Source: a virus. Taken from it: 33,022 bases of DNA. Numbering within the stretch: position 1 is the stretch's first letter; each line of letters begins with the position of its first letter. Positions 1 to 33,022 of this stretch are shown here, piece after piece. Made by a program: the position numbers and the translations under genes. The notes beneath the pieces are model-generated. The model was not told the DNA's origin, did no database searches, and worked only from the letters and a program-made list of their open reading frames with translations. The stretch is from positions 1-33,022 of IMG/VR virus record IMGVR_UViG_3300036768_001032. One strand, 5' to 3'.

Positions 1-144
1 ATTACCAGCGTCCCAGAGGCGCAAAGTCGCGCTAAAGCCGAACTTAAAAAATTCAGCGAAAGTGTTTTTGAGGCAAGATTCAAAACAACGAAAGCGGGGT
101 TAAGAGTCGGGCAAAAAATAAATTTAAATAGTTCAATACGGAGC
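1..144. repeat. Terminal redundancy (circular overlap), left copy
   Basis: These 144 bases recur at 32879-33022 with a single difference (G at 18, A at 32896). Both ends read through the same codons of one tail gene, so this is best explained as the overlap of a circular or circularly permuted assembly, not as two functional repeats. The mismatch falls in a third codon position (GAG/GAA, both Glu), suggesting natural variation between phage molecules. Confidence 0.93.
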
Positions 145-459
145 ATTAATAAAAATTTTAAAATCAATAGAATTAACGCTAAAGCGCGGGGCAACGACCA
201 TTTGGAGTACGAAGTTTCTATGATTGCTTCAGGGGAGGTTACTTTTACAGATATTATGGTTTCGCTTTTAGGTAAAGATAAACAGAATGTAGTAATAGCT
301 TCTAACGAAGTACTCCAAAGGCTGGAACATTTTGCAGAGACATTGTCGACGGCGGAGGTTATAACAACTTATAAAAAAACCCGACCATATACTTGGGGAC
401 AAGGCGGCTCAAACGACGCCTTATCGCCAAGAGGTTGGAATTTTGCAACTTACGCTTAA
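1..459 (+). CDS. Tail hub/baseplate-type protein, C-terminal part (continues from 31901)
   Basis: The frame is open from base 1 and ends at TAA 457-459. It is in phase with the gene that begins at 31901 once the 144-base overlap is collapsed, giving one protein of 478 residues (326 from the right end plus 152 here). There is no start codon with a ribosome site here; the first possible one (TTG at 202) is internal and should not be used. The gene follows the tape measure gene, the usual place of distal tail and hub proteins. The C-terminal part carries no catalytic motif I recognise. It precedes two appendage genes at 466 and 957 with 6-base spacings, implying one late transcript. Confidence 0.9.
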   Translation: MTSVPEAQSRAKAELKKFSESVFEARFKTTKAGLRVGQKINLNSSIRSINKNFKINRINAKARGNDHLEYEVSMIASGEVTFTDIMVSLLGKDKQNVVIASNEVLQRLEHFAETLSTAEVITTYKKTRPYTWGQGGSNDALSPRGWNFATYA

Positions 460-465
460 AAAACT

Positions 466-951
466 ATGGAAAAACAAAAAGAACAATCTAAAATTATAGG
501 TAGAGTTCGAATTATCACTACAAAAGCAGGCACGAAAGAAGTGTTGCGAATTTCGGATTGGACACAAAATCTTATCGTCTCTGGCACAGATACCGGCAGG
601 AATCTTATCGCCCAGCGTCTTGGTGGAGTCAATACCTACTCCCTTAACATCACACACGCCGATATCGGCACCGGGACGAACCCTCCTCAAAACAGTGATA
701 CGCAACTGCAGACACCAACGGTAAGGGCAACTAAAACAAACTCAACAATTTTAAACAATGTTGTTACCATTCAATTTTTTTTCTCCGATTCGTCGTTGCC
801 AGACGGAACATATACAGAGTTTGGTACATTTATTGATGGCTCTGGGACCATAAGCTCGGGGCGATTATTTAATAGAGTTTTGTTTGGCACGCCATACACA
901 AAGGCGACCGGGGAAGACACAACAATTGAAGTAGAAATAACAATAACTTAA
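466..951 (+). CDS. Small virion appendage protein, 161 aa
   Basis: This 161-residue protein sits between the tail hub and the large fibre and has no SD (the start is preceded by A-rich sequence), like the other late genes. Residues about 64-80 read ADIGTGTNPPQNSDTQL, followed by a Ser/Thr-rich beta-strand pattern and an acidic beta end (TIEVEITIT). The same layout, an I-x-T/W-G-T-G segment, then SDT-x-L, then an I/E-rich final strand, occurs in the head-side protein at 21604-22146, so the two look like distant paralogues. I infer a beta-sandwich structural or adhesion protein; no precise family is assigned. Confidence 0.75.
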   Translation: MEKQKEQSKIIGRVRIITTKAGTKEVLRISDWTQNLIVSGTDTGRNLIAQRLGGVNTYSLNITHADIGTGTNPPQNSDTQLQTPTVRATKTNSTILNNVVTIQFFFSDSSLPDGTYTEFGTFIDGSGTISSGRLFNRVLFGTPYTKATGEDTTIEVEITIT

Positions 952-956
952 CAACT

Positions 957-2762
957 ATGAGAAGTTCACAAGTCAATATCGGCGATAGCATATTAGCTTC
1001 GCAATACAACAACTTAAGAAAAGATGCCTACGGCGGTAGTATGCTTTTAGCGCACGAGCAAGCTACGCCAAATTTAACACTTTATGTGGAAAGCGGCGTC
1101 TGTTATGTTGGTAATACGCGGGTGGTGTTCAATGGGGGCAACAGCCCGTCGTTTACAGCGCCAACAACTAATCCGCGCATTGACTTACTCGTTATTGACA
1201 GCGCCGGGACGCTGTCAATTATTCAGGGTACACCAGCGGCGAGCCCGGTACCGCCAGCTTATCCAAACGACAAAACAGTAATTTGCGAAGTTTATAACCG
1301 TGTCGGCGAAACAAGCATCAAAGACGCAGACGATGGCGTCAATGGTTATATTTACCGGGACGTTAGACCAATCATTGATAGAACTTATATTTCAAGCACT
1401 AACCAAATCGCGGCTGGAGCACTCACCGGCGATAAATTTGCCAACTTGGGTTCAATCCCGTCAGGAGCTGGAGTAATTCCGTCCGCCAACCTCCCCACTA
1501 ATTTGGGCGCAACTAAAATCGATGTAATTGCGGGGGAGAACATAACCGCAGGTGATAGTTGCATTATTATCAATGATTTAGAGCAAAAAGTAATGGACGG
1601 CATAATCTCTGACAGCAATAAAGAATTCGGAAACACCACAATTCAAAAAAGAGCAATTCGCATTATTCCCCAAACAACAATTACGTCAAGTCAAATTACA
1701 AGTTATATAGCAAGAATTGGTAGCCCAACAGACAATATATACATCACAATTCAGACCGACAGCGGGGGATTGCCAAGCGGCACAGTGATCACAAACGGAA
1801 CTTCAAATAACATACTTGGTTCTGGATTATCAACGGCTTACACCAAGCAGACATTTAATTTCGCCTCCGCATTTACTCTTAATGCCGGAACTGCTTATTG
1901 GATTGTGTTCCAAAGAAGCGGAGCGCTGGATAATGTTAACCGCTATTCCATTGATTGTATGAGCGGCTCAGAAGGTGGCAGCGCCGGTAACAATTATGGT
2001 CCTTTTCTTGGACGATATTACAATGGAACAAGCTGGAATAACAACAACAACAGAACTGGTAATTTTGTTGTGGTAATTGCCAGCGGGTCGCCATCATTTT
2101 CAGCTTGGAAAACAAATTCTAATTACGAGGGTCTTGGTCGATTTGACGGATTTGCAACAACAACCGTGTCAGCAGGACAAACGGCTTCGCTATTGATTTC
2201 TGGCATTTTTAATGGGTTGAGCGGTTTAGTCGCGGGAAAACAATACTATACCAAACACATAAGTGGAGCTATAACAACCACTCCAACGGGATATATGTCT
2301 GTTCCCGTAGGACGAGCAATTAGCTCCACCGAGCTTTTAATCGAAAGCCAGCCACGAGTTTCAATTAGAAAAAGGTTTAGCATAGACCCGGCAACATATC
2401 CATCGTCCGGAGGTAATCTTATTATCTTTCACGGATTAGGACGAATTCCGAGAGCGATTAAATTTACATATAGCGCTATATCCACCTCCTCTAACATTGG
2501 AACAACATTTGGCACCGGTTTCTATTTCAATAACGACCAAACGGGTGGATATTATTTTGTTGGGAATATAGGAATAGTTGAGAAAAGCTCAATGCAAGCC
2601 GACATTACAACGGGGACGAATGTTATAGATACAAGAGGAAGCGATGGTTCGAGTAAATGGAGCGGCAGCGTCGCAGAGCTGACTGAATATTTTGTTGCGT
2701 TAAACTTAACTTATGGATCAACACCCGGATATCTTAATATAATCCTTGAAGCTTACTATTGA
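957..2762 (+). CDS. Tail fibre / receptor-binding protein candidate, 601 aa
   Basis: A 601-residue protein starting 5 bases after the preceding stop, without SD. The N-terminal ~140 residues (opening MRSSQVNIGDSILASQYNNL) form a conserved-looking baseplate-attachment module; the middle (about 225-380) is rich in Gly, Ser, Thr and Asn, as in beta-rich receptor-binding domains; the last ~120 residues are aromatic and Gly-rich. It is the largest protein of the tail-tip block and the last gene before the accessory region, the usual position of a host-recognition fibre. Specific receptor and fold cannot be read from the sequence. Length and position make the role likely; the name is inference. Confidence 0.75.
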   Translation: MRSSQVNIGDSILASQYNNLRKDAYGGSMLLAHEQATPNLTLYVESGVCYVGNTRVVFNGGNSPSFTAPTTNPRIDLLVIDSAGTLSIIQGTPAASPVPPAYPNDKTVICEVYNRVGETSIKDADDGVNGYIYRDVRPIIDRTYISSTNQIAAGALTGDKFANLGSIPSGAGVIPSANLPTNLGATKIDVIAGENITAGDSCIIINDLEQKVMDGIISDSNKEFGNTTIQKRAIRIIPQTTITSSQITSYIARIGSPTDNIYITIQTDSGGLPSGTVITNGTSNNILGSGLSTAYTKQTFNFASAFTLNAGTAYWIVFQRSGALDNVNRYSIDCMSGSEGGSAGNNYGPFLGRYYNGTSWNNNNNRTGNFVVVIASGSPSFSAWKTNSNYEGLGRFDGFATTTVSAGQTASLLISGIFNGLSGLVAGKQYYTKHISGAITTTPTGYMSVPVGRAISSTELLIESQPRVSIRKRFSIDPATYPSSGGNLIIFHGLGRIPRAIKFTYSAISTSSNIGTTFGTGFYFNNDQTGGYYFVGNIGIVEKSSMQADITTGTNVIDTRGSDGSSKWSGSVAELTEYFVALNLTYGSTPGYLNIILEAYY

Positions 2763-2786
2763 TTTTTGATAACGATAATATATAAT
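2759..2786 (+). promoter_or_regulatory. Sigma70-type promoter for 2798 gene, near-leaderless
   Basis: TTGATT at 2759-2764 and TATAAT at 2781-2786 are separated by 16 bases. Expected start of transcription is near 2792-2794, only about 4-6 bases before the ATG at 2798, so the mRNA would be leaderless or nearly so. The -35 overlaps the end of the fibre gene. The box pair resembles those at 7244, 11139, 11728 and 13248. Confidence 0.72.
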
Positions 2787-2797
2787 TATATAAAGGT

Positions 2798-3040
2798 ATG
2801 GACAGAGACACACACAATGAAATAATGAGAGCCATTGGCAGGCTGGAAGGCACGCAAAACCAAATGCTTGAAGAAATGCGGGCAGGGTTTAGGCGTATCA
2901 ATGGCACTCTGGACGAACACGATAAAAAAATAAATAAACTGGAAAACGATAACGCTTATCGCAAAGGAATATCTGCTGCTATTAGCCTCGTTGTCTCTTC
3001 TGCGGTAAGCTTTTTTTCTTTTATATTCAGAGATAAGTAA
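2798..3040 (+). CDS. Coiled-coil protein with C-terminal membrane segment (holin/XhlA-like candidate)
   Basis: 80 residues. The first ~55 are charged and helical, with the heptad-like segment RRINGTLDEHDKKINKLEND; residues about 56-77 form one hydrophobic membrane span (ISAAISLVVSSAVSFFSFIF) followed by RDK. This is the topology of the small XhlA-type haemolysin/holin accessory proteins that often follow tail fibre genes. It has its own promoter directly upstream and almost no 5-prime leader. Function as lysis accessory protein is inferred from topology and position; a second holin candidate lies at 7864. Confidence 0.72.
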   Translation: MDRDTHNEIMRAIGRLEGTQNQMLEEMRAGFRRINGTLDEHDKKINKLENDNAYRKGISAAISLVVSSAVSFFSFIFRDK

Positions 3041-3063
3041 GTTCTTTTGAAAGGAGGTAAGCT

Positions 3064-3300
3064 ATGTGTCCTTACTGCGGACGAAAGGAGGAAGATATGC
3101 GTGGCAGCATTGCTGCTCGGCGAGGTCGGGACGAAGCGTTAAGGGAAGTTCTTCACTTGGTTGAAGAACTGCGGGACAAGGCGTTGCACGAGGCTGATTT
3201 ATTTGGCGGGGTCAAAAAGGTCGGCATCAATCACGAAATCACGGCGTATGCAAGGATAATCAAGGCAATCAAAACGATACTTGGCGAGGACACTGGCTAA
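3064..3300 (+). CDS. Small protein with two SD-led in-frame starts
   Basis: A 78-residue protein if started at 3064, after the SD AAAGGAGG. The first eleven codons include CPYCG (one half of a zinc ribbon) and also encode a second perfect SD (CGAAAGGAGG) followed by an in-frame ATG at 3097, giving a 67-residue form without the cysteines. Both starts look usable. The body is helical (EALREVLHLVEELRDKALHE; AYARIIKAIKTIL). I do not recognise the family. A strong GC-rich hairpin follows its stop. Base composition is richer in G+C than in the structural genes. Confidence 0.75.
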   Translation: MCPYCGRKEEDMRGSIAARRGRDEALREVLHLVEELRDKALHEADLFGGVKKVGINHEITAYARIIKAIKTILGEDTG

Positions 3301-3314
3301 CCGTCAGTAATCAC

Positions 3315-3360
3315 GGGGGCGGGAAAAGAATTCGGAATAATTCCGAAAATCCCCGCCCCC
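3315..3360. other. GC-rich intergenic hairpin
   Basis: GGGGGCGGG at 3315-3323 pairs with CCCGCCCCC at 3352-3360. Inside, TTCGGAA (3331-3337) pairs with TTCCGAA (3341-3347). No T-run follows, so it is not a typical intrinsic terminator. Its core CGGAATAATTCCG (3333-3345) almost recurs in the hairpin at 4972-5000. Confidence 0.8.
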
Positions 3361-3369
3361 ATCACAAAA

Positions 3370-3465
3370 ATGAAACAAAGAATTTTAAGCGAATTAATCT
3401 CAATTATCGGCAGATTAATTTCAGGCGGCATCTTATATCTTCTTTACCGCCTTTTCAATCAATGA
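3370..3465 (+). CDS. 31-residue membrane micro-protein
   Basis: Open frame of 31 residues starting ATG 3370, basic N-terminus (MKQR) then a single hydrophobic/amphipathic stretch (ELISIIGRLISGGILYLLYR). Its TGA (3463-3465) overlaps the ATG of the next gene at 3462 in the ATGA manner, which suggests translational coupling and supports it as a real gene. No SD is visible. Function unknown; a small membrane or lysis peptide is possible. Confidence 0.5.
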   Translation: MKQRILSELISIIGRLISGGILYLLYRLFNQ

Positions 3466-4055
3466 AATATAACCCGCAAAAAGATTTGGAACTAAAAAAA
3501 AGAGCTGTTGATGTTTTCACCAGAGAGCTAAATTTATTTTTAAAAAAGCGAATGGAAAAAGGGACAAAATCCCATCGCAACGATTGGCGTTATACCAATT
3601 TAGACAAAGAAGCGATTGAGGAAATTTTTGATTTCCTCAATTATTTTTTTGTGCTTAAAAAATTGTTATGGCGGGAAGACAAAAAAAGACCCAAAAGAGT
3701 TTGTTTTGATTTTGACGGCGTTGTAGTTAAAAAATACAAAAAATACACACCGTTTAAATTCGAAAAGATTAATCAAAAAATTGCAAAACTTATTAGAAAG
3801 CTTTATCGGAAGTATCAGATTGTTATTTTTACTGCGAGGCAATCGGAAGAGTTGCCAGAGATTGCCAAGTTCTTAAAGAAAAATAAAGTTCCTTTTGATA
3901 GAATTACCAACGAAAAAGTGCCAGCGTTGATATATGTAGACGATAGAGCTTTTAGGTTTGTTAGCGATAAGCAAATCCCAGAGATTGAAAAAGCAATAAA
4001 ACAGGAAGAGCGGGGCTGGGTTGACGAAGTCCGCAAAGACTATCGGGCGGTGTGA
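3462..4055 (+). CDS. HAD-superfamily hydrolase
   Basis: 197 residues. HAD signature: FDFDG with nucleophile and acid Asp83 and Asp85, motif II FTAR (Thr124), a Lys near 152, and motif IV YVDDRA (Asp160, Asp161). The first ~75 residues are a charged helical N-terminal region outside the core. HAD enzymes of this size are usually phosphatases acting on nucleotides, polynucleotide ends or small metabolites; the substrate cannot be read here. The start overlaps the micro-protein stop. A 12-bp hairpin lies just downstream. Codon use is A+T-rich, unlike its more GC-rich neighbours at 3064 and 4126. Confidence 0.85.
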   Translation: MKYNPQKDLELKKRAVDVFTRELNLFLKKRMEKGTKSHRNDWRYTNLDKEAIEEIFDFLNYFFVLKKLLWREDKKRPKRVCFDFDGVVVKKYKKYTPFKFEKINQKIAKLIRKLYRKYQIVIFTARQSEELPEIAKFLKKNKVPFDRITNEKVPALIYVDDRAFRFVSDKQIPEIEKAIKQEERGWVDEVRKDYRAV

Positions 4056-4062
4056 GCTTTTT

Positions 4063-4096
4063 ATCTGGCTATTGTTGAGGCGAGCAATAGCCAGAT
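4063..4096. other. Intergenic hairpin after HAD gene
   Basis: ATCTGGCTATTG at 4063-4074 pairs perfectly with CAATAGCCAGAT at 4085-4096 around a 10-base loop. No T-run follows on the + strand. It lies between the HAD gene and the SD of the 4126 gene and may be an RNA processing or stability element. Confidence 0.8.
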
Positions 4097-4125
4097 TAAG
4101 AGTTCATTGCCAAAAGGAGGGCAAG

Positions 4126-4401
4126 ATGAAGAACATCGGCTTCGGTATCGTGTGCTGGGAAGATGCGGCGTCGTATGAGCGGGCTTATAGTCTTGAAGAT
4201 TGCAAGCTGGTCGGACAGACCACCATCGGGCAAATCTTCGAGACCGAGACCACTTATATAGTAATCACAACGATACAAGAGGGCGGAAGTTGTTTTGACG
4301 CCGTCGTGATACCAAAGTGCTGGGTCTGGGACATTACCAGATTAAAGGAGGTCAAAGATGCCAAGCCAAGAGCTAAAAAGATGGCTGGAAAGAATGCGTG
4401 A
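4126..4401 (+). CDS. Unknown 91-aa protein
   Basis: The start at ATG 4126 is chosen because AAAAGGAGGG lies just upstream; the frame is open further upstream but crosses the hairpin and has no better start. The protein is mixed alpha/beta (IGFGIVCWEDAAS; TTYIVITTIQEGG; AVVIPKCWVW) and ends in a basic tail whose codons overlap the start of the next gene by 44 bases. The first ~75 residues look like one compact beta-rich domain. No family recognised. The SD-led gene belongs to the GC-richer accessory cassette. Confidence 0.75.
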   Translation: MKNIGFGIVCWEDAASYERAYSLEDCKLVGQTTIGQIFETETTYIVITTIQEGGSCFDAVVIPKCWVWDITRLKEVKDAKPRAKKMAGKNA

Positions 4402-4987
4402 AGAAAAACTCCAAGACCCCTACTTCTATGCCAGACCCAAAGAGTATCACTCCTCCAAGCTAAACCCTAACCATTGCTTAAATGCCAAATGGCGAGCATT
4501 TATGCGAGCAATGGAAGAGGGAAGGCATCCAGACTTGCCATTAAAGGCAAGACTGCGTATGCAAATGGGGGAGCTGGTGCATCGAGAGATTGAGCGACTA
4601 ATCGGAGATGACTTCCAAAAAGAAGTCGTCGCTAAAATACCGATACTGGACTTCCACATCGTTTGCAGGGCGGACTTGCTTGGCAAGGATGTAGTAATAG
4701 ACATTAAGACTTGGGACAGGAAAGACCAGCCACTACCTAAAAAGCCAGAGGTTGGACACCTCTACCAAGTCAATACCTATTGCTACGCTTTTCAGCGTAA
4801 GGTTGCCAAGCTTTGGTATATCAACTACAACACAGGCGAAGATGTTTGGTTTGAGCATCGAGCCGACCCCAAGATGTACCGTGATGTTATCGCTTATGCC
4901 ACACTTCTTGATTGGTTCATAACTCACAATCAAGAGCCACCACACAAGCCAGATTGCCGATGCCATCACAAGGGCGGAATGGAATAA
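4358..4987 (+). CDS. Cas4/RecB-like PD-(D/E)XK exonuclease
   Basis: 209 residues, SD AAAGGAGGTC. A RecB-family core is visible: GELVHREIERL (conserved His about residue 75), the Asp of CRADLLGKD (about 104), then VVIDIKTW with the Asp-x-Lys pair (about 114-116), and a Gln-Tyr motif in HLYQVNTYCYAF. There is one Cys near the N-terminus (NPNHCLNAKW, about residue 40) and a C-terminal cluster DCRCHH, reminiscent of the split Fe-S cysteines of Cas4 and AddB nucleases, although only three cysteines plus histidines are obvious. It likely degrades or trims DNA ends in replication or recombination; phage Cas4-like proteins have also been linked to CRISPR interference. A second PD-(D/E)XK protein lies at 14660. 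Confidence 0.8.
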   Translation: MPSQELKRWLERMREEKLQDPYFYARPKEYHSSKLNPNHCLNAKWRAFMRAMEEGRHPDLPLKARLRMQMGELVHREIERLIGDDFQKEVVAKIPILDFHIVCRADLLGKDVVIDIKTWDRKDQPLPKKPEVGHLYQVNTYCYAFQRKVAKLWYINYNTGEDVWFEHRADPKMYRDVIAYATLLDWFITHNQEPPHKPDCRCHHKGGME

Positions 4988-5043
4988 TTCCGTTCCGCCC
5001 AGCTGTTTTTTGAGGACTTTGCCAGCAGTCCCCAGAAAACAGC
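4972..5043. other. Two tandem hairpins between nuclease and protease genes
   Basis: Hairpin 1: GGGCGGAA 4972-4979 with TTCCGCCC 4993-5000, enclosing GGAATAATTCC; it contains the stop of the upstream gene. Hairpin 2: GCTGTTTT 5002-5009 with AAAACAGC 5036-5043, and inner GGACT 5014-5018 with AGTCC 5027-5031. Hairpin 1 is followed within 6 bases by a T-run, so it may act as a weak terminator; the pair resembles a processing site before the strong SD at about 5066. Confidence 0.72.
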
Positions 5044-5077
5044 AATGTTTTCTGAGTTCTTTACAAAGGAGGTAGTT

Positions 5078-6007
5078 ATGCGGGCTTTGTTGGCGGCTTG
5101 CTTGCTGTTGGTCGTTGCCGTTCCTTCCTTTGGCTTGCTGTCAAGGGAGTGGCGGTTCATTGAGCGGGACGGGACTGTTTGGCTTCAGAGAGGAGTAGCT
5201 GTTTTTGACGAGTTTCAAAAAGGCGACAACCCCCCAGTGGCTTCAATGTGTCAAGATGTGCCAAGACTTGACTATTCTTTGGCTTCCGATATTCCTCTAA
5301 AAGAGGATGAGAGCGTTTTAAATAAACTCTACACACGCATCGGAAGATGGAGCGTTAGGACTTTGCATATCTGGGGCTACGACAACATCGAAACCGATGA
5401 TTGTAAGTTCATTCTCGGCTGGGGGACGGCTTTTGTTATCGGTCTTTATGGCGACAAACTCATCTGGGCGACAGTTGAGCACAATGTAGACACCAGAAAA
5501 TACTGGGACAAGACCGTAGCTACTCAATGGTTCATCAGGGACGATGAAGGAGGCTGGCGGGAGCTGTTTCTGGTGGGTTGTTCAAAAGATAGATTTTGCA
5601 TTCTTTTGAGCAACAACCTACCACTGCTTCCGATTAACCTTTTTGACGACGACTATATCACTAACGACATCAAAGTTCTTGATAAGACCTATGTCTATGG
5701 TTGTTCTCTCGTCCCAGAGCGGATAAAATACCTCGTCCATTATAAACTTCATTTCTTTTGTTTAGGAAATGAAGGCTATGTGAATTCTCCGCATAGTATT
5801 AAATATAGGGGCGGGGGCGACTTCCTTGTGAGCAATTCAGCAATGCCTGGCTTTTCTGGGTCGCCAGTGCTAATGTATCAAGACCGATGGCTACTCCTTG
5901 GCGTCGTCAATGCTGGCGTGGAGGGGGTTTTTACCGCCGTCCACTTTCTTGACCCAAAAATTCTTCAAAAAGTTAAGGACTGGCTGGCTAAAAACCCAAT
6001 GCGTTAA
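5078..6007 (+). CDS. Secreted trypsin-like serine protease
   Basis: The start is ATG 5078, after the SD AAAGGAGGTAG; an ATG-free upstream extension of the frame is ignored. The first ~20 residues (MRALLAACLLLVVAVPSFG) are a clear signal peptide. The S1-type triad is visible: His135 in TVEHNV after the strand GWGTAFVIG, Asp171 in KDRFCILLSN (matching the usual D-x-A-x-L-x strand) and Ser260 in PGFSGSPV, followed by a WLLLGVVNAG strand. Length 309 residues fits a single-domain HtrA/trypsin-like peptidase without PDZ. It should act outside the cytoplasmic membrane; possible roles are degrading host surface proteins, superinfection exclusion or virion release. This is unusual cargo for a small siphovirus. 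Confidence 0.85.
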   Translation: MRALLAACLLLVVAVPSFGLLSREWRFIERDGTVWLQRGVAVFDEFQKGDNPPVASMCQDVPRLDYSLASDIPLKEDESVLNKLYTRIGRWSVRTLHIWGYDNIETDDCKFILGWGTAFVIGLYGDKLIWATVEHNVDTRKYWDKTVATQWFIRDDEGGWRELFLVGCSKDRFCILLSNNLPLLPINLFDDDYITNDIKVLDKTYVYGCSLVPERIKYLVHYKLHFFCLGNEGYVNSPHSIKYRGGGDFLVSNSAMPGFSGSPVLMYQDRWLLLGVVNAGVEGVFTAVHFLDPKILQKVKDWLAKNPMR

Positions 6008-6022
6008 CTATCTCCTGTTGGC

Positions 6023-6058
6023 GGGGTGGGTATCTTTCTTATGATTGATATCCACCCC
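6023..6058. other. Intergenic hairpin before methyltransferase
   Basis: GGGGTGGGTATC 6023-6034 pairs with GATATCCACCCC 6047-6058 (one G-U pair) around a 12-base loop. It is followed by C/T-rich sequence and the start of the methyltransferase gene at 6081. No real T-run, so a processing or stability role is as likely as termination. Confidence 0.75.
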
Positions 6059-6080
6059 CCTTTCTATCACTCTAAACAAT

Positions 6081-7247
6081 ATGTATAAAATTGAAGAAAT
6101 AAAAAATAAAATTATTTGCGGAGATACATTAACAGAATTAAAAAAGCTTCCAAATGAATGTGTGGATTTGGTTATCACTTCCCCGCCTTATTATGGTCTT
6201 CGCAAGTATGGCGATTATAAAGAACAAATAGGATTAGAAGAAACATTTAACGAATATCTTGAAAAAATTTTAGCAATTACAGCCGAGATAAAAAGGATTT
6301 TGAAGCCGACGGGGCAGTTTTGGCTAAATCTGGGGGATTGTTATGGGGGAAGTGGTATGGGAACGAGTTATGATAGACAAACCTGTGGACCAAATTCTAT
6401 TCTAAAAGGAAAGTTAGATAAATTTCCAAAGGTTGGACATTCAAGGGGCAGGATGGATAAATGTTTGTTGATGATGCCTGAAAGGATAGCAATAAAAATG
6501 ATTGATGAGCAGGGATGGATATTACGAAACAAAATTAAATGGGCAAAGCAAATTCTGCATTTTAAAGAAAAAAGAACCTATGGAAGTGTAATGCCAACAT
6601 CAGTAAAAGACAGATTTAATGAAAGCGGGGAAGAATTATATTTCTTTGTTAAGAGTAAAAAGTATTATAGCGATTTAGATGTGGTGAGATTACCACCTCA
6701 AAGCGAATTAAATTTTGAAAGACCAAGAATGGGACAAGGAAATCAAACTATCTATGAACAAAAAAGAGCGGCTGGAATTGTAAGACAACAAAATTATCCC
6801 GCAAGCAAATATAACAAATTCAATTATAGGGTAAGAGACGCCAAAAGGAAGGCTGGTCAACCACAATTTAGGGCAAGCGAAGAAGAAATAAAAAGATATC
6901 AAGGCAAATTTGCTGGCGTGCCAAATAAAATTAATGAAAGTCTCACAAATGTAGTTGGTAAAAATCTGCCAACCATCTGGTTAATACAAATCGAACCCCA
7001 TAATTTTCAGAAAGAACTTGGTATGAACACAGACCATTTTGCCATTTTTCCACAAGCGTTATGCGAAATTCCAATTAAATTTGGTTGTCCAAAAGACGGC
7101 ATTGTTTTAGATCCATTTATGGGAAGCGGCACTACAGCTATTGTTGCTAAAAAACTTAACAGAAATTTTATAGGTATTGAATTAAATAGTGATTATATTA
7201 AAATAGCAAACGAAAGAATAAAGAAGGTACAACCAGAAATTATTTGA
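6081..7247 (+). CDS. DNA methyltransferase, N4-cytosine/N6-adenine type
   Basis: 388 residues from ATG 6081; the open frame extends upstream through the hairpin but has no good start there. Catalytic motif IV is TSPPY (33-37), near the N-terminus; the AdoMet-binding motif I is DPFMGSGTT at about 344-352, near the C-terminus. This order (IV before I) is the beta class. TSPPY is typical of N4-cytosine methyltransferases, but N6-adenine enzymes of this class exist. The middle (about 170-300) is the presumed target-recognition region. No restriction enzyme gene is adjacent, so it is probably an orphan methyltransferase that masks the phage DNA from host restriction. No SD. Confidence 0.9.
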   Translation: MYKIEEIKNKIICGDTLTELKKLPNECVDLVITSPPYYGLRKYGDYKEQIGLEETFNEYLEKILAITAEIKRILKPTGQFWLNLGDCYGGSGMGTSYDRQTCGPNSILKGKLDKFPKVGHSRGRMDKCLLMMPERIAIKMIDEQGWILRNKIKWAKQILHFKEKRTYGSVMPTSVKDRFNESGEELYFFVKSKKYYSDLDVVRLPPQSELNFERPRMGQGNQTIYEQKRAAGIVRQQNYPASKYNKFNYRVRDAKRKAGQPQFRASEEEIKRYQGKFAGVPNKINESLTNVVGKNLPTIWLIQIEPHNFQKELGMNTDHFAIFPQALCEIPIKFGCPKDGIVLDPFMGSGTTAIVAKKLNRNFIGIELNSDYIKIANERIKKVQPEII

Positions 7248-7271
7248 TTTTTTAAATTTTTAGGTTAAAAT
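7244..7271 (+). promoter_or_regulatory. Sigma70-type promoter for lysis block, short leader
   Basis: TTGATT at 7244-7249 and TAAAAT at 7266-7271 with a 16-base spacer. Transcription would start near 7277-7279, about 4-6 bases before ATG 7283. The -35 overlaps the methyltransferase stop codon. Confidence 0.62.
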
Positions 7272-7282
7272 AAACAATAGAT

Positions 7283-7441
7283 ATGAGATACTGTTTTATT
7301 TGCCGAAAGTGGTATGATACGAAGGATATTTTTTGCCGCCATCACGGGCAGTTTGCGGTTAAAATGATAAAAGCTCGGGACAGGCGGGCTAATAATTTAC
7401 CTCCAAAAATATCAAACGCCAAATCTTACAATGTATTATAA
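7283..7441 (+). CDS. 52-aa zinc-finger-like protein
   Basis: Small gene just downstream of a promoter, near-leaderless. MRYCFICRKW supplies a C-x2-C pair and DIFCRHH a C-x-H-H cluster, so a small zinc finger is plausible. The tail is basic. Its last ~45 bases overlap, in another frame, the coding sequence for the hydrophobic segment of the transglycosylase that follows. Function unknown; it may also serve as the translational entry for that gene (see the findings). Confidence 0.6.
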   Translation: MRYCFICRKWYDTKDIFCRHHGQFAVKMIKARDRRANNLPPKISNAKSYNVL

Positions 7442-7539
7442 TTTTAGCGGTAGTTTTTTTAATTTTACCCAAAATCGCTTCAGAAGGCGAAAATTTTGAA
7501 ATTTATCCTTTAAAAACCCTTGAAAATACTGATTATTTT

Positions 7540-7848
7540 TTGTATGCCTCGTATACCCCCCAAACTTGCGTTTATAGCGATTATAGCAAGGGGGGGATAG
7601 AAAGATATATCAGATGTCGGGCAAAAGAGGAAGGAGTTAATCCTAATTTGGCTATTAGAATTATAAAATGCGAAAGTAGTTTCAACCCAGATGCGATTGG
7701 AGACAGCGGGTGCTCTCGGGGGCTTTGGCAGATAAATCTTTGCGTTCATAAAAACATAACAAAAGAAGAAGCTCACGATGTGATAATTTCCACCAACTGG
7801 GCTTTACCAAAACTAAAAACTAATCCTTATATATGGAGTTGCTATTGA
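7540..7848 (+). CDS. Lytic transglycosylase (SLT-type), start uncertain
   Basis: From TTG 7540 the product is 102 residues: KCESSFNP contains the catalytic Glu45, followed by GDSGCSRGLWQIN, the classic SLT/goose-lysozyme pattern. It cleaves peptidoglycan glycan strands, for entry or lysis. The frame is open upstream to 7396 and encodes a basic stretch, then the hydrophobic run CIIILAVVFLILPKIAS (7432-7482), an apparent signal peptide or membrane anchor, but that part has no ATG, GTG or TTG. The true N-terminus may therefore use a rare start (ATC/ATT), a frameshift from the 7283 gene, or reflect a base error. Six cysteines suggest disulfides and export. Confidence 0.78.
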   Translation: MYASYTPQTCVYSDYSKGGIERYIRCRAKEEGVNPNLAIRIIKCESSFNPDAIGDSGCSRGLWQINLCVHKNITKEEAHDVIISTNWALPKLKTNPYIWSCY

Positions 7849-7863
7849 AAGGAGGTGAAGAAA

Positions 7864-8034
7864 ATGTTTGATAAGATTACTAATTTTAATGTGCTCGCTC
7901 TAACAGCTGTCGGCGCTTTGGCTGGCTTTGGTCTTAACCAAATCGGAACTAATTTCTTTCAAGGATTGATTTCAATCGTGGTTGCTCTGGTAATTGCTTT
8001 TATTTACGAAAAGTTTTTGCCAGAATCTCGATAA
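7864..8034 (+). CDS. Small membrane protein, holin candidate
   Basis: 56 residues, start fixed by the strong SD AAAGGAGGTGA at 7852-7862. Two hydrophobic segments (about residues 9-25, LALTAVGALAGFGLNQI, and 34-49, GLISIVVALVIAFIYE) end in a charged tail. Small size, two membrane spans and position directly after the transglycosylase make it a holin or lysis-associated membrane protein candidate. No family signature can be stated. It is one of the most strongly SD-led genes outside the 11.8-13.5 kb operon. Confidence 0.65.
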   Translation: MFDKITNFNVLALTAVGALAGFGLNQIGTNFFQGLISIVVALVIAFIYEKFLPESR

Positions 8035-8040
8035 CGGTTA

Positions 8041-8068
8041 TTGACTTTTGAAAAAGAGGGAGTATAAT
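8041..8068 (+). promoter_or_regulatory. Consensus sigma70 promoter of ncRNA
   Basis: TTGACT at 8041-8046 and a perfect TATAAT at 8063-8068, spacer 16 bases. No start codon with an ORF of note follows closely; the transcript, expected to start at about 8075, is non-coding. Confidence 0.78.
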
Positions 8069-8159
8069 ATAATATATACTATCTAACTCGCCAAACCATT
8101 ATCGCGCTGTCGCCGGGTAGGCACAGGGAACGCTTAGTGGGGCGGACGGTTAGATGGTT

Positions 8160-8240
8160 CAGGGCGGAGATTATCCACCCTACCGGATTTCAATATTTCT
8201 ACTTTTGTAGATAATAATAAAACATCTCCGCCCTGTTTTT
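8160..8240 (+). terminator. Intrinsic terminator with large loop
   Basis: Perfect 12-bp GC-rich stem (8160-8171 with 8224-8235) directly followed by TTTTT (8236-8240). The loop is unusually long (52 bases) and holds the Cas12a-type hairpin. The nuclease gene starts 8 bases further on, so read-through would be needed to express it from this promoter. Confidence 0.75.
8195..8212 (+). repeat. Solitary type V-A (Cas12a) CRISPR repeat core
   Basis: ATTTCTACTTTTGTAGAT is identical over 18 nt to the crRNA handle form ATTTCTACTNTTGTAGAT used by Cas12a, including the TCTAC/GTAGA stem and TTTT loop. The next base upstream is T, where the common 19-nt handle has A. No second copy was seen by eye in the window. 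Confidence 0.85.
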
Positions 8241-8247
8241 ATAAATT

Positions 8248-8610
8248 ATGAACTCATACAGAAAAGGAGCTGACGCCGAAAGGCAAATAGCCAAACTCCT
8301 TAAAAAACTAACTGGCGAGGACTGGGCAAGGACTGGAATGCCCGAAAGGGGCAAATTAGTTGCCAAAGGCGACGTCAATCCTGTAAAAAAAATCGGGTTA
8401 AACAAATATATCAATCAGGACAGTTGGTATTATCAAAATTTACAGATTGATGTAAAAAAAAGACAGAACTGGGACTTGATTAGTTGGTTTAAAAAACTTA
8501 ACGATGAGACCGAGCCACCAAAGAAACCGATAATCATCGTCAGTCGCAATAATTCCGAGTGGTTCGTTTTTTTGAAGTTAGAAGATTTTTTTAAACTAAT
8601 TAAAAAATAA
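8248..8610 (+). CDS. Holliday-junction-resolvase-like PD-(D/E)XK nuclease
   Basis: 120 residues. The pattern is that of Hjc/VRR-like nucleases: N-terminal RKGADAERQIAKLLKK with Glu11, then KGDVN with Asp42, then LQIDVKKRQ with Asp68-x-Lys70. These supply the E, D and D-x-K catalytic residues. A probable role is resolving branched DNA before packaging. No SD; the ATG lies 8 bases after the U-tract of the ncRNA terminator, so its expression may depend on terminator read-through. It overlaps nothing and is followed immediately by the M23 gene (1-base gap). Confidence 0.78.
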   Translation: MNSYRKGADAERQIAKLLKKLTGEDWARTGMPERGKLVAKGDVNPVKKIGLNKYINQDSWYYQNLQIDVKKRQNWDLISWFKKLNDETEPPKKPIIIVSRNNSEWFVFLKLEDFFKLIKK

Positions 8611-8611
8611 T

Positions 8612-9442
8612 ATGCTTCCACTTAAATTTCCTTTAAGATATTACGAAGGTCAAACAATCGGAGGCAAGCCAGCTCCCGTCGGCGAGCCATTGCCAATATC
8701 AGTTATCTATAACGGCTTTTGCCAAAACGGAGCTGTATACTCTTCTATCTTTGGTATCCCTTCGCATAATGGCGTCGATTGCTCTAACGGCTTTAAAACA
8801 AAAGTTTATGCCGCCCACGAAGGCAAAGTAGTTAAAGTTTTTGACGCCAGCAATTCGCACATAACAAAAGGATACGGAGCTTATGTTTTATCTGACGTTA
8901 TAACTTTGCCACCAGACTTTCCCGTTCACCCAAACGAAGAAGTAAGAATAATGAGCGTCTATTGGCACGCATCGGAAGTATTAGTTAAAGTCGGCGACCA
9001 AGTAGACAGAGAGACGCCAGTGATTTTAGAAGGAAACACTGGAAAGATTTTAGGCAGGGAAAACTGGACGGAAGAAGACATCAAAAACGGACGAGGTAGC
9101 CACTTACACTTTGGAATTAAACTTTTAAAACCAGACGGCATAACAGTTTTAGACGAGAACAACGGCTACGGTGGCTACATCAATCCCCTTCCTTTCTTTC
9201 AATATCAATTAACTTTTAATCCTAACATTAAAACCATGAGATACATTATAGATTCACGCAATGACCAATATTTGGTCTATGACCCGCTTAAAATTGCTTT
9301 TAGCATCGGAGATGAAACCGAGCTGAAATTCTTAAAGGAAAGCGGACTAACAGGCGAGCCAGAAAGAATAAATAAACTGGATGGATATACAATTTATCCG
9401 CTTGTCAGGCAAGAAAGATTGAGAGATATTTTTAATCTTTAA
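8612..9442 (+). CDS. M23-family peptidoglycan endopeptidase
   Basis: 276 residues. The LytM/M23 zinc site is intact: His52 and Asp56 in SHNGVDCS, the catalytic His119 in VYWHAS and His164-x-His166 in GSHLHFG. A small insertion with charged residues (about 144-160) precedes the HLH motif. The last ~75 residues (from about 200) form a separate C-terminal region that may bind cell wall. It cleaves peptide cross-links in peptidoglycan and acts with the transglycosylase at 7540 and the holin candidate at 7864 as the lysis set; no signal peptide is seen, so it would need a holin or act as a virion-associated enzyme. Confidence 0.9.
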   Translation: MLPLKFPLRYYEGQTIGGKPAPVGEPLPISVIYNGFCQNGAVYSSIFGIPSHNGVDCSNGFKTKVYAAHEGKVVKVFDASNSHITKGYGAYVLSDVITLPPDFPVHPNEEVRIMSVYWHASEVLVKVGDQVDRETPVILEGNTGKILGRENWTEEDIKNGRGSHLHFGIKLLKPDGITVLDENNGYGGYINPLPFFQYQLTFNPNIKTMRYIIDSRNDQYLVYDPLKIAFSIGDETELKFLKESGLTGEPERINKLDGYTIYPLVRQERLRDIFNL

Positions 9443-9478
9443 ATAATAATTTTAACTAATAATTAACCTATAACCAAT

Positions 9479-9934
9479 ATGATACATCAAATTAGAAACA
9501 GACATACAAATGAGATAATTATAGAAACAGAAACAGAAACAGAAACACTGAAAGAAGCAATAGAAAAAAACAAAGCGAAACTTGCGAGAGCAAACCTTCA
9601 AGGAATGGACTTTCAAGGAGTAAACCTTCAAGCAGCAGACCTTGCGGGAGCAAACCTTCAAGATGCATACCTCGCAGAAGCAGACCTTCGAGGGGCAAAT
9701 CTTATGGGGGCAAACCTTCAGGACGCATACCTAACAAAAGCAGATCTTCGAGGAGCAAATCTTGCGGAAGCAAACCTTTGGAGAGCCAATCTTCAAGGGG
9801 CAAACCTTCAGGACGCAAACCTTGCGAAAGCAAACTTTAAGATGGCAAATCTCGGAGGAGCTAAAATAAAAATAACACAAAAAGAAGATTTAATTAAAAG
9901 TTTAGGAATTGTTATAAGTGAAAATGAAATTTGA
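9479..9934 (+). CDS. Pentapeptide-repeat protein
   Basis: 151 residues. After a ~38-residue charged N-terminus containing (ET)4, about 18 consecutive A(D/N)LxxAN-type pentapeptides run from about residue 39 to 132 (for example ANLQGANLQDANLAKANF), which should form a right-handed quadrilateral beta helix. At DNA level the unit is a 15-base period (GCAAACCTTCAAGG-like), with clear internal duplications. Known pentapeptide proteins include DNA mimics that protect gyrase (Qnr, MfpA); without the loops of Qnr this role cannot be claimed. The C-terminal ~20 residues are charged and non-repetitive. No SD. Confidence 0.9.
   Translation: MIHQIRNRHTNEIIIETETETETLKEAIEKNKAKLARANLQGMDFQGVNLQAADLAGANLQDAYLAEADLRGANLMGANLQDAYLTKADLRGANLAEANLWRANLQGANLQDANLAKANFKMANLGGAKIKITQKEDLIKSLGIVISENEI
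9523..9546. repeat. AGAAAC hexanucleotide repeat, four copies
   Basis: Four perfect tandem AGAAAC units inside the pentapeptide gene encode alternating Glu-Thr (four pairs). Unit length is a multiple of three, so copy-number changes would alter length without frameshifting. Confidence 0.9.
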
Positions 9935-9979
9935 AAGAGTATAAATATTTTTAATTTTGGAAATTAGGTACGAAAGAAT

Positions 9980-10591
9980 ATGCAAGAAATAAAAGCGCCA
10001 AACGAAATTGCCAATTTTAAATATACTATTTTTTTAGCAGGTAGCATTGAAATGGGAATGGCTGAAAAATGGCAAGATAAAGTTGTGCAACTATTAAAAG
10101 ACGAAGATGTGATTATTCTCAATCCTCGTCGAGATGATTGGAATAACAGCTGGGTTCAGAGCATAGAAAACCCTCAATTCAGAGAACAGGTAGAGTGGGA
10201 ATTAACAGGAATGGAATGCGCAGACATAATTTTAATGTATTTTGACCCCAAAACTAAATCGCCTATTACTTTATTAGAATTAGGTTTATTTGCAAAAAGT
10301 AAAAAGTTAATTGTAGTTTGTCCAGATGGTTTTTGGAAAAAAGGAAATGTCGATATTGTTTGTGCGAAATATGGGATTGAACAAGCGGAGACGATTGAAG
10401 AAGCAATTAAAAAGTTAAAAGAATTAAATAGACAATTTTATAACGAAAGCGAGCGACCAGAAAAGTTTTGCGATGATTGCCGACGATTAACAGGGGGAAA
10501 TTGTTTCAGGCATTCAAGCGGTTACAGGTTGGATAAAGATAAAAAAATAAACGACACCACCTATGAAAGAAACAAAACAAAAAATAAATGA
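9980..10591 (+). CDS. Nucleoside 2-deoxyribosyltransferase-like protein
   Basis: 203 residues. The N-terminal ~140 residues match the NDT-like fold: IFLAGSIEMGMAEKWQ (ligand-binding loop), ILNPRRDDW, a central QVEWELTGMECADIILMYF, and SPITLLELGLFAKSKK with the presumed catalytic Glu100. Such enzymes cleave or transfer the base of deoxynucleosides or modified nucleotides. The last ~40 residues hold a Cys/His group (FCDDCRRLTGGNCFRH) that may bind zinc. Phage copies are usually assigned to nucleotide salvage, but related folds also hydrolyse signalling nucleotides, so a counter-defence role is possible. No SD; overlaps the next gene by 29 bases. Confidence 0.82.
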   Translation: MQEIKAPNEIANFKYTIFLAGSIEMGMAEKWQDKVVQLLKDEDVIILNPRRDDWNNSWVQSIENPQFREQVEWELTGMECADIILMYFDPKTKSPITLLELGLFAKSKKLIVVCPDGFWKKGNVDIVCAKYGIEQAETIEEAIKKLKELNRQFYNESERPEKFCDDCRRLTGGNCFRHSSGYRLDKDKKINDTTYERNKTKNK

Positions 10592-10928
10592 GATACCAAT
10601 TACAAGAGAAGCATTAGTAAAAACAATTGAGTCTTTGAGTCAAATAACTTTTGAGAATCCTATACGCCCTGGAGACGCTATTTTAATTACCATCGGAAAG
10701 AAAAAATTAAAATTTAAGATTATATCTGAAAAAAAAGAAAATAATGAAGAAAAACTAATCAAAGCATTTTTAAAAAAGAACAAAATATATTGTCGCTGTG
10801 GCGAGCAAATGATACCCGAGGTTTTTAGCCATACAATAATTTATTCTTGTCCAAAAGTTAGATTATGGAATTTTTGGAATCATAGCATAAGTCCAGTTTT
10901 CCTTAAAAACTCTTTACGAAGCCTTTAA
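10563..10928 (+). CDS. Unknown 121-aa protein with cysteine motif
   Basis: The ATG at 10563 overlaps the end of the deoxyribosyltransferase-like gene. The first ~60 residues resemble a small beta domain (RPGDAILITIGKKKLKFKII); residues about 75-100 contain YCRCGEQM and a later Cys in YSCPK, a possible zinc ribbon. The tail (WNFWNHSISPVFLKN) is aromatic. No family recognised. No SD. Confidence 0.6.
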   Translation: MKETKQKINEIPITREALVKTIESLSQITFENPIRPGDAILITIGKKKLKFKIISEKKENNEEKLIKAFLKKNKIYCRCGEQMIPEVFSHTIIYSCPKVRLWNFWNHSISPVFLKNSLRSL

Positions 10929-10935
10929 ACTTTTT

Positions 10936-11118
10936 ATGCCAAACAAGAATAAAGAAAAAATCAAAAAATTAATCAATAAAATTCTAAAGCAGGTTCACCC
11001 ATTATATAACCCGAACGGCGAATTATCTATGGAATTAGCCGAAGAATTAGCCAAAAAAATTTTAGAAAATAGAAGTAACACTTGTGATACTCAAAAACAA
11101 ATAGGTAACACTTTTTAA
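10936..11118 (+). CDS. Unknown 60-aa basic helical protein
   Basis: 60 residues, Lys-rich N-terminus (MPNKNKEKIKKLINKILKQV) and a second helix (MELAEELAKKILE). No SD and no motif. It is the last gene before the large non-coding control region. Its short length leaves some doubt. Confidence 0.5.
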   Translation: MPNKNKEKIKKLINKILKQVHPLYNPNGELSMELAEELAKKILENRSNTCDTQKQIGNTF

Positions 11119-11138
11119 CTTTTTTGATACTTTAAATC

Positions 11139-11166
11139 TTGATTTTTTAAAAAAATATCTTATAAT
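11139..11166 (+). promoter_or_regulatory. Promoter of the anti-SD RNA
   Basis: TTGATT at 11139-11144 and perfect TATAAT at 11161-11166, spacer 16 bases. The expected start is 11172-11173, exactly the first base of the ACAACAA stem of the first hairpin, which supports a designed small RNA and not a leader for a coding gene. Confidence 0.78.
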
Positions 11167-11172
11167 AAGAAT

Positions 11173-11381
11173 ACAACAATCACCTCCTTTTTGTTGTTGT
11201 GTTCTTTCCCGGGGATGGTCTTATGACCTTCCCCGGAAAGGGACATAAGTTTATGAATATATATCAGCAAAACGCTAAAATTCAAAAGCTGTATAATGAT
11301 CTCCACAGTGAGGTCATTAGACATCTTTTGGATGTTTTGCTGATACCAAAAAGGCTCGCATTTTTTGCGAGCTCTTTTTGG
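11173..11381 (+). ncRNA. Small RNA with anti-Shine-Dalgarno apical loop
   Basis: A ~209-nt RNA inferred from a promoter and a terminator. Hairpin 1: ACAACAA 11173-11179 with TTGTTGT 11191-11197; its 11-nt loop TCACCTCCTTT (11180-11190) is the anti-SD of 16S rRNA. Hairpin 2: 11204-11240, CTTTCC/GGAAAG, GGGGA/TCCCC and GGTC/GACC with TTAT loop. Hairpin 3: 12 bp TATCAGCAAAAC 11262-11273 with GTTTTGCTGATA 11334-11345, then CAAAAG/CTTTTG (11283-11288/11325-11330), then a 9-bp stem AATGATCTC/GAGGTCATT (11295-11303/11310-11318). Hairpin 4 is the terminator. The 14 nt ATCACCTCCTTTTT (11179-11192) are perfectly complementary to the ribosome site of the 12648 gene and 10-12 nt to five others. No significant ORF. 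Confidence 0.75.
11346..11381 (+). terminator. Terminator of the anti-SD RNA (possibly bidirectional)
   Basis: CTCGCA 11355-11360 pairs with TGCGAG 11366-11371; the stem extends through G-C and an outer CCAAAAAG/CTTTTTGG (11346-11353/11374-11381) with one bulged T. A T-run 11375-11379 ends the + strand stem; the A-run at 11348-11352 gives the same on the other strand. Confidence 0.75.
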
Positions 11382-11390
11382 TTGCACAAT

Positions 11391-11565
11391 TGACAACAAG
11401 AGAGTAGCTTTTGGGCAATCTACTATAAAACTTTGTCCAGTAAATAGCCAAAAACTTTGGCGAAGTGCATTAAGGTGCTGATGCGAAAGCACGGAAAAAG
11501 GGTTGACCCCTCCCTCCGTGCCATCTAATCAGCATCGTAATGCATACCATCATTTCTTGTTGTCA
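11391..11565. other. 175-bp foldback element with nested stems
   Basis: Outer 11-bp inverted repeat TGACAACAAGA 11391-11401 with TCTTGTTGTCA 11555-11565. Inside: AGTAG/CTACT (11403-11407/11420-11424), GCCAAA/TTTGGC (11447-11452/11456-11461), then a long rod of TGCATTA/TAATGCA (11466-11472/11538-11544), TGCTGAT/ATCAGCA (11476-11482/11528-11534), GCACGGA/TCCGTGC (11489-11495/11515-11521) and GGG/CCC (11500-11502/11507-11509). It could be a structured RNA, a replication origin structure or a small mobile foldback. No clear promoter or ORF belongs to it. Confidence 0.72.
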
Positions 11566-11669
11566 TACATATTTCAAATTGAATTGCCTTTCTATTGATG
11601 TTAGTAGGTAAAAGGGGAGGAATTGTTTTTTATATATTATCACTTATTTTTTAAAAAATCAATAGTAGC

Positions 11670-11710
11670 TTTGTTCGTATTTTGTTCGGTTGGGGATAAC
11701 TTGGGGATAA
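11670..11710. repeat. 11-bp-phased iterons / operator array
   Basis: TTTGTTCG occurs at 11670-11677 and 11681-11688; TTGGGGATAA occurs at 11690-11699 and 11701-11710; both pairs have 11-base spacing, about one helical turn. TTATCCCCAA, the complement, resembles a DnaA-box variant. The array ends 17 bases before the -35 of the early promoter at 11728, so it may be an operator, an origin, or both. Confidence 0.72.
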
Positions 11711-11727
11711 ATCGGGGTTTTATGCTC

Positions 11728-11756
11728 TTGATTTTTTAAAAATAATAATATATAAT
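11728..11756 (+). promoter_or_regulatory. Early operon promoter
   Basis: TTGATT at 11728-11733 and TATAAT at 11751-11756 with the ideal 17-base spacer. Start expected near 11763, giving a ~45-nt leader that contains the strong SD of the first gene at 11808. The phased repeats lie just upstream. Confidence 0.78.
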
Positions 11757-11807
11757 GTAATTGAAAGTAAAATAATAAAAAAAACAAAAGAAAGGAGGTG
11801 ATAAAAA

Positions 11808-12122
11808 ATGAAAAACAAAGAACAAAAAATAAAATTAAATTTAGGCAAAGTCGTAATAACCACCGGGGCTTTAACTTTTGCGAGAGGTTCGTATGATTGC
11901 GCCGGTTTAGTTCCTGCCGAGCTAATTGAAAAAATTTTAAACAGACATCGCAACGGCGACTGGGGCGACATTAGCGAAGAAGAAAAAAGAAATAACGAAA
12001 TTGCTTTAGAAACAGGAGAAAGAATAATCAGCGTCTATAAAATTAACGACTATACTAAAATATGGGTCATTACGGAAGGCGACAGATCAACAACAACGGT
12101 TTTATTAGCAGACGAATATTAA
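11808..12122 (+). CDS. Widespread small conserved protein (plasmid/phage-type), 104 aa
   Basis: First gene of the early operon, SD AAAGGAGGTGAT at 11791-11802. The sequence pattern LGKVVITTGAL, then ILNRHRNGDWGDI, a central N-x-x-AL-x-x-G-x-R-I-x-S-x-Y, and VITEGDRSTTTVLLADEY is that of a family common on bacterial chromosomes and plasmids, usually annotated as hypothetical or plasmid-related. Its biochemical role is not established to my knowledge. The full length is present. The leader SD is perfectly complementary over 12 bases to the loop region of the RNA at 11173. Confidence 0.85.
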   Translation: MKNKEQKIKLNLGKVVITTGALTFARGSYDCAGLVPAELIEKILNRHRNGDWGDISEEEKRNNEIALETGERIISVYKINDYTKIWVITEGDRSTTTVLLADEY

Positions 12123-12134
12123 AGTTTTTTTATG

Positions 12135-12161
12135 GCTTGCTTCTTAAAACGAGAAGCAAGC
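12135..12161. other. Intergenic hairpin in early operon
   Basis: GCTTGCTTCT 12135-12144 pairs with AGAAGCAAGC 12152-12161; flanking AAAGTTT 12121-12127 and AAACTTT further out (about 12170-12176) can extend it. No T-run follows. It separates the 11808 and 12205 genes and ends ~27 bases before the next SD. Confidence 0.75.
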
Positions 12162-12204
12162 AATAAGGAAACTTTAAAATTTAAAAGGAAGGAGGTGATT
12201 AAAA

Positions 12205-12615
12205 ATGAAAAACGCAACAACACAAATACCCGAAAATTTTGAATTATTGGCAGAGGTGGCGAGAAATTTTGAAAACGCAGACGAGTTTATTGAATTTATT
12301 GAAAAAGACATTTTAGACAGAAAAGTTTTGCCGCCGCTGGGCGTAAGAAATGCACCATCGGAAATTGCAGATAAAATTATACAGCTAAAAAAAATTATCG
12401 GTGGCTACTTTACAAAAAAAAATAGAGCAGCAACAGAAAAGGAGGCTTACGAGGCATTTTTAAAGGCAAAAGAAGAGGGCAGGGGCTGGGCGAGAGGAAG
12501 AAGTTTTAAGAACCCATCAATACGATTGCGAGCTATAGCGGAAGCAACACGTGTTGACGATATCGGACTTGATAAAGAGCAACTTATCAATTTTTACAAC
12601 AAAATAAAAAAATAA
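12205..12615 (+). CDS. Unknown 136-aa early protein
   Basis: Start fixed by AAGGAGGTGATT at 12189-12200. Predicted largely helical; residues 9-35 are acidic (LLAEVARNFENADEFIEFIE), while residues about 85-115 are basic (GRGWARGRSFKNPSIRLRAI), suggesting nucleic-acid contact. No recognised domain. It is part of the run of small, strongly SD-led genes. Confidence 0.75.
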   Translation: MKNATTQIPENFELLAEVARNFENADEFIEFIEKDILDRKVLPPLGVRNAPSEIADKIIQLKKIIGGYFTKKNRAATEKEAYEAFLKAKEEGRGWARGRSFKNPSIRLRAIAEATRVDDIGLDKEQLINFYNKIKK

Positions 12616-12647
12616 AAAATAATATTTAAAAAAGGAGGTGATAAAAA

Positions 12648-12794
12648 ATGAGCTATAAAATTAATGTTTGGAGGCAAAAAAAAGAAGAACAGGAAAAAGA
12701 AGCAACGAAGCAGGCAATTATTGATGTCATCACATATATCGTTATCGGTTATCTCATCTGGCACTGGATTTTTACTTCTTTTGTTTGCCGATAA
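12648..12794 (+). CDS. 48-aa early membrane protein
   Basis: Strong SD AAAGGAGGTGAT at 12631-12642, 5 bases from ATG. Basic/acidic helical N-terminus (WRQKKEEQEKEATKQAI) and one membrane span, about residues 25-45 (DVITYIVIGYLIWHWIFTSF). Early single-span phage proteins of this size are often host-takeover or superinfection-exclusion factors; the function here is unknown. Its ribosome site has the longest match (14 bases) to the anti-SD RNA. Confidence 0.72.
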   Translation: MSYKINVWRQKKEEQEKEATKQAIIDVITYIVIGYLIWHWIFTSFVCR

Positions 12795-12824
12795 AATTTA
12801 AAAAAGAAAGGAGGTGAAATTAAA

Positions 12825-12995
12825 ATGAGGTACTTTTGTGAAATTTGCGGTGAAATTTACAAGCCGGACAAAATAGAAACAGATTTGCTGGTATGTCCGT
12901 ATTGCGGTGATTATGTACACGAAGTTGATGACGATATAACGGAAGACGAGCTATTTGAGATTTTGACAGGTTCTAAAACCGGCGATAACAATTAA
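12825..12995 (+). CDS. 56-aa zinc-ribbon protein
   Basis: SD AAAGGAGGTGA at 12808-12818. Two C-x2-C knuckles (FCEICGE and VCPYCGD, residues 5-8 and 24-27) 16 residues apart form a rubredoxin-like or zinc-ribbon fold, followed by an acidic tail (EVDDDITEDELFEIL). The acidic tail suggests a protein-binding or DNA-mimic role, perhaps with transcription machinery; this is inference. Confidence 0.78.
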   Translation: MRYFCEICGEIYKPDKIETDLLVCPYCGDYVHEVDDDITEDELFEILTGSKTGDNN

Positions 12996-13005
12996 AAACA
13001 AAAAA

Positions 13006-13245
13006 ATGACCATCAAAGAATTAATAATTTATTTTTTAAAAGAAATAAAAGGGAATGAATGGGTCTATGGCGGGACAATAGAAGATTACGTAAGAAGAAT
13101 TCTTGGCAACAAGGCAAGCAATGTATCCAGACGATGCAGAGAGCTATATCACGAAGGAAAATTAGACAGACGGCTCGTAAAAGTCAATAGCGTCAATGTA
13201 GTCCAATACCGCTTCCGCCAAAAGAATCCAAACGAACTAATTTAG
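13006..13245 (+). CDS. Winged-helix-like DNA-binding protein candidate
   Basis: 79 residues, no SD. MTIKELIIYFLKEIKGNEWV opens a helical domain, and ASNVSRRCRELYHEGKLDRR followed by a short basic beta hairpin (VNSVNVVQYRFRQ) matches the recognition-helix-plus-wing pattern. Probably a small transcription or replication regulator. Specific target unknown. It starts 10 bases after the zinc-ribbon gene and ends just before a promoter. Confidence 0.65.
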   Translation: MTIKELIIYFLKEIKGNEWVYGGTIEDYVRRILGNKASNVSRRCRELYHEGKLDRRLVKVNSVNVVQYRFRQKNPNELI

Positions 13246-13247
13246 AC

Positions 13248-13276
13248 TTGATTTTTAAAAAAATATATAATATAAT
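13248..13276 (+). promoter_or_regulatory. Internal promoter, leaderless transcript
   Basis: TTGATT at 13248-13253 and TATAAT at 13271-13276, spacer 17. Expected transcription start is 13282-13284, which coincides with ATG 13284. The gene would be read from a leaderless mRNA. A second TATAAT at 13266 overlaps it. Confidence 0.72.
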
Positions 13277-13283
13277 AAAGTAT

Positions 13284-13502
13284 ATGAGAACAATCAAAGG
13301 CAAAAAATATTTATCAGTTTACGATGTCAAACGCAATCTCGGCTACAAGACTTATTTAGGAGCGCGCAAGTTTGTTTTTAGGTATTATGATTTTTTGCAA
13401 CCGATAACCATCGGCAAAAATCAGGCAAAGAGATACTTTATCCCGGCAGACAATTTTGACAAATTGGTCAAAAAATTATGGAAGGAGGTGAGATTAAAAT
13501 GA
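13284..13502 (+). CDS. Small wHTH/excisionase-like protein candidate
   Basis: 72 residues from ATG 13284; a longer frame from TTG 13248 would run through the -35 and -10 boxes and is rejected. The pattern KYLSVYDVKRNLGYKTYLGARKF resembles a helix-turn-helix of MerR/Xis type; the rest is basic and aromatic. It probably binds DNA. With no integrase seen, a regulatory or replication-initiation role is more likely than excision. Its 3-prime end contains the SD of the next gene. Confidence 0.62.
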   Translation: MRTIKGKKYLSVYDVKRNLGYKTYLGARKFVFRYYDFLQPITIGKNQAKRYFIPADNFDKLVKKLWKEVRLK

Positions 13503-13948
13503 ACGCATTAAAAAAATTAACGGATACTTGGACAAAAATTCTTGCGTTTAAAGTTAAGCATAAAAAAATTTTTGAAAAGCTTGACAAGCTTGAAAAGGAA
13601 TATCAATTAGCATTGCAAGAATTACAAAACTATATCAAAGAGACCCAACAAGACGTCGAGAATGAGGTCTTTAAAGTCTTGTATACTAAAGCATATAAAA
13701 GATGGTATGATTACGACACGATAGCCAAGATAGCCACCCCGGCGGAAATGGCAATTATCAGCGAACGATGCCTTAAAAAAGAAATCAATACGCAAGAATT
13801 TAATAAGTTAATCGAAGAAGGTATATTACCCGCAGTTTTAGCTCAAAAATCTTATCGCGAACAGGAGCTAACTCCGCGAGTAATTATCAGAAAAAAGTAT
13901 GAAAGAACTCAAAAACAAGAAGGAGATAACAACTCCAATCGAGCATAA
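13499..13948 (+). CDS. Unknown 149-aa helical protein
   Basis: Start at ATG 13499 because AAGGAGGTGAG lies 8 bases upstream (within the end of the 13284 gene). Long charged helices with coiled-coil character (KVKHKKIFEKLDKLEKEYQL) in the first half, a mixed second half. No motif. The last 50 bases overlap the ATG of the annealing-protein gene in another frame, so the two are probably co-translated. It may be a partner of the recombination proteins downstream. Confidence 0.75.
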   Translation: MNALKKLTDTWTKILAFKVKHKKIFEKLDKLEKEYQLALQELQNYIKETQQDVENEVFKVLYTKAYKRWYDYDTIAKIATPAEMAIISERCLKKEINTQEFNKLIEEGILPAVLAQKSYREQELTPRVIIRKKYERTQKQEGDNNSNRA

Positions 13949-14663
13949 TATCTCGCTCATATCGGCGATAGAGCTAAAAGCAAGAATTGCCGCCGAGACC
14001 AAAAAAAGAAAACTAATTAAAGAATTCATTGCAAAACACTTAAAAGAAGGGGTAGATTACGGCAGAATTCATATTTCTAAAAACTGCCAAAACCCCCATA
14101 ATTGCAAAAACAAGAATCATTATTCAAGAGACATATTATTTAAGCCCGGCGCTGAAAAATTTACCTCTCTATTTAAGCTACGAGCCGAGTTTCAAAGAGA
14201 CAACGAAACTTTTGAAATGGCTGGCAGTCCGACAGGGTTATTTTGCTATATTTGTAGACTATACTCTCCCAATAACATCTTAATTGGAGAAGGGAGGGGG
14301 GCTTGCTCGGTTAACGAAAAAAACGGCTCAATCAATACCGCTATTAAAATCGCAGAAAAACGAGCCAAATTAGACGCGATATTATCAACCGGGGCACTGT
14401 CAGACTTTTTTACGCAAGATGAAGACGTAATTGAAGAGCTTGAAAAAGAAGAACTAAAACCGACACAGCCAGCAGGACCTTCCGACACCCAGAAAATGTT
14501 TGCTGAAACTCTGAAATGGATCAGGCAACAATCAGATATAACACTACTTACGCAAGCAAAGAACAGACTTGATAATCAGAGTTATTTTAACAACGACCAG
14601 AAAAATCAACTAAAAATTCAAATTGAAGAAAGAATTAATGAGCTTAATAAAACAACTATATGA
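13899..14663 (+). CDS. ssDNA-annealing/recombination-type protein candidate
   Basis: 254 residues. Middle section resembles phage proteins found beside exonucleases: GVDYGRIHISK, FKPGAEKFTSLFKL, a Cys-Tyr-x-Cys strand, GEGRGACSVNEK and AIKIAEKRAKLDAILSTGALSDFFTQD (residues ~140-175 overall). This block is typical of a family often associated with single-strand annealing (Rad52/RecT-like), but I cannot name it with certainty. The C-terminal ~70 residues are helical. The following gene, a PD-(D/E)XK exonuclease, overlaps by 4 bases, the arrangement of phage annealase-exonuclease pairs used for recombination-dependent replication. Confidence 0.7.
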   Translation: MKELKNKKEITTPIEHNISLISAIELKARIAAETKKRKLIKEFIAKHLKEGVDYGRIHISKNCQNPHNCKNKNHYSRDILFKPGAEKFTSLFKLRAEFQRDNETFEMAGSPTGLFCYICRLYSPNNILIGEGRGACSVNEKNGSINTAIKIAEKRAKLDAILSTGALSDFFTQDEDVIEELEKEELKPTQPAGPSDTQKMFAETLKWIRQQSDITLLTQAKNRLDNQSYFNNDQKNQLKIQIEERINELNKTTI

Positions 14664-15283
14664 CCGATTATCTATCTTATAGTCAACTGTCTTTATACCT
14701 CAAAGATCCCCAAGAATACTTCCGTCGGTACGTCTTGGGGATCTTCCCCCCTCCTACTAAAAAGATGATATTGGGCGGAATCGCTGAAAAGGCTTTTAGT
14801 ATTGAGGGGTTTGATTTTACGGCAGAGCTGGAAAAAGAAGGCTTCACTCCAGATTATGTTAGAATTTTACAGGACGCAGTTAAAAATATGCCACGCTATA
14901 AAGACAACAATATTAAGGTTGGCACTGATTATTTTTTAGACGGAAAAAAAATTAGATTGTATGGAGTTTTTGACGCTATTGACAACGAAATTATCATCGA
15001 AAGAAAGTTTGGGACAGTTTGGAATCAAACAGACGTCCAGAACTCAATTCAGCTATCTTTTTATTGGCTACTTTATTTATTAAAAAACGGCAAAGAACCC
15101 AAAAAAATAATTCTTTATAGTTGCAACTCCAAAAACGGAAAAGTTATCAAATATGAAACAACCAGAAGCCAAAACGATATCGAAAAGCTTAACCAACTAA
15201 TTCTTTTTGCTTGGAACGGCATAACTAACCAAATATACGAACATAATTATGTCGTCCCTCGCAATAATATATGGCTCAAATAG
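14660..15283 (+). CDS. PD-(D/E)XK exonuclease (Cas4/RecB-type)
   Basis: 207 residues, ATGA overlap with the preceding gene. The N-terminus LSYSQLSLYLKDPQEYFRRY is the standard opening of the PDDEXK_1 superfamily. The catalytic set is in GVFDAIDNEIIIERKFG (Asp ~103, Glu and Lys ~111-113), followed by a Gln-rich helix VQNSIQLSFYW. Likely a 5-prime to 3-prime dsDNA exonuclease that generates single strands for the annealing protein. No Fe-S cysteine cluster, unlike the protein at 4358. Confidence 0.82.
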   Translation: MTDYLSYSQLSLYLKDPQEYFRRYVLGIFPPPTKKMILGGIAEKAFSIEGFDFTAELEKEGFTPDYVRILQDAVKNMPRYKDNNIKVGTDYFLDGKKIRLYGVFDAIDNEIIIERKFGTVWNQTDVQNSIQLSFYWLLYLLKNGKEPKKIILYSCNSKNGKVIKYETTRSQNDIEKLNQLILFAWNGITNQIYEHNYVVPRNNIWLK

Positions 15284-15819
15284 ATACAAATTTTGAAAAA
15301 TTAGCAATGTCGTATGAAAGCTGGCGCGAAAAATGTTTAAAGTTAAGTTCAGAAGCGACGCCGCCGGACGCAATAAAAGGCATTGCTAAAATAAAAGAAA
15401 TTTACAAAGAAGGCGTTAATCAATACAAAAACAACGACATTCCCGGGCTAATTGATACTTTAATAACTTTATCGGGCTGGTATGGTAGACTTTCCGAGTT
15501 AAGCGTTGAATGTGGCTACGATTTTGTTATTGCGTATACTTACCGCAAAATATCTTACCAGCAAGCTTGGCGACCAATGAAAGAAAAGCTGGCATTTGGC
15601 GATTATAAACCAACTATAAATGACATCGAAAGCGGGCTGGCTGATTTTGACGCCGAAAACCGCGCCAAAGAAAACGCTTCCCAGATGATTGCTAACACCT
15701 TAAACCAAACGCTAAAATTTATCGAAATGATGGAACGGAACTTCCGTGAAGCTCTGTCTTGGTTAAAAACTGAATATTATAATTCCCAGCGAGAACTGGG
15801 AAAAATTGATAACAAATAA
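15271..15819 (+). CDS. Unknown 182-aa protein of the replication block
   Basis: ATG 15271 overlaps the exonuclease end by 13 bases; an alternative start is ATG 15307. Predicted helical, with a negatively charged central region and conserved-looking Trp/Tyr positions (YESWREKCLKLSS; LSGWYGRLSELSVECGY). No recognised domain. The position between nuclease and replication genes implies a DNA-metabolism partner. Confidence 0.75.
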   Translation: MAQIDTNFEKLAMSYESWREKCLKLSSEATPPDAIKGIAKIKEIYKEGVNQYKNNDIPGLIDTLITLSGWYGRLSELSVECGYDFVIAYTYRKISYQQAWRPMKEKLAFGDYKPTINDIESGLADFDAENRAKENASQMIANTLNQTLKFIEMMERNFREALSWLKTEYYNSQRELGKIDNK

Positions 15820-15829
15820 TCAATTCATT

Positions 15830-16231
15830 ATGACGATTAAAGACATTTTAGAAAAAGTCGTTAAAATCAAACGAGAATTATCAACCCTTGAAAACGAACT
15901 CAAAAAAATGACGCAGGAAACAATTTTACCGGACATCCCAGAAGACAATAGCGGTAAAAAAATTAACCACTTTTTAACTTATTTTAAAAAAATAAACCCG
16001 TCTTATGAAAGATTATTCGCAAACAAAACCCAGCGGCAGGCGCTACTGCGACTTTACCAAAAATTTGGAGACGCTAAACTAACTAAAATATTGGAGACAA
16101 TAAACAACATCTACGGACAACCATACGCACCGCTAATAACAACACCGGTGCAATTAGAAAACAAGCTATCGGCTTTAATCGCTTATATGCTTTCACAAAA
16201 AAATAAAAATAATAAAATTAAAATCGTATGA
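15830..16231 (+). CDS. Replication-initiation-type protein candidate
   Basis: 133 residues from ATG 15830; an upstream TTG extension is unlikely. After an N-terminal coiled segment, the C-terminal ~85 residues read NPSYERLFANKTQRQALLRL, then YGQPYAPLITTPVQLENKLS, the typical C-terminal module of phage replication-organizer/helicase-loader proteins. It would recruit host replication proteins, which fits the lack of a phage polymerase or helicase. No SD. The stop overlaps the next start as ATGA. Confidence 0.6.
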   Translation: MTIKDILEKVVKIKRELSTLENELKKMTQETILPDIPEDNSGKKINHFLTYFKKINPSYERLFANKTQRQALLRLYQKFGDAKLTKILETINNIYGQPYAPLITTPVQLENKLSALIAYMLSQKNKNNKIKIV

Positions 16232-16521
16232 ACGTCAAATTTATAATGTCAAAAGGCAACTCAATCATTCTTCCTTTTGAGAAAGCAAAAAAAGTATTGC
16301 TTGACCCGTCCCAGATAGTCTTGGTAGCTGACGATAACGGCGAATGGAGTGGCATTACCATAAATAAAGCTCATATTGTATCCACGGATATAGAACCGGA
16401 CGAATATAAAGAACTTCCTATCCCCAAAGAAACTAAAGAAGAAAAAGAGGCGAGGCAAAAAGAAATCAGGAAGCTACTGGACGAGATGCGCCGGAAGCTT
16501 TTTACTGAATTAAGCGCTTGA
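16228..16521 (+). CDS. Unknown 97-aa protein, charged C-terminus
   Basis: ATG 16228 overlaps the previous stop (ATGA), so it is likely coupled; ATG 16246 is an alternative. The first ~55 residues form a beta-rich domain (NSIILPFEKAKKVLLDPSQI; IVLVADDNGEWSGITINKAH), the rest is a charged helix (KEEKEARQKEIRKLLDEMRR). No known family. The coding end overlaps the -35 of the next promoter. Confidence 0.72.
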   Translation: MNVKFIMSKGNSIILPFEKAKKVLLDPSQIVLVADDNGEWSGITINKAHIVSTDIEPDEYKELPIPKETKEEKEARQKEIRKLLDEMRRKLFTELSA

Positions 16522-16546
16522 CTTACTAAAAGCAAAGATATATAAT
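16518..16546 (+). promoter_or_regulatory. Promoter of leader RNA before HNH/terminase block
   Basis: TTGACT at 16518-16523 and TATAAT at 16541-16546 with a 17-base spacer, close to consensus. Start expected about 16552-16554, at the ATG of a 30-codon leader ORF. Confidence 0.78.
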
Positions 16547-16554
16547 AAAGTATT

Positions 16555-16647
16555 ATGGATTTCCATAACGAAACGAAAAACATAGAAGTTTTTGTGCTTA
16601 CCGATATCCAGTTCGGCGGTAAGCTTTTTTGTTTTTATGAGGAATAA
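16555..16647 (+). CDS. 30-aa leaderless leader peptide candidate
   Basis: ATG 16555 lies at the predicted transcription start, and the frame ends at TAA 16645-16647, overlapping the HNH start at 16637. Residues MDFHNETKNIEVFVLTDIQF then GGKLFCFYEE. The terminator stem (16596-16624) is inside the ORF, so ribosomes translating it would open the stem; this is the layout of an attenuator. It could equally be a chance ORF over a small RNA. Confidence 0.4.
   Translation: MDFHNETKNIEVFVLTDIQFGGKLFCFYEE
16596..16630 (+). terminator. Intrinsic terminator / attenuator upstream of late genes
   Basis: GCTTACCG 16596-16603 pairs with CGGTAAGC 16617-16624 around a 13-base loop and is followed by TTTTTT (16625-16630). 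It sits between the promoter at 16518 and the HNH gene. Confidence 0.78.
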
Positions 16648-16963
16648 TTTTAGCGAGGAAACACGCGGGCTATTTATAGATTGTTATAAATGCTGGATTT
16701 GTGGCAAAAACACGGCGGACGCGCTTCATCATATTTTAGGAAGAGTATCCGATAGTCCTCTAAACGCAGCGCCGGTTTGTAATTTCACTTGCCACATCAA
16801 TAGACCGATGCATACCGAGCAAACCCGCCAAGATTTAATTAAAAAAACATTTTTTTATTTAATAAAAAAAGGATACGCCTTGACCAAAAAAGATAAAGAG
16901 TTTATTTTAAAAAACTTTAAATATTATCAGTTTTTACTTCAAAAAAACGGAAAATCAATTTGA
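16637..16963 (+). CDS. HNH endonuclease
   Basis: 108 residues from ATG 16637; a TTG-started extension through the terminator is rejected. CWICGKNT gives the first zinc knuckle, DALHHILGR the catalytic His pair, then NAAPVCNFTCHI provides the second Cys pair and the final His. Small HNH proteins beside terminases are typical of HK97-like phages, where they assist terminase DNA cleavage. The position directly before the terminase genes supports this. No SD; its expression may depend on read-through of the upstream terminator. Confidence 0.82.
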   Translation: MRNNFSEETRGLFIDCYKCWICGKNTADALHHILGRVSDSPLNAAPVCNFTCHINRPMHTEQTRQDLIKKTFFYLIKKGYALTKKDKEFILKNFKYYQFLLQKNGKSI

Positions 16964-17063
16964 AATAATTTGTAAGGAATGTGATTTAAAAAGCGAAGCG
17001 TACGGCGGAAGAGTACTAAAGTTTGTAGCTTAAAAAGCGTAAAAATACCGCCAAAAAACAACA

Positions 17064-17654
17064 ATGCCAAAAGTCAAAAAAGAACAAGAGAAAGAATATC
17101 TCGAGCTGATTAGACGGGTCCTTGTGTATTATCCAGACGCTGGCGTCCTTACTATTCAACGAATTCTTGAGCAACCCACACGCCAGCGTCCAGAGGGATT
17201 ACATCTTGATAGAGGATATCTAACGAAGCTTGTTAGAAAAATTAGAAACGAAAGAGCAATAAGAATAAATCGAGGGACAATAGCAAGGATATCAGAGTTG
17301 CAAGACCACTTTAGAACGCTGGCTGCAGAAATAGCAACCATAGTCACTAACCCCGCCATAGAACCAAAAGACAAAGGCGCGCTTTTGATTAAATTATTTG
17401 AAAAAAATCTTGCTCTTTTTGAAGCAGAACAGAACGCGGGAATTTTTGAACGGAAACTCGGGACGGTCGATATTCGCCACGACATCGCTCCCGACATCAA
17501 AATATCAATTCTAAAAGCGATGGCTAATTATGGTCTTATCAATTACACCTCAACAGATGGAGCAACTATTGAACAACCAACAAATGCGCAGGGAAATGGC
17601 GCAAACATTTCTGGGATTCAAAATTCTTTACCTTCCCCATTATCTAACGCTTAA
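17064..17654 (+). CDS. Terminase small subunit candidate
   Basis: 196 residues, helical, with an N-terminal helix-turn-helix-like part (VYYPDAGVLTIQRILEQ; GYLTKLVRKIRNERA) and a coiled central part (LQDHFRTLAAEIATIVT). It directly precedes and overlaps the large terminase, the usual site of the small, DNA-recognising subunit. The last ~42 residues are low-complexity (Gly, Asn, Ser, Pro) and overlap the terminase large gene by 125 bases, suggesting this tail is overprinted on conserved TerL sequence. Family assignment is from position and size. Confidence 0.68.
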   Translation: MPKVKKEQEKEYLELIRRVLVYYPDAGVLTIQRILEQPTRQRPEGLHLDRGYLTKLVRKIRNERAIRINRGTIARISELQDHFRTLAAEIATIVTNPAIEPKDKGALLIKLFEKNLALFEAEQNAGIFERKLGTVDIRHDIAPDIKISILKAMANYGLINYTSTDGATIEQPTNAQGNGANISGIQNSLPSPLSNA

Positions 17655-18942
17655 ACCACCGATATTTGAAGGAGAATTTAATAACCTCTTAACTGATTGG
17701 CGAATTAAGTTTTTGAGCGTCGTCGGCTTCCGTGGTGGCACCAAATCAACCAATGTAAGCTTGGCGCTACCTTTATGGGCGGCGCTTGAAAAAAAGGCGC
17801 ATTTTATCATCATCATTAGAGACACCGACGCACAAACACGCCTCGACATTGCGAACCTACGAAAGGAACTCGAGCAAAACGAACTCCTCAAAGCTGACTA
17901 TGGCGACCAGACTGAGGGCGGCAGAAAACTACGGGAATGGACCCAGACCAATCTACTCCTTGCTAACGGTGTGCGAATAATGAGTCGTTCACGCGGTCAA
18001 AGAATTCGTGGACTCCGCCACCAGCAATACCGACCCGACTTAATTATAATCGACGACCCGGAAGAGCTTGAAAAAGTGCAAAAAAAAGAATACCGCGACA
18101 AGACCGAGCAGTGGTTGCGTTCAGATGTTATTCCTGCCATCGAAGAAACTAACGCGCGTCTTATTATTACCGGAAACATTCTTCACACCGACGCATTAAT
18201 GGCACGGCTAAAAAACGACCCGATTTTTGTTCATCGTGAGTACCCGCTTATTGATTCGCAGGGAAAAATAACTTGGACAGCCAAATATCCGACGCCGGAA
18301 TCACTAAAACGCCAAGAGCAGAAAGTAGGCAGAACCGCGTGGTTAAGAGAATATCTTCTAAAAGTTGTCCCTCCAGAAGGACAAGAGGTTAAAAACGAGT
18401 GGATACAATTTTACGACGTTTTGCCATCAATAATAACAAAAGTGGGCGTAGGCGTTGATTACGCTATTAGCAAAAAAGAAACCGCTGACTTTACGGCAAT
18501 GGTCGCAGGGGTGGCAAGCATCGTCGAAGGACAACCAAAAATTTTTATTCTACCAAATCCAATTAACGCAAGATTAAGTTTTTATGAAACAATTCAGCAA
18601 AAAAAATCTTTAATGCAAGCGATGAAAACTTACGGGATGCCAATGTTTTACGGCGAAGACGTGGCTTACCAAAGAGCGGCAATTGAAGAGGCGCAACGGC
18701 AAATGATTCCGATTAAAGCAATAAAAGTCGGCACGGATAAACGCGCAAAATTAAGAACGGTTGCAACCTTTATCCAAAACGGCACCATTTTATTCCCGCG
18801 TCAGGGAGCGGAAGATTTAATAAATCAATTAACAGGGTTTGGCGTCGAAGACCACGACGACTTAATGGATGCCTTTTGTTATCTAATCTTTGGTCTGATT
18901 GACGAAGGCATCGAAAACCCGCAGGTCATTTTGCTGGGATAA
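17530..18942 (+). CDS. Terminase large subunit
   Basis: 470 residues. ATPase: a Walker A-like GFRGGTKST at 66-74 and Walker B LIIIDDPEE at 171-179, with a coupling ITGN about 213-216. Nuclease (RNase H-like): GVDYA (Asp310), YGEDVAYQ (Asp377 region) and EDHDDLMDAF (Asp444/447). It cuts and pumps DNA into the prohead. The start ATG 17530 lies inside the small subunit gene; ATG 17551 is an alternative that shortens the overlap by 21 bases. No SD. Full length for the family. Confidence 0.92.
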   Translation: MVLSITPQQMEQLLNNQQMRREMAQTFLGFKILYLPHYLTLKPPIFEGEFNNLLTDWRIKFLSVVGFRGGTKSTNVSLALPLWAALEKKAHFIIIIRDTDAQTRLDIANLRKELEQNELLKADYGDQTEGGRKLREWTQTNLLLANGVRIMSRSRGQRIRGLRHQQYRPDLIIIDDPEELEKVQKKEYRDKTEQWLRSDVIPAIEETNARLIITGNILHTDALMARLKNDPIFVHREYPLIDSQGKITWTAKYPTPESLKRQEQKVGRTAWLREYLLKVVPPEGQEVKNEWIQFYDVLPSIITKVGVGVDYAISKKETADFTAMVAGVASIVEGQPKIFILPNPINARLSFYETIQQKKSLMQAMKTYGMPMFYGEDVAYQRAAIEEAQRQMIPIKAIKVGTDKRAKLRTVATFIQNGTILFPRQGAEDLINQLTGFGVEDHDDLMDAFCYLIFGLIDEGIENPQVILLG

Positions 18943-18943
18943 T

Positions 18944-19147
18944 ATGAATAACCCAACAAGAACAATTCGAGAAATCCCGCCGGAATGGGATAGGTTAATG
19001 AGAGTGGCTAATGCTATCGGCTACGGCGAATTGAGAGTTGTAATTCAGGGGGGTAAGCCGGTAAGAGTTGAGTCAGCCATTAAGCAAATCAAATTAGACA
19101 ACGAGCAGGACTTTAAAGAAGGGTTAGATATTATTCCGCTTTTATAA
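18944..19147 (+). CDS. DUF2292/YezD-like small protein
   Basis: 67 residues from ATG 18944, one base after the terminase stop; a start inside the terminase gene is rejected. The pattern ANAIGYGELRVVIQGGKPVRVE followed by a charged end resembles DUF2292 (YezD) proteins, which are small beta-rich proteins of unknown function found widely, often near phage or sulfur genes. No SD. Assignment is from sequence pattern only. Confidence 0.68.
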   Translation: MNNPTRTIREIPPEWDRLMRVANAIGYGELRVVIQGGKPVRVESAIKQIKLDNEQDFKEGLDIIPLL

Positions 19148-19152
19148 AAATA

Positions 19153-19181
19153 TTGACAAAACAAATTCAATCGACTAAAAT
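19153..19181 (+). promoter_or_regulatory. Consensus promoter upstream of portal gene
   Basis: TTGACA at 19153-19158 and TAAAAT at 19176-19181, spacer 17. Start expected near 19187-19188. It drives a short structured RNA ending in a terminator just before the portal gene. Confidence 0.8.
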
Positions 19182-19187
19182 TAAGAA

Positions 19188-19282
19188 AGAAAATTAAAAA
19201 TCTACAAATTCAACCCGAGTTGAATAACAATAGGGTTAGCAATTCTATCTGAATAAATCAGAGCCGATTGCTAACCCTTTTT
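19188..19282 (+). ncRNA. Short structured leader RNA before portal gene
   Basis: About 95 nt between promoter and U-tract, no ATG ORF. Stem 1: ATTCAAC 19208-19214 with GTTGAAT 19219-19225 and tetraloop CCGA. Stem 2: AGGGTTAGCAAT 19232-19243 with ATTGCTAACCCT 19267-19278, containing TCTGA/TCAGA (19248-19252/19258-19262). The layout (promoter, short RNA, terminator, gene start) parallels 8041-8248 and 16518-16637. It may be a regulatory RNA or a target of antitermination for late genes. Confidence 0.65.
19232..19282 (+). terminator. Strong intrinsic terminator before portal gene
   Basis: 12-bp perfect stem followed by TTTTT (19278-19282), with a small hairpin in the loop. The portal ATG is 6 bases downstream, so the late morphogenesis genes need read-through or anti-termination if transcribed from upstream. 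Confidence 0.85.
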
Positions 19283-19287
19283 ATTTT

Positions 19288-21414
19288 ATGTCTATTTTAG
19301 AGAAATTTTTAAATAGATTTGGCTATACCAAAAAAGCTGCAGCAGATCTTATAGCTTCCGCCATTGATGACTTTATTTTATCACAACAAACAAAAAAAAT
19401 TGACCCCAAAAAGGCAATGGACTTGTATTCCGGTTGGGTGTATGCTTGCGTCCGGGCTATCGCAGAGGAGATTGCTAACATTCAATTAAGACTTATCCAA
19501 ATTAAAAAAGATGGCGCGGAAGAGGAAATTTTTGACCACGAACTCTTGGACTTATTGAGCGCGGTTAACCCGACGCAAACAGGATATGAGTTATTTTACA
19601 ATACAGCCGCTCATCTGGAACTTACCGGCAATGCTTATTGGTATTTAGGCAACATTAATGAAAACCAAAAACCAAAAGAGATTTATATTTTAAACCCACG
19701 TTATATCAAAGTTGAACGGGAGAAATTTCCAAACATTATTAAGCAATACAAATACACGGAAAACAACCAGAGTTTAGCTTTTCAGCCATATCAAATTTTA
19801 CACTTTAAATATCCCGACCCAAATGATGCTTTTGAGGGCATCGGCACGGTTCAGTCAATCATTGATTGGATTGAAGCTGATAACTACGCAACAGAATTTA
19901 ATCGCCAGTTTTTTTTGAACGGTGGAAAACCCGGCGGATTTTTAGAAAGCGAGAACGCTTACACGCCAGCGCAGCTTGATTATTTAAGAAAATCTTTTGA
20001 GGCAGTTTACCGGGGCGTCAAAAACGCTCACAAGGTTGTAGCACTTCCCAAAGGCACAAAATATACACCAGCAGGAGAAAGCCAAAAGGATATGGATTTT
20101 GTTAATATGCAGACGATGATGCGCGACAAAATCTTGGCGGGGTTCAGAGTGCCAAAAACAATTTTAGGCACGGCGGAATCAGAAACAAACCGAGCAACAG
20201 CAGAAACCGCCAATTATGTATTCGCTTCCCGGACTATAAAACCAAAAATGCAATTAATTGTTTCATATTTAAACGAATTTTTAGTCCCCAAATACGGCGA
20301 TAATTTATATTTAGACTTCGTTTCACCTATCCCGGAAGACAGGCAATTAAAGATTGAAGAAAGCAAGGCGGCGCTTGCTGGAAAGCCATATAAGACCGTG
20401 AACGAAGTCCGTGAAGAATACGGGCTACCAGCAATCGAAAACGGCGACAGCGTGATGACTGACTTTTCAAGCGTCCCATTAGGAGCACCAAAAGCGGAAA
20501 AAATAAGCAAACCGCAAACTAAAAGAAAAATATCGACAAAGAAGAAACCCCAAAAAGAAATTTCAAAAGATATTGCCAAATCAGTGATCAAAGAATTAAA
20601 AGATGCGATAACTTCGCAAAAGCAAAACAAAAAATCAATTACGGAAATGACCGATGACGAATACGAAGTTTTATGGAAAAAATTCACCGTAAGGGTGACG
20701 CCTTATGAGCAAGCGCAAAAAGAAGCGGTTAAGAAATTTAACGCCAAGCAAAAAGAAGAGGTCATTAAAAATTTACCAAAAATTACCAAAGCCATTAACG
20801 AAGACGATTTATTCGATTATGAAGAATCGGTTAGCGCATTAGTTGATTTAAGCGAGCCAATCCAGACCGAACTTTTTGAAAAAGAGGCAAAAGAAGCCGC
20901 CGCACTTTTAGGAGCATCGGAATTTAGGTTAACGCCTGAGGTAAGAAAAGCAATTAAAAAATCGCTGGAATTGATGAGTCAAACATACAACGACACCACG
21001 CTTAACCTTTTAAAAGAAAAACTGGAGCAGGGATTGAGTGAAGGTTTAGGATTAGATGAACTAAAAAATCTCGTGGCGGATATTTACGAATTTTCAGACA
21101 TTAATCGAGCAGAAATGGTAGCGCGAACCGAGACGTTTAGAATCGCCAACGCTGCAACAAAAGAAGCGTGGAAGCAAAGCGGCGTCGTGAAGACGATTAA
21201 ATGGTTCACGGCAGCGGACGAAAGGGTCTGTCCTTATTGCGCCCCGCTTCACGGCAAAGTTATTAGCATCGAGGAAAACTTTTTTGAAAAAGGCGACGAG
21301 GTAGAAGGGGAAGGGGTCGAGCCTCTTAACCTCGACTATGCAGACGTCGACGCTCCACCGCTTCACGTCCAATGTAGGTGCTACGTTAGACCTGACCAAA
21401 TTAGCCTTGAATAA
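19288..21414 (+). CDS. Portal protein fused to MuF-type head protein
   Basis: 708 residues. The N-terminal ~390 are an HK97-type portal: DLYSGWVYACVRAIAEEIAN, the clip/stem region, and RDKILAGFRVPKTILGTAES. A Lys-rich linker (~400-450) leads to a C-terminal Mu gpF-like domain: INRAEMVARTETFRIANAAT, ADERVCPYCAPLHGK and PPLHVQCRCYV. Portals form the dodecameric DNA gate; MuF proteins are minor head proteins that are sometimes ejected. In most phages these are two genes; a single fused frame would place a copy of MuF on every portal subunit. No SD. Start chosen as the first ATG after the terminator. Confidence 0.92.
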   Translation: MSILEKFLNRFGYTKKAAADLIASAIDDFILSQQTKKIDPKKAMDLYSGWVYACVRAIAEEIANIQLRLIQIKKDGAEEEIFDHELLDLLSAVNPTQTGYELFYNTAAHLELTGNAYWYLGNINENQKPKEIYILNPRYIKVEREKFPNIIKQYKYTENNQSLAFQPYQILHFKYPDPNDAFEGIGTVQSIIDWIEADNYATEFNRQFFLNGGKPGGFLESENAYTPAQLDYLRKSFEAVYRGVKNAHKVVALPKGTKYTPAGESQKDMDFVNMQTMMRDKILAGFRVPKTILGTAESETNRATAETANYVFASRTIKPKMQLIVSYLNEFLVPKYGDNLYLDFVSPIPEDRQLKIEESKAALAGKPYKTVNEVREEYGLPAIENGDSVMTDFSSVPLGAPKAEKISKPQTKRKISTKKKPQKEISKDIAKSVIKELKDAITSQKQNKKSITEMTDDEYEVLWKKFTVRVTPYEQAQKEAVKKFNAKQKEEVIKNLPKITKAINEDDLFDYEESVSALVDLSEPIQTELFEKEAKEAAALLGASEFRLTPEVRKAIKKSLELMSQTYNDTTLNLLKEKLEQGLSEGLGLDELKNLVADIYEFSDINRAEMVARTETFRIANAATKEAWKQSGVVKTIKWFTAADERVCPYCAPLHGKVISIEENFFEKGDEVEGEGVEPLNLDYADVDAPPLHVQCRCYVRPDQISLE

Positions 21415-21445
21415 AAATTAAAGGTTGCAAATAAAAATTAAAAAT

Positions 21446-21607
21446 ATGAACGAAAATAAAAATCATCCAACAATACCAGAAGAAAAGCTAAAAGAATTAA
21501 ATATTCTAAAGGTCGTTCAAGTTATCATTGGCGAGAATGAGACATTATATCGCGTCATCACTAATGACGGCGAAATAAAAATTATAAGAAAAGAGGAATT
21601 ATTATGA
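21446..21607 (+). CDS. Unknown 53-aa protein
   Basis: ATG 21446 (a TTG extension is rejected). Stop overlaps the next start (ATGA at 21604-21607). Pattern: a Lys/Glu-rich N-terminus then a small beta domain (ILKVVQVIIGENETLYRVIT; GEIKIIRKEELL). Unknown function; head-gene neighbourhood. Confidence 0.62.
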   Translation: MNENKNHPTIPEEKLKELNILKVVQVIIGENETLYRVITNDGEIKIIRKEELL

Positions 21608-22146
21608 GGTGGCTTATAAACTCAACAAACTTAAACGGCAAAGCAAGAATGCGTTTTAGGATTCAGCGAGCCGGAAGCGATAAATGGGAAGGTTTAGGTT
21701 TTTGGTGGAATTTAAAGCAATTTTTACGCGAGGCTCGTATCCAGCTCTTTAACATTTTAACTTTAAAAAGCTCGGACAAGTGGGGTTATGCGACCGTGTT
21801 TACGCAGGTCGGCGAAGAATGGTTAGCTAATAAAGCCGATGAAGCAGTTCAAACTACCGGAGATTATATTGGTTGGGGAACCGGGGCGGGAACAGCTTCC
21901 AAATCAGATACCGCTCTTTTTACTGAAGCGTCAGAATCAAGGGTTATTGCCACAAGAACTAAACCAGTTTCCGATAAAATCAGATGGGTTGGGACCTTGA
22001 CAGCAAACGCCAACAAAACAATTACCAATGCCGGAAACTTTACCGCTTCTACTGGCGGCACATTAATTGTCCACGGAGATTTCACTGCAATTGATTTGAA
22101 TCTGGGAGATAAAATTGAATTCACGATTGATTTGGAGTTTACTTAA
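21604..22146 (+). CDS. Head-region structural protein, paralogue of 466 protein
   Basis: 180 residues, ATGA-coupled to the previous gene. Basic N-terminus; then DYIGWGTGAGTASKSDTALF, a central variable strand region and a final beta block ending LGDKIEFTIDLEFT. The I-G-x-G-T-G / SDT-x-L / final I/E-strand layout matches the tail-side protein at 466-951. Likely a virion surface or head accessory protein (beta sandwich); role not established. Confidence 0.68.
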   Translation: MRWLINSTNLNGKARMRFRIQRAGSDKWEGLGFWWNLKQFLREARIQLFNILTLKSSDKWGYATVFTQVGEEWLANKADEAVQTTGDYIGWGTGAGTASKSDTALFTEASESRVIATRTKPVSDKIRWVGTLTANANKTITNAGNFTASTGGTLIVHGDFTAIDLNLGDKIEFTIDLEFT

Positions 22147-22160
22147 TTAAATTAAAAAAT

Positions 22161-23219
22161 ATGAAGTTAAATTTTATTAAAGAATTCCATAATTTTGCCA
22201 AAAGTCTTCCAGAAGGAAGTCCTCCCGTTGCCGTTGGACATCCGCTAATTGGAAAAATAGGTATTTGCATTCCTGGTAAAGAGTTTAGGTTACAAGGAAT
22301 GAGCTACAGAAGTTTTGAGGCTTTAATGAAAGATGAAATAACGGCAAGGAAGGCAATATGGTTGGCTAATAAAGAAAGGGGCGCAATTACAAACTGGGAC
22401 GGTGTTTTAAATGCTCGTGCTAATGGATATGCTGATGATAGATTATTATTTAAAACATCTCAAACGACAGTAGCCAATAACTGGTCTAATTTTTATTTAT
22501 CTGGTGGCGTTCCTAGCGCTGGTTCTTATACAAACATTCCTGGCGGTGCTGCTCATAGCGTTAATTCAGCAGGCGCTTTTCCATTAAAAAACCCAACAGG
22601 AACGAACAACAAATATCTACTTAACTTTGGAGTGAACCATATAACAGGGACGAATGTAGTATTATTGGTTGATTTATTAGTTGCAGCTGGTGGCATTTCT
22701 ACAAACACCACCTCCGCTCAAACGGTAAACACAACGGCGTTAACTCGTTATACTGACGGGGTCGGGGTAATGATGATATTAGAAGTAACTACTGCTCTCG
22801 GCGCAACGGCTTCTAATGTTACAATAAGCTATACAAATAGCGCTGGAACATCAGGAAGGTCGACTGGTGCTTTGGCTATGACAACCTCTGCTATAACATT
22901 TAGATTACAGCCGACGGCAGGAGGGGCTTTGATTCCTTTACAATCTGGAGATATTGGAGTTAAAAGCGTACAGACAATTACCTTTTCAGCTGCAATGGGC
23001 GCTGGCGTTGTTGCTCTTTTACTATATAAACCACTGCTTTTAGTGCCGACGCTGGCTTCTACTACTTTTGTTGAAAGGTCGACTCCAAATATGTTGGGCG
23101 GAATTGTGCCACTACAAAAAGATGGCTCTGGAAACTTGGGTTGTTTAACGGTTTTTGTTTTAACCTCTACAACAAGCACAGGAGTTCAAACATATTTTTT
23201 ACAAACTTGTGAAGGCTAA
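22161..23219 (+). CDS. Structural (capsid-associated) protein, 352 aa
   Basis: 352 residues, no SD. The first ~90 residues are a structured alpha/beta region (IGICIPGKEFRLQGMSYRSF); the remainder is rich in Gly, Ser, Thr, Ala and Val in beta pattern, as in capsid decoration and fibre-like proteins. It lies between portal and protease genes. I do not recognise a specific family. Probably virion-associated. Confidence 0.68.
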   Translation: MKLNFIKEFHNFAKSLPEGSPPVAVGHPLIGKIGICIPGKEFRLQGMSYRSFEALMKDEITARKAIWLANKERGAITNWDGVLNARANGYADDRLLFKTSQTTVANNWSNFYLSGGVPSAGSYTNIPGGAAHSVNSAGAFPLKNPTGTNNKYLLNFGVNHITGTNVVLLVDLLVAAGGISTNTTSAQTVNTTALTRYTDGVGVMMILEVTTALGATASNVTISYTNSAGTSGRSTGALAMTTSAITFRLQPTAGGALIPLQSGDIGVKSVQTITFSAAMGAGVVALLLYKPLLLVPTLASTTFVERSTPNMLGGIVPLQKDGSGNLGCLTVFVLTSTTSTGVQTYFLQTCEG

Positions 23220-23221
23220 AT

Positions 23222-23887
23222 ATGATTGGATTTTCAGATTATGAATTTAGAGGAGGGGTTTATGGAGGTAATGGCGATTCTTGGCAGGCTTGGAAATGCG
23301 CTAAAAATACCGCTTGGCAGGAAGATTTTCTATCAACAACAGCAAATGAGCACCCGATGCCAATCGGATCAGCGATACAATTTTTTTATCAAACCTTATC
23401 AGCAACTGAAATATCAGTTCCCTCTTTAACAAAAATAGTTGGTCGCTACAAAAACTTGGCGGTAACCGAGGTTTCGAATGTAGTAATGGGTTTAGTTAAA
23501 ACTTTTTATAGAACCTTATCGGTGGTTGAGGCAAGCATAACCAGTATTTCACGGATTGCGACTTATTTCAGAAATTTAGCAGTTATAGAAGTTAGCGTTC
23601 CAAATTTCAGCCGGGCAGTCAGTTATTTCAGAAATTTAATTTCAACAGAAGTTTCACAAACTTCAATCGTAATATCAAAATTATTATTTAGGACATTGAC
23701 GGCAATAGCATTATCCGTCGCAACAATTTCAATAATTAAATCCATAACGCGAGTTCTTGTTTCTACGGCGATATCGGTTGCATCGATTACGATAAATTTT
23801 ATTAAGGGAATTATTCAATCAAAACCAAAAAAGCCACCCGCACTCATCACAGATGAGGATTCGCGAGGTGGATACTTGGTAAAATAA
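23222..23887 (+). CDS. Tandem-repeat protein ending in an MCP-like motif
   Basis: 221 residues. Between about residues 53 and 195 runs a degenerate ~20-residue repeat, about seven copies, of the form Y-F-R-x-L-x-x-x-E-V-S-x-x-S-x-S-R-x-x (for example YFRNLAVIEVSVPNFSRAVS); later copies are more hydrophobic. The last residues, 207-220, read ALITDEDSRGGYLV, closely resembling ALIEEQDNRGGYLV of the major capsid protein (83-96). It lies 2 bases after the preceding stop. Function unknown; the motif may be a protease-cleavage or incorporation signal for an internal head protein. Confidence 0.72.
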   Translation: MIGFSDYEFRGGVYGGNGDSWQAWKCAKNTAWQEDFLSTTANEHPMPIGSAIQFFYQTLSATEISVPSLTKIVGRYKNLAVTEVSNVVMGLVKTFYRTLSVVEASITSISRIATYFRNLAVIEVSVPNFSRAVSYFRNLISTEVSQTSIVISKLLFRTLTAIALSVATISIIKSITRVLVSTAISVASITINFIKGIIQSKPKKPPALITDEDSRGGYLVK

Positions 23888-23939
23888 CTAAAAAGGTCGA
23901 CAAAAATTTTATAATTAAATAAAAAATAAAACTTAAACA

Positions 23940-25256
23940 ATGAAAAACGCAAACAACAAAATATTATCAGAAGAAATCAAAAAAGAATTATCCGATCGCT
24001 TCCGCGCTCCGGACTTTCAAGAAGTTCTTCAGCGCATTAAAGAAGCAAACGATTCCGGTACATTTGAAGTCGTTGTCTCGACACAAGAGGTAGACAGGCA
24101 AGGCGAATCTATTGATCAGGCGGGTTGGGACTTAACTTTTTACCGGATGAACCCCGTTGTTTTATGGGCACACGATTATTTTAGCATGCCAATCGGCGTA
24201 ACAGATGAGATAGAAGTTAAAGACGGCAAACTTATAGCACGCGGAAGGTTCGCACCAGCTGAAGCTAACCCTTTTGCTCAACAGATTAGGAAGCTATATG
24301 ACTTAAAAATCGTTCGAGCAACATCGGTCGGCTTTATTCCCAAAGAGGCACAAGATAATAGAATTCTAAAAGCCGAGCTTTTAGAGTGGTCGTTCGTGCC
24401 GGTCCCGGCTAATCCGTTCGCGCTTTCATTAAACACCGTTAAATCTCTGGGACTTGACTTGCCGATGCTTGCCACCAAAGGCATTGTAATAAACGCCAAA
24501 GACCAAGAGAGCGACGAGGAATCACAGGAAAAAACGGAAAAAGAAACAACTACCAAGCCGGAAGTTACAGATAACTACATCAGGATTCCGGTTAGAAATC
24601 CAGACGATTACGACCCCGACAGCATCAGGACGATTACTATCAGCGAAGAAAAAGGCATTAAGGCACTAACGGGATGTCCAAAAGGAGAATACGAAAACGG
24701 CAAATGCAATGTTGGCACAGAAATTATTACTTATCTTTTTGATAAAGATAAATGGTCAGAGGCTGAAGCGCAAGCGTGGGTGGAAGAACATAAAAATATG
24801 CCATACGAAGATTTGCTACATAAACCCGATGAAACAATCAATGCTCGTTGGCTTATGAATTACAAAAAGAACATCGAGAAAGTGGGCGCAGAACTTTCAG
24901 CATTGCAATCAGAAATCGACGATGCAATTGTAAAACATTCACGTGCAATTATTGAGATATTGCAAACAGAATATCAGCAGCAATCGGAAGAATCAAAATC
25001 AAATAAAATAACAAACGCCGCCTCAACCAAAAATGGGCAGGGTGGCGTGGCGGAGGAATCTCGTCCAGAAGACGAGACGCCAAAACAAAGGTCGAGCAAC
25101 GCAGGGTCGGACATTGAAGCGCTTAATCAATGGCTTCAAATTCGTCAGGTCTTGCGTTTAGTTAATAATGTAACCAGCTCTGCTTTAGAAAAAATTAATA
25201 AGCAGGCACAAAAAAATGGACGAAAAGGTTTTACAACAATTAGAGGAAAAGTTTAA
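23940..25256 (+). CDS. HK97-type prohead protease with C-terminal extension
   Basis: 438 residues. The N-terminal ~170 are a prohead protease (S78/U35): LWAHDY with His78, RATSVGF with Ser129, and LLEWSFVPVPANPFA with Glu149. The C-terminal part contains a second domain with YLFDKDKWSEAEAQAWVEEH, seen fused in some phage proteases, and a long charged helical tail (to 438) that may act as a scaffold. It overlaps the capsid gene by 41 bases. It cleaves the capsid N-terminal segment during maturation. No SD. Confidence 0.88.
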   Translation: MKNANNKILSEEIKKELSDRFRAPDFQEVLQRIKEANDSGTFEVVVSTQEVDRQGESIDQAGWDLTFYRMNPVVLWAHDYFSMPIGVTDEIEVKDGKLIARGRFAPAEANPFAQQIRKLYDLKIVRATSVGFIPKEAQDNRILKAELLEWSFVPVPANPFALSLNTVKSLGLDLPMLATKGIVINAKDQESDEESQEKTEKETTTKPEVTDNYIRIPVRNPDDYDPDSIRTITISEEKGIKALTGCPKGEYENGKCNVGTEIITYLFDKDKWSEAEAQAWVEEHKNMPYEDLLHKPDETINARWLMNYKKNIEKVGAELSALQSEIDDAIVKHSRAIIEILQTEYQQQSEESKSNKITNAASTKNGQGGVAEESRPEDETPKQRSSNAGSDIEALNQWLQIRQVLRLVNNVTSSALEKINKQAQKNGRKGFTTIRGKV

Positions 25257-26388
25257 AAGCGTGGTTGATTCGGTTTTTGAACAGAGGCTTTCTGCCGCCA
25301 TTAGTCCAATCGTCGCAAGCGAAACAAAAAAAATTGTTGAGCAATTGCGATTAGAGCGGGCACTTTATGGCGTAGATCGTTCAGGTCTTTCTGACGAACA
25401 GAAAGTTGAATTCGCCCAAGCGGTTAAGGCGATTGCTTTTGGTAAAACCAAAGCTAACGAAGCCTTAATCGAGGAACAGGACAACAGAGGCGGTTATTTG
25501 GTATCCAAAGAAGTGGCAAACGCTATTTTGCGAATTGCCGCTTCCGTTGGTTTAGTATTAAGCCAAGCTCAAAAGTGGCCGCTTAATACTGACGAATTGG
25601 ATATTCCCGCTTATAACGGTTCTTTCCTTGAGGGCGAATACTTGGGAGTTGATGCCGCCGGGTCGGTGACAGGCATTACCTTCGCTCAAGCCAAATTAAT
25701 TGCCAAAAAATGGCAGTTGGCATTCGTGGTTGGTAATGACTTGTTAGCAGACGCTTCCGTTAACCTTGCTGATTGGCTCCTCGCGCTTGGAGCAGAGGCT
25801 TTAGCTAATCGTGTTGATAAGGAAGCTTTTGCTGGCGTAGGGGCTCCTTTTGTTGGCATCCTCAATCATTCAGACGCAACAGTCCAAACATTAGCAAGCG
25901 GCAAGACTGGCTTTGCTAATTTTGACCTTGAAGAAGCGTCGGATGCTATCGGCAATGTTGAGGAGTCCGTTCTTGACGGTGCGGCATTCTACTTCAACCG
26001 AACAGTTTGGTCGAAAATTCGTGTTAAGAAAGACGGCGCGGGCAATTACGTTTTTGGTTACGCCAATTCTTCCGGGCTTGAAATTCAGCCACAAGGTGGC
26101 GGACCCAAGCCGGTTGGTACAATACTTGGCTTCCCTGTCTATACAACTCGACATTTACCCGGAATCTCCGCATCAGCAGCTTCAACCAAATTTGCCATCT
26201 TTGGCAATTTGAAAGCTGTTGCTTACGGCGATAAAGGCGAATTAAGAGTTGCTCAACATCAATCAGGAAGCTTTGGCGGAAAAGAAGTTGCTCTCGCTGA
26301 CCAAACAGGTTTGGTTTATAAGCATCGCCACGCAATAGCTGTGACATTACCGGCAGCCTTTGTCGTTTTAAAGACAGCAGCGTCTTAA
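25216..26388 (+). CDS. Major capsid protein, HK97 fold
   Basis: 390 residues. The N-terminal ~90 residues are a helical, charged scaffolding (delta) domain; at 83-96, ALIEEQDNRGGYLV, then SKEVANAILRIAAS begins the mature fold. The G-G-Y-L-V junction is typical of HK97-type capsids and is the likely protease cleavage neighbourhood. Later features GAAFYFNRTVWSKIRVKK and ILGFPVYTTRHLPG fit the A and P domains. ATG at 25216 is within the protease gene; no SD. A 20-bp hairpin follows the stop. Confidence 0.93.
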   Translation: MDEKVLQQLEEKFKSVVDSVFEQRLSAAISPIVASETKKIVEQLRLERALYGVDRSGLSDEQKVEFAQAVKAIAFGKTKANEALIEEQDNRGGYLVSKEVANAILRIAASVGLVLSQAQKWPLNTDELDIPAYNGSFLEGEYLGVDAAGSVTGITFAQAKLIAKKWQLAFVVGNDLLADASVNLADWLLALGAEALANRVDKEAFAGVGAPFVGILNHSDATVQTLASGKTGFANFDLEEASDAIGNVEESVLDGAAFYFNRTVWSKIRVKKDGAGNYVFGYANSSGLEIQPQGGGPKPVGTILGFPVYTTRHLPGISASAASTKFAIFGNLKAVAYGDKGELRVAQHQSGSFGGKEVALADQTGLVYKHRHAIAVTLPAAFVVLKTAAS

Positions 26389-26401
26389 TCCTGACGCTTA
26401 A

Positions 26402-26451
26402 TTCTCTCGACCTTCTCTTAATTTTCCTCGTTAAGAGCAAGGTCGAGAGAA
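26402..26451. other. 20-bp hairpin directly after capsid gene
   Basis: TTCTCTCGACCTT 26402-26414 pairs perfectly with AAGGTCGAGAGAA 26439-26451 (13 bp); inside, CTCTTAA 26415-26421 pairs with TTAAGAG 26431-26437 (7 bp) with one bulged C and a 9-base loop. No T-run follows. Likely an RNA stabiliser, processing site or partial attenuator giving high capsid expression. Confidence 0.85.
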
Positions 26452-26466
26452 AAGGATTAAATTACT

Positions 26467-26679
26467 ATGAGTGATAGAAAGAGAAAATATAAAGTCCTTA
26501 AGCCGATAGCTTGGGGAGGACGCCGAGAGGTCGGCGAAATCATCGAGCTAACGGATAAGGAGGCGGCGAATCTTGGCGACGAGTACGTCGCGCTGGAGTC
26601 CGAACCCGTGACAACGGGCGCAAAGGTCGAGGACGAGGCGGCTGTCAAGCCCAAGAGATCGCATAAAGCCAAAAAATAA
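26467..26679 (+). CDS. Small head protein, 70 aa
   Basis: The pattern KYKVLKPIAWGGRREVGEII then ELTDKEAANLGDEYV resembles small head-gene proteins found between capsid and connector genes in many phages. A basic tail (KRSHKAKK) follows. GC content is higher than its neighbours. Function unknown (possible head-tail or capsid accessory protein). Confidence 0.72.
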   Translation: MSDRKRKYKVLKPIAWGGRREVGEIIELTDKEAANLGDEYVALESEPVTTGAKVEDEAAVKPKRSHKAKK

Positions 26680-26683
26680 ACAT

Positions 26684-27088
26684 ATGCGTTCAGTTTACGA
26701 TGCGATTAAGTCAGCCGTATCACTTGTACCCGCAACAAGAACCGCTGACGCAACCGGCTCGGTTGTAGACACCGCCGGTTATAACAGCGCCAAGCTGGTT
26801 GTGGCTGCAGGCGCTCTTGATAATGCCGACAACAACGAAACTTATGTTGTGAAAGTGCAAGAAGGCAATTTGGCTGACGGCTCGGATGCAGTTGATGTTC
26901 CGGGATTAAGCATTACACTTGATCGGGTTGCAGACGATAACACCGTAAAAAACCTTCGCATTGAAGGTTTGGGAACTTCCCGCAAGCGTTATCTTCGGGC
27001 AGTTCTTAATGTCGGTGGAACAACCCCGAGCGCAGCAATTTCAGCTGTTTTTGAGTTGGGTCGAGCATATAGCGAACCGGTGCAATAA
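26684..27088 (+). CDS. Capsid decoration/stabilisation protein candidate
   Basis: 134 residues. Pattern: an N-terminal segment, then SAKLVVAAGALDNADNNETY, a V-x-Q-E-x-x-x-x-x-x-G-x-x-D region, and a C-terminal R-Y-L-R-A-V-L beta strand, as in small beta-rich decoration proteins next to capsid genes. No SD. Name from position and fold pattern. Confidence 0.68.
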   Translation: MRSVYDAIKSAVSLVPATRTADATGSVVDTAGYNSAKLVVAAGALDNADNNETYVVKVQEGNLADGSDAVDVPGLSITLDRVADDNTVKNLRIEGLGTSRKRYLRAVLNVGGTTPSAAISAVFELGRAYSEPVQ

Positions 27089-27106
27089 GATTATTGTCTC
27101 GGCTTC

Positions 27107-27130
27107 CGCTTCCCAATATATTGGGAAGCG
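27107..27130. other. Perfect 24-nt palindrome
   Basis: CGCTTCCCAATA followed directly by its inverse complement TATTGGGAAGCG, 24 bases without spacer. Adjacent GCT/AGC and outer ATTATT/AATAAT sequences (about 27090-27145) can lengthen it. It lies in the gap between the decoration and connector genes with no T-run. Could be an RNA hairpin or a dimeric protein site. Confidence 0.88.
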
Positions 27131-27165
27131 TAGCGGGGATAATAATTTAGCAAAAATATAAATTT

Positions 27166-27792
27166 ATGGCTGAAACTTTATTACCATATAGTTTAACAAC
27201 CGTTCAGAGGGTAAAAGACCGCCTGGGAATTACGGCGTCGGGTTTTGATTCTTTAATTTTGAGATTAATAAATGCGGTTACAGATTTAATTGAAGGCGAA
27301 ACGAACAGGCGATTTTTAGAAACAGTCTATACAAATGAGGTTTACTCTGTTTATGGAGAAAATCAGGAATATTTGCTTTTGAGACAAGCGCCGGTTTCAG
27401 CGTTAACGTCTTTTCAATACCGGGCGGGCACGGTTAGCAATCCAAGCTGGACCGATTTTATAACAGACAGCTATGAACTATTAGAAGACGGAAAATCAGG
27501 AATCATCAAAATCTACGGAGGTTTGCCAAGAGGAGTAAATAGCGTGCGGGTAACCTATGTCGCGGGATACAAAATCAACTGGACAAATTACGGCGACAAC
27601 AGCACGCACACACTACCGGCGGACATCACTGATTTAGCAGAAAGATTAATCGTTAAGTTATTTAAAAAAAGAGAATCGGAGGGCAAACAAAGCGAAAGTT
27701 TTGAAGGCGGCAATGTCAACTGGAAAGAATTATTTGATGAGGTCGACAAAGATATAATTAATCGTTATAAGCGATTACCTGCATTTATTTAA
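27166..27792 (+). CDS. Head-tail connector (gp6-like)
   Basis: 208 residues. VQRVKDRLGITASGFDSLIL and LINAVTDLIEGETNRRFLE, then a beta middle and a C-terminal helix TDLAERLIVKLFKKRES, matching the helical head-tail connector family (HK97 gp6/SPP1 gp15-like). It sits beneath the portal at the head-tail junction. Gene order (decoration, connector, gp10-like, terminator, tube) is the usual one. No SD. Confidence 0.8.
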   Translation: MAETLLPYSLTTVQRVKDRLGITASGFDSLILRLINAVTDLIEGETNRRFLETVYTNEVYSVYGENQEYLLLRQAPVSALTSFQYRAGTVSNPSWTDFITDSYELLEDGKSGIIKIYGGLPRGVNSVRVTYVAGYKINWTNYGDNSTHTLPADITDLAERLIVKLFKKRESEGKQSESFEGGNVNWKELFDEVDKDIINRYKRLPAFI

Positions 27793-27793
27793 T

Positions 27794-28312
27794 ATGGTCG
27801 ATTTTGTAGTTGAAGTTCAAAATTTACCAGAATTGAGGCGGGCTTTAAGAGATTACCCCAAGATTAGCGAGCCAATCTTTCAAAAGGCATTAGCGGCGAC
27901 GGCAGCAGTATTTGCCAAGTATACCCAGAAAAACGATCCAGTTCCTTACAGGACAGGGAATCTACTGATGAGTTTTAGACACGCAACAGGAAAGCTATGG
28001 GCAAGATGGTATCCGACGGCAAAATATGCTCCATTTGTAGAATTTGGTAGGGGTTGGGTATATCCAGTTAACGCTAAAGCATTATCTTGGGAAGTTGTTG
28101 AGGGGGGCGGGTACAGGACGGCTACATCAGGCAGGCGATACCACACAGGACTAACACGGACACGGGTATTTGCGATGTACTCCCGACCATCAAAACCCAA
28201 GCCATTTATGGGAAAAATCGCTCAAAAAGCCACGCCGGAAATAAATAAATTATTTGTTCAGGCTTTAGATATGGTAAACAAAGAAATCGCCAAACGAGCA
28301 AATTTAAAATAA
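27794..28312 (+). CDS. HK97 gp10-like neck/tail protein
   Basis: 172 residues. VQNLPELRRALRDYPKISEP, then PYRTGNLLMSFRHAT and YAPFVEFGRGWVY match the HK97-gp10-like family, which joins head and tail. The C-terminal helix is charged. It begins one base after the connector stop. Confidence 0.82.
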   Translation: MVDFVVEVQNLPELRRALRDYPKISEPIFQKALAATAAVFAKYTQKNDPVPYRTGNLLMSFRHATGKLWARWYPTAKYAPFVEFGRGWVYPVNAKALSWEVVEGGGYRTATSGRRYHTGLTRTRVFAMYSRPSKPKPFMGKIAQKATPEINKLFVQALDMVNKEIAKRANLK

Positions 28313-28313
28313 T

Positions 28314-28754
28314 ATGCCAAGCTTAGAAACCACAATTAAAAACGCAATAAAAGCAAAATTAGAATCGCTTGTGCCAGCGACGCTTGGAGAGGTGCAGGTT
28401 GACGATTTTAAGTTATCTAATATTTTTGATAGGGACATTGCTAAATATCCAGCAGCAATTTTGACAAGCGCTACGATTGAGGCAGAAGCATTAACTAATA
28501 GAGACAATATTAGAACCTTAACATTTGAGATTGTAATTTTAGAAAAAGGAGAAAATGTTGCAGACGCAACGCAGATTGAAGATTTGCGAGAAAAGATTTT
28601 CAATGTTTTTGACGATGATCCGTCGCTTGGCGGCACGGCGACAGGTGGAGTCGAGCCTGTTCTATCGCCGGTAGAAATAATAACTGACCGTAGCCGTAGC
28701 TTCATTGTTTTTTCAGTGATAGTTAAGGCAAAAGCGGTCTATACAAGAGCATAA
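28314..28754 (+). CDS. Tail-terminator/minor tail protein candidate
   Basis: 146 residues, two bases after the previous gene. Helical start (ETTIKNAIKAKLESLV), then alternating strands and an F-x-V-I-V-x-A-K-A-V end. This place and length correspond to the tail-completion or terminator protein in siphophages. Specific family is not clear. Confidence 0.68.
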   Translation: MPSLETTIKNAIKAKLESLVPATLGEVQVDDFKLSNIFDRDIAKYPAAILTSATIEAEALTNRDNIRTLTFEIVILEKGENVADATQIEDLREKIFNVFDDDPSLGGTATGGVEPVLSPVEIITDRSRSFIVFSVIVKAKAVYTRA

Positions 28755-28758
28755 AAAT

Positions 28759-28941
28759 ATGTTAAAAAATTACAAAAACAAACAAATAACGGACATCGAT
28801 AACAAAGACAACGAGGTATTGGAGGAATACCATTTCCCGGGCGGTTTAGAATATGAACCGCTAACGGTTCGCGCCAGAAACCGCGAGGAAGCGGAATTAA
28901 TCTGGCAACAAAAAAGAAAAAAGGTCGAATTAAATAAATAA
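28759..28941 (+). CDS. Unknown 60-aa tail-region protein
   Basis: Short, hydrophilic protein (NKDNEVLEEYHFPGGLEYEP) with a C-terminal REEAELIWQQKRKK helix; contains a beta segment GGLEYEPLTVRARN. Resembles small chaperone-like or connector accessory proteins near tail tube genes; no family named. No SD. Confidence 0.62.
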   Translation: MLKNYKNKQITDIDNKDNEVLEEYHFPGGLEYEPLTVRARNREEAELIWQQKRKKVELNK

Positions 28942-28962
28942 ATTTAATTTTTTTTAAAAAAT

Positions 28963-29943
28963 ATGCCAAAAGGAATAGGAAGGCTATTCAGCCTCGGAAT
29001 AGCAAAAGAAACAACACGAGGCACAGCGGAAACCAATGCCACTTATTGGATTCCGTTTTCAGACATAAGCATTGAAGAAAAAGACGAAAAAGTGGTCGAC
29101 GAAGCGTCGGTGGGCGTAATCGAAGACTCGGTTGGACAATCGATTGTAAAACAGTGGGCGGAAGGAAGCCTGAAAGCACCCATCGGCGATAAACATTTCC
29201 CGCTTATTCTTTTATCTCTTTGCGGGTCGATTAGTAGCGCCTTAAAAGAAACAGGCGTCTATAATCACACTATAACCGTCCAGCAAGGTAGCCAACACCA
29301 GAGCTTGACGCTTTTCTTGGACGACCCATTGGCGGGGCAGGACTATAAACACGCTTTAGGGGTTGTATCATCGCTTGAAATCTCCTATGAGCAAGGGAAG
29401 TTTATCGAATATAACGCCAACCTTAAAGCAAAAAAAGGAGCTACCGCAACCTTAACACCATCAACTACGAGTGAAAATCGCTTCTTGCCACAGCATTTAA
29501 CCTTCAAATTAGCATCTAACCTCTCCGGTTTAGATGCGGCAGCGGCAACGGTTATTAAATCGCTCAAACTCAAGATAGAACAGAACATTGAAGATGATAC
29601 GGTTTTAGGTAGCTTATCTCCAGCCGACTTTTTAAACAAACATTTTGCGATTGAAGGAACATTAGAAGCGATTTGGCAAAACGAAACTGACTTCAAACAA
29701 GCGGCGCTTGCAGGAACAGCAAAGGCAATGAGAATTGATTTGGTGAATAACGACGTGACCATTGGCGCATCATCGAACCCAAGACTCAAAATTGATTTGG
29801 CAAAGGTGATTTTTAAAGAAATTACAAGACCGATTTCACTAAAAGACATCGTCAAGCAAACTATTTCATTCAAGGCGCACTATTCATTGTCTGACTCAAA
29901 AATGGTAGAAATTTTAGCAACAAACACAATCGCAAGCTACTAA
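28963..29943 (+). CDS. Major tail tube protein candidate
   Basis: 326 residues. The opening GRLFSLGIAKETTRGT and YWIPFSDISIEEKDEK and a beta-rich body with VVSSLEISYEQGKFIEYNA are typical of siphophage tail tube proteins. It precedes the tail chaperones and tape measure in the expected order. Hexamers of this protein build the tail tube. No SD; A-rich sequence precedes the ATG. Confidence 0.78.
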   Translation: MPKGIGRLFSLGIAKETTRGTAETNATYWIPFSDISIEEKDEKVVDEASVGVIEDSVGQSIVKQWAEGSLKAPIGDKHFPLILLSLCGSISSALKETGVYNHTITVQQGSQHQSLTLFLDDPLAGQDYKHALGVVSSLEISYEQGKFIEYNANLKAKKGATATLTPSTTSENRFLPQHLTFKLASNLSGLDAAAATVIKSLKLKIEQNIEDDTVLGSLSPADFLNKHFAIEGTLEAIWQNETDFKQAALAGTAKAMRIDLVNNDVTIGASSNPRLKIDLAKVIFKEITRPISLKDIVKQTISFKAHYSLSDSKMVEILATNTIASY

Positions 29944-29963
29944 AAATTTAAAAAAATAACACT

Positions 29964-30284
29964 ATGGAACGCGAAACAAAAACAATCAAAACACCGGGCG
30001 GCAAAGAGGTTCGCTTAAAAACCTATTTAACCGCAAGAGAAAGAAACGAGCTACGGGCTATTTTTTTAGAAAATATGAAATTCGAAGGAACGCAAGTAAA
30101 AGAGATTGACGGCGGGGTTGTTGATAAAGCTGAAAGAAAACTACTTGAGCTTGTGGTTGTATCTTATAACGGCAGCGCAGAAAACATTATAGAGCGACTA
30201 TTGGAAGAACGACCGGAAGAATACGATTTTGTTGTTAGCGAAGCGAATAAAATCAGCACGGGAAATTTTCCGCGGCCGAAATAA
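29964..30284 (+). CDS. Tail assembly chaperone, zero-frame product (G analogue)
   Basis: 106 residues, highly charged and mixed: TPGGKEVRLKTYLTARERNE, ILLEERPEEYDF-type segment. This is the short product ending at TAA 30282-30284. It overlaps a second open frame through a slippery site at 30263-30269, as in the lambda G/GT system. Lies directly before the tape measure gene; chaperone of tape measure assembly. Confidence 0.85.
   Translation: MERETKTIKTPGGKEVRLKTYLTARERNELRAIFLENMKFEGTQVKEIDGGVVDKAERKLLELVVVSYNGSAENIIERLLEERPEEYDFVVSEANKISTGNFPRPK
30263..30269 (+). other. -1 programmed frameshift slippery heptamer
   Basis: A|AAT|TTT, exactly the canonical X|XXY|YYZ pattern in the reading phase of the 29964 gene (codons GGA, AAT, TTT at 30261-30269). 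The -1 frame is open from here to 30475. A G+C-rich stretch CCGCGGCCG just downstream could slow ribosomes. Confidence 0.88.
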
Positions 30285-30475
30285 CCTATGAGTGGCGGCG
30301 TTATTTCGGCTCAGGTTATGCCGAGCTAAAAGAAGAAATGGTTGCCGCTCTTATCTGCCGAGAAATGGGCTGGACTTGGCAGGAATATCAAAATCAGCCC
30401 GCTTGGTTTATCGATATTGTATTAGAAATGCTAAAAGCAGAAGCTGAAGAACTAAAAAAGAAAATTAAAGAATAA
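30269..30475 (+). CDS. Tail chaperone frameshift extension (T part of GT)
   Basis: The -1 frame, joined after residue 102 of the 29964 gene, yields a 170-residue fusion. The 68-residue extension is aromatic and helical (ITYEWRRYFGSGYAELKEEM; TWQEYQNQPAWFIDIVLEML). It has no start codon or SD suitable as an independent gene. As in lambda gpGT, the longer form would bind the tube protein while the short form coats the tape measure. Confidence 0.82.
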   Translation, partial: SAAEITYEWRRYFGSGYAELKEEMVAALICREMGWTWQEYQNQPAWFIDIVLEMLKAEAEELKKKIKE

Positions 30476-30489
30476 TTTTTTTAAAAATA

Positions 30490-31899
30490 ATGGCAGAAAA
30501 CACAAGTTTATTAAATATATTGGTCAGGTTAAGGGACGAGGCAACGTCTGCCTTATCGCGTCTTTCAAATGAATTAAGCGAAGTGGGGTGGTCGCTTAAT
30601 TGGGTAAGCAATAAGGCTGGAATAGCTTCTGCTGCATTATCGGGAATTGGATTAGTTAGTTTAGGTTTTGCTGTTAATCAGGCGCGTGAAGCCGCAACAG
30701 AGTGGAAAAAAATAGAAATTATTTTAAGAGGAACCGGCGTCACCATCGACGACATTAAAAATAGAGCGGAAAATATGGCTGAAGCAAGCATTTTCCAAGC
30801 GCACGAGATAGGTAATGTTTACGCCAAAAACATCTCACTTTTTGGCGATACCAGCAAAGCTGTCGAAAGAACAAAACTGGCAATGGATATTGCGGCAATC
30901 TCCGGAATGGATTTAGCTCAAGTTCAAAGAATGATTAGCCGTGCAAGCGATGAAAATTTTATGGCATTAAGGCGATTAGCTGAAACAATCGGGGTAAAGC
31001 TTCCAACTTCGACGTTAGAAGGAATAGATAAAGGAGAGCAATTCAATCTAATTTTGCAAAAAATACAAGAACGAGTAAAGGGCGCCGACGCAGAGTTAGT
31101 TGCTATGGACGGATTTAGGTTATTGAAAAAAAATTTAGCCGAGCTTGCTGAAAGTATTGGCGAAGTTCTTCTTCCGGTTCTCAATAGTTTGATAAAGGAT
31201 CACATTATACCAATTATTAAGGGTATAAAAGCGTGGGCAGAGGAACACCCGGAATTATCTAAAAAAATTATTTTAACGGCAGCGGTGTTAACTGGTTTTA
31301 TGGCTGTTTTAGCGCCAATATTATTCGCTTTACCTACTCTAATTACCTTATTTAGAGGTGTTGCTATTATTTTACCCACCTTAATTACTTTATTTAGAGT
31401 CATTGCTGTTACTATTGGCGGATTTTTGGCGACGCCGTTAGGTATTGCTATCAGCTTATTAGCGTTAATGGCGGTGGTGGTATACAACACCCGCGACGCA
31501 TGGAAGAACGCTTGGCAAAGCATCAAAGATTTCTTTATTGACGTGTATAACAAAATTAAAGCCGGAATTGACTTCTTGGTAGATGCTTATAATAAGTTAA
31601 TTAACATTTTATCTACGCCGATAAAGATGGCGGGTAATTTTTTGGGCAATGTAGGGAGTGCAATAGGTAATTTTTTTAAGTTTCAGGAAGGTGGCATTGT
31701 CACCAGACCAACTATTGGATTGTTGGGAGAAGCCGGAGCAGAAGCAGTTATCCCGCTTAATAAATTAAGAGTTGCGGAAGTCGGCGGGGGCGGGGGGGTT
31801 ACTATTAATCTTTACGGCGACTTTTTTACCGATGCAGACATAGCCAGAAGATTTGGCGATGCTTTAGCCAAAGAAATTAAATATCAATTAAAGCTTTAA
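30490..31899 (+). CDS. Tape measure protein (short)
   Basis: 469 residues. N-terminal helical region (LVRLRDEATSALSRLSNELS), a long hydrophobic segment with several spans at about 230-330 (LTAAVLTGFMAVLAPILFAL; TLITLFRGVAIILPTLITLF, including an apparent duplication of ILPTLITLFR), and a C-terminal part with FQEGGIVTRPTIGLLGEAGA and EAVIPL, typical of tape measure proteins. Length sets tail length: using the usual ~0.15 nm per residue gives a short tail of about 70 nm (inference). Follows the chaperones. Confidence 0.9.
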   Translation: MAENTSLLNILVRLRDEATSALSRLSNELSEVGWSLNWVSNKAGIASAALSGIGLVSLGFAVNQAREAATEWKKIEIILRGTGVTIDDIKNRAENMAEASIFQAHEIGNVYAKNISLFGDTSKAVERTKLAMDIAAISGMDLAQVQRMISRASDENFMALRRLAETIGVKLPTSTLEGIDKGEQFNLILQKIQERVKGADAELVAMDGFRLLKKNLAELAESIGEVLLPVLNSLIKDHIIPIIKGIKAWAEEHPELSKKIILTAAVLTGFMAVLAPILFALPTLITLFRGVAIILPTLITLFRVIAVTIGGFLATPLGIAISLLALMAVVVYNTRDAWKNAWQSIKDFFIDVYNKIKAGIDFLVDAYNKLINILSTPIKMAGNFLGNVGSAIGNFFKFQEGGIVTRPTIGLLGEAGAEAVIPLNKLRVAEVGGGGGVTINLYGDFFTDADIARRFGDALAKEIKYQLKL

Positions 31900-31900
31900 T

Positions 31901-33022
31901 ATGCTAACTCTTAAGATTAACAATGTAGATCGCAGTGATCATATAGACTGGGAAAGTCTAAATTGGACATCAGTTCTCTCAAAAGAAGTAGACCGATTGG
32001 AATTTTTAATTAAAAAAACACCCTCAAAAACGATCCCGTCGTTAAACGATGAAGTGGCTCTTTTAGAAAATGGTGAAAAAATATTTGGCGGCGTCATCGT
32101 AGAACGGAATGAAAAAATAATCGGCGGACGTTTAGTTGGTTATGAGATTAGATGCAAAGATTACAGCCATAAATTGGACGGAAAGCTCGTCACCAAAGCA
32201 TATTCAAACCAAACCGCACGTGCAATCGTGCTTGATATAATTAATACTTTTACGTCCGGGTTTACAACAAACAACGTGGCAACGATGACCCCGACGGTCG
32301 GAAGCATCAAATTTAACTACGAACAAGTTAGCCGAGCCTTAACCCAGCTTGCCGACCAGATTGGCTGGGATTGGTATGTTGACGCCGACAAGGATATTCA
32401 CTTCTTTCAGGAAGAGACATATAGCGCGCCATTTAGTTTAGATGACACGAGTGGAAATTTTGAGTGGGCGACGCTTGAAATTAACCAAACCGTTTTAAAT
32501 CTAAAAAACCACGTTTTTGTAAGGGGCGGGGATAAAAAGGTCACGATTGGCAATTTTGATTCCGATACAGGAGCGGTTGACACCTACAAGGGAGACGGAC
32601 AACGAAAAATCTTCCAACTTGGATACAAATACGATCAATTAAGAATAAAAAAGAACGGTATATCGCAAACTATAGGAGTCGACCAACAGGACGATCCGGC
32701 GTCAGTTCAGGTTCTTTACAACCAAAACGAAAAATTTATAAAATTTACCACGACACCAGCCGCTGGCGACATCATCAATGTGTACGGCGACGCTTTAATT
32801 CCCATTATTGCCAGCGTTAGGGACCAAGTTAGCATTGCAACTTATGGCGAGTTTCAGCACGCGATTGTTGATAAGAGCATTACCAGCGTCCCAGAAGCGC
32901 AAAGTCGCGCTAAAGCCGAACTTAAAAAATTCAGCGAAAGTGTTTTTGAGGCAAGATTCAAAACAACGAAAGCGGGGTTAAGAGTCGGGCAAAAAATAAA
33001 TTTAAATAGTTCAATACGGAGC
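31901..33022 (+). CDS. Tail hub/baseplate-type protein, N-terminal part (continues at 1)
   Basis: ATG 31901 is one base after the tape measure stop. 374 codons run to the window end; residues 327-374 repeat those of 1-144. The joined protein is 478 residues. The opening MLTLKINNVDRSDHIDWESL, a middle ISRALTQLADQIGWDWYVDA-type segment (about 145-170) and VTIGNFDSDTGAVDTYKGDG fit distal tail/hub proteins with a gp27-like fold, but this is not proven. No SD, like other late genes. Confidence 0.85.
   Translation, partial: MLTLKINNVDRSDHIDWESLNWTSVLSKEVDRLEFLIKKTPSKTIPSLNDEVALLENGEKIFGGVIVERNEKIIGGRLVGYEIRCKDYSHKLDGKLVTKAYSNQTARAIVLDIINTFTSGFTTNNVATMTPTVGSIKFNYEQVSRALTQLADQIGWDWYVDADKDIHFFQEETYSAPFSLDDTSGNFEWATLEINQTVLNLKNHVFVRGGDKKVTIGNFDSDTGAVDTYKGDGQRKIFQLGYKYDQLRIKKNGISQTIGVDQQDDPASVQVLYNQNEKFIKFTTTPAAGDIINVYGDALIPIIASVRDQVSIATYGEFQHAIVDKSITSVPEAQSRAKAELKKFSESVFEARFKTTKAGLRVGQKINLNSSIRS
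32879..33022. repeat. Terminal redundancy (circular overlap), right copy
   Basis: Same 144 bases as at 1-144 except A at 32896 (G at 18). See the left copy. Confidence 0.93.

Follow-up and report, generated by a model that had tools for sequence, protein, structure and literature searches.

What is the function of a predicted phage small RNA whose first hairpin loop is a copy of the 3' tail of 16S rRNA, the anti-Shine-Dalgarno (anti-SD) sequence? The locus that raises this question lies in the IMG/VR record IMGVR_UViG_3300036768_001032, which was analyzed over its whole length of 33,022 nt (the window). A 144-nt direct repeat was found at both ends of the window, which indicates that the genome is probably complete and circularized, with a length of about 32.9 kb. 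The + strand carries every assigned gene, and the terminase, portal, head, tail and tape-measure genes are located from 17.5 kb on. The terminase relatives (58-69%) are other uncultured phages, with cellular-genome matches in Kaiserbacteria and Nomurabacteria assemblies and a further, more distant relative in a Pacearchaeota bin. The Nomurabacteria contig with a terminase relative also encodes alanyl-tRNA synthetase, MnmA, BipA, FtsA and DnaK, which indicates that the phage group occurs in Paceibacteria chromosomes. Judged by its sequence, the phage is a member of a group found in Paceibacteria, tiny uncultured bacteria of the CPR. Spacers from Cas12a arrays of the host class gave only chance-level matches of 14-18 nt to the phage group, and the host is therefore not pinned to one strain.

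The stretch 11119-11807 was taken as non-coding and contains the small-RNA locus. The promoter described in the initial annotation (TTGATT at 11139, TATAAT at 11161) was found, and it is of the same type as the promoters at 2759, 8041, 11728, 13248 and 16518. The spacing to this promoter would place the transcription start at about 11173, as had been proposed. Folding likewise recovered the 7-bp hairpin with its 11-nt anti-SD loop and the three further hairpins up to a terminator at 11381, both of which had been described before. The whole predicted RNA has an MFE of -98.8 kcal/mol (z = -11.87), and none of the 200 shuffles was equally stable; hairpin 1 alone, taken as a 25-mer, has an MFE of -4.5 kcal/mol. 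The loop sequence TCACCTCCTTT equals the 16S 3' tail with the anti-SD, and its unpaired probability within the whole RNA is 0.93-1.0. The 12-nt copy of the host-class 16S tail reads ATCACCTCCTTT, and 11 nt of it are inside the open loop. The coordinates of the locus and of the SDs that pair with it are collected in Table 1.

Table 1 Features of the small-RNA locus and the long SDs of the phage, in positions of the window.
Feature	Positions	Strand	Pairing	Basis
Promoter, TTGATT (11139), 16-nt spacer, TATAAT (11161-11166)	11139-11166	+		motif match
Predicted small RNA, about 210 nt	11173-11382	+		fold compared with shuffles
Hairpin 1, ACAACAA-TCACCTCCTTT-TTGTTGT, 7 bp, 11-nt loop at 11180-11190	11173-11197	+		fold
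Hairpin 2, GC-rich long stem, TTAT loop	11198-11247	+		fold
Hairpin 3, long near-palindrome ATCAGCAAAAC...GTTTTGCTGAT, 84 nt	11262-11345	+		fold
Intrinsic terminator, stem GGCTCGCA...TGCGAGCT, then T tract	11346-11381	+		fold and terminator prediction
SD AAAGGAGGT of gene 3064	3050-3058	+	9 nt with loop stretch	
SD AAAGGAGGT of gene 4358	4344-4352	+	9 nt with loop stretch	
SD AAAGGAGGTGA of gene 7864	7848-7858	+	11 nt with loop stretch	
SD AAAGGAGGTGAT of gene 11808 (own promoter 11728)	11791-11802	+	12 nt with loop stretch, 14 nt with anti-SD-keeping host tail	
SD AAGGAGGTGAT of gene 12205	12189-12199	+	12 nt with loop stretch	
SD AAAGGAGGTGAT of gene 12648	12631-12642	+	14 nt with loop stretch, the longest	
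SD AAAGGAGGTGA of gene 12825	12807-12817	+	11 nt with loop stretch	
SD AAGGAGGTGA of gene 13499	13482-13491	+	10 nt with loop stretch	

The sequence TCACCTCCTTT is present as 1 copy on the + strand of the window, and it is expected 0.01 times per 33 kb in dinucleotide shuffles with both strands counted. A looser test, in which CCTCC lies in a loop closed by a 7-bp stem with G-U pairs allowed, gave an expectation of 0.58 per window. Because the pattern of the looser test is not rare, what counts as evidence is the full tail sequence together with its position at the first base of the predicted transcript. The rare feature is the whole 16S tail inside the first-hairpin loop of a predicted transcript. 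Rfam returned no family at gathering score, and its matches at E<=10 were unrelated families far under their cut-offs. Two trivial origins of the sequence were considered and rejected. The first was a 16S rRNA fragment or pseudogene: there is no rRNA match, the flanks are unlike GTCGTAACAAGGCA...GTGG, and no helix 45 surrounds the tail. The second was a minus-strand gene with the complementary AGGAGGTGATTG as its SD, which the initial annotation had named as a refutation; it is excluded, since the starts downstream open at most about 10 codons.

Alternatively, the RNA would be no trans regulator: within a long non-coding stretch, the locus may be a cis element that leads a small ORF, or it may act as DNA, for example as an origin, and the anti-SD would be incidental. 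Several long palindromes are grouped at 11198-11565, and an ORF of 46 aa is open from ATG 11253 to the stop at 11393. However, the terminator ends at 11381, ahead of the ORF stop at 11391-11393, and the 46-aa ORF has no Pfam match. No GC-skew switch was seen near 11 kb, and chance alone would hardly give the first loop an exact 11-nt anti-SD. A cis or DNA element is considered unlikely.

The genes of the phage fall into two classes when the SD length is measured as the longest match to AAAGGAGGTGATC ahead of each likely start. Eight genes (3064, 4358, 7864, 11808, 12205, 12648, 12825 and 13499) have SDs of 9-12 nt. Nearly all of the about 45 other genes have matches of 2-5 nt, which is background, and the sole value above 5 among the accepted starts is 6 nt at 26467; none of the structural genes has a long SD. 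Among the six promoters of the small-RNA type, only the one at 11728, ahead of 11808, yields a leader with an SD, and the promoter type is common to the RNA and the SD-led operon. The sequence AAGGAGGTGA is found on the coding strand 6 times in this phage, compared with 2 times in 747 kb of relatives and 7 times in 478 kb of hosts. Among 348 ORFs of related phages none has an SD of at least 9 nt, and among 394 host ORFs 3 do. These SD counts indicate that the RNA and the long-SD genes co-occur in this single genome and are jointly absent from the examined relatives.

The pairing of the RNA with these genes was then compared with that of the host 16S tail. The predicted duplexes with the hairpin range from -14.8 to -25.1 kcal/mol for the eight SD leaders, the value for the leader of 11808 being -25.1 kcal/mol, versus -5.4 to -11.2 kcal/mol for eight SD-less leaders, and opening hairpin 1 costs only about 4.5 kcal/mol. 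The complementarities, Watson-Crick runs of 9-14 nt, agree with the lengths first listed for 12648 (14), 11808 (12), 7864 (11), 12825 (11) and 13499 (10), but the one at 12205 is 12 nt, longer than claimed, and those at 3064 and 4358 (9 each) had been missed. The RNA has an exposed seed complementary to the ribosome sites of several genes, a feature of the functional class of trans-acting SD-masking sRNAs.

The anti-SD-keeping Paceibacteria tail ATCACCTCCTTTCT served as the host tail in this comparison. At four SDs (3064, 7864, 11808 and 12825), the pairing of the host tail extends beyond that of the RNA, and the two pair equally far at the 4358 SD. The RNA pairs further than the host tail at 12205, at 12648 and, counting G-U only, at 13499. 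At the four SDs that pair further with the host 16S tail, the ribosome could therefore win the competition. Pairing alone is no proof of targeting, because anti-SD/SD complementarity is automatic and because four SDs fit the host tail better. The SD sequence is AGAAAGGAGGTGA(T) at 11808 and 12825 and GAAAGGAGGT.. at 3064 and 7864. In all four cases, pairing with the retained host tails runs on into the CT behind CCTCCTTT, a position at which the phage RNA carries TT instead. The spacing from GGAGG to the start is 6-10 nt at the SD-led genes. Because of the pairing into the host CT and this spacing, the phage SDs look genuine for a ribosome with an anti-SD, and a host with a retained anti-SD and few SD-led genes is therefore favored.

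The 16S genes of Paceibacteria were located with RF00177 and their 3' ends were then read, in a small sample of draft genomes. The CCTCC anti-SD core is absent from 34 of the 45 readable tails (for example GGAATATTTCAA and GTGGAATATTTCAA; 16S loci L271-L319). The 11 tails that keep CCTCC all read ATCACCTCCTTTCT and are identical over 12 nt to the phage loop stretch. CCTCC was found in none of the readable tails of an order-level sample around the Nomurabacteria genome, which represents the order hosting a TerL relative. SD use is near background in both the anti-SD-keeping and the anti-SD-less genomes, and SDs of at least 9 nt were found in 3 of 232 sampled ORFs (about 1%) in the former and in 0 of 162 in the latter. 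Judging from these tails, the anti-SD may have been lost on a large scale in CPR bacteria. Anti-SD loss is known elsewhere (PMC3522020); for Paceibacteria, no report of it was found in the literature searched, which was mainly open-access.

Since most sampled tails, and every tail read in the order of the TerL-relative host, are without CCTCC, the RNA might be a part added to the ribosome. It would join the ribosomes of an anti-SD-less host and supply the anti-SD in trans, and the SD-led phage genes, whose SDs are otherwise partnerless in such a host, would then be translated. However, several SDs extend into AG-AAAGGAGGTGAT and match the UUUCU end of the retained host tails beyond the loop, the spacing to the start is that of ordinary SDs, and the RNA has no recognized ribosome-binding part. 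Such a supply in trans is very unlikely. An anti-SD-less host was the earlier leading reading and was dropped as the main one: 11 of the 45 tails keep the anti-SD, and four SDs pair past the loop into CT. A wider version, in which the eight SD-marked genes and the controlling copy of the anti-SD form a private translational channel and the RNA may switch these genes on in anti-SD-less hosts, is given only a slim chance.

The identity over 12 nt between the loop stretch and the retained Paceibacteria tails also bears on a decoy function. Here the loop would mimic the 3' end of the rRNA and titrate a protein that binds or cuts it, such as a 30S assembly factor, a ribosomal protein or a defence RNase that cleaves the anti-SD. 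Era binds GAUCACCUCC (PMC10582724), and toxins cutting the anti-SD region are reported (PMC12620021, PMC13284704). However, the copy lacks helix 45 and the G of GAUCA, and most CPR have lost Era (PMC10582724). A decoy also leaves the eight unusually long SDs of the phage unexplained, and we consider it quite improbable.

The duplex energies indicate that the loop would pair with any strong SD, and the RNA might therefore act mainly on the SDs of host mRNAs and stop host translation. The scarcity of SDs of at least 9 nt in host genes, in both the anti-SD-keeping and the other genomes, argues against such a shut-off, and the hardest hit would be the phage's own SD-led genes. This explanation is highly doubtful. 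The masking of SDs proposed in the initial annotation stands as the best reading for the SD-led phage genes, where SDs are exceptional, but a broad action on host genes is not supported, as only about 1% of the sampled genes of anti-SD-keeping hosts have an SD of at least 9 nt.

The explanation that we favor, and to which we give about half of our belief, is that of a trans-acting antisense sRNA of the phage that competes with the ribosome for phage genes led by an SD. As read from the sequence, the RNA could bind, and would probably block, eight SD-led viral genes while sparing the other viral genes. A host-type promoter of its own would drive its synthesis, and the 16S-tail copy would be displayed in the 5' hairpin as a preformed seed. 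By pairing with the 9-12-nt SDs, mainly those of the 11808-13499 cluster, the loop would exclude the ribosome from them. With accumulation of the RNA, the SD-led genes would be turned down together, and leaderless and SD-less genes, the structural ones included, would be unaffected. Hairpins 2 and 3 and the terminator would stabilize the RNA. Because SDs are a small, exceptional class in the phage and in the host group, an anti-SD loop would be selective and would make a switch, not a general poison. We infer transcription of the RNA, its pairing in the cell, the timing, and an outcome of repression rather than activation, the last being suggested by NfeR1 and by the general logic of SD occlusion.

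Several known systems share parts of this design. NfeR1 silences ntrB via aSD loop seeds (PMC10746234). It belongs with SmelA075 to the alpha-r14 aSD-loop sRNAs of Rhizobiales, which, like the phage RNA, have several hairpins and an anti-SD motif in an unpaired loop. They silence mRNAs by pairing at ribosome sites, and the same principle is proposed for the phage RNA. However, the alpha-r14 RNAs are bacterial and chromosomal and have CCUCCUCCC unpaired in three hairpins, whereas the phage RNA has the full 16S tail in one loop, that of hairpin 1 only. The setting also differs, as SDs are a rare class in the phage, and there is no detectable homology between the two. In the c4 antisense RNA of phages P1 and P7, complementary parts that are likely in loops also block a ribosome binding site (PMC12197685). 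The c4 RNA has the dedicated target ant, and it is processed from, and acts on, its own operon, which holds this antirepressor gene. In contrast, the phage RNA has a general anti-SD seed that matches at least eight phage genes, and these are scattered. The streptococcal csRNAs of the CiaRH regulon likewise direct unpaired anti-SD stretches against translation initiation regions (PMC3091779), but they are bacterial and controlled by CiaR, carry the anti-SD between two stem-loops and have an anti-start-codon part. In Flavobacteriales, the regulated gene rpsU likewise stands out by its extended SD from a genome that otherwise has no SDs (PMC9976891), but the regulation is by ribosomes lacking bS21 and involves no RNA. 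Membership in the alpha-r14, csRNA or c4 families is not claimed, as the sequence, motif and layout differ. The initial annotation had called the RNA an unfamiliar type. This is correct for a phage RNA with a copied host 16S tail, but complete anti-SD loops (NfeR1 and alpha-r14) and a phage RNA that blocks with its loops (c4) are known. The new element is a phage RNA whose loop copies the 16S tail of its host, against a background in which SDs are the exception.

Relatives of the RNA were searched at several levels. None was found by DNA similarity in INPHARED phages or by nhmmer in related phage loci, and in 384 Paceibacteria genomes the best matches of the RNA region cover the promoter part only, with up to 97% over 32 nt. 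In pattern searches of IMG/VR and the genomes, none of the matches listed and inspected has the promoter-plus-hairpin layout, and most of those inspected resemble coding sequence or ordinary minus-strand SDs. The neighboring gene 12205, used as bait, gave no relatives, and gene 11808 gave 3 distant loci, none of them with the anti-SD sequence. The relatives of the phage that were examined, several of which are fragments, have neither the anti-SD loop nor long SDs. Because some of them are fragments, absence in relatives is weak evidence. The joint absence of loop and long SDs is consistent with a connection between them, but it counts as one event in one genome.

If the favored mechanism of SD masking is true, a virus controls a defined subset of its genes with a piece of rRNA copied into its own small RNA. 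The switch would owe its selectivity entirely to the rarity of SD-led translation in these hosts, and it would also give access to translation control in CPR bacteria, whose ribosomes are reduced and, in most sampled Paceibacteria, appear to be without the anti-SD.

Further elements were observed in the window. At the promoters 2759, 13248 and 16518, an ATG lies 8-12 nt downstream of the -10 box, and some mRNAs of the phage may thus be leaderless. Directly 3' of the terminator, the stretch 11391-11565 is strongly structured (z = -7.3 and -7.4 for the two strands), with the ends TTGACAACAAGAGA/TTTCTTGTTGTCA and a long inner hairpin; this element could be an RNA, an origin or a recombination site. 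A pentapeptide-repeat protein is encoded by 15-nt tandem DNA repeats at 9479-9934. The SD-led gene 4358 (4358-4987) encodes a Cas4-like PD-(D/E)XK nuclease (phrog_1706, 'CRISPR/Cas system associated'). A second phage RNA is predicted at 8041-8247, with the promoter TTGACTTTTGAAAAAGAGGGAGTATAAT at 8041-8068 and a fold z of -6.4. It holds a single type V-A repeat, TTTCTACTTTTGTAGAT, at 8196-8212, which is the stem-loop of the Cas12a CRISPR repeats in Paceibacteria arrays, and the 'spacer' side of this repeat closes a CAGGGCGGAGAT/ATCTCCGCCCTG hairpin. With this solitary repeat unit, the second RNA is a candidate RNA anti-CRISPR; the RacrVA RNAs are tested RNA anti-CRISPRs that are already known.
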